44,204 nt of DNA, from positions 1-44,204 of the forward strand of contig JAVCDJ010000058.1 in the NCBI GenBank assembly GCA_030765845.1, written 5' to 3'. How positions within the stretch are numbered: the first letter of the stretch is position 1; the number at the start of each line of letters is the position of its first letter. Positions 1 through 44,204 of this stretch are shown here, one piece after another. Origin of the DNA: Candidatus Stygibacter australis (GTDB taxonomy: Bacteria > Cloacimonadota > Cloacimonadia > Cloacimonadales > TCS61). Both the position numbers and the translations under genes were made by a program. A model generated the notes under the pieces. That model was not told where the DNA came from and searched no databases. It saw nothing but the letters and a program-made list of their open reading frames with translations.

Positions 1-1
1 T

Positions 2-1540
2 CTTATTTTTCAAAGCATTCAATTATCACCAAGGAAGTGTGAAATTATCACTCAATCAGATAGAACAATATTATGCTGGTGGGAGTGTGAAAATAACTGG
101 CTTTCTTACCGGGTGCAGTATCTGGATGAGGAAGGAAATCCTCTGTTGCCGGATGGTGGCTTGGTGGTCATTTCCAAGGAAGTGCAATATAGTGAATTCA
201 AGACCTTGATCATAGAAGATAACAGTATAATATTTTGTGAGATAGACCATAATTGGATGCGGTCAGACGAAAGCTGTAATCTTCATAAAATAGTCTTTGA
301 CGAGGAACCTTACCTGGCTTGGGGCGAAGATGGAATAGAATTATCTGAGGATAGAGGTATACATCCTGAGGCAATAAAAAGAGGCGAGGATAACTATTTT
401 ATCTATTGGGGAAATTCCAGTAATATAATGTGTGGTCAATTATTAGTTGATGGTGAATTCCAGCTTCCTGCAGATTATAGTCTGGGGGTAAATTACAATG
501 AAATCATATCCGTAACAGGAAATTATTGTGTTTATAAAAGCCCCAGCTCCATAAATGTGATACATTGGTCTGAAAATCTGGATTGGGATTGGGAAGAGCC
601 AGTCCTTCTTACTGCTCGCAGTTATTTTGATGGAGATTCTTTTGCCTTTCTCTCAGAGGGCAATCTGGTGATTTACTGGCTGAGTTATGAACGCGCGCAA
701 ATGACAGATTATTCCTGGCGGATAAAAAAGCAGGTAATAACTCCCGCGGGGGAAAAACTTCTTCCGCAATATGGAGACCAGGTTTATGATAATGGAGAAG
801 ATGAAATTAGAAAATTCTATTATTTAGAGGATACTGATCAGATATTATTATTATGTGGTTCTCGTATTGAATTCCGGATAAGATATATGAGCAAGGAGGG
901 CATTGTCCAGAATGATGATTATATCTGTATCAGCGGTTTGGACGGAAGAACTATATGCGATATATATACTGAGAATGGTTATCTTCTGGTACAATCCATT
1001 TTCTTTGATGAAGAGACTTGCAGAATGCTGGGATTAGCAATATTTGATTTTGAAGGAAATAGTGTGGAAGGTCTGCCGGGAGTAGATATTGGCGTTCATA
1101 AAGACTATTATAATTTTGCAAATATAGTAGGTACAGAAGAGGGTATCTATTATATCTGGTGTGAATATCCAACTCAAAGCACTGAATATTCGGGTGATAA
1201 ACTATATGCTCAGAAGCTTACTTTCAACCCTGCTCAGGAAAATGAAAGTGAAATAGATAAACCTTTTTATGATCTTACTGCCTATCCTAATCCATTCAAT
1301 CCTCAAACAACTATTACTTTTTCATTATCAGAAACAAGTGATGTGAAGCTGTTTGTCTATAATATTAAAGGTCAGAAGGTAAAAACTCTTCTAAAAGATA
1401 AACTTGAATACGGAACGCATTCAGTGGTTTGGTCTGGTGATGATGAATTAGGAAGAAAAGCAAGTTCAGGAGTATATTTCTTCCAATTAAAAATTGATAG
1501 AAAAACTGAGAAAGTAAAAAAGTGTCTTTTATTGAAATAA
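2..1540 (+). CDS. Exported protein with C-terminal sorting domain (5' end outside window)
   Basis: The frame is open from base 2 with no stop, and the stretch before the first possible start (GTG at 113) is protein-like (LCWWECENNW, then a YLDEEGNPLL segment), so I read this as the 3' part of a longer gene; 512 residues are visible. The body has recurring Trp/Tyr-rich strands and 'aGekLlp..G'-type turns, suggesting a beta-propeller-like repeat fold; I do not recognise a catalytic site. From about visible residue 428 a type A sorting domain begins (YPNPFNPQTTITFSL, then KGQKVKTLL, a Trp-Ser-Gly-Asp turn and SSGVYFF), which in FCB bacteria directs export across the outer membrane by type IX-like secretion. 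The next gene starts 24 bases downstream with a similar tail, so the two are probably cotranscribed surface proteins. The substrate or role is unknown. Confidence 0.85.
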   Translation, partial: LIFQSIQLSPRKCEIITQSDRTILCWWECENNWLSYRVQYLDEEGNPLLPDGGLVVISKEVQYSEFKTLIIEDNSIIFCEIDHNWMRSDESCNLHKIVFDEEPYLAWGEDGIELSEDRGIHPEAIKRGEDNYFIYWGNSSNIMCGQLLVDGEFQLPADYSLGVNYNEIISVTGNYCVYKSPSSINVIHWSENLDWDWEEPVLLTARSYFDGDSFAFLSEGNLVIYWLSYERAQMTDYSWRIKKQVITPAGEKLLPQYGDQVYDNGEDEIRKFYYLEDTDQILLLCGSRIEFRIRYMSKEGIVQNDDYICISGLDGRTICDIYTENGYLLVQSIFFDEETCRMLGLAIFDFEGNSVEGLPGVDIGVHKDYYNFANIVGTEEGIYYIWCEYPTQSTEYSGDKLYAQKLTFNPAQENESEIDKPFYDLTAYPNPFNPQTTITFSLSETSDVKLFVYNIKGQKVKTLLKDKLEYGTHSVVWSGDDELGRKASSGVYFFQLKIDRKTEKVKKCLLLK

Positions 1541-1564
1541 TGATCGGTCAATAAGGAGGTTAGA

Positions 1565-3091
1565 ATGAAAAACTCAGTCAAAGGCATCATTATAATAGCT
1601 ATACTATTATTATGGCAGTTATTAATGGGGCAGGAAGAATTGGAAGGAATTGTTACCTGGGCAGCAGGTGATAGTATCGATTTTAGATGTGAAAACCGTA
1701 ATCCCGCAGGAAGTGATCTTAATAATGACGGATTTGATGACTTTCTGATGATCACAACTGGTGACTGGTTTAGGTGTTATCTGGGAGGATCACCGGTAAG
1801 CCCGGATTTCTGTTTTGAAGAGGAAGGACCATATTGCAGTGGAACAGCTTCCTGGGGTGGTGACTTAAATGGTGATGGTTACAAAGATATTGCCTGGTGG
1901 GGTAATGATCACTGGGGAGATAATGGCACCATTTATATCAGTATGGGCGGAGAAGAAATTGATCTAATACCGGAATTTATATTTGAGGAAGGTGATTATT
2001 CACCAACTACCTGGTATATTCAAGCCTTGAATGGGGGATATGATTTCAATGGAGATGGATATGATGATCTTCTGGCTTATGGAGAAATAGATATGGTATT
2101 TGATGGATTGATCCATATTTTTCTGGGGGCAGAAGAGTTCAGTATGGAAAATGATTATTATATTATGGGTGACATAGAAGAAAGATTTGGCTCGTTATTT
2201 GCCGTGGGAGATTTTAATGGTGACGGATATGATGATCTGGCTGCCAGCAGAAATATAGATACTACCGGGATTTATTGTCAACTGGAGATATATATGGGTG
2301 GAGAAGAGCTTGATATGGTGTGCGATTATATACTTCCTGACTCATTATATTGCGGTTATTTTGAAAGGCTTCCCACTGGTGATATCAATGATGACGGACG
2401 TGATGAACTGATCCTGTATAGTCAGGAGAGCATCTTTAAAACCTATAATATTAATTCTTCCGGTGAATTAGAGATCGAGGAATATAATATCGAATCAAAT
2501 GAAGTTCGAATATTAGTAGCAGATATTAATGGTGACGGGGTCTCAGATCTGGTTTGCTGGAATGCAGAGAATGAGATTATTACTATATATTATGGTGGGG
2601 AAGAGATCAATTATAATTATGATGCCTATCTGCCTGTACCATTTATTCAATATTATCATGACTATACAAATTTCATGAGTAATATTGGAGATATAGATGG
2701 GGACGGTAAAGATGAACTGCTGGTTAACGATGGTGATGGAGCAGGAAGATTAGGAAATACGGCAACAGTATATAGTCTTCCTTCACATGAAGTAACACCG
2801 GATGAGATTCAAGAAGTTAGCGCTAAGCTGACAAATTACCCTAATCCCTTCAATCCTGAAACTACAATTCAATTTGAATTAGCACAGCCTGGCAGGGCAG
2901 ATATCTCTATCTATAATCTCAAAGGACAATTAGTGAGAAAACTGACAGATAGAGTATTTATGGCAGGCAGACAGAAAGTTGTCTGGGATGGCAAAGATGA
3001 TCAGGGCAGAGAATTATCAAGCGGGATATACTTCTATAAATTATCAAGTGAACAGGGGAATGAAAGCTGCCGGATGCTGATGATCAAATAA
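1565..3091 (+). CDS. Exported FG-GAP/VCBS beta-propeller protein with sorting domain
   Basis: A hydrophobic N-terminal signal (KGIIIIAILLLWQLLMG) is followed by about seven calcium-loop repeats between residues 50 and 385: DLNNDGFDDF, DLNGDGYKDI, DFNGDGYDDL (twice), DINDDGRDEL, DINGDGVSDL and DIDGDGKDEL. These are FG-GAP/VCBS blades of an integrin-alpha-like seven-bladed propeller, usually an adhesion or scaffold module. At about residue 425 a type A sorting domain starts (YPNPFNPETTIQFEL, KGQLVRKL, WDGKDDQGRELSSGIYFYKL). A strong AAGGAGG ribosome site lies just before the ATG. It follows the previous exported protein by 24 bases. No enzyme motif is visible; surface binding is inferred from the fold only. 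Confidence 0.9.
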   Translation: MKNSVKGIIIIAILLLWQLLMGQEELEGIVTWAAGDSIDFRCENRNPAGSDLNNDGFDDFLMITTGDWFRCYLGGSPVSPDFCFEEEGPYCSGTASWGGDLNGDGYKDIAWWGNDHWGDNGTIYISMGGEEIDLIPEFIFEEGDYSPTTWYIQALNGGYDFNGDGYDDLLAYGEIDMVFDGLIHIFLGAEEFSMENDYYIMGDIEERFGSLFAVGDFNGDGYDDLAASRNIDTTGIYCQLEIYMGGEELDMVCDYILPDSLYCGYFERLPTGDINDDGRDELILYSQESIFKTYNINSSGELEIEEYNIESNEVRILVADINGDGVSDLVCWNAENEIITIYYGGEEINYNYDAYLPVPFIQYYHDYTNFMSNIGDIDGDGKDELLVNDGDGAGRLGNTATVYSLPSHEVTPDEIQEVSAKLTNYPNPFNPETTIQFELAQPGRADISIYNLKGQLVRKLTDRVFMAGRQKVVWDGKDDQGRELSSGIYFYKLSSEQGNESCRMLMIK

Positions 3092-3595
3092 AAAAGATAT
3101 AAGGCTTATCCTGCTGGCGATTTTTACAAGTGGGGCAAGTCTGCTTTCAATGCTAAAAATTTAAACTCTAATCCCAATAATAATATCAATTGATATATCC
3201 CAAGTCACATTTATTTCTAATTCAGAAGCATATTCCCACCATCCAGCCAACTGCACTCGAAACGACACCACAAAATAATGTAGTGTCGTTTCGAGTGCAG
3301 TTTCTTAGTTGCTGAGGATTGGGTGGCTGGATAATTTTATTAGATCAGGGATTTTTGTGAACGTAGTGGACGCAGTGAACAAGGTTAATTATGTTTACCG
3401 GGTTAACTGCGTTCACAGCAGAGATATTTTAACCTAATCTGAGCGATTCTGTTTTGTTTCAGATTGCTAATATCTGTAGCAGATTGAGTTCCGAAAAATT
3501 GCAGGAATACCTTAATGGTATTTCAAAATCTTTCGCAACTTCAAGATGCCAAAAAGATTAGAGATAAGAGCAAATGAGAATCGCTCAGGTTAGGT
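3092..3595. other. Gap between convergent genes, rich in inverted repeats
   Basis: About 500 bases between convergent genes with no convincing coding frame. It holds a perfect 20-bp hairpin inside a 9-bp outer repeat (3241-3332), a short-period stretch with GAACGTAGTGGACGCAGTG near 3358-3380 paired with CTGCGTTCAC near 3408, and a pair of 20-bp inverted repeats flanking 126 bases (3431-3596). No classic terminator with a T-tract is seen. Confidence 0.6.
3241..3332. repeat. Nested palindromic element (20-bp perfect hairpin)
   Basis: Left arm 3249-3268 (AACTGCACTCGAAACGACAC) pairs perfectly with 3283-3302 around a 14-base loop. Outside it ATCCAGCCA (3241-3249) is inverted as TGGCTGGAT (3324-3332). 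No U-tract follows, so it is not a typical intrinsic terminator; a small non-autonomous mobile or REP-like element is one reading. Confidence 0.7.
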
Positions 3596-3596
3596 T
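3431..3596. repeat. Inverted-repeat bounded element, 20-bp ends
   Basis: AACCTAATCTGAGCGATTCT at 3431-3450 is matched in inverted orientation by 3577-3596 with one difference that still allows a G-U pair. The 126 bases between include a small GAATACC/GGTATTTC hairpin near 3508-3527. The right arm touches the last codon of the typA gene. It could be a miniature transposable element or a structured RNA; nothing in the interior looks coding. Confidence 0.6.
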
Positions 3597-5401
3597 TAAG
3601 TCTTTTCTGATCTTTTGCGGTCGAGATGATGAAGGACTTTTTTCCTCATGCGGATAGAATCAGGTGTGATTTCCAGAAGTTCATCATCACCAATATATTC
3701 TAATGCCTGCTCGAGCGAGAACTGGCGGGGTGGAATGAGTTTTATTGCATCATCGGAACCGGAAGCTCTTACATTAGTAAGTTTTTTTCCTCGGCAGACA
3801 TTAATGACCAGGTCTTTTTCCTTGGCATTCTGACCTACGATCATTCCTGCATAAACCTTTGTTTGAGGTTCAATAAAGAGTACTCCACGAGGCTGGAAAT
3901 TATTAAGAGAATAACCCATGGCAATACCTGCTTCCATAGCAATCAGGGAGCCATGTCCGCTTCCGGAGATATCACCTTTATAATATTCATATTCATAAAA
4001 GCTGTGATTGATGATTCCGGTGCCTCGAGTAATGGTCATGAATTCATTTCTGAATCCAATCAATCCTCGGGCAGGAACTTTAAATTCCAAACGAGAATAA
4101 CCATCCTTAGCAGAAGCCATATTAATGAGTTCACCTTTACGTACACCCATCATTTCAATAACAGCTCCCACAAATTCTTCACTTACATCTACAATGGCGA
4201 GTTCTATGGGTTCAGTTCTTTTGCCATTAACTTCACGGAAGATGACCTTTGGTTTAGAAACCTGCAGTTCAAATCCTTCTCGACGCATATTTTCTATCAG
4301 GATAGAAAGCTGTAATTCACCACGCCCTTTAACGATGAAGCGGTCAGAATCTGTAGTTTTTTCCACAACCAGCGAGACATTGGTCTGCAGTTCTCTTTGC
4401 AATCTTGCATATATTTTACTGGAAGTGACTTTTTTTCCTGATTTACCAGCGAAAGGAGAAGTATTAACCAGGAATTCCATTGATAAGGTGGGCTCATCTA
4501 TTTCGATAAGGGGGAGAGGCTCAGGATGTTCACGATCTGCCACTGTTTCTCCTACATCAACGCATTCCATACCTGCAAGTGAGACAATATCACCGGCATA
4601 GGCAGTTTTAACTTCTGTTTTAGTTAGTCCTACATAGGTGTAGATTTTGGAAATACGATAAAGAAGTCTTTCACCGTTTCTTTTAAGGAGGACAATTTCC
4701 TCACCTAAAGAAACTTTTCCGTTGTATATTTTACCCGTTCCCATTTTACCCAGGTAATTATCATAATTTATCGCTGAGACAAGGAACTGCAAGGGTCTTG
4801 ACTTATCACCTTCAGTATCTTTAACATTTTTGATAATGCAATCAAGCAGAGGGAAGATATCTTCATTCTCATCTGCGAGTTCATCCATGGCAATGCCGAG
4901 TTTTGCCGAAGCATAGATAACCGGGAAATCAAGCTGCTGATCATTGGCATTTAATTCCAGAAAGAGATCAAAAACTTTTTCCAGAACATCTTCCGGTTTG
5001 CAATTAGGTCTATCAATTTTATTGATTACAACAATAGGGTTCAAGCCAAGTTCAAGGGATTTTTTGAGGACATACTTGGTTTGCGGCATTGGACCTTCAT
5101 AGGCATCAACGAGCAGCAGGACGGCATCAACCATTTTCATGATGCGTTGAACTTCACCACCAAAATCTGCATGACCTGGAGTATCTACAATATTTATTTT
5201 ATAATCTTTGTAAAACAGGGAGGCATTTTTGGAAAAGATCGTGATACCTCTTTCTCTTTCTATATCATTAGAATCCATTACCCTGTCAGTAAAAATATGG
5301 TGTTCACCAAATACCCCAGCCTGCCTCAGGGCAGCATCAATGAGCGTGGTTTTGCCATGATCGACATGTGCGATAATAGCAATGTTCTTTATTTTTTGCA
5401 T
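3596..5401 (-). CDS. typA: Translational GTPase TypA/BipA
   Basis: A 601-residue ribosome-binding GTPase related to EF-G that helps 50S assembly and growth under stress. The G domain is at the N-terminus: AHVDHGKT at residues 11-18 (P-loop), ERERGIT (switch I), DTPGHADFGGE (G3, with the catalytic His) and NKIDRP (G4). EF-Tu-like domain II and EF-G-like domains III and V follow (GRGELQLSILIENMRREGFE; PARGLIGFRNEFMT), and the C-terminal domain ends in the family's EQALEYIGDDELLEITP segment. Length and domain order are normal for the family. The start has a GAAGG ribosome site seven bases upstream. It stands alone on the minus strand, divergent from the next lipoprotein gene. Confidence 0.97.
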   Translation of the reverse strand: MQKIKNIAIIAHVDHGKTTLIDAALRQAGVFGEHHIFTDRVMDSNDIERERGITIFSKNASLFYKDYKINIVDTPGHADFGGEVQRIMKMVDAVLLLVDAYEGPMPQTKYVLKKSLELGLNPIVVINKIDRPNCKPEDVLEKVFDLFLELNANDQQLDFPVIYASAKLGIAMDELADENEDIFPLLDCIIKNVKDTEGDKSRPLQFLVSAINYDNYLGKMGTGKIYNGKVSLGEEIVLLKRNGERLLYRISKIYTYVGLTKTEVKTAYAGDIVSLAGMECVDVGETVADREHPEPLPLIEIDEPTLSMEFLVNTSPFAGKSGKKVTSSKIYARLQRELQTNVSLVVEKTTDSDRFIVKGRGELQLSILIENMRREGFELQVSKPKVIFREVNGKRTEPIELAIVDVSEEFVGAVIEMMGVRKGELINMASAKDGYSRLEFKVPARGLIGFRNEFMTITRGTGIINHSFYEYEYYKGDISGSGHGSLIAMEAGIAMGYSLNNFQPRGVLFIEPQTKVYAGMIVGQNAKEKDLVINVCRGKKLTNVRASGSDDAIKLIPPRQFSLEQALEYIGDDELLEITPDSIRMRKKVLHHLDRKRSEKT

Positions 5402-5723
5402 TTATGTACCTTCTTAAACATCTATAAATTCCATGTTGGCCTTTATTTTAGGGTAGTGACATAGCGTCAAGATAAAGGGTGAAATATTTACTTTTTAATA
5501 AGTTATCTCTCAGGAATGTAAGAAATTTTAATCGAAATTCCAGCCTTTGATATTTTCATATCATGAGGAAGAAAATCATTGAAAGATAAGATTCTAGAAA
5601 TATATCTTGACAATTGACAGATATTTTCTGGTGATAATTTATGAAGTCAGCAGAAATGGACAAAGGCATTGATGCTAAAATTTCTGCGGTAAAAAAATCT
5701 TACTGAGAATCTAAGGAAAAATT
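5402..5723. other. Divergent promoter region between typA and a lipoprotein gene
   Basis: Two overlapping TTGACA-like hexamers occur at 5607-5612 and 5614-5619 with an AT-rich GATAAT at 5633-5638, a plausible but imperfectly spaced promoter for the rightward lipoprotein gene. A 21-codon open frame (5641-5706) has no good ribosome site and is not called. A small TGATAT/ATATCA palindrome lies near 5543-5558. Nothing else is recognised. Confidence 0.35.
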
Positions 5724-6344
5724 ATGATTGGGAAGAAAGGATTAAAAATATCAGGTATTGTGCTCCTGGTTGCGTTATTATTCGGTTGTGCTCGGACAGT
5801 GACTTTCACTCATAGTATGCGTGAAAGGATCAACCTTCTGGATGATGATCTTAAAAAAGTACAGTTTTATGTATCAGAAAAGATAATCATCAAGCGGGAA
5901 TTTGTAAACTGGTCATCTGAAATCAATCGAGAACATGATCTCAGGCAGGAGGGTGAGCATTTTCTGGAGACAGTGATCATCAATTCAGATACTCCGGGAA
6001 TAGTAGTAGAGGCAAATGAAGATGAACTTCACGTGAGTTTTGAGCCTGACCCTAATTTTTATTTAGTATTCTGCCAGGGATGCAGTGGCGAGAAGAAGGA
6101 TTCTGATTTATATACTTTATATAGTTACAAGATGAAAGGTAAAGAGATAGAGCCAGTAGAGGATACCAGATTATTTGATGGTGTGTCAAAAGATGCAAAA
6201 TTCTATTTCACTGAATATGGTAATCAGGATTTCTTGATTGCTAATAATTCACATGGAGCTTATCTTAAACTAAAAGACAAAGTTGTTAAAAATATGATAA
6301 AGACAAAACGAGTCCTGCCAGGAAGTACAATAATAGATGATTAA
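5724..6344 (+). CDS. Predicted lipoprotein of unknown function
   Basis: A 206-residue protein with a lipoprotein signal: positively charged start, hydrophobic run (ISGIVLLVALLFG) and Cys at about residue 22, so it is probably lipid-anchored in the periplasm or outer membrane. The mature part has a region that may be strand-rich and a Cys-x-x-Cys pair (FCQGCSGEKKD) around residues 115-120, which could bind a metal or form a disulfide. I do not recognise the family. An AAGGA ribosome site precedes the ATG. It is a monocistron facing the propeller gene, its stop overlapping that gene's stop by four bases. Confidence 0.8.
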   Translation: MIGKKGLKISGIVLLVALLFGCARTVTFTHSMRERINLLDDDLKKVQFYVSEKIIIKREFVNWSSEINREHDLRQEGEHFLETVIINSDTPGIVVEANEDELHVSFEPDPNFYLVFCQGCSGEKKDSDLYTLYSYKMKGKEIEPVEDTRLFDGVSKDAKFYFTEYGNQDFLIANNSHGAYLKLKDKVVKNMIKTKRVLPGSTIIDD

Positions 6345-7279
6345 TTGAGCGAGAATTTATAAACTTTTAATTCCCTTGTTTCATAGAGAAAAACCTGATT
6401 ATTTTTCAATGCCCAGGAGTCTGTAAGCCAGACCTTATCTGGTAAAAGAAATACATTTAATAAATTACCCTTTTTATCATATTGCCCGATGATGTTATGA
6501 TATGAAATCTCAGTTTGAGTGGAATCAGCAGCAGCATGATCATTTGAAGAAGCAAGGATTAAAAATCCTTTCTGATAGGGCAGAGGTTTACCATAAAGAG
6601 TGTTTTTATATTTAAGAGGGAGTTTATCCACTTTTGTTCTTTTAGGTTTTCCGCTGTTATTAAAGAAAGTAATTTCATCTCTACCACTGAAACTAAGCAC
6701 ATATCCCCAATCCATAACGCAATAAGAATAATATTTATCCAGCACTGAGCCAAAACGCTTTTTCGCAAAATATTTATTAAGATCTACCTCAAGTGAGATA
6801 TCTGAATCAACTACGGAATAAATACCTGCCTGATCGCTTCCAGGAAATACATCGATATAAAGCTGCTGATCATAATAACAGGTTTTCCAGGGGTAAATAA
6901 GCGCTATCTCTTCCACAAAAACACCATCAGGTGTGAGAATCTGCAGACGGTCATTATTATAGTCAGAAACAGCAATATTTCCCCATCCATCTTCATTTAC
7001 TGAAAGGGGTCTATTGAACAAGCCGGGTTCTGTACCAGGCTGACCAAACTTCCTGATAAATGATAACGACTGGGTATCAAATACATTAATAACACAAGAT
7101 TTTTGATCAACTACATATAATTCATTCCCAACAATATCAAGCTCTATGGGGAAAGAAAATGAATAATCACTACCCTGAGATATTAAAGTGTTCTGCATTT
7201 GTAAAATTACATTATCAGCAGCAGATAAAGAAAGACAGGAGAAGAGGAAAATACTGAGAGTTAAAAGAAAGCTTTTAAT
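6341..7279 (-). CDS. Exported NHL/6-bladed beta-propeller protein, probable AUU start
   Basis: The first ATG in frame is at 7198, but the frame continues upstream to 7282 and encodes a typical signal peptide (KSFLLTLSIFLFSCLSLSA, then AD). The only plausible initiator with a ribosome site is ATT at 7277-7279, seven bases after GGAG (7287-7290); no ATG, GTG or TTG is in frame there. The protein would then have 312 residues. The body carries NHL/TolB-like propeller strands: ELYVVDQKSCVINVFDTQS, FIRKFGQPGTEPGLFNRP, GNIAVSDYNNDRLQILTPDG. Such propellers bind ligands or proteins in the periplasm; the partner is unknown. Its start overlaps the end of the lipoate ligase gene, so it is likely translationally coupled to it. 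A sequencing error or decayed start is the alternative. Confidence 0.75.
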   Translation of the reverse strand: MKSFLLTLSIFLFSCLSLSAADNVILQMQNTLISQGSDYSFSFPIELDIVGNELYVVDQKSCVINVFDTQSLSFIRKFGQPGTEPGLFNRPLSVNEDGWGNIAVSDYNNDRLQILTPDGVFVEEIALIYPWKTCYYDQQLYIDVFPGSDQAGIYSVVDSDISLEVDLNKYFAKKRFGSVLDKYYSYCVMDWGYVLSFSGRDEITFFNNSGKPKRTKVDKLPLKYKNTLYGKPLPYQKGFLILASSNDHAAADSTQTEISYHNIIGQYDKKGNLLNVFLLPDKVWLTDSWALKNNQVFLYETRELKVYKFSLN

Positions 7280-8241
7280 AAGTCATCTCCAATGATATTT
7301 ACCAGATAAGATTCAACTTTTATTTTACTGATAATATCTTTAACAGCCTGTAATTCATGTCTGCAACCATCAAAAGCAAAGATAAGTCGTTCCACAGGGA
7401 GCTTTGTAAAGAAATCACCATTTAAACGAAACTCTTTGATAATGCCATTCTGGACATTTAACCTTATTTCAACTAATCCACCTTTGGTTTTTATGGTTTT
7501 TTCAAAATTGTAAGCAGGGGAGGTACCAAAATTCCAATCCCAAGTGGAATATTTAGAATCGGCAAGCTTTTGAATTTGCCGGATATCAGTATCGGTAAAG
7601 GGACAGCTTTCAGTTGTGGGATATGAAGAAGTGATAAATTTTATCAGTCCTTCTTCAAATTCTTTACCTGAAAGGGGGGTAGCGAGATGATCACTGATAT
7701 TTGTAACTCTGCTTCTGATAGATTTCACTGCTTTATCTTTAAATTTAAGCGGATCACTTTTAAGAGCCTGGGAAAGGTCACTCATTTTAGCAGAAAAAAG
7801 CAGAGTACCATGTTGAAGAACTTTATTAGTGGTGTTCAATCTGGCATTTCCACTGAATTTCTTATCATCTATAACCAGATCATTCCTACCCTTTAATTCT
7901 GCATTCACGCCCAGCGAATTCAGATATTTAACAATCGGTTCAGTATATTTCTCAAAACCGGCTTCATTATTCTCATCCTTCTGGCATAAAAAAGAAAAAT
8001 TGATATTTCCCAGATCATGGAAAACAGCTCCACCACCGGTTAGTCTGCGAACTACCTTGATCTGATTCTGCTCAATGTAATCAATATTAAGCTGAGCAAG
8101 TGTATTCTGAAATTTACCAACAATGATAGAAGGTGAGTTTATATACAGCATGAAAACATCTTCAGTGAAGTTATTTAGTATATATTCTTCAGAAGCAATA
8201 TTAAAATATGGATCATTAGTGGGCGATTTGATAATGAGCAT
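7261..8241 (-). CDS. lplA: Lipoate-protein ligase A
   Basis: This enzyme activates lipoate with ATP and attaches it to the lysine of 2-oxoacid dehydrogenase or GcvH lipoyl domains. Hallmarks are the substrate loop RRLTGGGAVFHDLGNINFSF at residues 65-84 and the GRNDLVIDDKKFSGNARL segment around 120-137 with the adenylate-binding lysine. A C-terminal accessory domain of about 80 residues follows (WNFGTSPAYNF onward), so this is the long, self-sufficient type of ligase (326 residues). It begins only six bases after the transketolase stop and overlaps the next gene, placing it inside a four-gene operon. Confidence 0.95.
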   Translation of the reverse strand: MLIIKSPTNDPYFNIASEEYILNNFTEDVFMLYINSPSIIVGKFQNTLAQLNIDYIEQNQIKVVRRLTGGGAVFHDLGNINFSFLCQKDENNEAGFEKYTEPIVKYLNSLGVNAELKGRNDLVIDDKKFSGNARLNTTNKVLQHGTLLFSAKMSDLSQALKSDPLKFKDKAVKSIRSRVTNISDHLATPLSGKEFEEGLIKFITSSYPTTESCPFTDTDIRQIQKLADSKYSTWDWNFGTSPAYNFEKTIKTKGGLVEIRLNVQNGIIKEFRLNGDFFTKLPVERLIFAFDGCRHELQAVKDIISKIKVESYLVNIIGDDLLKAFF

Positions 8242-8247
8242 AATTTA

Positions 8248-10197
8248 TTATCCTAGCAGAAATTCTATTATCTCTTCTTGAATAGTAACCGGATCAAGCC
8301 AGCAATATTGATAAACATCACTGCTTTTTCCGGAAACCGGATAGTTCTGAACGCCAAATGCTTTAAACTTAACTGCTAATTGCAATTTAACCAGCTCAGA
8401 TTGTAAGCAACTGGCAAGTCCGGTATGGACATTATGATCTTCATAAGTGAAAATGCAGCCGGTAGCGGCAGCTTTTTGGATGACTTCAGAATTAATTTTC
8501 TGGGGTGTAGAGATATTCCAGACCTGGAGGTTAATATTCTGCTGACGCAATTTTTCTGCTACCAGGAGAGCATTATTTGTGAGCGTACCCATCACAAAAA
8601 GAGCAGCAGTATCTCCATCGCGTAATAAATCCGCTTTGCCATATTCAAATTTATAATCATCATCATAGAAAATATTGCCATCTTCTGTACGGATAATATC
8701 GAGCTTTGACCTGCCCATGGGAACCAGGTAATTACCGTCTTTTGCTGCCAGCCAGCGGATAATATGATCCGTCTGATTAGGGTCAGCAGGGATCAGGCAC
8801 TTGAAATTGAACATATTGCGCACCTGTCCCAGATAGTCCACACACTGATGGGTTTTGCCATCTTCACCCACATCCAATCCCACATGAGTGAGAATTATCT
8901 TAAGATTTGTTTCATTAATATCATTCAATCTATGCTGATTATATGTTTCATCAATGCCAAACACGCCAAAATCGCTGAAGAAGGTTTGGAATCCGCATTT
9001 GGAAAAGGCACCGGCACAGGTCGCTGTATGATGCTCCATTATTCCACTCTGGAAGAAATTAGCCGGGAATTTATCCATGAAGCCTTTAGTCTTCACGCTG
9101 CCTGCCAGGTCACAATCAAAAACCCCTATCGGAAGATGATCATCCTGTGAATTTAACTGGGCAATATCGATAAGGGCATTGCCCCAGGCACTTCTATTAT
9201 CGGTTTTCTGTTCATAATTAATATGTTTACCAGTATTAATAGCAAGATCAGGTTTATTTTCTTCTACGATTGAGCATCTGCCGGAAGTGAATTCCTGACG
9301 CAAGGCTCTGAGTCTGTCAAGATCATCTGGTTGACCTAGTTCAGCTAAAGCAGAGATGAGATCAATTCCATTTTCAGATTGATATGGCAATGTCTGTCCA
9401 TGCCACTTCTCATTATTTTCCATAAAACTGACACCTTTACCCATTATCGTGTTTGCCAGGATAAGAGTAGGACATTCACTATTTCTGGAATAATGAATAG
9501 CAGATAATATCTGATGATAGTCATGACCATTAATCTCTATTACTTCCCAGTTATCAGCCAAAAATTCTTCCTTGATATTCTGAGGCATCACCCTATGGCA
9601 TTTACCGGAGATTTGCAGTTTATTGTAATCGATAAAGGCTGTAAGATTATTAAGCTGGAACTTACTGGCAAATCTACGAGCTTCACTTAGCTGACCTTTT
9701 TGCTGTTCACCATCTCCCATCAGTACATATACGTGATTATTATATTTCTTTAATCTACCGCCAAGAGCAAAGCCGCATCCGGCAGAAAGCCCTTGTCCCA
9801 GGTTTCCACTTGCCCATTCGATCCCGGGAACGCAGGGTTCCACGTGACCTTCATATATACTGCCAGCTAAGCGGAATTCAGAAACCATCTGATCAAGATC
9901 AAAGTAGCCATTTAAACTTAATGCTGAATAAGCAGCGGGGGAGACGTGACCATGAGAGATGATAATCTTATCTCTATCTTCTTGTTGTGGGTTTTGCGGA
10001 TCGTGGTTAATGATAGTATATAAAGAAAGCAGAAGATCAATAGTGGATAGTGAGCCGCCAGGATGACCACTGCCGGCTAAGGACGTCATTTTGAGGATTG
10101 ACCCACGGGCTATCAGTGATTGAGCTTTAAGATTATTTAATGTCTCCTGATCAATCAGATGAGCATATTTTTGCTCTATTGCCTTAATATCTGGCAT
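8248..10197 (-). CDS. tkt: Transketolase
   Basis: A thiamine-diphosphate enzyme that moves two-carbon units between sugar phosphates in the pentose phosphate pathway. Visible landmarks are GSGHPGGSLSTIDLL at residues 43-57, the substrate and cofactor His in ISHGHVSPA, GNLGQGLSAGCGFALGG, and the ThDP/Mg motif MGDGEQQKGQLSEARRFASK near residue 160 ending in DYNKLQ. The pyrimidine-binding half contains ILTHVGLDVGEDGKTHQ, and the C-terminal domain ends with a TYEDHNVHTGLAS segment. At 649 residues it is a full-length single-chain enzyme, not split into two subunits. AGGAG lies upstream of the ATG. It follows the DUF4476 gene by 15 bases. Confidence 0.94.
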   Translation of the reverse strand: MPDIKAIEQKYAHLIDQETLNNLKAQSLIARGSILKMTSLAGSGHPGGSLSTIDLLLSLYTIINHDPQNPQQEDRDKIIISHGHVSPAAYSALSLNGYFDLDQMVSEFRLAGSIYEGHVEPCVPGIEWASGNLGQGLSAGCGFALGGRLKKYNNHVYVLMGDGEQQKGQLSEARRFASKFQLNNLTAFIDYNKLQISGKCHRVMPQNIKEEFLADNWEVIEINGHDYHQILSAIHYSRNSECPTLILANTIMGKGVSFMENNEKWHGQTLPYQSENGIDLISALAELGQPDDLDRLRALRQEFTSGRCSIVEENKPDLAINTGKHINYEQKTDNRSAWGNALIDIAQLNSQDDHLPIGVFDCDLAGSVKTKGFMDKFPANFFQSGIMEHHTATCAGAFSKCGFQTFFSDFGVFGIDETYNQHRLNDINETNLKIILTHVGLDVGEDGKTHQCVDYLGQVRNMFNFKCLIPADPNQTDHIIRWLAAKDGNYLVPMGRSKLDIIRTEDGNIFYDDDYKFEYGKADLLRDGDTAALFVMGTLTNNALLVAEKLRQQNINLQVWNISTPQKINSEVIQKAAATGCIFTYEDHNVHTGLASCLQSELVKLQLAVKFKAFGVQNYPVSGKSSDVYQYCWLDPVTIQEEIIEFLLG

Positions 10198-10212
10198 TAT
10201 AACTCCTATTAT

Positions 10213-10926
10213 TTATTGATTAATTATGCTTTGAGCAGTTTTCTTATCATCCTCATAGGTGAAATGACTGATAATTCTAAAAGAATTATCCTTATCTACT
10301 ACTTTGGGGTAAGTTATCCGTAAGCAGGCAAGTTTATGTTCTGCAGATGTAAAGATATCTAATAATTGCTCGATCTGGATTACACTGAAATAATGAGAAT
10401 TTGCTGCAGTCCGCACATAAAGTAACTGATCCTCAGCAAAATCCTCATTTTCGATAGTGGCAACCAGTTGACTAAATGATAAAGAGTTCATTGGCTCATG
10501 AGCAGTAAAAGACTGAATGCTTTGAGTAGCTGGCTCAGTAACAACTATATTAGATTGGGGTTCAGGAGTCTGAGGATTATCAAATCCTGAGATATTCATA
10601 TTAACATTCACGCTTTGAGTTGATTCAGTTGTTGTTTTCAACTGAGTATTAGTCTCTGTTTTTGCTTCTGATTTACCATTTATCATATCTCGTATTTCTT
10701 CTATAAGCATACTTGCTTCCAGATATTGTCTTTTGGGTAATTGAGTTAGATATTCTTCCTCTAAAGATTTGAGCTTTTGAAGAATTGCTTTATTACGCGA
10801 ATCTGAAGCCATGGAAGAAGGATTGTTACCTTCTATTTTTGCTGAAAGCCCGGTACTCGCTGACTGGTCTTGTGCAAACACCGTAAGTACGCTTAATAAT
10901 ATAAGTACAATAAGATATCTTCTCAT
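10213..10926 (-). CDS. Exported DUF4476-domain protein
   Basis: I place the start at the ATG at 10926 (MRRYLIVLILLSVLTVFAQ), where GGAGGAACA precedes it and the product begins directly with a signal peptide; a longer frame to 10974 lacks this. The mature protein has a charged, probably helical stretch (residues 35-90), a Ser/Thr/Gln-rich linker, and a C-terminal domain of about 90 residues (FSQLVATIENEDFAEDQLL, SVIQIEQLLDIFTSAEHKL, then AYP-like ITYPKVVDKDN) that matches the DUF4476 pattern known mainly from Bacteroidetes-type genomes. Its function is unknown. It heads the operon with transketolase and lplA. Confidence 0.75.
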   Translation of the reverse strand: MRRYLIVLILLSVLTVFAQDQSASTGLSAKIEGNNPSSMASDSRNKAILQKLKSLEEEYLTQLPKRQYLEASMLIEEIRDMINGKSEAKTETNTQLKTTTESTQSVNVNMNISGFDNPQTPEPQSNIVVTEPATQSIQSFTAHEPMNSLSFSQLVATIENEDFAEDQLLYVRTAANSHYFSVIQIEQLLDIFTSAEHKLACLRITYPKVVDKDNSFRIISHFTYEDDKKTAQSIINQ

Positions 10927-11150
10927 TGTTCCTCCAAATCTTATTTTTATATTGCAAAAATCTATTACTACCACACATTGTCAAGAATTTCAAAAACCAT
11001 TTTTCCCCCTGAAATTAAATTATTTTCTACAACCAAGTGCATGTACACCGCAGAATATTTCCAGGTCGGGCGCAAACACGACAAACACCTCCCAACTAAG
11101 TCAGTCCCGATACATCGGGATGAACGGTACTCCGGGCAAGAGTTATGGAC

Positions 11151-11278
11151 GACGGAGTGACTTCACGACTGCGCGACTTCAGGACTGCATGAATTCAAGA
11201 CTGATAGACTGAAAGACTGCACGACTACAGGACCGTAAGACTGTGAGACTGAGGGACGGAGAGATTGAGTGACTTAAA
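11151..11278. repeat. Sixteen-unit degenerate tandem repeat, period 8 (GACTGNNN)
   Basis: The sequence can be read as 16 consecutive 8-base units with no gaps: GACGGAGT, GACTTCAC, GACTGCGC, GACTTCAG, GACTGCAT and so on to GACTTAAA. All units begin GA, most GACT, and the last three or four bases vary freely. It does not keep a coding frame. Confidence 0.85.
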
Positions 11279-11330
11279 AACAGGTAGCAAGTTAGATAGT
11301 TAGAATGATTGAGTGACAGGAAATTAAAAA

Positions 11331-11544
11331 TTGTTCGCGTTTGTTCGCGGCTAAAAAATCTTCACATTTAATTCTCGTCTTATACTTCTTAAGCTCGTTT
11401 TGTTCGTAATTGTTCGTTGCTTAAACTCTTACATTACATTTTTTCGTGTCATTTCGTGGTTTTCGTGGTCAAAAAAGTCTTACATTACATTATCCGTGTT
11501 CATCCGTGCAATCCGTGGCTAAAAAATTCTTACATTCAATTCTC
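11331..11544. repeat. Four imperfect units of a CGTG-triplet repeat, about 50 bp each
   Basis: Each unit has two or three copies of a 9-10-base motif (TTGTTCGCG, TTTCGTGGT or ATCCGTGTT types) followed by a tail like GGCTAAAAAATTCTTACATT. Units lie at about 11331-11377, 11394-11440, 11441-11491 and 11492-11544. Units 3 and 4 abut directly. An inverted fragment (CACACGGACAAACACGA) lies at 11574-11590. Confidence 0.8.
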
Positions 11545-11635
11545 CCTCACTCAATCCATAAAAACCCATGCCGCACACGGACAAACACGAAAAAAAAAAT
11601 GAGGGTGTGAAGATGAGAGGGTGTGATTAGGCTCA

Positions 11636-11739
11636 GGGGCAGACCAATGTATCTGCCCTGAATCTTCTGTTTATATATTATCTAAAGAGGGCAGACACGT
11701 GGGTCTGCCCCTACCAGTTGTTCAATCAAACATTGAGAG
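11636..11739. repeat. GGGGCAGAC hairpin element, copy 1
   Basis: Two hairpins: GGGGCAGA/TCTGCCCT (11636-11659) and GGGCAGAC/GTCTGCCC (11689-11710), then a conserved tail CTACCAGTTGTTCAATCAAA leading to CATTGAGAGG. It sits 167 bases before the start of the first barrel gene; the second copy has exactly the same spacing to its gene. Confidence 0.85.
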
Positions 11740-11752
11740 GATAAATAAAGTA

Positions 11753-11787
11753 TTTGACAGCAAATTAATTAAATAGGAAAGTTTGTA
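11753..11787 (+). promoter_or_regulatory. Candidate promoter of the first barrel gene
   Basis: TATTTGACAGCAAA at 11751 provides a TTTG/TTGACA upstream box; about 21 bases later AAAGTTTG (11778-11785) resembles the TAnnTTTG box of Bacteroidetes-type promoters. The same arrangement is kept in copy 2 (13439-13473). Inferred from pattern only. Confidence 0.4.
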
Positions 11788-11802
11788 ACATAGGAGTATA
11801 CA

Positions 11803-13239
11803 ATGAAAAGAACAGGATCCGTATTGATGTTAATCACATTATTGTTGCCCGTAATGCTTATGTCTGTAGAATATAATTTAAATAATTATCAGGAGCCGGA
11901 TAATTTTGAACATGGTTTAAATTTCGGCTTATATAACGAAGGATATGTAAATAGTAAAGAACATGAAGATAGATTATATCATTCTTCTAATATTTCAGCG
12001 GACTATTTTGCGAGGAAATACAGCAGGCAAAGTATTCTCAATATATCCTTATTTACGGATTTGGATTATGAAATATATTCTGTAAATACAACTGATAGTC
12101 TGCAATATGATGCCGATACTCCTCGATTTAATTCACATTTTGAGATTGGTGCTGAGCTTCGACAATATTTATATAAAGACTTATTTTTCAATATAGATAC
12201 ATATTGTTATGCACATAATTCCTATTCAGATCGCGATTCAAAAAGTGCAGAATATAATTCAACAGGTAACGGGAAAGGATATTTCTATACAGAATCTGCT
12301 GAGATTGGATTAGGATATGGAAGGGTAGAAGATGTGAGCAAAGCCTGTCAGGCAGTGGAGATATTATCTGAGCTTGAGAAAGCTGGACTATTGGCAAGGG
12401 AAGTAAATAAAGAAGATATCGAAAGCCTGGCAGATCGGCTGGTGCAATTGACAACTTTACGTCTATTTGACAGCCGTCTGGTCAACATGGAAAAAGTCCG
12501 TCAGATAAACAGTGAGCTTTTTGAGCAGGGATTATTATCAGGAGATAATATTGAAAGCTTTGTGATAATTATGGATTTATATGATCTGGGCACAGTTTTT
12601 AGTCGCAAGAGTGGCTGGGATATATATCCTGAATTCGGAATTGACAACACAGATGGTTATAGTGAAGGTTATTTTGAAAAAGTGTACATAGATACTATTC
12701 ACAGTGATTATACTCGAGACTCTGAAAGTAATAATGGATCAAGGACATATCAACCGGGATTGAGTTTTAATTATTATCAGGTATTAAGCAGTAAATGGCA
12801 ATTGGAAGCGAGTGGAAATTATGGCTATTTCTGGAGTGAATATGATAATGAAGAGCTTGAAATACGGCGGTCTGAAACATCCCCTGATTCCACCTGGGAA
12901 AAAAGAGAATATGATAAAGAAGGCTATAGTGTGGAATTGAATTTGGAGTTAAGCTGGTATCCGGATACTCGAACAGAATTCTGGTCTCGATTGAATTATG
13001 ACATTTCTGATAGTGATTATGATGAGGTATTTCAGAGCGATGACGAAACAGAAAACTACACAAAGAGTTACAGTGAGTTTGAAAGGGTTTATTATATCTC
13101 GGCTGGGATAAACTATTATTTTTCGCCTAAGTTGAATTTACTATTCAAGTTATCATATAGAGGTGATAATGATGAAAGTTTTTACACTTATAATAGCAGA
13201 TTCAAGTACGATCTTAGAGTGAGGTATTATCTGTTTTAG
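11803..13239 (+). CDS. Outer-membrane beta-barrel protein, tandem copy 1
   Basis: A 478-residue protein with a signal peptide (MKRTGSVLMLITLLLPVMLM) and alternating strand patterns with many Tyr, Ser, Asp and Glu. It ends in RVRYYLF, a C-terminal aromatic beta-signal as expected for a barrel inserted by the Bam machinery. Residues about 185-265 form a predicted helical insert (ILSELEKAGLLAREV, LADRLVQLTTLRLFDSRLV, MEKVRQINSELFEQGLLSGD) that is nearly identical in the paralogue downstream. I do not recognise a named family; passive pore or surface protein is a guess. AGGAG lies six bases before the ATG. It belongs to a 1686-base tandem duplication that includes the upstream hairpin element. 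Confidence 0.85.
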   Translation: MKRTGSVLMLITLLLPVMLMSVEYNLNNYQEPDNFEHGLNFGLYNEGYVNSKEHEDRLYHSSNISADYFARKYSRQSILNISLFTDLDYEIYSVNTTDSLQYDADTPRFNSHFEIGAELRQYLYKDLFFNIDTYCYAHNSYSDRDSKSAEYNSTGNGKGYFYTESAEIGLGYGRVEDVSKACQAVEILSELEKAGLLAREVNKEDIESLADRLVQLTTLRLFDSRLVNMEKVRQINSELFEQGLLSGDNIESFVIIMDLYDLGTVFSRKSGWDIYPEFGIDNTDGYSEGYFEKVYIDTIHSDYTRDSESNNGSRTYQPGLSFNYYQVLSSKWQLEASGNYGYFWSEYDNEELEIRRSETSPDSTWEKREYDKEGYSVELNLELSWYPDTRTEFWSRLNYDISDSDYDEVFQSDDETENYTKSYSEFERVYYISAGINYYFSPKLNLLFKLSYRGDNDESFYTYNSRFKYDLRVRYYLF

Positions 13240-13488
13240 ATGAAATATCTGATCAACAGAGTAAATGATCAAGCATCTCTTAGACCTTAAACTGCTGTGC
13301 ATTTGCTCAAAGAACTGTTAGGGGGCAGACCAACCAGTCTGCCCTGACTTTAAAGTTATAATCTTATCAAAAGAGGGCAGACAAGTGGGTCTGCCCCTAC
13401 CAGTTGTTCAATCAAACATTAAGAGGGAAAATAAAATATTTGACAGCAAAATAATTAAATAGGAAAGTTTGTATCATAGGAGTATACA
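13240..13488. repeat. GGGGCAGAC hairpin element, copy 2, and promoter
   Basis: Copy 2 spans 13322-13425: GGGGCAGACC...AGTCTGCCCT, then AGGGCAGAC...GTCTGCCCC and the CTACCAGTTGTTCAATCAAA tail. Its distance to the ATG of copy 2 equals that of copy 1 (167 bases). The promoter-like TATTTGACAGCAAAATAATT and AAAGTTTG boxes are also repeated. The first 80 bases after copy 1's stop show nothing notable. Confidence 0.8.
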
Positions 13489-14925
13489 ATGAAAAGAACA
13501 GGAACCGTATTGATGTTAATCACATTATTGTTGCCCGTAATGCTTATGTCTGTAGAATATAATTTAAATAATTATCAGGAGCCTGATAATTTTAATCATG
13601 GTTTGTATTTCCACTTGAGTAACGATGGAAGTATTTATACCAGAAATGACGTAGAAAATTCAAATCAAAATGCAGATCTTTTTGTGAACTATTTTGCCAG
13701 GCAATACAGCAGGAATAATATCCTGGATATATTTTTTACATCGGAATTAAGGTATGATAATTTATCATCTACTACAAAAGATAGTCTGCATATTGAAAGG
13801 GATGCTCCTCAATTTAATTCATATTTTATGATTGATGCTGAGCTTCGCCATTATTTGTACAATGACTGGTTTATCAATATAGAGGCATTTTGTTATGCGC
13901 ATAATTCTCTTTCAGATTCAGATACAAAGAAGATAGAATATCATTCAACAGATTATAGGGAAAGTTATAGCTATAGTGAATCCGGAGTGATTGGATTAGG
14001 CTATGGGCGGGTAGAAAATGTGAGCAAAGCCTATCAAGCGAGGGAGATATTATCTGAGCTGGAGAAAGCTGGACTATTGGCAAGAGCAGTAAATAAAGAG
14101 GATATTGAAAGCCTGGCAGACCGACTGGTGCAATTGACAACTTTGCGTCTATTTAATTACCGTCTGATCAACATGGAAAAAGTGCGTCAGATAAACAGGG
14201 AGCTTATTGCGCAGGGATTATTATCAGGAGATGAAATTGAAAGCTTTGTAATCATAATGGATTTATATAATATGGGTTCAGTTTTTATTCGCAAGAGTGG
14301 CTGGGATATATATCCTGAATTCATAATTGACAACTCAGATGGTTATAGTGAAACTTGTTATGAAAAAGTGTACTCAGATACTATTTACAATGATTATACT
14401 CGAAACTCTGAATGTAATAATGGCTTAAGGTCATATCAACCGGGATTGAGTTTTCATTATTATCAGGTATTAAGCAGCAAATGGCAATTAGAAGCGAGTG
14501 GCAGTTACGGCTATTTCTGGAGTGAGGAAGATTCTAAATATACTAATATATACCATTATGAAACACACTCTGATTCCTTCTGGGAAACAAGAGAATATGA
14601 TATAGAAGGCTACAGAGTGGGATTGAATTTGGAGTTAAGCTGGTATCCGGATACTCGAACTAAATTCTGGTCCAGTATTGATTATGATATTTCTGATAGC
14701 GATAATGATATTACATACCAGAACCTTGACGAAACAGATAACTACACAAAAAGTTACAGCGAGTTTGAAAGGGTTTATTATATCTCGACAGGAATTGACT
14801 ATTATTTCTCACCTAAGTTGTATTTTCAATTCAAATCAACATATGGTGATGATAATGGTGGAAGTATTTTCGATTACAAGGACAGATTTACCTACAAAAT
14901 GAGCGTGTTATATTATCTGTTTTAG
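13489..14925 (+). CDS. Outer-membrane beta-barrel protein, tandem copy 2
   Basis: Same length (478 residues) and architecture as the preceding gene: an almost identical signal peptide with one change (Thr6 for Ser), a conserved helical insert around residues 185-265, and a terminal aromatic beta-signal (SVLYYLF). The two proteins differ most between residues 40 and 165, around 330-350, and in the last strands, while EYNLNNYQEPDNF at the start and YYQVLSSKWQLEASG in the barrel are retained. The upstream AGGAG ribosome site and 167-base leader are shared. Most likely a duplication followed by divergence of exposed segments. Confidence 0.85.
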   Translation: MKRTGTVLMLITLLLPVMLMSVEYNLNNYQEPDNFNHGLYFHLSNDGSIYTRNDVENSNQNADLFVNYFARQYSRNNILDIFFTSELRYDNLSSTTKDSLHIERDAPQFNSYFMIDAELRHYLYNDWFINIEAFCYAHNSLSDSDTKKIEYHSTDYRESYSYSESGVIGLGYGRVENVSKAYQAREILSELEKAGLLARAVNKEDIESLADRLVQLTTLRLFNYRLINMEKVRQINRELIAQGLLSGDEIESFVIIMDLYNMGSVFIRKSGWDIYPEFIIDNSDGYSETCYEKVYSDTIYNDYTRNSECNNGLRSYQPGLSFHYYQVLSSKWQLEASGSYGYFWSEEDSKYTNIYHYETHSDSFWETREYDIEGYRVGLNLELSWYPDTRTKFWSSIDYDISDSDNDITYQNLDETDNYTKSYSEFERVYYISTGIDYYFSPKLYFQFKSTYGDDNGGSIFDYKDRFTYKMSVLYYLF

Positions 14926-14966
14926 ATAAAATTGCTGATCAATAGCTTTGCTTAGTTGCCAGGCTC

Positions 14967-15023
14967 TGGTAGGGGCAGACCCATGTGTCTGCCCCTACCA
15001 GTTGTTCAAACAAACATTGAGAT
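14967..15023. repeat. GGGGCAGAC hairpin element, copy 3
   Basis: TGGTAGGGGCAGAC (14967-14980) pairs perfectly over 14 bp with 14987-15000 around a six-base loop, followed by the conserved GTTGTTCAAACAAACATTGA tail. It is a single hairpin, unlike the double hairpins of copies 1 and 2. It lies 43 bases after the second barrel gene and precedes the TPR lipoprotein gene; it could also terminate transcription weakly. Confidence 0.85.
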
Positions 15024-15098
15024 GCAAGTAAATAATGATTTGACAGTTTTATGAGCTTATAATAAAAATAAGACAAAGAAATCAATAATGGAGGATAA

Positions 15099-16568
15099 AT
15101 GCATAGGATCATCAAAGTAGCATTAGGTATAATATTACTCATAATAATTAGTAGTTGTGATCTGGGTAAGGGAAATAGTATTGATAAAATGATTGATAAA
15201 GGTGAGTATCAAAAAGCCAGAAAGAAATTAACTGGAATTCTTGCCGTCTCTCCCCGTGATAGTGAGAGTAGTATATTGCTGGCTAAAACCTATAGAAAGG
15301 AATATTATCCCACCTGGAATATAAGAAAATATCGTTCACCTCTGGAATCAGAATGGACACTATTCCCGGCGCAGAGCATGAATGATCTGAAGCAGTATCA
15401 AGATATTGTTCATGCTCTTAATAAACGCGGGATCTGGAATGAGGATCTTGAAATAGAGAATTATTTCCTGCTAACTTATCATTATTTCCAGATGAAATAT
15501 CTATTAGATAGGGATGCAGAAGAGGAATTTAAAAAGCAAATTTCCGTATTAATTAATGGTGAAGGAGAACTTGCAGATAATGCAACACTCTGGGATATAT
15601 ATTCTGATAATAATTACAGTATGGATTTTGATCCTGATCAGTTAAAAATATTATTTGAGAAATATCCCAATACCGAATTGGCAGGTTTAGAAGTATTAAG
15701 TAAGATTTTCGGTAAATCAGTAAGAATAGATAAACCTGAGACTTCAACTGAAATAGTGAGAATCAAATATTTTATGAGAAACTATCCAGAATTTGCCTTG
15801 TATGCAGACAGTCTTTTTATCTATAAATTTATTGATGATGAAGTGGAGAATGCCCATAATGGAAAACTCAAGGGTTCTAATATAGATCTGGAAAACTATC
15901 TGATCAAGTTACTGGCAGAAAGTATCAGTGTCAAAATCAACAGATACATTCTCAGAACACAGGCATATTTGACGATAGAATCAGGAAATATTGAAACAGG
16001 ATTATCTGCCTTAAACAGGCTGGCAAATCAGGAACAGAATAGATATGATAGAGAAAAACTTGTTAGAGACTCAGGAGCACTGGCTTTCAGAAATGGGCGA
16101 TATGGACTGACAATCAGCAGTTTAAGACAGATAGAAGGATTAGGGATCAAGTGGCAGAAGATGCTCTGGGAATCATATATCAAGATGGATAATGAGTATG
16201 AAGCTGATATTCTGTTTGAAAAGATCAAAGATGATCTAACGTATTCAGGTCTGGTGAGATTTAAAAAAATAAAATATAATTATAATCTGGGCAAATTGAA
16301 ATTATCAGAATTAAATCTGGTACAAGGAAACAGTAGTGTTACAATTGAGGGCATAGTTACAAATTCTACTCAGAAATTATATAAAGGAATAACTGTCAGA
16401 TTAAATCTATCTGATGCCAAAGGGAAGAACCTGCAATCAAAAACCCTTGAGATCTCGGAATTGTATCCAGAAACTGAGGAAAAATTCAATGAATTTATTG
16501 ATTATAAGGCTAGTGATGGAGAAATTAAATATTCGGGAGAAATTACTGGTTACAAAAGTATTGAATAG
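15099..16568 (+). CDS. TPR-like lipoprotein of unknown function
   Basis: A 489-residue protein with a lipoprotein signal (VALGIILLIIISSC, Cys at about residue 20). Right after it comes a TPR-like helical pair (IDKMIDKGEYQKARKKLTGI, SESSILLAKTYRK), and a second helical repeat region at about 300-400 (NIETGLSALNRLANQEQNR, ALAFRNGRYGLTISSLRQIE, YEADILFEKIKDD). The last 90 residues look like an immunoglobulin-type beta domain (VTIEGIVTNSTQKLYKGITV). TPR lipoproteins of this kind often serve as periplasmic scaffolds; the partner is not evident. GGAGG precedes the ATG, and a TTGACA sits at 15040-15045. Placed after the barrel pair and a shared repeat element, it may be functionally linked. Confidence 0.8.
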   Translation: MHRIIKVALGIILLIIISSCDLGKGNSIDKMIDKGEYQKARKKLTGILAVSPRDSESSILLAKTYRKEYYPTWNIRKYRSPLESEWTLFPAQSMNDLKQYQDIVHALNKRGIWNEDLEIENYFLLTYHYFQMKYLLDRDAEEEFKKQISVLINGEGELADNATLWDIYSDNNYSMDFDPDQLKILFEKYPNTELAGLEVLSKIFGKSVRIDKPETSTEIVRIKYFMRNYPEFALYADSLFIYKFIDDEVENAHNGKLKGSNIDLENYLIKLLAESISVKINRYILRTQAYLTIESGNIETGLSALNRLANQEQNRYDREKLVRDSGALAFRNGRYGLTISSLRQIEGLGIKWQKMLWESYIKMDNEYEADILFEKIKDDLTYSGLVRFKKIKYNYNLGKLKLSELNLVQGNSSVTIEGIVTNSTQKLYKGITVRLNLSDAKGKNLQSKTLEISELYPETEEKFNEFIDYKASDGEIKYSGEITGYKSIE

Positions 16569-16791
16569 ATTTGAGATATTCTGAAATTCTCTGACAAAAT
16601 AAAGTATTTGACCAATCTTTAGGAGTTTTGAGTTTTGTACCAAAATTAACAGGAGTGATAATGATGGAAAAAGAGAAAACTCAGTTCATAAGATTTTCAT
16701 TAATCAGGATCATGCCTGTTTTGCTCCCCTGAGGGGGAATAGAATACAACCTATTTAATTAGATAAAAATACAAATACAGGAGAAATATAG
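16569..16791 (+). promoter_or_regulatory. leuS leader region with promoter-like boxes and a small hairpin
   Basis: TATTTGACC near 16602 and GAGTTTTG near 16629 resemble the promoter pattern seen before the barrel genes. An open frame with its own AGGAG site follows (16661-16732), and its stop lies in a CTCCCC-TGA-GGGGGA hairpin. No T-box consensus is seen. Leader-type control of leuS is possible but unproven. Confidence 0.35.
16661..16732 (+). CDS. Possible 23-codon leader peptide upstream of leuS
   Basis: ATGATGGAAAAAGAG starts six or so bases after AGGAG and runs 23 codons to a TGA that sits inside a small GC hairpin; the peptide ends IMPVLLP. It lies 59 bases before the leuS start. It contains only a few leucines (Leu-Leu near the end), so a classical attenuator is not clear. 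It could be a chance frame. Confidence 0.3.
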   Translation: MMEKEKTQFIRFSLIRIMPVLLP

Positions 16792-19266
16792 ATGGAATAC
16801 CCATTTGAACAGATAGAGAAGAAGTGGCAGAATATCTGGCTGAAAAAGAAGATATTTAATGCCTCTAATGACATTGAGAAGGAATCTTACTACGTGTTAA
16901 GCATGTTTCCCTATCCGAGTGGAGCTTTACATATGGGGCATGTGAGTAATTATTCCATAGGTGATGCAATCACAAGATATAAACTGATGCAGGGATATAA
17001 TGTGATGCAGCCTATGGGTTATGATGCCTTTGGTATGCCAGCAGAAAATTATGCTATAATGCACAATTCCCATCCCAAAATCACAACAGAAGAAAACATC
17101 AATATTATGCGTGGACAATTTAATTCCATGGGATTTGGTTTGGACTGGGATAGAGAAGTAAGCACCTGTCGTCCGGATTATTACCGCTGGGGACAGTGGT
17201 TTTTCAAAAGACTTTATGAAAAAGGACTGGCATATAAAAAGAAATCATTTGTGAACTGGTGTGAAGATTGCCAGACTGTGCTTGCCAATGAGCAGGTGGA
17301 AGATGGTAATTGCTGGCGCTGCGGGAAAGTAGTAAGGCAGAAGGAACTGGAGCAGTGGTTCTTTAAAATCACTGATTATGCGGAAGAACTGCTTGATTTC
17401 AGTGGAGTGGAAGAATGGCCGGAAAGAGTAATTACAATGCAGAAAAACTGGATAGGAAGAAGTGAAGGAACAAAAATAGATTTTAATCTGGAAGAAACAG
17501 ATGAGACTTTGTCCGTGTTCACTACCCGTCCGGATACAATATTTGGCTGCACATTTATGGCATTGCCGCCGGAGCATCCGCTGGTATCCAGATGGCTGCA
17601 GGAAGATGCGAGTCAGGAGATGCGGGATTTCTGTGAAGAGGTGATGAATGAAGATAAGATCATGCGAACTGCTGAAGATACAACCAAGAAGGGTATTTAC
17701 AGTGGCAGAGTCTGCATCAATCCTGTTAATGGGGAAAAAGTGCAGATCTGGATCACAAATTACGTGCTGATGGATTATGGTACCGGCGCCGTCATGGCAG
17801 TACCTGCTCATGACCAGCGAGATTTTGAATTTGCCCGGAAATATGACATTCCCATGAAGATAGTAATTCAGAATGAAGATAAAAGTCTGGTTCTGGAAGA
17901 AATGCAGGAAGCATATATAGAACCTGGAATACTGGTAAATTCAGGACAGTTTGACGGTATGGACAGCGGCGAAAGCAAGTCAGCAATTTCAGAATGGATG
18001 GCAGAAAATAAGATGGGTGATACCACGATCACTTACAGACTAAGGGATTGGGGAGTAAGTCGTCAAAGGTATTGGGGAAATCCCATACCTGTAATATATT
18101 GTGATAAATGCGGAGAAGTATTAGTCCCAGATGAAGACTTACCCATATTGCTGCCAGATAATGTTCAATTAGGTAAAACAACCAGCAATCCACTTTTGAG
18201 TGTGGATGAATGGGTTCATACAACCTGTCCCAAATGTGGAGGATCAGCTAAGCGGGAAACTGATACAATGGATACTTTCGTAGATAGCTCATGGTATTTT
18301 GCGCGTTATGCAGATTCTACCAATGATAAGATACCATTCAGCAAAAAGGCAGCAGATATGTGGCTGCCGGTGGATCAGTATATAGGCGGTATTGAGCATG
18401 CCTGTATGCATCTATTATATGCCAGATTCTTCCATAAATTTATGCGTGATATCGGGATGGTAAGTTGTGATGAGCCCTTTGCAAGATTACTCACACAGGG
18501 TATGGTGACTAAAGATGGAGCCAAAATGTCTAAGAGCAAGGGGAATGTAGTAGATCCTCAATATATCATTGATCGTTTTGGTTCTGATACAGTGAGGATG
18601 TTTATGCTATTCAGTTCACCACCTGAGAAGGATTCAGAGTGGAGTGATACTGGAGTAAAGGGTGCTTTCAGGTTTTTGAATCGTGTCTGGAGGATATTTG
18701 ATGATTATCTGGATTTGATCAAAAGTGCTTCTTCAGCTTATAATGATGATAATTTATCAGAAGAAGTAAAAAAGCTGCGTTTCAGTACACACCACATGGT
18801 GTGGAAAGTCTTGCATGATATAGAAGACAGGCTGCAATTCAATACGGCTATAGCAGCCATCATGGAGCATTTGAACAATGTTTATGGTATAGGAAATCCA
18901 GATGAGCTGAATTCTGATGAACAGAGTGTGTTTGCTGAAGCCTGCATGAAAATACCTCAGGCAATGTATTGCTTTGCTCCTCATATTAGTGAGGAATTGT
19001 GGGAGTTAACCGGGAATACAAGCTTATTACATGAAGCCGGATTACCTGTATTTAATAAAGAATACCTGGTACAGGAAGAAACCACCTATGTGATCCAGAT
19101 AATGGGAAAAATTCGTGGTAAGATTGTTGTACCTTCAAATACCAGTCAAGAGGAAGTAAAAAAAGCAGCCTTGGAAAATGAGAATGTTGTGAAGCATCTG
19201 GAAGGGAAGAGTATAAAGAAGATCATCGTTGTTCCTAATAAATTGGTATCAATAGTTGCTAAATAA
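16792..19266 (+). CDS. leuS: Leucyl-tRNA synthetase
   Basis: Class I synthetase that charges tRNA-Leu; 824 residues, normal length. Visible in order: the HIGH motif as HMGH in PYPSGALHMGHVSN near residue 45, a zinc-type Cys cluster (CEDCQTV...CWRCG) near 155-180, the CP1 editing domain with TTRPDTIFGCTFMALPPEHP and GTGAVMAVPAHDQRD, a second Cys cluster (CDKCGEVL, CPKCGG), the catalytic ETDTMDTFVDSSWYF segment, KMSKS as KMSKSKGNVVDP, and the C-terminal tRNA-binding domain ending GKIVVPS. An AGGAG site precedes the ATG. It is followed by queA after 50 bases. Confidence 0.98.
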   Translation: MEYPFEQIEKKWQNIWLKKKIFNASNDIEKESYYVLSMFPYPSGALHMGHVSNYSIGDAITRYKLMQGYNVMQPMGYDAFGMPAENYAIMHNSHPKITTEENINIMRGQFNSMGFGLDWDREVSTCRPDYYRWGQWFFKRLYEKGLAYKKKSFVNWCEDCQTVLANEQVEDGNCWRCGKVVRQKELEQWFFKITDYAEELLDFSGVEEWPERVITMQKNWIGRSEGTKIDFNLEETDETLSVFTTRPDTIFGCTFMALPPEHPLVSRWLQEDASQEMRDFCEEVMNEDKIMRTAEDTTKKGIYSGRVCINPVNGEKVQIWITNYVLMDYGTGAVMAVPAHDQRDFEFARKYDIPMKIVIQNEDKSLVLEEMQEAYIEPGILVNSGQFDGMDSGESKSAISEWMAENKMGDTTITYRLRDWGVSRQRYWGNPIPVIYCDKCGEVLVPDEDLPILLPDNVQLGKTTSNPLLSVDEWVHTTCPKCGGSAKRETDTMDTFVDSSWYFARYADSTNDKIPFSKKAADMWLPVDQYIGGIEHACMHLLYARFFHKFMRDIGMVSCDEPFARLLTQGMVTKDGAKMSKSKGNVVDPQYIIDRFGSDTVRMFMLFSSPPEKDSEWSDTGVKGAFRFLNRVWRIFDDYLDLIKSASSAYNDDNLSEEVKKLRFSTHHMVWKVLHDIEDRLQFNTAIAAIMEHLNNVYGIGNPDELNSDEQSVFAEACMKIPQAMYCFAPHISEELWELTGNTSLLHEAGLPVFNKEYLVQEETTYVIQIMGKIRGKIVVPSNTSQEEVKKAALENENVVKHLEGKSIKKIIVVPNKLVSIVAK

Positions 19267-19275
19267 TATACCAAC

Positions 19276-19305
19276 GGGCAAGTCTTATACCCATAAGGCT
19301 TGCCC
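19276..19305 (+). terminator. Hairpin between leuS and queA
   Basis: GGGCAAGTCTTAT pairs with ATAAGGCTTGCCC around ACCC; 13 pairs including one G-U. No T-run follows, and it ends 11 bases before the queA ATG, where no Shine-Dalgarno sequence is visible. It may terminate leuS transcripts or control queA translation. Confidence 0.5.
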
Positions 19306-19316
19306 TGATAATACCT

Positions 19317-20357
19317 ATGAGTAAAGACTTAAGTAAAACAAGTTCATATTATTATGACCTTCCTTCAGAGCTGATAGCACAGTATCCGCTGGAAAAGAGA
19401 AGTGAATCCCGTCTGCTGGTTGTAGATAAAACTACTGGCAGAATAGAGCATCATATTTTTCAGGAAATTGGGAATTATCTGAGAGCTGGTGATGTGCTGG
19501 TAGTGAATACAACCCGAGTAATACCAGCAAGACTATTTGGTAAAAAAGATACAGGTGCGGATGTAGAGATATTTCTGCTTAATCAGCAGGAAGATCAGGT
19601 TTGGGAATGTCTTGTGAAACCAGGGCGACGCTTGAAACCCGGGGCAAAGGTGATGATAAGTGATGCACTTCAGGCAGAAGTACTTTCCTATGGGGAAGAA
19701 GGTTCCAGAATAATAAAATTCCACTATCAAGGTGATTTTTTTAAAATTTTGCAAAACGAAGGAAAAGTACCTTTACCTCCATATATAACCAGGGAAGCAA
19801 CAGAAAGAGATAAACTTACCTATCAGACAGTGTATGCCGATAACCCAGGATCAGTAGCTGCACCTACAGCAGGACTGCATTTCACAAATCAGTTACTTGC
19901 TGACCTAAAACAAAAGGGCGTGATAATCACAGAGGTAGATCTAAATGTGGGGCTTGGAACATTTCGGCCAGTGAAAAATGATAGTATTAAGGACCATAAT
20001 ATGCATAGAGAATATTGCATTATCAGAGACTCTACTGCAAAAACAATTAATCAGGCAAAAGAAGAAGGAAGACGGATAATCAGTGTTGGAACAACATCTA
20101 CCAGAACTCTGGAGAGTTTTGCTGATCACGGAATCGTATCAAGTGGATCTCACTACACAGATATATTTATCTATCCGGGTGGACGAAATATCCAGGTTAT
20201 TGATGGTTTAATAACTAATTTCCATTTACCTGAATCCACTTTATTAATGCTTGTAAGTGCATTTGCCGGATATGAAAACATCATGAAAGCTTATGCAGCA
20301 GCTATTGAAAACAAATACCGTTTTTTTAGCTATGGCGATGCTATGTTGATTATCTGA
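19317..20357 (+). CDS. queA: S-adenosylmethionine:tRNA ribosyltransferase-isomerase QueA
   Basis: Transfers and isomerises the ribosyl group of SAM onto preQ1 in tRNA to give epoxyqueuosine, the penultimate step of queuosine synthesis. Family hallmarks are YDLPSELIAQYPLEKRSESRLLVVD at the start (residues 13-37), VLVVNTTRVIPARLFG, GSVAAPTAGLHFT, VGLGTFRPVK, VGTTSTRTLES and the C-terminal TNFHLPESTLLMLVSAFAG. At 346 residues it is full length. The birA gene begins one base after its stop, so they are cotranscribed. Confidence 0.97.
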   Translation: MSKDLSKTSSYYYDLPSELIAQYPLEKRSESRLLVVDKTTGRIEHHIFQEIGNYLRAGDVLVVNTTRVIPARLFGKKDTGADVEIFLLNQQEDQVWECLVKPGRRLKPGAKVMISDALQAEVLSYGEEGSRIIKFHYQGDFFKILQNEGKVPLPPYITREATERDKLTYQTVYADNPGSVAAPTAGLHFTNQLLADLKQKGVIITEVDLNVGLGTFRPVKNDSIKDHNMHREYCIIRDSTAKTINQAKEEGRRIISVGTTSTRTLESFADHGIVSSGSHYTDIFIYPGGRNIQVIDGLITNFHLPESTLLMLVSAFAGYENIMKAYAAAIENKYRFFSYGDAMLII

Positions 20358-20358
20358 T

Positions 20359-21105
20359 ATGAATAATTTCACTCATCCCTTTTTAGACCATTATCTTCAT
20401 TACAATTATATTTCCAGCACAATGGAAAAAGCCGAAGAATTAGTTGAAAGCAGCAATTTCTCGGGAAACTTTCTGATTACTGCAGATAAACAGGGTAATG
20501 GAATCGGACGTAAAGGGAATTACTGGTATTCTCCATCAGGAGGGCTTTGGTTCACACTGGGGATATATGGTTTCACATTTAAATCAAACTTTACACTTTT
20601 CTGCGGATTACAGCTCTTGAAAACTCTTGAATCATTAATCAGCAATCCGTTAATGAAACTGGCGATAAAATGGCCTAATGATCTATATATGAATAATAAG
20701 AAACTGGCGGGAATAATAGTGAAATACCTTCCGAGAAGTAATTACTATCTTGCTGGAATTGGATTGAATACCAATATTGATAAATTCCCTGCCGAATTGG
20801 AATCTATTGCAACTTCATTGAAAATCGAAACCAGCAGAATCTTTAGTTCAACTGATATTATTACGGAGTTTCTAAATACTCTTAGTGCAGAGCTTCCAGA
20901 ATATCTAAGTGAGTACAAATTGGATGAAAAATATTATATGAGCCATGACCTTTTAAGGGATCATCAGCTTAAAATAAGTACAGAATTTGCTGAATATTCA
21001 GGACAGTATTTAGGGATTTCTCCTGTAGGAGCAATTTTGCTTAAATTGCCCAATGGTGCTATTCAACCCTTTTATGCTGGAGAAATAACTATAACCTCTC
21101 GATAA
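20359..21105 (+). CDS. birA: Biotin-[acetyl-CoA-carboxylase] ligase (single-domain BirA)
   Basis: Activates biotin to biotinyl-AMP and links it to the lysine of biotin carboxyl carrier domains. Seen: the YISSTMEKAEEL opening, the nucleotide and biotin loop KQGNGIGRKGNYWYSPSGGL (residues 50-69), and KWPNDLYMNNKKLAGII around 112-128 with the conserved lysine, then a small SH3-like C-terminal domain (GQYLGISPVGAILLKL). There is no N-terminal helix-turn-helix, so it is an enzyme without the repressor function of E. coli BirA. The start lies one base past the queA stop with no strong ribosome site, indicating coupling. Confidence 0.93.
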   Translation: MNNFTHPFLDHYLHYNYISSTMEKAEELVESSNFSGNFLITADKQGNGIGRKGNYWYSPSGGLWFTLGIYGFTFKSNFTLFCGLQLLKTLESLISNPLMKLAIKWPNDLYMNNKKLAGIIVKYLPRSNYYLAGIGLNTNIDKFPAELESIATSLKIETSRIFSSTDIITEFLNTLSAELPEYLSEYKLDEKYYMSHDLLRDHQLKISTEFAEYSGQYLGISPVGAILLKLPNGAIQPFYAGEITITSR

Positions 21106-21106
21106 T

Positions 21107-21340
21107 CTAAAATTTATCTTTTAATACTATTTGTTCTGCATCCAACATACAGGATAATTCACTTAAAAGATTTTGTGCTTCATCTTTATGAATGCATTCA
21201 TAACTCATTATAGAACCATTTTTGTAAATTATTTCTAAAAACCAGTTAGCCTGTGCGTGTCGTACCATCAGTCCTTTTATTTCTCCCAAACAAAGGACTA
21301 GATCCCTGTAGTAATAAAATTTTCTTTCGTTTTCCTGCAT
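21107..21340 (-). CDS. Small conserved-looking hypothetical protein
   Basis: A 77-residue soluble protein on the minus strand, convergent with birA and one base from its stop. It has an AAGGGGG ribosome site upstream of the ATG and a plausible beta-beta-alpha pattern (WFLEIIYKNGSIMSYECIHK followed by DEAQNLLSELSCMLDAEQIV). No motif is recognised. Its amino acid composition is that of a real protein rather than a shadow frame, but only comparison with relatives would settle it. Confidence 0.6.
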   Translation of the reverse strand: MQENERKFYYYRDLVLCLGEIKGLMVRHAQANWFLEIIYKNGSIMSYECIHKDEAQNLLSELSCMLDAEQIVLKDKF

Positions 21341-21528
21341 ATTATACCCCCTTAGAATCTCACATTGATTACATAAGCATAATATCGATAATATATAACA
21401 ACTGTCAAACGATAAATTTTTATTGATAAAGATTAAATATTTACAGATATAAACTAATATAAAATATTGTATTTGCTGATTAGCAGTAATAATATTAGTT
21501 ATAAAGGTATAAAAAAAAGAGTTGAAAT

Positions 21529-22743
21529 ATGTATGATGTCATTGTAATAGGAGGAGGGGCTTCAGGATGCCTGGCAGCAGGTACATCTGCTGAGCAGGGC
21601 AAAAAAGTACTATTAATAGAAAAAAATGATCAAATAGGCAGAAAATTGCAGATAACCGGAAAGGGTAGATGCAATCTCACTAATGCTTCTGATGTTCAAT
21701 CTCTTATCAGGAATTGTCCCAAAAATGGTAAGTTTCTCACAAATGCCTTTTATCAATTTACTTCTGAAGATACTATACAATTCTTCGAAAAACTGGGAGT
21801 CAAATGTAAAATTGAAAGAGGTAACAGGGTATTCCCTGAAAGTGATAAAGCAAGTGATATTGTTTCTGCACTTAATAAGTTTTTAACACTAAATCGTGTA
21901 GAAGTGATCAAAGACAAGGTCACAAATATAGCCAGAATCCATAACGAGTTCCAGATTCTGACTCATAATGAGAATATCTATAAAGCAAAGGCACTTGTCA
22001 TCGCATCTGGTGGAAAAAGTTACCCTCAGACAGGTTCAACCGGAGATGGATATCGCTTTGCCGAAAAACTTGGACATACCACAAATCTTCTGAAACCCGC
22101 ACTGGTTCCAATAGAAACAGCAGAAAGCTGGGTAACAGAAATGCAGGGACTTTCATTAAAAAATGTTGAGATCAAAATTATTAATAATAACCACAAAACA
22201 ATTTACAAAGAATTTGGAGAAATGCTGTTTACTCATTATGGAGTAAGCGGACCGATAATTTTATCAGCTTCCTCGCATATTAAGAATTTTGAAAGTATAA
22301 AACTAATCATCGACCTTAAGCCAGCACTTGATGAAAAAGCACTTGATAAAAGATTGTTGAGAGAAATAGAGCTAAATCACAATAAACAGTACCAGAATAT
22401 GCTAAAATCTTTGTTACCTCAAAAAATGATCAGTGTCATAGTGAAACTAAGCGAAATTGAACCTGACAGACCAGCCCACAGTATCAATAAAATTGAACGA
22501 AAAAGATTGATAAAGCTATTAAAAGAGATGACAATTACCTTAACAAAATTCAGACCTTTAGCAGAAGCGATCGTTACCTCCGGAGGTATCTGCGTAAATG
22601 AAATTGATCCTCATACAATGCAATCCCGTCTGGTAGAAGGTTTATATTTTGCTGGAGAGATCATTGATGTAGATGCCTATACAGGAGGATTTAATCTTCA
22701 AATAGCCTTCTCAACAGGTTTCATGGCAGGAAAGAATGCATAA
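21529..22743 (+). CDS. BaiN/HI0933 (YhiN)-family FAD-dependent oxidoreductase
   Basis: A 404-residue flavoprotein. The N-terminus has the dinucleotide-binding VIVIGGGASGCLAAG (residues 4-18) with Glu at the end of the second strand (LLIEKNDQIG), followed at once by the family signature GRKLQITGKGRCNLTN. ALVIASGGKSYPQTGSTGDG, GLSLKNVEI and a C-terminal VTSGGICVNEIDPHTMQS...GLYFAGEIIDVDAYTGGFNLQ complete the family pattern. The group includes an enzyme acting on bile acid derivatives, but in most bacteria its substrate is unknown. It stands alone between birA and metG; the ribosome site is weak. Confidence 0.92.
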   Translation: MYDVIVIGGGASGCLAAGTSAEQGKKVLLIEKNDQIGRKLQITGKGRCNLTNASDVQSLIRNCPKNGKFLTNAFYQFTSEDTIQFFEKLGVKCKIERGNRVFPESDKASDIVSALNKFLTLNRVEVIKDKVTNIARIHNEFQILTHNENIYKAKALVIASGGKSYPQTGSTGDGYRFAEKLGHTTNLLKPALVPIETAESWVTEMQGLSLKNVEIKIINNNHKTIYKEFGEMLFTHYGVSGPIILSASSHIKNFESIKLIIDLKPALDEKALDKRLLREIELNHNKQYQNMLKSLLPQKMISVIVKLSEIEPDRPAHSINKIERKRLIKLLKEMTITLTKFRPLAEAIVTSGGICVNEIDPHTMQSRLVEGLYFAGEIIDVDAYTGGFNLQIAFSTGFMAGKNA

Positions 22744-22828
22744 ATTTTGCGTCATTTATGCCATATTACTTGACGTATAATGGCACTCTTACAAAAAAAT
22801 TGCCTTATCAGTATATAAGGAGAATGTT

Positions 22829-24844
22829 TTGGAAAAAATATTAGTAACCAGTGCTTTGATCTATGCAAATGGACCAGTGCACATAGGTCATGTAGCAGGA
22901 GCCTATCTTCCTGCAGATATCTTTGTTCGCTTTCATCGCTTGATCGGATCAAATATTATCTTTGTTTCAGGAACTGATGAACATGGGGCTCCTGTTTCTA
23001 TAAAAGCAGAAAAGGAAGGGATAACGCCAAGGGAACTTGTGAACTTTTATCATGATCAGATAGAGCAAAGTTTCAAGGGGCTTAATATCAATTTTGATAA
23101 TTTCTCAGGAACTGCCAGAGATTACCATCACGAACTATCCCAGAAGTTTTTCCTCAGTTTACTTGATAAGGGTTATGTTATCCAGAAATCAAGTCAGCAG
23201 TTTTATTGCGAGCATGATAAAAGATACCTTGCTGATCGTTATATTGAAGGTATCTGCCCTTTTTGTAAGACAGATGGTGCGAGAGGTGATCAGTGTGATA
23301 GTTGTGGCAAACTGATAAACTCCACTGAACTCATCGAGCCAAAGTGCAAAATCTGTGGGAATACTCCTGTTATCAAAGAGACTAATCATTGGTATCTGGA
23401 ACTACCCAAATTTGAAAATATGCTTAAGGAATGGCTGGGTACAAAAACCTACTGGAAAGATAATGTTCTGAATTTCATTATGGGCTGGCTTAATGAAGGA
23501 TTAATAGAAAGAGCTATTACAAGGGACATTGACTGGGGAATACCGGTTCCATTGCCAGATGCCCACGGCAAGGTTCTATACGTCTGGTTCGATGCTCCTA
23601 TTGGATATATCTCTTCAACTGTGGAATGGGCAGACAAAATTGGTGTTCCTGACCGTTGGAAAGATTACTGGTTTGATCCTGATTGCAAGCTGATCCATTT
23701 CATAGGAAAAGACAATATTCCTTTTCATGCTCTGATCTGGCCATCAGTGCTAATGGAGCAGAATGAGCCCTACATACTTCCACATGATATTCCTGCTAAT
23801 GAGTATCTTAATATTGCAGGCAGCAAAGTATCAACCAGTAGAAATTATGCCATTTGGGTAGATGAATATCTTAAATATTTTGATGGTGAATTACTGCGTT
23901 ACGTTTTGGCTGCGAATGCTCCGGAAAGCAGAGATGCAGATTTCACCTGGCAGGATTTTCAAGCTCGCATTAATAATGAACTGGCAAATATTTTAGGTAA
24001 CCTGGCAAACCGTGTGTTCACTTTCACCAAAAAATCCTTTGATGGAAAAACACAACGTCCGGATTATTTCTCTGATTCCTCTAAGACTGCTTTTGTTGAA
24101 GTTCAGAATTTAATTGATGAAATAGAATCCTGCTACAGAAATTACCGTGTACGCAAAACTACAGGCTTACTTATGGATATTGCCCGTGTCGGTAACCGCT
24201 ATTTCGATGAAAGAGCTCCCTGGAAAGCAATTAAAACTGATAAAGAGCATGCAAGTGAGACTTTATATGTATGCCTGGAATTATTGCGTAAAATAACAAT
24301 TGTCATGACACCCATCTTGCCTTCGAAGATGATGGAATTACGTAAAATGATGAATTTAAATGATATATTCTCCTGGCAGAATATTACTCAGGAGTTGACA
24401 TCATATCAAATTGGTATTGTTGCTCCTTTATTCCTAAAGATTACTGATGAACAGATAGAAGAACAACTGAAACTGATGGAGAGTGATCAGGAAAACACTG
24501 CTATACTGGAACACAAACCTGAAATAGAGTATGATGATTTCATGAAAATGGAAATGCGGATAGTGAAAATATTAAAAGCTGAAAAGATAAAAAAGTCTAA
24601 GAAGCTTCTTAAACTTCAGGTTAAAATTGGTTCAGAAACTCGCGAGATAGTTTCAGGGATTTCCCAATATTATGCTCTGGAAGATTTGACAGGGAAAAAA
24701 GTATTGATGCTGATCAATCTTAAACCAAGAAATATAATGGGTATTTCTTCCCAGGGTATGATCCTGGCAGCAAGTGATGATAATAATAACCTCACACTTC
24801 TCACTCCTATGGCTGACATTGATGACGGTTCAGAAGTGAGTTGA
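22829..24844 (+). CDS. metG: Methionyl-tRNA synthetase with C-terminal tRNA-binding domain
   Basis: The start is a TTG seven bases after AAGGAG; a nearby ATG (22824) is out of frame and stops quickly. The enzyme charges initiator and elongator tRNA-Met. Motifs: PVHIGHVAGAYLPADIF (HIGH) near residue 15, a zinc domain with CPFC, CDSCG and CKICG around 145-185, and a KMSKS equivalent written KVSTSRNYAIW. The anticodon-binding helical domain contains NRYFDERAPWKAIK. From about residue 565 a Trbp111/EMAP-II-like domain (YDDFMKMEMRIVKILKAEKI...GLKPRNIMGI-type end) adds tRNA affinity and usually mediates dimerisation. 671 residues is the normal length for this long form. A strong bidirectional terminator follows. 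Confidence 0.97.
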   Translation: MEKILVTSALIYANGPVHIGHVAGAYLPADIFVRFHRLIGSNIIFVSGTDEHGAPVSIKAEKEGITPRELVNFYHDQIEQSFKGLNINFDNFSGTARDYHHELSQKFFLSLLDKGYVIQKSSQQFYCEHDKRYLADRYIEGICPFCKTDGARGDQCDSCGKLINSTELIEPKCKICGNTPVIKETNHWYLELPKFENMLKEWLGTKTYWKDNVLNFIMGWLNEGLIERAITRDIDWGIPVPLPDAHGKVLYVWFDAPIGYISSTVEWADKIGVPDRWKDYWFDPDCKLIHFIGKDNIPFHALIWPSVLMEQNEPYILPHDIPANEYLNIAGSKVSTSRNYAIWVDEYLKYFDGELLRYVLAANAPESRDADFTWQDFQARINNELANILGNLANRVFTFTKKSFDGKTQRPDYFSDSSKTAFVEVQNLIDEIESCYRNYRVRKTTGLLMDIARVGNRYFDERAPWKAIKTDKEHASETLYVCLELLRKITIVMTPILPSKMMELRKMMNLNDIFSWQNITQELTSYQIGIVAPLFLKITDEQIEEQLKLMESDQENTAILEHKPEIEYDDFMKMEMRIVKILKAEKIKKSKKLLKLQVKIGSETREIVSGISQYYALEDLTGKKVLMLINLKPRNIMGISSQGMILAASDDNNNLTLLTPMADIDDGSEVS

Positions 24845-24870
24845 AAGGAATAGATAATTAAGTAAAAAAA

Positions 24871-24900
24871 AAGAAGAGTCCGAGGACTCTTCTTTTTTAT
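24871..24900. terminator. Bidirectional intrinsic terminator
   Basis: AAGAAGAGTC and GACTCTTCTT form a 10-bp stem around CGAG, preceded by an A-run and followed by a T-run, so it can end transcription from both the metG side and the opposing GTPase gene. Confidence 0.9.
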
Positions 24901-24920
24901 TTTATCTCAGTAAACTGAGT

Positions 24921-26240
24921 CTATTTCAAAAAATCACCTATAAGTTGTTTCAAAGTAGGCTTTCCAATCTCTTGAAGTTCGTATCCAACCTGAACAGCTG
25001 GATGCTTGATATTTATGATCCTTCTTAAATCTATTGGAGTACCAATAACTACAAGGTCACATTCAGTATCATTTATTGTGGTTTCCAGATCCTTGATCTG
25101 CTGGTCACCGTAACCCATTGCTGGGAGTAATTCACCAATCTCTGGATATTTAGCAAAAGTTGCGGCGATTTCACCTACTGCCCATGGTCTTGGATCAACT
25201 AAGTCTTCAGCACCATATTTCTCTGCTGCCACAATTCCTGCTCCATAAGTCATTTCACCATGAGTAAGAGTTGGTCCATCTTCTACTACGAGAACTTTCT
25301 TGCCTCTAATAAGTTCTGGTTTGTCAACTGTGACAGGACTTGCTGCATCTACTACGATGGCATTAGGATTTTGTTCTCTGATATTATCACGAACTATCTG
25401 TATGCCTTCTGGATCTGCAGAATCAATCTTATTGATAACTACAATGTCAGCAAGGTGAAGATTAGTTTCGCCAGGATAATAGCTCATTTCATCACCAGCT
25501 CTGTGAGGATCAGCAACAAGGATTTTCAATTCCTTATCTGATGTATAGAAGGGTGTGTCATTATTTCCACCATCCCATAAAATAATATCGGCTTCTTTTT
25601 CTGCTTCGCGAACTATCGCTTCATAATCCACGCCAGCATAGATAACTGATCCCATGGCGATATGAGGTTCATATTCTTCCATTTCTTCGATTGTGCATTT
25701 GTGCTTTTTAAGATCAGCAAGCTCAGCATAACGTTGTACTTTCTGAGCCACAAGGTCACCGTAAGGCATGGGATGACGAATAGAAACTACTTTCTTTCCC
25801 ATTTCCTTAAGTACTCTCACTACTTCTCTGGTTGTCTGGCTCTTGCCACATCCTGTTCTTGTAGCACATATAGTGATGAGTGGTTTTGTAGTTTTCACAC
25901 GGCTAAGTTTTGTTCCCATCATGATAAAATCTGCTCCAGCGGCATTTACCATAGCAGCATTGTGCATAACGCGTTCATAAGGAACATCACTATAGGCAAA
26001 AAGCACCTGATCGATATCATATTCTTTGATAAGATCTATAAGATCACTTTCAGGTTTGATTGGGATCCCTGCTGGATATAATTTACCTGCTAATTCAGCA
26101 GGATATTTCTTATCATCGATTCCCGGGATCTGGGTTGCTGTGAAGGCGATAACGTTATAGCTCTCGTTGTCACGGTAATAGAGATTGAAATTATGAAAAT
26201 CTCTACCTGCTGCACCCATTATTAATACCTTTTTCTTCAT
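24921..26240 (-). CDS. Cyclic 2,3-diphosphoglycerate synthetase-like GTPase
   Basis: I start it at the second of two adjacent ATGs (26240), seven bases after AAGGAG; a longer frame to 26282 has no ribosome site. The N-terminus is a Rossmann-like region (KKKVLIMGAAGRDFHNFNLYYRDN) followed by a P-loop domain (ICATRTGCGKSQTTREV near residue 135), DGGNNDTPF, DPHRAGDEMSYYPGETNL and VVINKIDSA (an NKxD GTPase-type motif). This order matches the archaeal enzyme that makes the thermolyte cyclic 2,3-diphosphoglycerate and its many bacterial relatives, often annotated only as GTPases. The bacterial role is uncertain; a mesophilic or different substrate is possible. Monocistronic, facing metG across the terminator. 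Confidence 0.8.
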   Translation of the reverse strand: MKKKVLIMGAAGRDFHNFNLYYRDNESYNVIAFTATQIPGIDDKKYPAELAGKLYPAGIPIKPESDLIDLIKEYDIDQVLFAYSDVPYERVMHNAAMVNAAGADFIMMGTKLSRVKTTKPLITICATRTGCGKSQTTREVVRVLKEMGKKVVSIRHPMPYGDLVAQKVQRYAELADLKKHKCTIEEMEEYEPHIAMGSVIYAGVDYEAIVREAEKEADIILWDGGNNDTPFYTSDKELKILVADPHRAGDEMSYYPGETNLHLADIVVINKIDSADPEGIQIVRDNIREQNPNAIVVDAASPVTVDKPELIRGKKVLVVEDGPTLTHGEMTYGAGIVAAEKYGAEDLVDPRPWAVGEIAATFAKYPEIGELLPAMGYGDQQIKDLETTINDTECDLVVIGTPIDLRRIINIKHPAVQVGYELQEIGKPTLKQLIGDFLK

Positions 26241-26601
26241 CATACATCTCCTTATTTTGTTTTTATGATTACTTTGTGCCAACCTTAAAACCCCCTTTTT
26301 AAAGTCAAGTAATAAGATTACCAGTAATATACCCTATTAATTTCTTCAGTAAAATTTTAACCGTAACCAGAAATTGATATAACCATATCACAATTTATGC
26401 TACCTTATTTCCTTAACTATATAATATTATAATTATTAATTGGCTTCAACCTGATATTTGCCGGAACAATAAAGAATTATCTAACAAAATAATGTCAGTA
26501 CGTGCTTGTTGTTCAACTATAGCTGCATTACCTATTAACAGTTGACACAAAGTTAGACATATAAAACTTCGACTCAAAGAAAAATATTATGGAGGTTTTT
26601 T
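26241..26601. other. Divergent gap upstream of the GTPase and mrp
   Basis: AT-rich with no coding frame. It carries a single arm (about 26492-26514, ATGTCAGTACGTGCTTGTTG) of a dispersed hairpin repeat whose full form lies at 38712-38763, and a TTGACA at about 26543 that may belong to the mrp promoter. A CCCCC tract lies just upstream of the GTPase gene. Confidence 0.45.
26492..26514. repeat. Dispersed repeat, partial copy
   Basis: ATGTCAGTACGTGCTTGTTG at 26492 matches the reverse complement of 38712-38737 with one base missing over about 23 bases. The distant copy forms a hairpin, this one does not. Confidence 0.6.
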
Positions 26602-27432
26602 ATGAGCAATGGACAAACTCAAGCAGATAAGCAATTATCTGAAGAGCATTTAAAAGACAATCTGGCTCGGATCAAGCATAAGATAGTTGTCATCAGTGGA
26701 AAAGGCGGTGTGGGGAAGAGCACTGTTTCAGTAAATCTTGCCTACGGATTGGCATTACAGGGTAAGAAAGTTGGAATTCTGGATGTAGATATCCATGGTC
26801 CATCAATAGCTAAAATGCTGGGTATTGAGAATAAAAAACTGGAAGTCAGTGAAGACGGTGTAAGAGCAAAACCGATCAGAATAGTAAATAACCTATATGC
26901 TATCACCTTAGCCAGCATGCTGCAGAATCCTGATGATCCTGTGATTTGGAGAGGACCACTTAAAATAGGTGCTATTAAACAATTTTTATCTGATATAAAC
27001 TGGCCTGATCTTGACTTTTTGATAGTGGATTGTCCTCCTGGAACAGGAGATGAACCACTTTCAGCAATTCAAACAATAGGTGCAATGGATGGTGCAATTA
27101 TAGTGTCTACCCCTCAGGATGTGGCACTTTTGGATGCCAGAAAATCAATTCGCTTTGCTGAGATGCTCAAAGTGCCTGTACTGGGACTTATTGAGAATAT
27201 GGCCTCTTTTAAATGTCCACATTGTGATGAAATGATCGATATTTTTGCTGGTACTGGTGTAAAGAAAGCAGCAGAAGATTTTAAGGTGAGAATATTGGGA
27301 AGTATCCCTATAGATCCTAATATAGTAGTTACAGGTGATGAAGGCAGACCATACATTTATGATTACGGGAAGCTGGATGCAGCTAAGGTCATGCAGGAAA
27401 TCACTAAGAAAATATTAGAAATAATTAAATAA
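26602..27432 (+). CDS. mrp: Mrp/ApbC/NBP35-type Fe-S cluster carrier ATPase
   Basis: A P-loop ATPase that carries and delivers [4Fe-4S] clusters. Visible: deviant Walker A GKGGVGKST at residues 33-41, DVDIHGPSIAKMLG (switch I), Walker B-like LIVDCPPGTGDEPLS, STPQDVALLDARKSI and the cluster-binding CPHC at about 205-208 after LIENMASFK. It lacks the N-terminal DUF59/MIP18 domain found in many longer Mrp proteins, so it is the short form (276 residues). A GGAGG site precedes the ATG. A hairpin that overlaps the end of the opposing rlmN gene follows. Confidence 0.96.
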   Translation: MSNGQTQADKQLSEEHLKDNLARIKHKIVVISGKGGVGKSTVSVNLAYGLALQGKKVGILDVDIHGPSIAKMLGIENKKLEVSEDGVRAKPIRIVNNLYAITLASMLQNPDDPVIWRGPLKIGAIKQFLSDINWPDLDFLIVDCPPGTGDEPLSAIQTIGAMDGAIIVSTPQDVALLDARKSIRFAEMLKVPVLGLIENMASFKCPHCDEMIDIFAGTGVKKAAEDFKVRILGSIPIDPNIVVTGDEGRPYIYDYGKLDAAKVMQEITKKILEIIK

Positions 27433-27441
27433 TCATTATAT

Positions 27442-27479
27442 GAGAAGTCTCATCAACTGGTGGGACTTTCTCTTCTTTT
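27442..27479 (+). terminator. Terminator of mrp overlapping the 3' end of rlmN
   Basis: GAGAAGTCTCATCA pairs imperfectly (one bulge, two G-U pairs) with TGGTGGGACTTTCTC, followed by the T-rich TTCTTTT. The right half lies inside the rlmN coding region (its stop is at 27453-27455 on the other strand). Confidence 0.55.
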
Positions 27480-28517
27480 ACCTGCCAGCATACCGCAGGC
27501 AGCATTAATATCCTGACCTCTACTATTCCGTAATGTTATTGGTACTGCAGATAATTTATACATAATATTCATAAAGTTATTTACTTCTTTTTCTGAGGGT
27601 TTATTCCAATCTAAACCAGGGATAGGATTCCAGGGTATTAGGTTTATCTTACTGGATATATCACCAGTGAATTTTCTCAATGCTTTCTGGTCTTTGATAT
27701 CCATATTAAATCCCGGAATCAAAACATATTCAAAGGTGATCCTGAAATGACTGGTTTTAGTAAATTGCTGCAGAGCGGGCTTTAATTCTGATAAGGGATA
27801 TTTAACATTTATCGGCATTATCTCAGATCTTTTATCATCTATAGCTGAATTTAATGAAACTGCCAATTTAACTTTTAATCCAGTCTCTGACAATTGCTTG
27901 ATCCCAGGTATTATTCCGCAGGTGGATACCGTGATCCTTCTGGGACTAAGGGAAAAGCATTGATCATTTTGCAATATTCTGATTGCTTTAATTACGCTTT
28001 CCAGATTATCCAGAGGTTCGCCCATTCCCATGAAAACAATATTTGTAATTTTTGATTCACCTGCCAGCTGACGGGCAAGATATACCTGACCTGTTATTTC
28101 TTCCACACTTAGGTTTCGTATTAATCCTAAACGGCTGGTTGAACAAAATATACATCCTCGCTTGCAACCGGCTTGAGAAGATATGCATAGAGTGAGTTTA
28201 TCTTCAGCAGGGATCAAAACCATTTCGATATAATTATCATCAATCAGTTTTAGAAGGTATTTTCGGGTACCATCATCAGAGTGAGAAATTTTATCTACAA
28301 AAGGAACATAAGTTGTGAAATGATCATTGAAAGTCTGGATCGTATTCTTTGCGAAATTGCTCATTTTAGTAAAATCAAGAATATTCTGTTGATATATCCA
28401 ATTCATAAGCTGTTTTGATCTATATTTCTTTTCTCCCAGTTCAGAAATTGCGTCTTCCAATTCAGCCGGGAGTAATGACAAGATAGAAGTTTTAGGCATC
28501 AGTCTTGTTTTCTTCAT
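27453..28517 (-). CDS. rlmN: 23S rRNA (adenine-2503-C2)-methyltransferase RlmN
   Basis: A radical SAM enzyme that methylates C2 of A2503 in 23S rRNA and of A37 in some tRNAs. The Fe-S cluster motif CxxxCxxC is Cys118, Cys122, Cys125 (AGCKRGCIFC). Also seen are the NIVFMGMGEPLDNLE motif, RRITVSTCGIIPGI, the LAVSLNSA segment and the C-terminal acceptor cysteine in NAACGML. The 354-residue length is normal. The start is taken at 28517, overlapping the RicT gene by 26 bases; a second Met (28499) is equally possible and neither has a good ribosome site, which suggests coupling to the upstream gene. Confidence 0.96.
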   Translation of the reverse strand: MKKTRLMPKTSILSLLPAELEDAISELGEKKYRSKQLMNWIYQQNILDFTKMSNFAKNTIQTFNDHFTTYVPFVDKISHSDDGTRKYLLKLIDDNYIEMVLIPAEDKLTLCISSQAGCKRGCIFCSTSRLGLIRNLSVEEITGQVYLARQLAGESKITNIVFMGMGEPLDNLESVIKAIRILQNDQCFSLSPRRITVSTCGIIPGIKQLSETGLKVKLAVSLNSAIDDKRSEIMPINVKYPLSELKPALQQFTKTSHFRITFEYVLIPGFNMDIKDQKALRKFTGDISSKINLIPWNPIPGLDWNKPSEKEVNNFMNIMYKLSAVPITLRNSRGQDINAACGMLAGKRRESPTS

Positions 28518-29334
28518 TCTCCATATTGATCAGTTTTTTATATTGATCAAAAGTCAATATCTCCATATCTTCATCAGGAGGTTTCAAGTAGATCTGATCA
28601 TTATAATAGTCATTTTTTACCACAACACACATTCTGCCATTGCGTTTTAGATGTTCACCAACCACTGGAAATTCTTCGATTTTCTTTAGATAAAAGTCTT
28701 CTTCATAATGAAGACAACAGAGCAATCTGCCACAGGGACCAGAAATCTTACTTAAATTACCTATTAGATTCTGATCTTTTGCCATTTGAATGCTTACCTG
28801 GTTGAATTTCTTCAGAAATGAAACACAGCAATATTGGCAGCCACACATTCCAAAGCCACCATATCGCTTTGCATCTTCTCTGCCAGAGGTTTGATGAAGC
28901 TCGATCCTGGTGCGAAATTCTGTTGCCAGCTCACGCACAAAGTCTCTAAAATCTACTCTGCCATCAGCAGAAAAAAAGAAGGTTAATTTATTACCGTCAA
29001 ATTGATATACAGTATCCAGCAATTTCATTTCAAAGGGATACTTGGTCATCAATTTCAGGAATTTTGCTTGTGCTTCCTTTTCTTTTTCTTCTATGTGGTG
29101 GATTTGTTCAAGATCTTTATCAGTTGCTATTCTGGTAATGGGATTTATCTCATTATTTTTACTTCTCTCTTCAAGTTCCTGTCCAGTATAGGCACAATTA
29201 ATTATTCTACCAATATCTTCTCCGCGTTCAACGCGACAAATCACTCGCTGATCTGGTTCTAATTCCAGATTCAATTTATTCTCAAAATATCCTGTCCGTT
29301 GAGACCGGAAAATTATTTCCACAAACTCCTGCAT
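28492..29334 (-). CDS. PSP1-domain protein, RicT/YaaT type
   Basis: Start chosen at the ATG at 29334, six bases after GGAG; TTG at 29337 is less likely. 280 residues. The protein has the PSP1 C-terminal domain with the cysteine clusters GFGMCGCQYCC and CGRLLCCL around residues 160-205, flanked by FSADGRVDFRDFVRELA and RRTRIELHQ-like segments (RIELHQTSGREDAKRYGG). In Bacillus the homologue RicT forms an Fe-S containing complex that guides mRNA processing by RNase Y. In FCB genomes it often accompanies methionyl-tRNA synthetase or rRNA-modification genes; here it overlaps rlmN. The exact role is uncertain. Confidence 0.88.
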   Translation of the reverse strand: MQEFVEIIFRSQRTGYFENKLNLELEPDQRVICRVERGEDIGRIINCAYTGQELEERSKNNEINPITRIATDKDLEQIHHIEEKEKEAQAKFLKLMTKYPFEMKLLDTVYQFDGNKLTFFFSADGRVDFRDFVRELATEFRTRIELHQTSGREDAKRYGGFGMCGCQYCCVSFLKKFNQVSIQMAKDQNLIGNLSKISGPCGRLLCCLHYEEDFYLKKIEEFPVVGEHLKRNGRMCVVVKNDYYNDQIYLKPPDEDMEILTFDQYKKLINMENEENKTDA

Positions 29335-29368
29335 CAATATCTCCGATAACTCTCTTTAATAAAAGAGG

Positions 29369-30604
29369 TTATATTATTTTATTATTATTGTCAGACTCCA
29401 GATGTTCCAGTTTCATGTAAAGCTCTTTTTCTGACTCGCTCAAACTTAATCCTCGGCGCTGCTTAACCATTGAGACTGTTTCAAAAAATTTGTCCTTCTG
29501 GTAGCCATATAATTTACCAGATTCTCCCCAACGGAGATTAGGAATAAAATCTTTTACCATTGTTTCTCCATAAATATTGCAGCCAAAACCAATGACCGAA
29601 CCAGAATTTATCGTACTATTTATTCCGATCTTGCAATGATCACCTATCAGGCACCCCAGGAAGTGCATACCAGTTTCAATCTTTTCTTCATGATGAATGC
29701 TATGTACTTTTATTGGTTTATAATTATTTTTAAGATCACTATTGCTGGTGCCAGCCCCCAAATTTACCCATTCTCCCAGGTAACTGTGCCCCAGAAATCC
29801 GCTATGCTGTTTATTTGTAAATCCCTGGATGATACAACCTTCAACTTCACCCCCGATTTTACAAACTGGACCAATAGAAGTGTTCTCATAGATAGTAGCT
29901 CCCGCTTTGATAATGCTTTTTTTACCGATATATACTGGCCCTGTTATTACAGCATTAGGCATTATTAAGCTACCTTCATCGATTACTACAGGTCCTTCTG
30001 AACCATCTATCACAACTCCTGGCTTAATAGTTACTCCTTCACCAATCCAGACGTTATAGGGATTTAATATTGTTACACCTATTTCCGTTTCAAAATTATT
30101 ATCTTTGTCATTGAAAACCATTTCAAAGTCTTGACTGATGTATTTACCATTTTCAGCGATAAGATTCCATAACCAGTTCCAAAGCAGATCATCTTCCAGT
30201 TTTTCTTCTCTCATCCCAATCAGTAATGATTCCACCTGATCAGCAGCAAGAGATTGTTCATCAACTTCCAACCTGGCAGCTACAAGCTCTCCCTGACTAC
30301 TTAGATAATGATCAAGAGGTAGACTCAATATTTTCTTTGCCAGTTCCTGATTTATTTTTGTGCGCGTATTCACCAGTAAGATATCATCTTCAGGTAACTG
30401 ATTAATAAACCAGTCTTGATGCCGTTCATGGTAAATATCCCTAAGATAATCTCCTACAATCAGATAATTATCTGTGTTATCAAGAAAAAGATTCAATCTC
30501 TGTCGTAGTTTCAGAATACCTACACGCAGATCAGAAGTTGAACGTGTATAGGTTAAGGGGAAAAAATGCCTGTAACTCACATCATCAAATAGAACTATTT
30601 TCAT
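29369..30604 (-). CDS. GlmU-like sugar nucleotidyltransferase/acetyltransferase
   Basis: 411 residues. The N-terminal domain (IVLFDDVSYRHFFPLTYTRS, RVGILKLRQRL) is the degenerate nucleotidyltransferase fold seen in the alternative bacterial GlmU family of Bacteroidetes and relatives. From about residue 180 a left-handed beta-helix of hexapeptide repeats follows (VTILNPYNVWIGEGVTIKPG, GPVYIGKKSIIKAGATIYEN, GHSYLGEWVNLGAGTSNSDL), ending GSVIGFGCNIYG. By family it probably makes UDP-GlcNAc or a related activated sugar. GGAGG lies four bases before the ATG. It stands between the transglutaminase-like and RicT genes in the envelope operon, which fits cell-wall precursor supply. Confidence 0.85.
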   Translation of the reverse strand: MKIVLFDDVSYRHFFPLTYTRSTSDLRVGILKLRQRLNLFLDNTDNYLIVGDYLRDIYHERHQDWFINQLPEDDILLVNTRTKINQELAKKILSLPLDHYLSSQGELVAARLEVDEQSLAADQVESLLIGMREEKLEDDLLWNWLWNLIAENGKYISQDFEMVFNDKDNNFETEIGVTILNPYNVWIGEGVTIKPGVVIDGSEGPVVIDEGSLIMPNAVITGPVYIGKKSIIKAGATIYENTSIGPVCKIGGEVEGCIIQGFTNKQHSGFLGHSYLGEWVNLGAGTSNSDLKNNYKPIKVHSIHHEEKIETGMHFLGCLIGDHCKIGINSTINSGSVIGFGCNIYGETMVKDFIPNLRWGESGKLYGYQKDKFFETVSMVKQRRGLSLSESEKELYMKLEHLESDNNNKII

Positions 30605-30615
30605 GGTACCTCCGC

Positions 30616-32073
30616 TTACCGGAATCTGATGATTTCCGGTTGCACATTTGAGAATTGGGGCATTACTACTCCAATATCAGCGTTAATATAAGTAGGATCA
30701 CATACAAGATATTCTGTGTCATTATAGGTGATTTTATCTCCTTCAATATCAAAGTTCATCTGGACGGCTGTGGCTATGTGACCAGGATAATCTAATCCAA
30801 TTACCTCAAGACCCAGAAATTCTTCAACCAGATACGAAAATAGAAATGATCTATCTTCACAATCACAGTACTCATAATAAAAAGTTTCCTCTGGAAAAAG
30901 ACTGTTCTCTTCACCAAATTGTGCATCATCGGTTTGATATTTAAATGCTTTCTGTACAAACCTTAAGAGGATATTTAAAGCTTCGGCTTCAGAGCGTCCT
31001 TCAAGTATGGGCTCCAATCCTTCTTTTAAAGATTGCTTCAACATAGGAGATATTTCTGATTTGAAATAAACAGATAGATCAGTAGCAGGATATTCTGCGA
31101 GAAATTCTACCAGGATTTTATTCTGTTTAACAGGTATTGTCCAGGTATTATCTCCATATGAAAAGCTCAATTTACGCTCAACAACCACCTCATCAAGGTA
31201 AGGGGTAGATGAGATATTCAGGTCTATCAGGTCGTCGGAATCGGGATATTTCCCATCATAGGTATATATTGAGACTGGCTTAATTTCATCACCTTTTAGA
31301 TCAACAGAATAATAGTCTCTTCCTTCAAGTGCAAGATGCGGTTCACCATAAATCGTATTTTCAGTTGCCAGCATCAGGTATATATTATCTTCACTATATC
31401 CTACTTTGCAATCATAGCCATTTTTTGTAAGTATAAACCAGGTGAACAAGTTTGACATATTGGTATTCTGATAGATTTCTTCTCCGGTTTGATAGATCAA
31501 TTGGCTATAAGCCCAGTCATTGAGTTTGAATCTTTCCTTCATCTTTTGCAGATCACTTATTATTAACTCATAATCAGTATTGCTGATCTTACCCCAAAAA
31601 TCTGCTATAGTAGAAGCATTACATTTATCAATGTTAATAATGCTCATATTACTATTATAATTGAGATTAAAGATAAGACCCCAGAATGAGAGGCGTAAAG
31701 ATTCTGTACCTTTTGAGACTGCATACATTAATTGTTCACGTTGAACATCCTCCAGAATTTCAGTTACTAATGGTAATTCAGATTCAATATTTTCATCTCC
31801 CACTTCCACAATTTCTCCAGCAGTAAGATCAGGACATTGATGACCCACAGGATTAGGAATATCTACGGGTTTAGGGATGGAATCTCTCTCTACAGGTATA
31901 TCGATATCATACATCTCCCAGCCTTTTTCTAGAAATTCCGAAAAGTTCTTGTCCATCTGGCTTTTCCAGTTTGAATATTCCTGATTCTGATTCTTAAGCC
32001 ACTCGTCAAATTCACTTTGAGAATAAATCTGTAAAATTATGATTAATAAAATAAATATTAATAATTTTTTCAT
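30616..32073 (-). CDS. Exported transglutaminase-like cysteine-protease-fold protein
   Basis: A signal peptide (MKKLLIFILLIIILQIYS) leads a 485-residue periplasmic protein. A C-terminal transglutaminase-like core carries the expected triad: Cys403 or Cys405 in YYEYCDCEDRSFLFSYL, His in DYPGHIATAVQ, and Asp in VCDPTYINADIG. The N-terminal half (to about residue 290) has beta-rich and helical parts I do not recognise, including YSEDNIYLMLATENTIYG. Members of this superfamily cleave or cross-link peptides; in an operon with PBP1A and a glycosyltransferase, peptidoglycan or surface-peptide processing is a reasonable inference but not shown. AAGGAG precedes the ATG, nine bases after the GT2 stop. 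Confidence 0.85.
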   Translation of the reverse strand: MKKLLIFILLIIILQIYSQSEFDEWLKNQNQEYSNWKSQMDKNFSEFLEKGWEMYDIDIPVERDSIPKPVDIPNPVGHQCPDLTAGEIVEVGDENIESELPLVTEILEDVQREQLMYAVSKGTESLRLSFWGLIFNLNYNSNMSIINIDKCNASTIADFWGKISNTDYELIISDLQKMKERFKLNDWAYSQLIYQTGEEIYQNTNMSNLFTWFILTKNGYDCKVGYSEDNIYLMLATENTIYGEPHLALEGRDYYSVDLKGDEIKPVSIYTYDGKYPDSDDLIDLNISSTPYLDEVVVERKLSFSYGDNTWTIPVKQNKILVEFLAEYPATDLSVYFKSEISPMLKQSLKEGLEPILEGRSEAEALNILLRFVQKAFKYQTDDAQFGEENSLFPEETFYYEYCDCEDRSFLFSYLVEEFLGLEVIGLDYPGHIATAVQMNFDIEGDKITYNDTEYLVCDPTYINADIGVVMPQFSNVQPEIIRFR

Positions 32074-32082
32074 ATTTTCTCC

Positions 32083-33198
32083 TTATAATTTCCACTTGTA
32101 GAGTGAGAAAAAACCTCCAAAAGCAACTATGATCATATATACAGGTTGAATTATCATCCAGAGAGGATAGCTCAACCAAATTTTATTTTCTGCTTTTATG
32201 CGATGAAATACATTTTTTATGAAACTCATTTCGATTAATAATCTGACAATAAGCAACCACATACCAAACTGCCAATTCATCATCATTATTATCCAGGGTG
32301 AAAAAGTGATCACAATTACACTAATAAGATAAATAAAAAACTCAGGATTCAAATTTATTTGTAATCCTGTATTTGATGCCCAACGCATACGCTGGTTAAG
32401 AAATTGACTCCAGTTGTTTATCGATGTTGTTGACATAAAACTCGCAGCAGAACGATTAAATGTGACTTTCAGGCTAGCTTTTCTAAATAATTGCATCAGA
32501 TTAACATCATCTCCTGATACCAAATGCATGATCTGCTGATACCCTCCCACTTTTTCCCAACTTGATTTTCGATAGCCAAGATTTTGAGCTGAACAGGAAA
32601 AATACTTACCAGAAAGGATCAATCCTCCCGCTACTGCATACATTGCCATGAAATCAAAATACTCATACCATTGAACACTTCCATATTTATTACATTCATT
32701 GCATTCTATCCGTGATAATCCAGCCACCATATCTATATCTGATTCAAAGCAGGATACCATTGATAAAATCCAATTCCTGCCAGGTCTGCAATCTGCATCT
32801 GTGATCAGGATGATATCCCCTGAAGCATAATCAACACCTTGCTGCAACGCATTCTTTTTCCCAGGATGTTCTGCAGTTATCCTGTCTATTTCAATTATCT
32901 TCAGATTATCCCAGCTGCCAGAATATTGCCTGATTAAATCACCCGTACCATCCTCTGAACCATCATCAGCAATTACTACTTCATAAAGATCTTCTGGATA
33001 ATTCTGATTACGCAATCGCATTATCAATTCTCTGATGTTTTCTGATTCATTTCTGGCTGAGATAACAACAGAAACTTTTTCTCTGCCAGCCATCAATTCT
33101 TTTCTCGGCTGACTGTAACCTTTCCAGCTCAGTATCAAATAATAGTAATAGATCAAGCTTCCACATGCTGTGAATAATAATAGTAAGTTCCAAAGCAT
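32083..33198 (-). CDS. Membrane glycosyltransferase, family 2
   Basis: 371 residues. An N-terminal membrane segment (LLLLFTACGSLIYYYYLIL) is followed by the GT2 domain: VSVVISARNESENI, IADDGSEDGTGDLI, the DxD-type LITDADCRPGRNW, GDDVNLMQLF and the Q-x-x-RW type motif QRMRWASNTGLQ. Three or so C-terminal membrane helices follow (FIYLISVIVITFSPWIIM, WLLIVRLLIEMSF, YMIIVAFGGFFSLY). This is the layout of membrane-bound glycosyltransferases that elongate or transfer surface glycans; donor and acceptor are unknown. Its ATG follows the PBP1A stop with no gap. Confidence 0.92.
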   Translation of the reverse strand: MLWNLLLLFTACGSLIYYYYLILSWKGYSQPRKELMAGREKVSVVISARNESENIRELIMRLRNQNYPEDLYEVVIADDGSEDGTGDLIRQYSGSWDNLKIIEIDRITAEHPGKKNALQQGVDYASGDIILITDADCRPGRNWILSMVSCFESDIDMVAGLSRIECNECNKYGSVQWYEYFDFMAMYAVAGGLILSGKYFSCSAQNLGYRKSSWEKVGGYQQIMHLVSGDDVNLMQLFRKASLKVTFNRSAASFMSTTSINNWSQFLNQRMRWASNTGLQINLNPEFFIYLISVIVITFSPWIIMMMNWQFGMWLLIVRLLIEMSFIKNVFHRIKAENKIWLSYPLWMIIQPVYMIIVAFGGFFSLYKWKL

Positions 33199-35937
33199 TT
33201 ATTCAGGTATGTCCTGAGCATCTTCAGATGACTCAATATGCCACAAATCCATCAGATTTCGCTCTTCAACTGCCAGGCTGTCAACCAGCATACTATCAGA
33301 TTCCATCCAGTACAGAAGACTGTCAGGGATTTCTACTACTTTCTGATCTCGATATACTACTGCTCCGCGCAGATCAGGTCTTCGGGGCAGACTCTCCTTT
33401 TGCCAGAGCTGATTTGATGGCCAGGGATGTCCCTTACCTCCCAGATAATAAAATACGCTGTCAATTATGCTCTCTGCAAATACCACTGGTTTAAAGTGGT
33501 AACGAATACTGTCACCATAAACGTAGTTAACTGCTGTGCTGTCTTCTAATGGAATTATATTTCCCAGACTGTCCAGACCAGCAATTTTATTTCTGATAAT
33601 GAAAAGGCTGTCAACCCAGTTTGGAGCAAGATAGGCTTCACCATTTAGATAATATACCAGCGAATCAAATTCTGCCCTTATTGCTAAGGGTCTCCAATAA
33701 TTGATAGAATCACGTAAAACAGGATTTAGATTTTTTACCAGATAACGAGTGGAATCAGGATAATCAAAAGGTTTACCACCCAGATCAAATACTACAGAAT
33801 CTTTGTAATTTTCACGATATATAGTTGGCAGAAAATTATAATTCAATGAATCAGATAGCGCATTAGGCTCTGTACCAGCAATAAAATACTCATCAATTGT
33901 TTCTTCATAGCGATTTGCAGGTAATAACCCGGTTTCTTTAGAAATGGTTTTAGTGATAATATTATCTGGTTTATCAAATTCATAGCGAGAGCCGTCAACG
34001 ATAGGTTTGCCTTGATTATTAAGAGGTGAATCAAGTTCAATAGCCTTTTTCATGATGTAAGGCCAGGCGGGTAAGGCGGCTGTGGCTCCACTCTGGCTTT
34101 TACCCAACGATTCATTATTATCAAAACCTACCCAGATACCAGTAACCAGCTTTCGATTATAACCAATAAACCAGGCATCTCGAAAGTCATCTGTTGTTCC
34201 TGTTTTTGCTCCTGCTGTCCATTTATATCCCCGCCAACGTATTCCCACTCCAGTGCCATCTTCAGTTACGCTTTGCATCAAATTCGTCATCAGCCAGGCT
34301 ACCTGTTCATTTACAACTTTGATCCGCTCTGGTTCATTACTAATTATTAGATTACCTTCACTATCCTCTATCCTGCGGATAAAAATGGGTTTCACCCGAT
34401 AGCCGTTATTGGGAAATGTAGTATATGCACTTATCAATTCATAAGGATATACGACATTTGTACCTATAGCCATGGAATATACTGCCCAGATTGGAGTAGA
34501 AATCCCAAAACGACGGGCATATTGTTTCACTTTTTGAGGCGTAAGGTCATAAAGCATCTTGATAGCCCAGATATTCCTTGATTTCCTTAAGGCATCACGC
34601 ATGCGCAGATAGCCAAACGTCTCTCTGGAATAATTATGTGGCTGCCAGAAAATACTGTCTCTTTCAATAAAACAGACCGGCTCATCTTGGATTACACTAG
34701 CTGGAGTATAACCATTATCCAATGCTGTGGTGTACATTATAGGTTTAAAAGCAGATCCCGGTTGTCTGTTTGACTGCATCATCCTGTTCAGCTTGCTGTG
34801 ATTAAAATTCCTGCCTCCAACTAATACTCTCACATATCCAGTTTCCGGCTCTATCGAAAATACTCCACCCTGCACGTAATTTGTGACTATATTAACTGTG
34901 TCAGCAGGTAAATCAGTATATTTGACTTCGTAATCGTTTTTATTCTCAAACTTGATCAATTCTCTATTAAGCAGACTATCAGCATATTCCTGCAAATCAG
35001 CATCAAGGGTGGTATATATCTTTAGCCCTCCTCCAAAAAGTGTATGAGTACCGTATTTACGCTCCAGAATTGGTCTGATATATTCAATAAAATAATCTTT
35101 GGCTGTTCCCATTGATTCCGCTTTAACCAAGTGTATAGAATCTTCCTTAGCTTCATAATATTGCAATGTACTGATCACTTTTTCATCTTTTAATCTATTC
35201 AGAACCAGATTTTTACGCCATAATGATCTATCCGGATGATATTTGGGTGAATAGGCATTGGGCAATTGGATTAATCCGATCAGTGTAGATGCTTCAGATA
35301 TAGTCAGAAATTTGGCAGTCTTTCCAAAAAATTTCATACTCGCCGCTTCTATCCCGTAAGTTCCTGTACCAAACGGCACCTTATTTAAATAGATCTCCAA
35401 TATCTCTTCTTTAGAATAATTACGCTCAATCAGAACTGCCAGCATCAATTCTTTTATTTTACGTGGGATAGTCTTATCAAGTGAAAGGAACAGATTTCTG
35501 GCAAGCTGCTGTGTAATAGTAGATGCACCTTGTGAGAAACTACGGGTTTTTATATTTATCAGCATAGAGCGGATAAAGCCCATTAAATCCATTCCCCAAT
35601 GATTATTAAAATTTTTATCTTCAATACAGATCAAGATGTCTTTAACATGATCAGGCAATTCTGTCACATTGGTCAAGGTTCGTTGTTCAAATGCAAAAGT
35701 ATGAATTAGATTATCATGCAGGTCATATACATCTGAGCCCACCTTCATGTCATATTGATGTAATTCAGAAAGGGGTGGAAGTTCCTTGCTGTAATAATAA
35801 AATATCCCTGTCACTATTCCAGCAACGAGAACAATCAGGCACAGGAAGAAATACAAATATCTCATCATATAAGAATTTACTGTCCGTATCTCAGGCTTTC
35901 TTTTCCTTTTCCTGCTTTTACTTCTTTTTACCACCAT
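33199..35937 (-). CDS. Bifunctional penicillin-binding protein 1A
   Basis: 912 residues. Inner-membrane anchor at 26-48 after a very basic start (KRSKSRKRKRKPE), then the GT51 glycosyltransferase domain (IEDKNFNNHWGMD near 100, GASTITQQLARNLFLS, ERNYSKEEILEIYLNKVPFG) which polymerises lipid II, and the transpeptidase domain with Ser395 in RQPGSAFKP, SRN at about 453 and KTGTTDD near 578. From about 690 there is an unusual Asp/Ser/Tyr-rich tail of over 200 residues with three copies of a D-S-[VL]-x-[FY]-x-L-x-G motif (about 713, 758, 826). It heads the envelope operon transcribed leftwards to rlmN. I leave the symbol blank because class A paralogues cannot be distinguished here. Confidence 0.95.
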   Translation of the reverse strand: MVVKRSKSRKRKRKPEIRTVNSYMMRYLYFFLCLIVLVAGIVTGIFYYYSKELPPLSELHQYDMKVGSDVYDLHDNLIHTFAFEQRTLTNVTELPDHVKDILICIEDKNFNNHWGMDLMGFIRSMLINIKTRSFSQGASTITQQLARNLFLSLDKTIPRKIKELMLAVLIERNYSKEEILEIYLNKVPFGTGTYGIEAASMKFFGKTAKFLTISEASTLIGLIQLPNAYSPKYHPDRSLWRKNLVLNRLKDEKVISTLQYYEAKEDSIHLVKAESMGTAKDYFIEYIRPILERKYGTHTLFGGGLKIYTTLDADLQEYADSLLNRELIKFENKNDYEVKYTDLPADTVNIVTNYVQGGVFSIEPETGYVRVLVGGRNFNHSKLNRMMQSNRQPGSAFKPIMYTTALDNGYTPASVIQDEPVCFIERDSIFWQPHNYSRETFGYLRMRDALRKSRNIWAIKMLYDLTPQKVKQYARRFGISTPIWAVYSMAIGTNVVYPYELISAYTTFPNNGYRVKPIFIRRIEDSEGNLIISNEPERIKVVNEQVAWLMTNLMQSVTEDGTGVGIRWRGYKWTAGAKTGTTDDFRDAWFIGYNRKLVTGIWVGFDNNESLGKSQSGATAALPAWPYIMKKAIELDSPLNNQGKPIVDGSRYEFDKPDNIITKTISKETGLLPANRYEETIDEYFIAGTEPNALSDSLNYNFLPTIYRENYKDSVVFDLGGKPFDYPDSTRYLVKNLNPVLRDSINYWRPLAIRAEFDSLVYYLNGEAYLAPNWVDSLFIIRNKIAGLDSLGNIIPLEDSTAVNYVYGDSIRYHFKPVVFAESIIDSVFYYLGGKGHPWPSNQLWQKESLPRRPDLRGAVVYRDQKVVEIPDSLLYWMESDSMLVDSLAVEERNLMDLWHIESSEDAQDIPE

Positions 35938-36035
35938 AAACTATTTTCTCTCGCTTAATTATTTATATTTGCAATTGTCAAAATATCCTTATATAAGTCA
36001 ATTCTTATATTCTAATATTCCTATTTCTGATATAA

Positions 36036-36063
36036 CAAAAAAAGGCAGACCGAAGTCTGCCTT
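36036..36063 (-). terminator. Intrinsic terminator of the M6 protease gene
   Basis: On the minus strand AAGGCAGAC-TTCG-GTCTGCCTT forms a 9-bp stem with a UUCG loop followed by a six-base T-run. It lies 35 bases past the stop of the M6 protease gene. The GGCAGAC/GTCTGCC core resembles the hairpin elements at 11636, 13322 and 14967. Confidence 0.9.
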
Positions 36064-36097
36064 ATCTCTAATTTATTTAATTTAAATTTTTTACATC

Positions 36098-38413
36098 TTA
36101 TTTCATTAAAATAAGTTTCTTTATTCTAACTGGTTCACCAGCTCTTTCAAGTCTGTAAAAATATACTCCTGAACTTACTTTTCTTCTCTGGCTGTCTGTG
36201 CCCTGCCAATTTATTGCCTGAGCACCTTCATCAAGAATGTTATTGACCAAAGTGTTCACTAATCTTCCTTTAATATCGTAAATGCTCAATCGTACTTTCC
36301 CCGCTTCCGCCAAAGCAAAATGTATTGTAGTTTCTGGATTAAAAGGATTCGGATAGCTGTAAAAATCATCAACCTCTGGTAAGATCAATTCATCCTCATT
36401 AATTGGTGAAAAAACGACTTCAATTATATTTGAAGGTTCACTATCTCCATTAGAGTAATTTGCAATCACATAAAATGCATAGTCAAATGCACTTGAAAGA
36501 GTAGTTTCATAATAATTTTCTGTAGTGCTGGCAATAGATTGGAAATTGCCGTTCTCACCTAATCTCACATACACATTGAAATCCTCAAAAGTTTCTGCTG
36601 AGCTATCATCAAACTCCCATTCCAAGTGCATTTGAGCTTCTTCCATATTTACTGTCAATTCATAAGGGGCTTCCAGAAATGATAGATCGAAATCAAGCAT
36701 CGTTATATCACCTGTGATTATTTCTATTGTCTGAGTCTCAATCCCATGTCCCGGCAGCCAGGCACTTACATCATAAATGCCTTCATAATATACATAAGAA
36801 TATCCACCTTCAGGTCCGGGCATTATCTCAACATCTCCAATCGTTACGATTCCCTGCGTAAAATCAACATCATCCTGATCACTCGTTATGGTTCCTGCGA
36901 TAAAGCCCTCACCAGGATTATAGATGAATGTGATGCTATCACCTGCAGAACTTACCTGATGAATAAATATTCCTCCATATCCACCATTCTGCAACCAGTC
37001 CGCAGGATCAGTTTCATCATTGAATTCGGTCCTGCCATAATCGGCATTGAACGGTGCTCCAGAGGGATTACCATTACTATTATAATCGCCACCCGGTCGA
37101 TATACATATAATTCGTCTGGAGGTCCATCTGCATTACCTTGACCATCAAGCGTTCCATCAACACGCCAGACTAGTAAGCCTTCTCCAGGAAGATTCATCT
37201 CATAAGTACCTTCAACTCTTTTACGATATTCCAACACAAAATATTCCATTGGATTATTTGATGCTATACGATAAACATTTTCATCCCCTTCACTCATTGG
37301 ATGCAAGGTATATAAGCCCGGTTCGCTGATCAAGGGTAGTTCATCAATCCAGTTGCCATAACGATATTTCATATAAGCGCTCATATGTCCATTACCACTT
37401 TCCATAATATCCCACGCAGCAGCAGGTGCATATACATTGGAATTATAATGATATAGATCAGGTGCTCCCAGTGCATGGAACATCTCATGATTCAAGGTTC
37501 CCACTTCCACCTGAGTTCGTGGCTGAAATGTGAAATCTCTCACCAGGTATCCGTTTATATATGCATCCACCATATATAATGACCAGCGATGCGCCCATAA
37601 TAATTCTGCCCAGCCATCATTTCCACCTCTGATAATGAAGCATACATTATCAACCCGTCCATCTTCATCGCCATCTATATCCAGAGAGTCCGGAACTTCC
37701 GGTTCAATGAATTCAATGGCGTTTGCCAGCAATGTTTGCTCTCGCTCGGCTCTCTCTTCCCAGCCATCATATCCTTCCGGGTTTGAGATGTAATTATAAG
37801 GTGAATAATATCCCCGGGGATATTCCGATTGATATGACATATTTGTGTCCATTTCTGATATAGGATAATGTGAGCTGCTGATAGTAAGAGTTTCGTAGGA
37901 TACTTCCTGATAATAGGAATACATTGAGGGTGTTTCTCCATCATCGGCATTAAATAAAGGATCAAATTCACTGCGAGGTTCTGGAAATTCACTCTGATCA
38001 GCAAACCTGATATATACAACTAAATTATTCAAAGTTCCTTCTGTAGGAGCACGGCTCTGATATCTTTCAGGAACATCAAATCGACTTCTCCGTTGAAGGT
38101 ATTCTTCTTTGCTTATACGAAGATGTGGGCTTATTCCTAAACTAGCAGGATTCATTTCATTTACTATATTGTCACTCGCAGTTAACACTCCGCGGGACAT
38201 AGTTCCATATACATAATAACCTGTTTCAGGATTCTGAACCACAGTATAGCCGTTAGCGTCATGAAGATAGTTATAATACTCATCTCCACTTGCAAGTAGA
38301 TTCAATTTACTGCCATCAGGCTGCTCCACACTCACCGGTTGATCATACAGTAAGGCTCCAAATAATAACCATCCACTAAATATCACCAGTGCCAATATCA
38401 CAAACTTTTTCAT
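36098..38413 (-). CDS. Secreted M6-family metalloprotease with sorting domain
   Basis: Start at ATG 38413 (MKKFVILALVIFSGWLLFG), five bases after GAGG; a GTG two codons upstream is less likely. 771 residues. After the signal comes the typical M6 N-terminal region (PVSVEQPDGSKL, GDEYYNYLHDANGYTVVQ), then the zinc site HEMFHALGAPDLY with HExxH at residues 309-313 and Asp as likely third ligand, and WDIMESGNGHMSAYMKYRYG. Further on there are beta-sandwich modules (a carboxypeptidase-regulatory-like segment and an FN3-like domain with VNMEEAQMHLEWEFDD) and a type A sorting domain from about residue 687 (YPNPFNPETTIHFAL, SSGVYFYRL). An extracellular protease related to immune inhibitor A. Confidence 0.93.
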   Translation of the reverse strand: MKKFVILALVIFSGWLLFGALLYDQPVSVEQPDGSKLNLLASGDEYYNYLHDANGYTVVQNPETGYYVYGTMSRGVLTASDNIVNEMNPASLGISPHLRISKEEYLQRRSRFDVPERYQSRAPTEGTLNNLVVYIRFADQSEFPEPRSEFDPLFNADDGETPSMYSYYQEVSYETLTISSSHYPISEMDTNMSYQSEYPRGYYSPYNYISNPEGYDGWEERAEREQTLLANAIEFIEPEVPDSLDIDGDEDGRVDNVCFIIRGGNDGWAELLWAHRWSLYMVDAYINGYLVRDFTFQPRTQVEVGTLNHEMFHALGAPDLYHYNSNVYAPAAAWDIMESGNGHMSAYMKYRYGNWIDELPLISEPGLYTLHPMSEGDENVYRIASNNPMEYFVLEYRKRVEGTYEMNLPGEGLLVWRVDGTLDGQGNADGPPDELYVYRPGGDYNSNGNPSGAPFNADYGRTEFNDETDPADWLQNGGYGGIFIHQVSSAGDSITFIYNPGEGFIAGTITSDQDDVDFTQGIVTIGDVEIMPGPEGGYSYVYYEGIYDVSAWLPGHGIETQTIEIITGDITMLDFDLSFLEAPYELTVNMEEAQMHLEWEFDDSSAETFEDFNVYVRLGENGNFQSIASTTENYYETTLSSAFDYAFYVIANYSNGDSEPSNIIEVVFSPINEDELILPEVDDFYSYPNPFNPETTIHFALAEAGKVRLSIYDIKGRLVNTLVNNILDEGAQAINWQGTDSQRRKVSSGVYFYRLERAGEPVRIKKLILMK

Positions 38414-38510
38414 TATCACCTCATTTCTTTTATTATCTATAACTTAATCGAAGCAAGAGATATTCCAAATTTCATGAAATTTTCATCTCCTGCAATATTG
38501 TATATCCCTT

Positions 38511-38546
38511 AAGTCCATACAGTCCATTTTGTCCATCAAGTCCATA
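38511..38546. repeat. Four-unit tandem repeat, period 9 (NNGTCCATN)
   Basis: AAGTCCATA, CAGTCCATT, TTGTCCATC, AAGTCCATA run without gaps. As in the 8-bp repeat at 11151, a fixed core alternates with free bases. Confidence 0.8.
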
Positions 38547-38711
38547 ACAACCCTACTGACCATTATTACATACATACCCCCAGAAATAAACTGAAATAAT
38601 CAAAATCACTCCAATTTCCCCTATAATATGATGCAAACTCCAGTCCCAACATCTCAATCGCCCATCCCATAGCTATTTCAGCAACATTTCAAGCTAAAAA
38701 AGGCTATAAGG

Positions 38712-38763
38712 AGGAACAACAAAGCACGTACTGACATTTTTTTGTCAGATAGTGCTTTGTTGA
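38712..38763. repeat. Hairpin element related to 26492
   Basis: CAACAAAGCAC (38717-38727) pairs with GTGCTTTGTTG (38752-38762); after a 3x3 internal loop CTGAC/GTCAG extends the stem to a T-rich loop. The left arm matches the repeat at 26492-26514 in inverted orientation. Confidence 0.65.
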
Positions 38764-39048
38764 TACACCTGTTTGGCAGTTTGAAACACTTTTTTCAGTA
38801 GTTTGGCAGTGAAATATGGTATAATAAATGCAGTTGAAGAAGTAGAAATAGGAGAATATAGATAGCTGACCAATTAAGTAAGATGAAATATTGTGCTTGA
38901 CAAAATAATTTTATAAAACAGCAATTGAATATAGAATAAAAGATAAATTTTACATAACTCTGATTTAATGTAGTGAAGATAATTATAATTGTAAAACAAA
39001 AAAATGGAAATTATTATTTTATGGTAGAAAGCTTTAAAGGAGGATATT

Positions 39049-40653
39049 ATGAGAATAATGCTGATTATACTCGTGGCAGCACTTTTATTGAGTTGCGGCA
39101 ATGATGATTCAAATGGCGATTTGTTTAGTATTTCTGTAGTAGATATCAATGGACATGCTGTACCGGGATTGGACGTAAGCGTCATTAATGGTTGTTTTAA
39201 TGATCCACATCCGATGAGACCTCAAACAACTATCCATTTATTAGTGTCAGAAGCATCTGATGTGAAGATTGATATATTTGATCTTAAAGAACACTTAATT
39301 AGAAATTTGCATGATGGTTTTTTAGAAGATGGTTCATATTCTTATAACTGGGATGGCAAAGATTTTTCCGGTAATCAAGCAAATATTGGTGGAACTAATA
39401 TCTTCCGCTATGAGGCGACATTCAGGGCTCATGATACAAATGAAATTACTTCTCAGCAGAGTAAATATATGTGTATGTGGTTAAATACAGGGAATTCCCA
39501 GAGTAATATTGGCACAACAAATGTAAATGGTCGATTTGCCTTTAATAACATGCTGGCATTTCCTCATTTATTTCATACAGGATCGCAGCCCTATTATGAC
39601 GCAGATGCTAATTATTATGGTACTTTTACTTTATCTAACAGCATAAATATTAAACTCATTGATCCCATGACAGGGGAATATATATTCTATACCAAATTGA
39701 TGGAAAGTGATGAAAGCAATCATTACAAGCTTATTTGGTCAAATCCGCAGATTGAAAGAACTTCAGTAAATAGCAATTTTCCAGATTCTTATAATATAAA
39801 CAGACAAGATATGGCATCAAATATACAAACTGATAGACACTCAAGAAAATTATCTCGAGATCCTGATGGTTCTGGTGGTGGAACAGCTAATGATGTGGAA
39901 ACTACTTTTCTACTTACACCAATTACATTACCAGAAATAGGAGAAATTGCAGGAAATGTAATAGTAGTTCCTCCTGATGATGGTGATGGACCCGGATATG
40001 AGATAAATTTTCAGATTTATGATGAAATACAGAACGGATATTGGTACTATGCTGATTATAGCTACGTGATCATAATTAACGGAAATTTGCAAATTGACGA
40101 CATTTTTATGTTTTCTTTGCCTTACACAGGGGTAATGCAAAGTCTTTTAGCCTTATATAATGGCTTGGAATGGTCATCATACTATAATGGACAGTGGGAT
40201 ATTCCGGAAACAGGTTCAGTTACTCTTCCTTTGACAGTAGCATCAATCACGGATAGTACAACAACATTTGAAGTTGGTTTCCTCAAACCTACATATACTG
40301 TTATCCTGAGCAGTTTCACTGCCGTTTGCATGGATGGCACACCTGTTCTGCAATGGGAAACACAAAGTGAATATAATAATGCTGGCTGGAATGTTCGTCG
40401 TTCTGAAGAGGAAGATTTCAGCAATAGTATGATAATTAACTCTGAGCCAATTCCGGGAGCAGGAACAACATCACAACCTACAAATTATACATTTCTGGAT
40501 GAAAGCGAAGTGGAAGAAGGAAATACTTATTACTATTGGTTAGAAAGTAATGATTCTAGCGGGAACGATGAAAATTATGGACCAATTTCGATTACAATTG
40601 ATGGTTTTACTCCACATCCAACATTTCAAAACTACCCTAACCCATTTTATTAA
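39049..40653 (+). CDS. Lipoprotein with N-terminal sorting-domain-like module and truncated C-terminal one
   Basis: 534 residues with a lipoprotein signal (IMLIILVAALLLSC, Cys about 16). Residues about 50-125 resemble a sorting-type domain but near the N-terminus: RPQTTIHLLVSEASDVKIDI, KEHLIRNL, NWDGKDFSGNQ, and lack the usual YPNPFNP opening. The middle has Ig-like beta segments, including an FN3-like part (FTAVCMDGTPVLQWETQSEY). The protein then ends QNYPNPFY and stop: a type A sorting domain broken off just after YPNPF. The following bases do not encode the missing domain in any frame I read. So the C-terminal export signal appears lost, and lipid anchoring may serve instead. GGAGG precedes the ATG. 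Confidence 0.85.
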   Translation: MRIMLIILVAALLLSCGNDDSNGDLFSISVVDINGHAVPGLDVSVINGCFNDPHPMRPQTTIHLLVSEASDVKIDIFDLKEHLIRNLHDGFLEDGSYSYNWDGKDFSGNQANIGGTNIFRYEATFRAHDTNEITSQQSKYMCMWLNTGNSQSNIGTTNVNGRFAFNNMLAFPHLFHTGSQPYYDADANYYGTFTLSNSINIKLIDPMTGEYIFYTKLMESDESNHYKLIWSNPQIERTSVNSNFPDSYNINRQDMASNIQTDRHSRKLSRDPDGSGGGTANDVETTFLLTPITLPEIGEIAGNVIVVPPDDGDGPGYEINFQIYDEIQNGYWYYADYSYVIIINGNLQIDDIFMFSLPYTGVMQSLLALYNGLEWSSYYNGQWDIPETGSVTLPLTVASITDSTTTFEVGFLKPTYTVILSSFTAVCMDGTPVLQWETQSEYNNAGWNVRRSEEEDFSNSMIINSEPIPGAGTTSQPTNYTFLDESEVEEGNTYYYWLESNDSSGNDENYGPISITIDGFTPHPTFQNYPNPFY

Positions 40654-40979
40654 GTATAATTATTTATTCTATACTTTGAATAATATCCAGTAGTATTATA
40701 TTTTCTGTAAGTCTAATGCTAATGATGTTAGTATTTCCCTGTGGATTTGCTTATCTCATTATTTAGATATAGATATTAAAAATACATATAAAGATACTAT
40801 TAACTTGTTTTTCTGGGTTAAAAAATACTCGTCATCTGCACCACACCTGTAAGTACACTGTCACTGCACATATGACTTAGCAGCAGGAAGATATTTTATA
40901 GTGGACTAAATTTCTGGAGTGATAATTATGGATTATGAAGGTAATAGTATAAGAATAATGAAAAATATTAGGAGTACTC
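40654..40979. other. Gap before the thermolysin-like protease gene
   Basis: AT-rich, no repeat or terminator that I can support. A 42-codon frame from 40928 overlaps the next gene's signal peptide and is not called. A TTAGGAG ribosome site lies just before the next ATG. Confidence 0.4.
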
Positions 40980-43900
40980 ATGAAGAAAACGGGATTGATA
41001 ATTATAAGTTTTTTTGTAGTTATGGCATCATTATGTGCATATGCTGGAAAACCTGAAGTAAATAAAAGTCTGGAGATAATTCCAGAGATGAAGGATAATA
41101 CAGAAGTTATTGGAAATATGAGAGTAGATAAACTCACCGGAATCCCGGCAGCAATATATAATGTACATTATCAGGTAAAGAGTGGAACTCCTGAATCGAT
41201 GGCAAGGCAGTATTTGTTAGAAAATGCTGATAGGCTAAAGTTAAACAAAGATTTGACCGATATCGAATATGTGAGATCTTACGAAACAGGAAACGGATAT
41301 CGGGTACAATTTAGACAAACTCTGGCAGGTATACCTATATATCATTCCAGTATAAAGGTCAGTATTAATAAAGACAATATGGTTGTTTTCGTGATGAATG
41401 GATATAAGAGGCTGGGGGATGTAAATACCAGTATTAATATCTCAGAAGCAGCAGCTATGCAGATTGCAAAAAATTATCTGAATATAAGTGGGAAACTCAA
41501 TTTGGAAAAAATTGAAACGATGATCTACCAGGAGAATCTGCCGAAGAATGTGGTTGTCCATAAAGTAACCCTGGTTCCAGCAGAAGGTGCTATAGGGGAC
41601 TGGGAAATACTTGTTGATGCTGCCAGTGGAGAAATTATTCGAGTAGAAGATCGAGCTTGTTATTATCGTACAACTGGTTCAGGCTGGGTATTTGACCCTG
41701 AGCCAATAACTAATGCTGCCACTGTTTATGGTGAAGATGGTTTTATCGATAATGGTGGGAATGATACAGATTCACTTACTGCACAATTGAAGGAAGTTGA
41801 TCTGCTGGAAATCACTGAAGACGGAGGATCGTATTCCCTTGTGGGACCTTATGCAGCAGTAATTGATAATGAAGCTCCATATACTGGATTATTTATCCAG
41901 GACAGCAGTGATTTTCAATATACCAGAAGCGCGCTTCCTTTCGAAGCAGTTAACATATATTACCACATTGACAGTTCCATGCGTTATCTCCAAGAATTGA
42001 TGGGTTATGAGATCATGCCTTATCAGTATGCCGGCGGAGTGCATTTTGATCCCCAAGGTTTAAATGGTGATGTAAATGCACATTATTCTCCTTCAACCGG
42101 GCATGTAGCTTTTGGCAGTCCGGCTGAAGCTGTAGATGCTGGAGAAGATAATGCGATTATCCATCATGAACTGGGTCATGCAATTCACGACTGGATAACC
42201 GGAGGACAATTATCCCAAGTGGAAGGCTTGAGTGAAGGAATTGCTGATTACTGGGCGCAGTCATATACACGCAGTCTGGGATGTTTTGAACCAGAAGACC
42301 AGCAATATGACTGGTTTGGCCTATGGGGACTACAACCTGCATTGGGAGGTGATTATATGCGGGTAACAAATTTACCTGCCCATTATCCAGAAGGACTTAT
42401 AGGAGAAGTACATTATGATGGGCAATTGTGGTCTTCCTCTCTAATGTCAATCTATAATCTAATAAGCAGGGAAGTTACAGATGAAATTCTCTGGGAAGGG
42501 ATATCCATGGCAGATGTAAATACAAATCAGAGAGATGCAGCATATGCCTTTATGCAGGCAGATATAGATTTAAATGGCGGAGAAAATATGGATCAGATCA
42601 TACCTGTATTTACTGAACGTGGCTATATCGAAGGTCCATTGACCGCAATTTTTGAAGCTGATGTCACTGGAGGACCCAGTCCTGTAATTGTAAATTTCAC
42701 AGATATGTCTTTTGCGTTTCCGGGTCCTATCACTTCCTGGGAATGGGATTTCGAAAATGATGGGATAATTGATTCCTATGAGCAGAACCCAATGCATATT
42801 TTTACAGATCCAGGATTATATACAGTGGCATTTACTATATCTGACGGTGTGAATTCTAATACGAATATCTCGGAGAACTTTGTTTCTGTTAATTCGGGAA
42901 TACTGGTATATGAAGGGATTGCAGAGGGGGAAGATTTCAGCGGGACATATATTTATGAGACATTGACTGAGCTGGGAATTGAAGCAATGTACACCAATTC
43001 CATCCCTTCGAGTTTAGAGGGCTTTTCTGCAGTTTTTCTGTCTTTCGGGAATCTTGGACAGAATTTTGATGCGGGAACTTTTCCTGAGTATGATGAAGGT
43101 GAAGCAATAGTGAATTATCTGGAAACAGGTGGATGTGTGTATCTGGAAAGCGGCTCTTTATTTGGAGCTATGGAATTTATTGGCTATCCCAACACCCAGG
43201 AATTCAGACAGATATTTGGAGTACAAAGTGTGCAGAACTATTTCCAATCACCTAACCCGATAAATAATCTCAGTGGTGCGACGGGAACAATTACAGATGG
43301 AATGAATTTTAACTCTTCTCATCAAACTAATAACTGGTATATTGATAAATATTATGCTAACGGGCAGGGATCTATTGCCTTTTCGGAATCTGGATATGGT
43401 GATGTAGCTGTACAGGGAGAGGGAGTATTTGGACAAAAAACTTTTGTCTTTGCTTATTCACTTGCTGACCTGGTGGATAATGAGTCACCATCAACCAGGC
43501 AGGATATTTTACTGAATCTAATTGAATTCTTTGATCTGCCGATGCTGACTGCTGGATTTGAAGGAATACCTCGAACAGGATTTGCTCCGCTGCCTGTGAT
43601 CTTTTTTGATAATTCATGGGCAATCCCTGAAGTCATTTCATGGGCCTGGGATTTCGATAATGACGGAATAACAGATTCCTATGACCAGAATGCGGTCTGG
43701 GTATTTGAAGAACCGGGATCATATGATATAAGTTTAACGGTGGATAATGGAAATGAACCACAGACAATAACCATGGAAGATTATATTCGCGTTTTTGATG
43801 ATGAAAGTGCCCTTGAATTTAATGGGAGTAACAGCTTTTTAGAATGCACAGCCAATGCAGAGCTTGAAATCTCAGAAGCTTTGACGCTGGAAGCATGGAT

Positions 43901-44204
43901 CAAACCTGCTGGATGGGGTGAAAATCCAGAAACAGGATCAGGTCGCATTTTCGATAAGGATAAATTTAGCCTGTTTATACAAGGAGAACAAACGCAAAAT
44001 ATAGTTTTCCAATCTATTACGGAGATTGGGCAGACCACCTGGGTAGGTACACCTGAAAATTCTATTGTTTTAAATGAGTGGCAGCATGTAGCTGTTAGTT
44101 ATAATGGTGTAAGCGAAGTGCATATATATATCAACGGTGTGGATCAGGAATTATCAATGTATGATGGACCTCAGGGTAATATTGTGACTAATTTAAATGA
44201 TAAC
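40980..44204 (+). CDS. Secreted gluzincin metalloprotease with PKD and LamG domains (3' end outside window)
   Basis: ATG at 40980 follows AGGAG; the frame is open for 1075 codons to the window edge. A signal peptide (KKTGLIIISFFVVMASLCAYA) precedes a thermolysin-type propeptide (about 30-230: YHSSIKVSINKDNMVVFVMN). The catalytic domain has HELGH at residues 396-400 and downstream EGLSEGIADYWAQSY with the third zinc ligand Glu, the gluzincin (M4/M36) pattern. Then come a PKD domain (about 554-637, SWEWDFENDGIIDSYEQNP), a Rossmann-like ThuA/GATase-type domain (about 641-851), a second PKD domain (857-937, SWAWDFDNDGITDSYDQN) and a LamG/concanavalin-like domain (942 on, LTLEAWIKPAGWG, NEWQHVAVSYNG). 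A sorting domain is expected beyond the window. Probably an extracellular protease for protein feeding. Confidence 0.93.
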   Translation, partial: MKKTGLIIISFFVVMASLCAYAGKPEVNKSLEIIPEMKDNTEVIGNMRVDKLTGIPAAIYNVHYQVKSGTPESMARQYLLENADRLKLNKDLTDIEYVRSYETGNGYRVQFRQTLAGIPIYHSSIKVSINKDNMVVFVMNGYKRLGDVNTSINISEAAAMQIAKNYLNISGKLNLEKIETMIYQENLPKNVVVHKVTLVPAEGAIGDWEILVDAASGEIIRVEDRACYYRTTGSGWVFDPEPITNAATVYGEDGFIDNGGNDTDSLTAQLKEVDLLEITEDGGSYSLVGPYAAVIDNEAPYTGLFIQDSSDFQYTRSALPFEAVNIYYHIDSSMRYLQELMGYEIMPYQYAGGVHFDPQGLNGDVNAHYSPSTGHVAFGSPAEAVDAGEDNAIIHHELGHAIHDWITGGQLSQVEGLSEGIADYWAQSYTRSLGCFEPEDQQYDWFGLWGLQPALGGDYMRVTNLPAHYPEGLIGEVHYDGQLWSSSLMSIYNLISREVTDEILWEGISMADVNTNQRDAAYAFMQADIDLNGGENMDQIIPVFTERGYIEGPLTAIFEADVTGGPSPVIVNFTDMSFAFPGPITSWEWDFENDGIIDSYEQNPMHIFTDPGLYTVAFTISDGVNSNTNISENFVSVNSGILVYEGIAEGEDFSGTYIYETLTELGIEAMYTNSIPSSLEGFSAVFLSFGNLGQNFDAGTFPEYDEGEAIVNYLETGGCVYLESGSLFGAMEFIGYPNTQEFRQIFGVQSVQNYFQSPNPINNLSGATGTITDGMNFNSSHQTNNWYIDKYYANGQGSIAFSESGYGDVAVQGEGVFGQKTFVFAYSLADLVDNESPSTRQDILLNLIEFFDLPMLTAGFEGIPRTGFAPLPVIFFDNSWAIPEVISWAWDFDNDGITDSYDQNAVWVFEEPGSYDISLTVDNGNEPQTITMEDYIRVFDDESALEFNGSNSFLECTANAELEISEALTLEAWIKPAGWGENPETGSGRIFDKDKFSLFIQGEQTQNIVFQSITEIGQTTWVGTPENSIVLNEWQHVAVSYNGVSEVHIYINGVDQELSMYDGPQGNIVTNLNDN

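Follow-up and report, generated by a model that had tools for sequence, protein, structure and literature searches.

The sixteen octamers at 11151–11278 of the window (the whole 44,204-nt stretch of Candidatus Stygibacter australis DNA that was analysed) are a member of a dispersed intergenic family of octamer arrays with the unit GACT-D-M-D-N. We tentatively read this family, with rather less than even confidence, as a dispersed non-coding intergenic satellite of one Cloacimonadota lineage, in which the GACT box is kept by a putative reader protein. Degenerate intergenic repeats of short unit length occur widely and lack an explanation. In this family, constant and variable positions fall cleanly apart, few genomes across the phylum as a whole carry the arrays, and at one site an array is present in one congener and missing from another. 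With these features, one can test directly whether the arrays serve as a protein platform or grow as selfish DNA by a sequence-specific step, and the array grammar, together with a link to a protein family termed P0001, provides concrete handles on the family.

The array and its surroundings

With GACT reading on the + strand, the array consists of 16 octamers in a row, free of indels and in strict 8-nt phase. This bears out the initial annotation, which had described a sixteen-unit octamer row with exact 8-base spacing: self-identity is 0.66 at lag 8 and lag 16, and 0.11–0.35 at the remaining lags from 4 to 20. A chance origin was rejected, as the array scores 38 against 7 for the best of 60 first-order Markov shuffles of the window, and as the array accounts for 14 of the window's 15 matches to GACTNNNNGACTNNNNGACT (≤2 mismatches), where shuffles give a mean of 1.83 and a maximum of 8. 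The core, given earlier as GACTG, is corrected to GACT (exact in 11 of 16 units, with GAC in 14), since the fifth base is G in just 11/16 units. Nor is the other half nearly random, as had been supposed; its tails are restricted, with positions 5–7 reading not-C, A/C, not-C in 14 of the 16 units. The pattern first noticed at this locus is real and non-trivial.

Several simpler roles were considered and set aside. A coding role is ruled out, because the 8-nt units pass through all frames and contain TGA, TAA and TAG. RNA structure was dropped as well: folding of the window array against shuffled sequence gave no signal (z −0.38 and +0.94), and among eight strands folded from four arrays the + strand of L010 was the sole outlier (z −2.89). 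An Rfam search of the window returned no match. Avoidance of a restriction site as the cause of not-C at position 5 is not convincing, GACTC being only mildly low in the window (0.68). As a separate observation, GGCC and CTAG are strongly under-represented over 1–44204 (observed/expected 0.20 each), and window GC is 0.371.

On its left the array is entered from a module, GAACGGTACTCCGGGC..GGACGAC (11121–11153, +), and at 11331–11536 (+) lies a mosaic of other short degenerate repeats, TTGTTCGCG, TTCGTAATTGTTCG, TTTCGTGG and ATCCGTG, joined by CTTACATTACAT-like connectors. The array and its right-hand side can be aligned to stretches L008 and L010 at about 72% over 335 and 306 nt, respectively. 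The nearest gene, which encodes a DUF4476 protein (10213–10926, −), has the array upstream of it; its likely start, chosen by eye, is the ATG at 10926 behind GGAGG, in a frame open from 10974. Divergent from it, on the other side of the array, is a gene for a 478-aa protein (11803–13239, +) with no Pfam match, which stands in tandem with a paralogous 478-aa gene at 13489–14925, the two N-termini being nearly identical. An inverted repeat at 11635–11712, AGGGGCAGACC..GGGTCTGCCCCT, with 25-nt arms that are 88% complementary and 28 nt apart, looks like a small palindromic element.

A dispersed family with a shared grammar

The genome-wide search for further arrays that the initial annotation had proposed was fruitful. 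In the window's own genome (G000; 3.82 Mb, 278 contigs), four GACT boxes with ≤2 mismatches gave 138 matches, against 23 for a reversed control. G000 has at least 15 arrays. We looked at 15 (12 stretches) in G000, 17 in G001, 7 in G002 and 16 in G015, the stretches having been picked for holding arrays or P0001-like genes; G000, G001 and G002 belong to one genus (g1). Fifty-three of 55 arrays in these four genomes are intergenic, that is, outside predicted open reading frames; the 55 include one G015 array that is close to a plain GAGA/AAGA repeat. Array sizes in the family run from 5 to 42 units.

The grammar GACT-[not C]-[A/C]-[not C]-N was read from 177 units in G000, 142 in G001 and 43 in G002, and the tail rule is obeyed by 140/144, 116/129 and 36/41 of their GACT units, respectively. 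Position 8 alone is close to free, with 0.05 bit of information in G000, 0.06 in G001 and 0.24 in G002. The tails form a limited vocabulary: G000 has 41 distinct tails against 62.2 expected from independent columns (minimum 56), words such as GATA, GCAC, TAAA and TCTG come back in unlinked arrays, and 25 tails are common to G000 and G001, where they account for 89 of 142 G001 units. A variant core, GACG, is present as well, position 4 being G in 11% of G000 units. A+T at positions 5–8 in G000 is about 0.56, compared with 0.63 for the window.

The arrays have polarity, as indicated by a preferred AAA-type last unit at the 3′ end. In G000 it closes 8 of 15 arrays, against 11 of 159 other units (p=1.8e-5); the figures are 3/12 against 3/120 in G001 (p=0.01) and 2/4 against 2/27 in G002 (p=0.07). 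Furthermore, AAATAATAAACTCTTCTCTT or a near variant follows four to five G000 arrays (L001, L002, L004, L008 and, more loosely, L009 +). A bias in orientation to genes seemed present at a rough first look and was dropped: over all arrays the ratio to the nearest gene is 24:17 (p=0.35), which is not significant, and within 300 nt it is 22:10 (p=0.05). Inspection of the flanking genes revealed no common function. In a further stretch, L007:196–275 holds a second half-fixed octamer array, with a core around GTGA, directly before an GACTGAGT array; it is perhaps a sister family with a different core.

The split between core and tail

Mean within-array pairwise identity, taken over 27 arrays of at least 6 units, is 0.93 at positions 1–4 and 0.45 at positions 5–8, which does not fit an ordinary microsatellite, with all positions alike in conservation. 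A related reading is an ordinary degenerate simple-sequence repeat, formed by polymerase slippage on a short unit and then decaying. Such repeats are common in bacteria, as the consulted parts of two reports describe (PMC4692102, PMC4679880), and it is favoured by the way in which several kinds of short degenerate repeat are patched together between the genes, by duplications whose length is a multiple of 8 and by a decayed array in G002 (the last two described below). We nevertheless consider it unlikely, because decay should strike all eight positions alike and because simulation hardly ever produced the split. The target box for the simulations (core ≥0.90, tail ≤0.50) was set after the data were seen, and the models are simple. 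Mutation with homology-dependent slippage reached it in 0 of 2592 snapshots at low slippage rates, and a slippage-only rerun over a wider rate range in 15 of 4640, giving 15/7232 single-array snapshots in all; copying among a pool of 20 arrays reached it in 0 of 540 snapshots, even with a slightly wider tail limit of 0.55. When 95–98% of core mutations were rejected, 147–210 of 290 snapshots per setting fell in the box at slippage ratios of 1 and 10, and 23–42 of 290 at a ratio of 100; with 80–90% rejected, 7–59 of 290 did so. The models thus disfavour sequence-blind slippage of a simple kind, and ordinary slippage alone is an unlikely origin of the arrays. The earlier proposal that a fixed core and a variable half do not come from ordinary slippage holds up, in that the split is real and simple slippage or copying models hardly give it.

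These models do not separate selection for binding from growth that recognises GACT. If a protein recognised a 4-bp box at each 8-bp step, this would account at once for the half that stays fixed, the limits on the spacers and the unchanging pitch. Recognition along the row would be what maintains the box, the most likely reader being a small DNA-binding protein that coats the array, one dimer to each unit. Such a reader would tolerate a restricted set of 4-bp spacers and might work by analogy with ParG on parH, while the arrays would grow and shrink by whole units and spread along with neighbouring repeat modules.

The same split between core and tail would result from a growth enzyme with specificity for GACT. 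The arrays might then be a selfish satellite, in which an enzyme or a replication intermediate acts at GACT by nicking, priming or strand exchange, copying is confined to units whose core is intact, the tails drift within limits and the cell gains no benefit. As an account, such sequence-specific selfish growth falls only a little short of protein reading, and the vocabulary common to unlinked arrays and to species, the neighbouring genes without a common theme and the polarity with its favoured 3′ end unit are all consistent with it. Symmetric copying models with anchors of 4–6 nt gave no split, so this account has to assume in addition that the anchor is sequence-specific; on balance we hold a purely selfish satellite to be possible, though somewhat unlikely.

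Turnover of units and the orthologous locus

Neighbouring units share identical tails more often than expected (17/161 at lag 1 and 27/145 at lag 2, against 3.9%), which indicates that blocks of 8n are duplicated. To that extent the reading in the initial annotation is not borne out: slippage-like duplication of whole units does occur. In G001, the arrays of L154 and L159 have their last five units in common, including the same core changes, and diverge further 5′. Both the block duplication and this shared 3′ end fit the selfish satellite just described.

The comparison of the locus among relatives that had been suggested gave a divided answer. Genes beside the locus are 73.5% identical at the nucleotide level in G001 and 83.4% in G002, and the transketolase of the window is 87% identical to that of G002, 79% to that of G001 and 68% to that of G015. 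The orthologous site of G001 carries a 12-unit array on the same strand and in the same intergenic region, with the phase kept and with other tails. At the orthologous site of G002 the left module is kept (97% over 33 nt) and no array follows it. The array is therefore not indispensable there: in G002 it is dispensable at this locus or has been turned over. About 650 nt further out, G002 has a decayed 8-unit array, with two cores intact and six of eight mutated. The absence of the array at the G002 site and the decayed cores nearby are counted against the protein reading, as are the overall orientation to genes, which shows no significant bias, and the flanking genes, which share no evident function. 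Besides the core–tail split, the points in its favour are the intergenic position of 53 of 55 arrays, the scarcity of matches to the reversed pattern in the phylum, the G001 array with other tails at the orthologous place, the arrays that precede some P0001 genes, the favoured AAA-type last unit and the inverted GACTA pairs of other phyla.

Distribution in Cloacimonadota and beyond

A sample of 124 Cloacimonadota genomes was searched. A stricter pattern matched 9 of 124, with 1 of 124 for a reversed-pattern control, and degenerate arrays of the GACT grammar are present in 6 of 124 (G000, G001, G002, G015, G046 and G104), the matches in G054, G065 and G119 being simple repeats. A looser pattern adds G007 and G011, which have arrays with another vocabulary, and G045, which has a simple repeat. 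The contig with the G104 array (L311, G104:C34) carries an amylomaltase, named by eye, that is 71% identical to that of G000, and the same bin holds a second amylomaltase copy of g11 type (51%). With two types in one bin, the array-bearing contig is probably contamination; it looks as if it came from a relative of the window's genus, by a binning error or a recent transfer. The G046 contigs are nearer g11 than g1 by 4-mers, and among the g11 genomes examined, with G104 set aside, G046 alone has arrays or P0001.

A scan of species genomes outside the genus gave at least 18 degenerate arrays among the 119 stretches listed. Among these listed matches, L021 alone clearly fits the GACT grammar, with L080 at the limit (0.80); L021 is from Candidatus Cloacimonadota bacterium Tobar13.5m-G52, whose genome gives the same matches as G001. 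In viral stretches with six exact boxes, none of 33 loci was degenerate.

The P0001 protein family

Several arrays adjoin the gene of a 347-aa protein, P0001, for which searches of Pfam, PHROGs and NCBIfam gave no match and a search of the PDB only E values of 0.22–0.73; weak, sub-threshold HMG-box scores of distant members are not relied on. A phage or plasmid origin was dropped, as no match was found in viral contigs, plasmids or phages. P0001 is multicopy, with 18 matches in G000 (16 when fewer candidates were scored), 14 in G001, 7 in G002 and 14 in G015, and copies are frequently truncated, broken or at contig ends. At E<1e-30, P0001 occurs in exactly the same 6 of 124 genomes as the degenerate arrays, and four more genomes have marginal matches (E 1e-7 to 6e-4). 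The nominal p of this 6/6 agreement is 2e-10 with kinship ignored, three of the genomes being one genus.

The 5′ end is visible in seven g1 copies of the closer subclade, and in four of these an array stands 10–26 nt before the start codon, just before the ribosome-binding site (L010:659–1702, L011:12–1055, L216:2527–3555 and L217:2249–2965). The broken copy in L221 has array remnants only, and L214 and L215 are N-terminal fragments at contig ends (58–59% identity) with no array; four further g1 copies were left out, their 5′ ends being absent from the assembly. In G015, copies L230, L231 and L232 have arrays 0.5–0.9 kb upstream, and L233 has none within its 151 nt of upstream sequence. No adjacent array was found at the other, more distant copies examined. 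Before some P0001 genes, the number of units could tune expression from next to the ribosome-binding site.

The link between arrays and P0001 is suggestive. It raises the idea that the arrays are an end, a 5′ leader or a target of mobile P0001 genes, left behind after gene loss, for which the co-occurrence in the six genomes, the many and often damaged copies, the arrays directly before some g1 subclade genes and the 79–89% nucleotide identity between genera at and around the gene may be cited. We find this explanation quite improbable. Most arrays, including that of the window, have no P0001 nearby, and the more distant paralogues lack a neighbouring array; the G104 contig is probably contamination, the P0001 fragments of G046 are closest to an array-less paralogue, and the g1 genomes, all from a single genus, do not count as independent cases. 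No borders, terminal repeats or target duplications were found for P0001 as a mobile unit. As a side observation, in L264 (G046:C133) P0001-like fragments lie on both sides of a cassette of three proteins, named by eye from their translations as ATPase/histidine-kinase-like, HNH-like and DNA-methylase-like, which could be a defence system.

Comparison with known systems

A search of open-licence papers, covering titles and abstract openings, found no GACTNNNN arrays in Cloacimonadota. The comparisons below draw on parts of the cited papers, and within these nothing described comes closer than the heptameric intergenic repeats GGGNATC and GGGGA(C/T)T of Xanthomonas and Nostoc (Rehm et al., 2015, PMC4692102). 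Like the GACT arrays, they are short tandem units with a strong non-coding bias at many loci, differ in length and sequence from one relative to another where the flanking gene pair is the same, and have no known role according to that text. They differ in having a 7-nt, G-rich, quadruplex-capable unit with four units preferred, whereas the GACT arrays have a period of 8, no GGG in the core, and a fixed half joined to a restricted half. The TAACTGA direct repeats of Beggiatoaceae, Cyanobacteria and Bacteroidetes (MacGregor, 2015, PMC4679880) likewise form many intergenic tandem arrays, some near start codons, with a patchy distribution; their whole unit, however, is fixed, and they occur mostly in two to six copies and mostly directly upstream of start codons.

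In Geobacter metallireducens, GTTGCTYN and related octanucleotide classes, with 48 sequences aligned, have been proposed as regulator binding sites (PMC2700814). These are also tandem octamers with one degenerate end, but they comprise four units, are paired on opposite strands and have insertion sequences at a fixed distance; the GACT family of the window is longer and in a single orientation. The parH centromere of plasmid TP228, bound by the ribbon-helix-helix protein ParG (PMC7308502, PMC5016525), resembles the arrays as a row of degenerate tetramer boxes with short spacers (PMC7308502). In the accounts available, parH is one site with AT-rich spacers and with boxes both direct and inverted (PMC7308502, PMC5016525), whereas GACT arrays are dispersed over at least 15 places in G000 and their spacers are not AT-rich, and the window array lies between a DUF4476 gene and one for an unassigned protein, with no parA-type linkage. 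Membership of the parH class fails on spacers, number and neighbourhood, and a nucleoid or partition protein, named as a possible binder in the initial annotation, gained no support. RemA was rejected as a binder, because its protected regions of 7 bp spaced by 3 bp, as given in the part of PMC8481266 consulted, differ from the 8-bp pitch.

CRISPR arrays have repeats of about 20 nt or more and unique spacers of similar length. A CRISPR array is ruled out here by the 8-nt unit and the recurring 4-nt tails.

Inverted GACTA array pairs in other phyla

Inverted pairs of degenerate GACTA arrays were found in L063, L079, L080, L081, L109, L115 and L129, and also in L059 and L128. Seven pairs were analysed, from five Anaerolineae genomes, one acidimicrobial and one deltaproteobacterial genome. 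In hairpin register, their cores agree at 215 of 230 positions and their tails at 34 of 138, which is chance level; a protein site therefore fits better than full-length hairpins. A broader and more speculative picture, in which we place little confidence, would have a lineage-specific protein, reading GACT at every 8 bp, coat dozens of dispersed intergenic arrays and so organise the chromosome or control how strongly genes close by are expressed, with the arrays themselves spreading and being reshuffled in the manner of selfish DNA; the Anaerolineae GACTA pairs would then be a second use, independent or shared. L109 and L129 have their pair in a shared gene context, between the genes of the diol dehydratase small subunit and its reactivase, and the surrounding sequence is 74.8% identical at the nucleotide level with tails that differ. 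The GACTA pairs follow the same principle as the GACT arrays, the core being kept and the tails exchanged.
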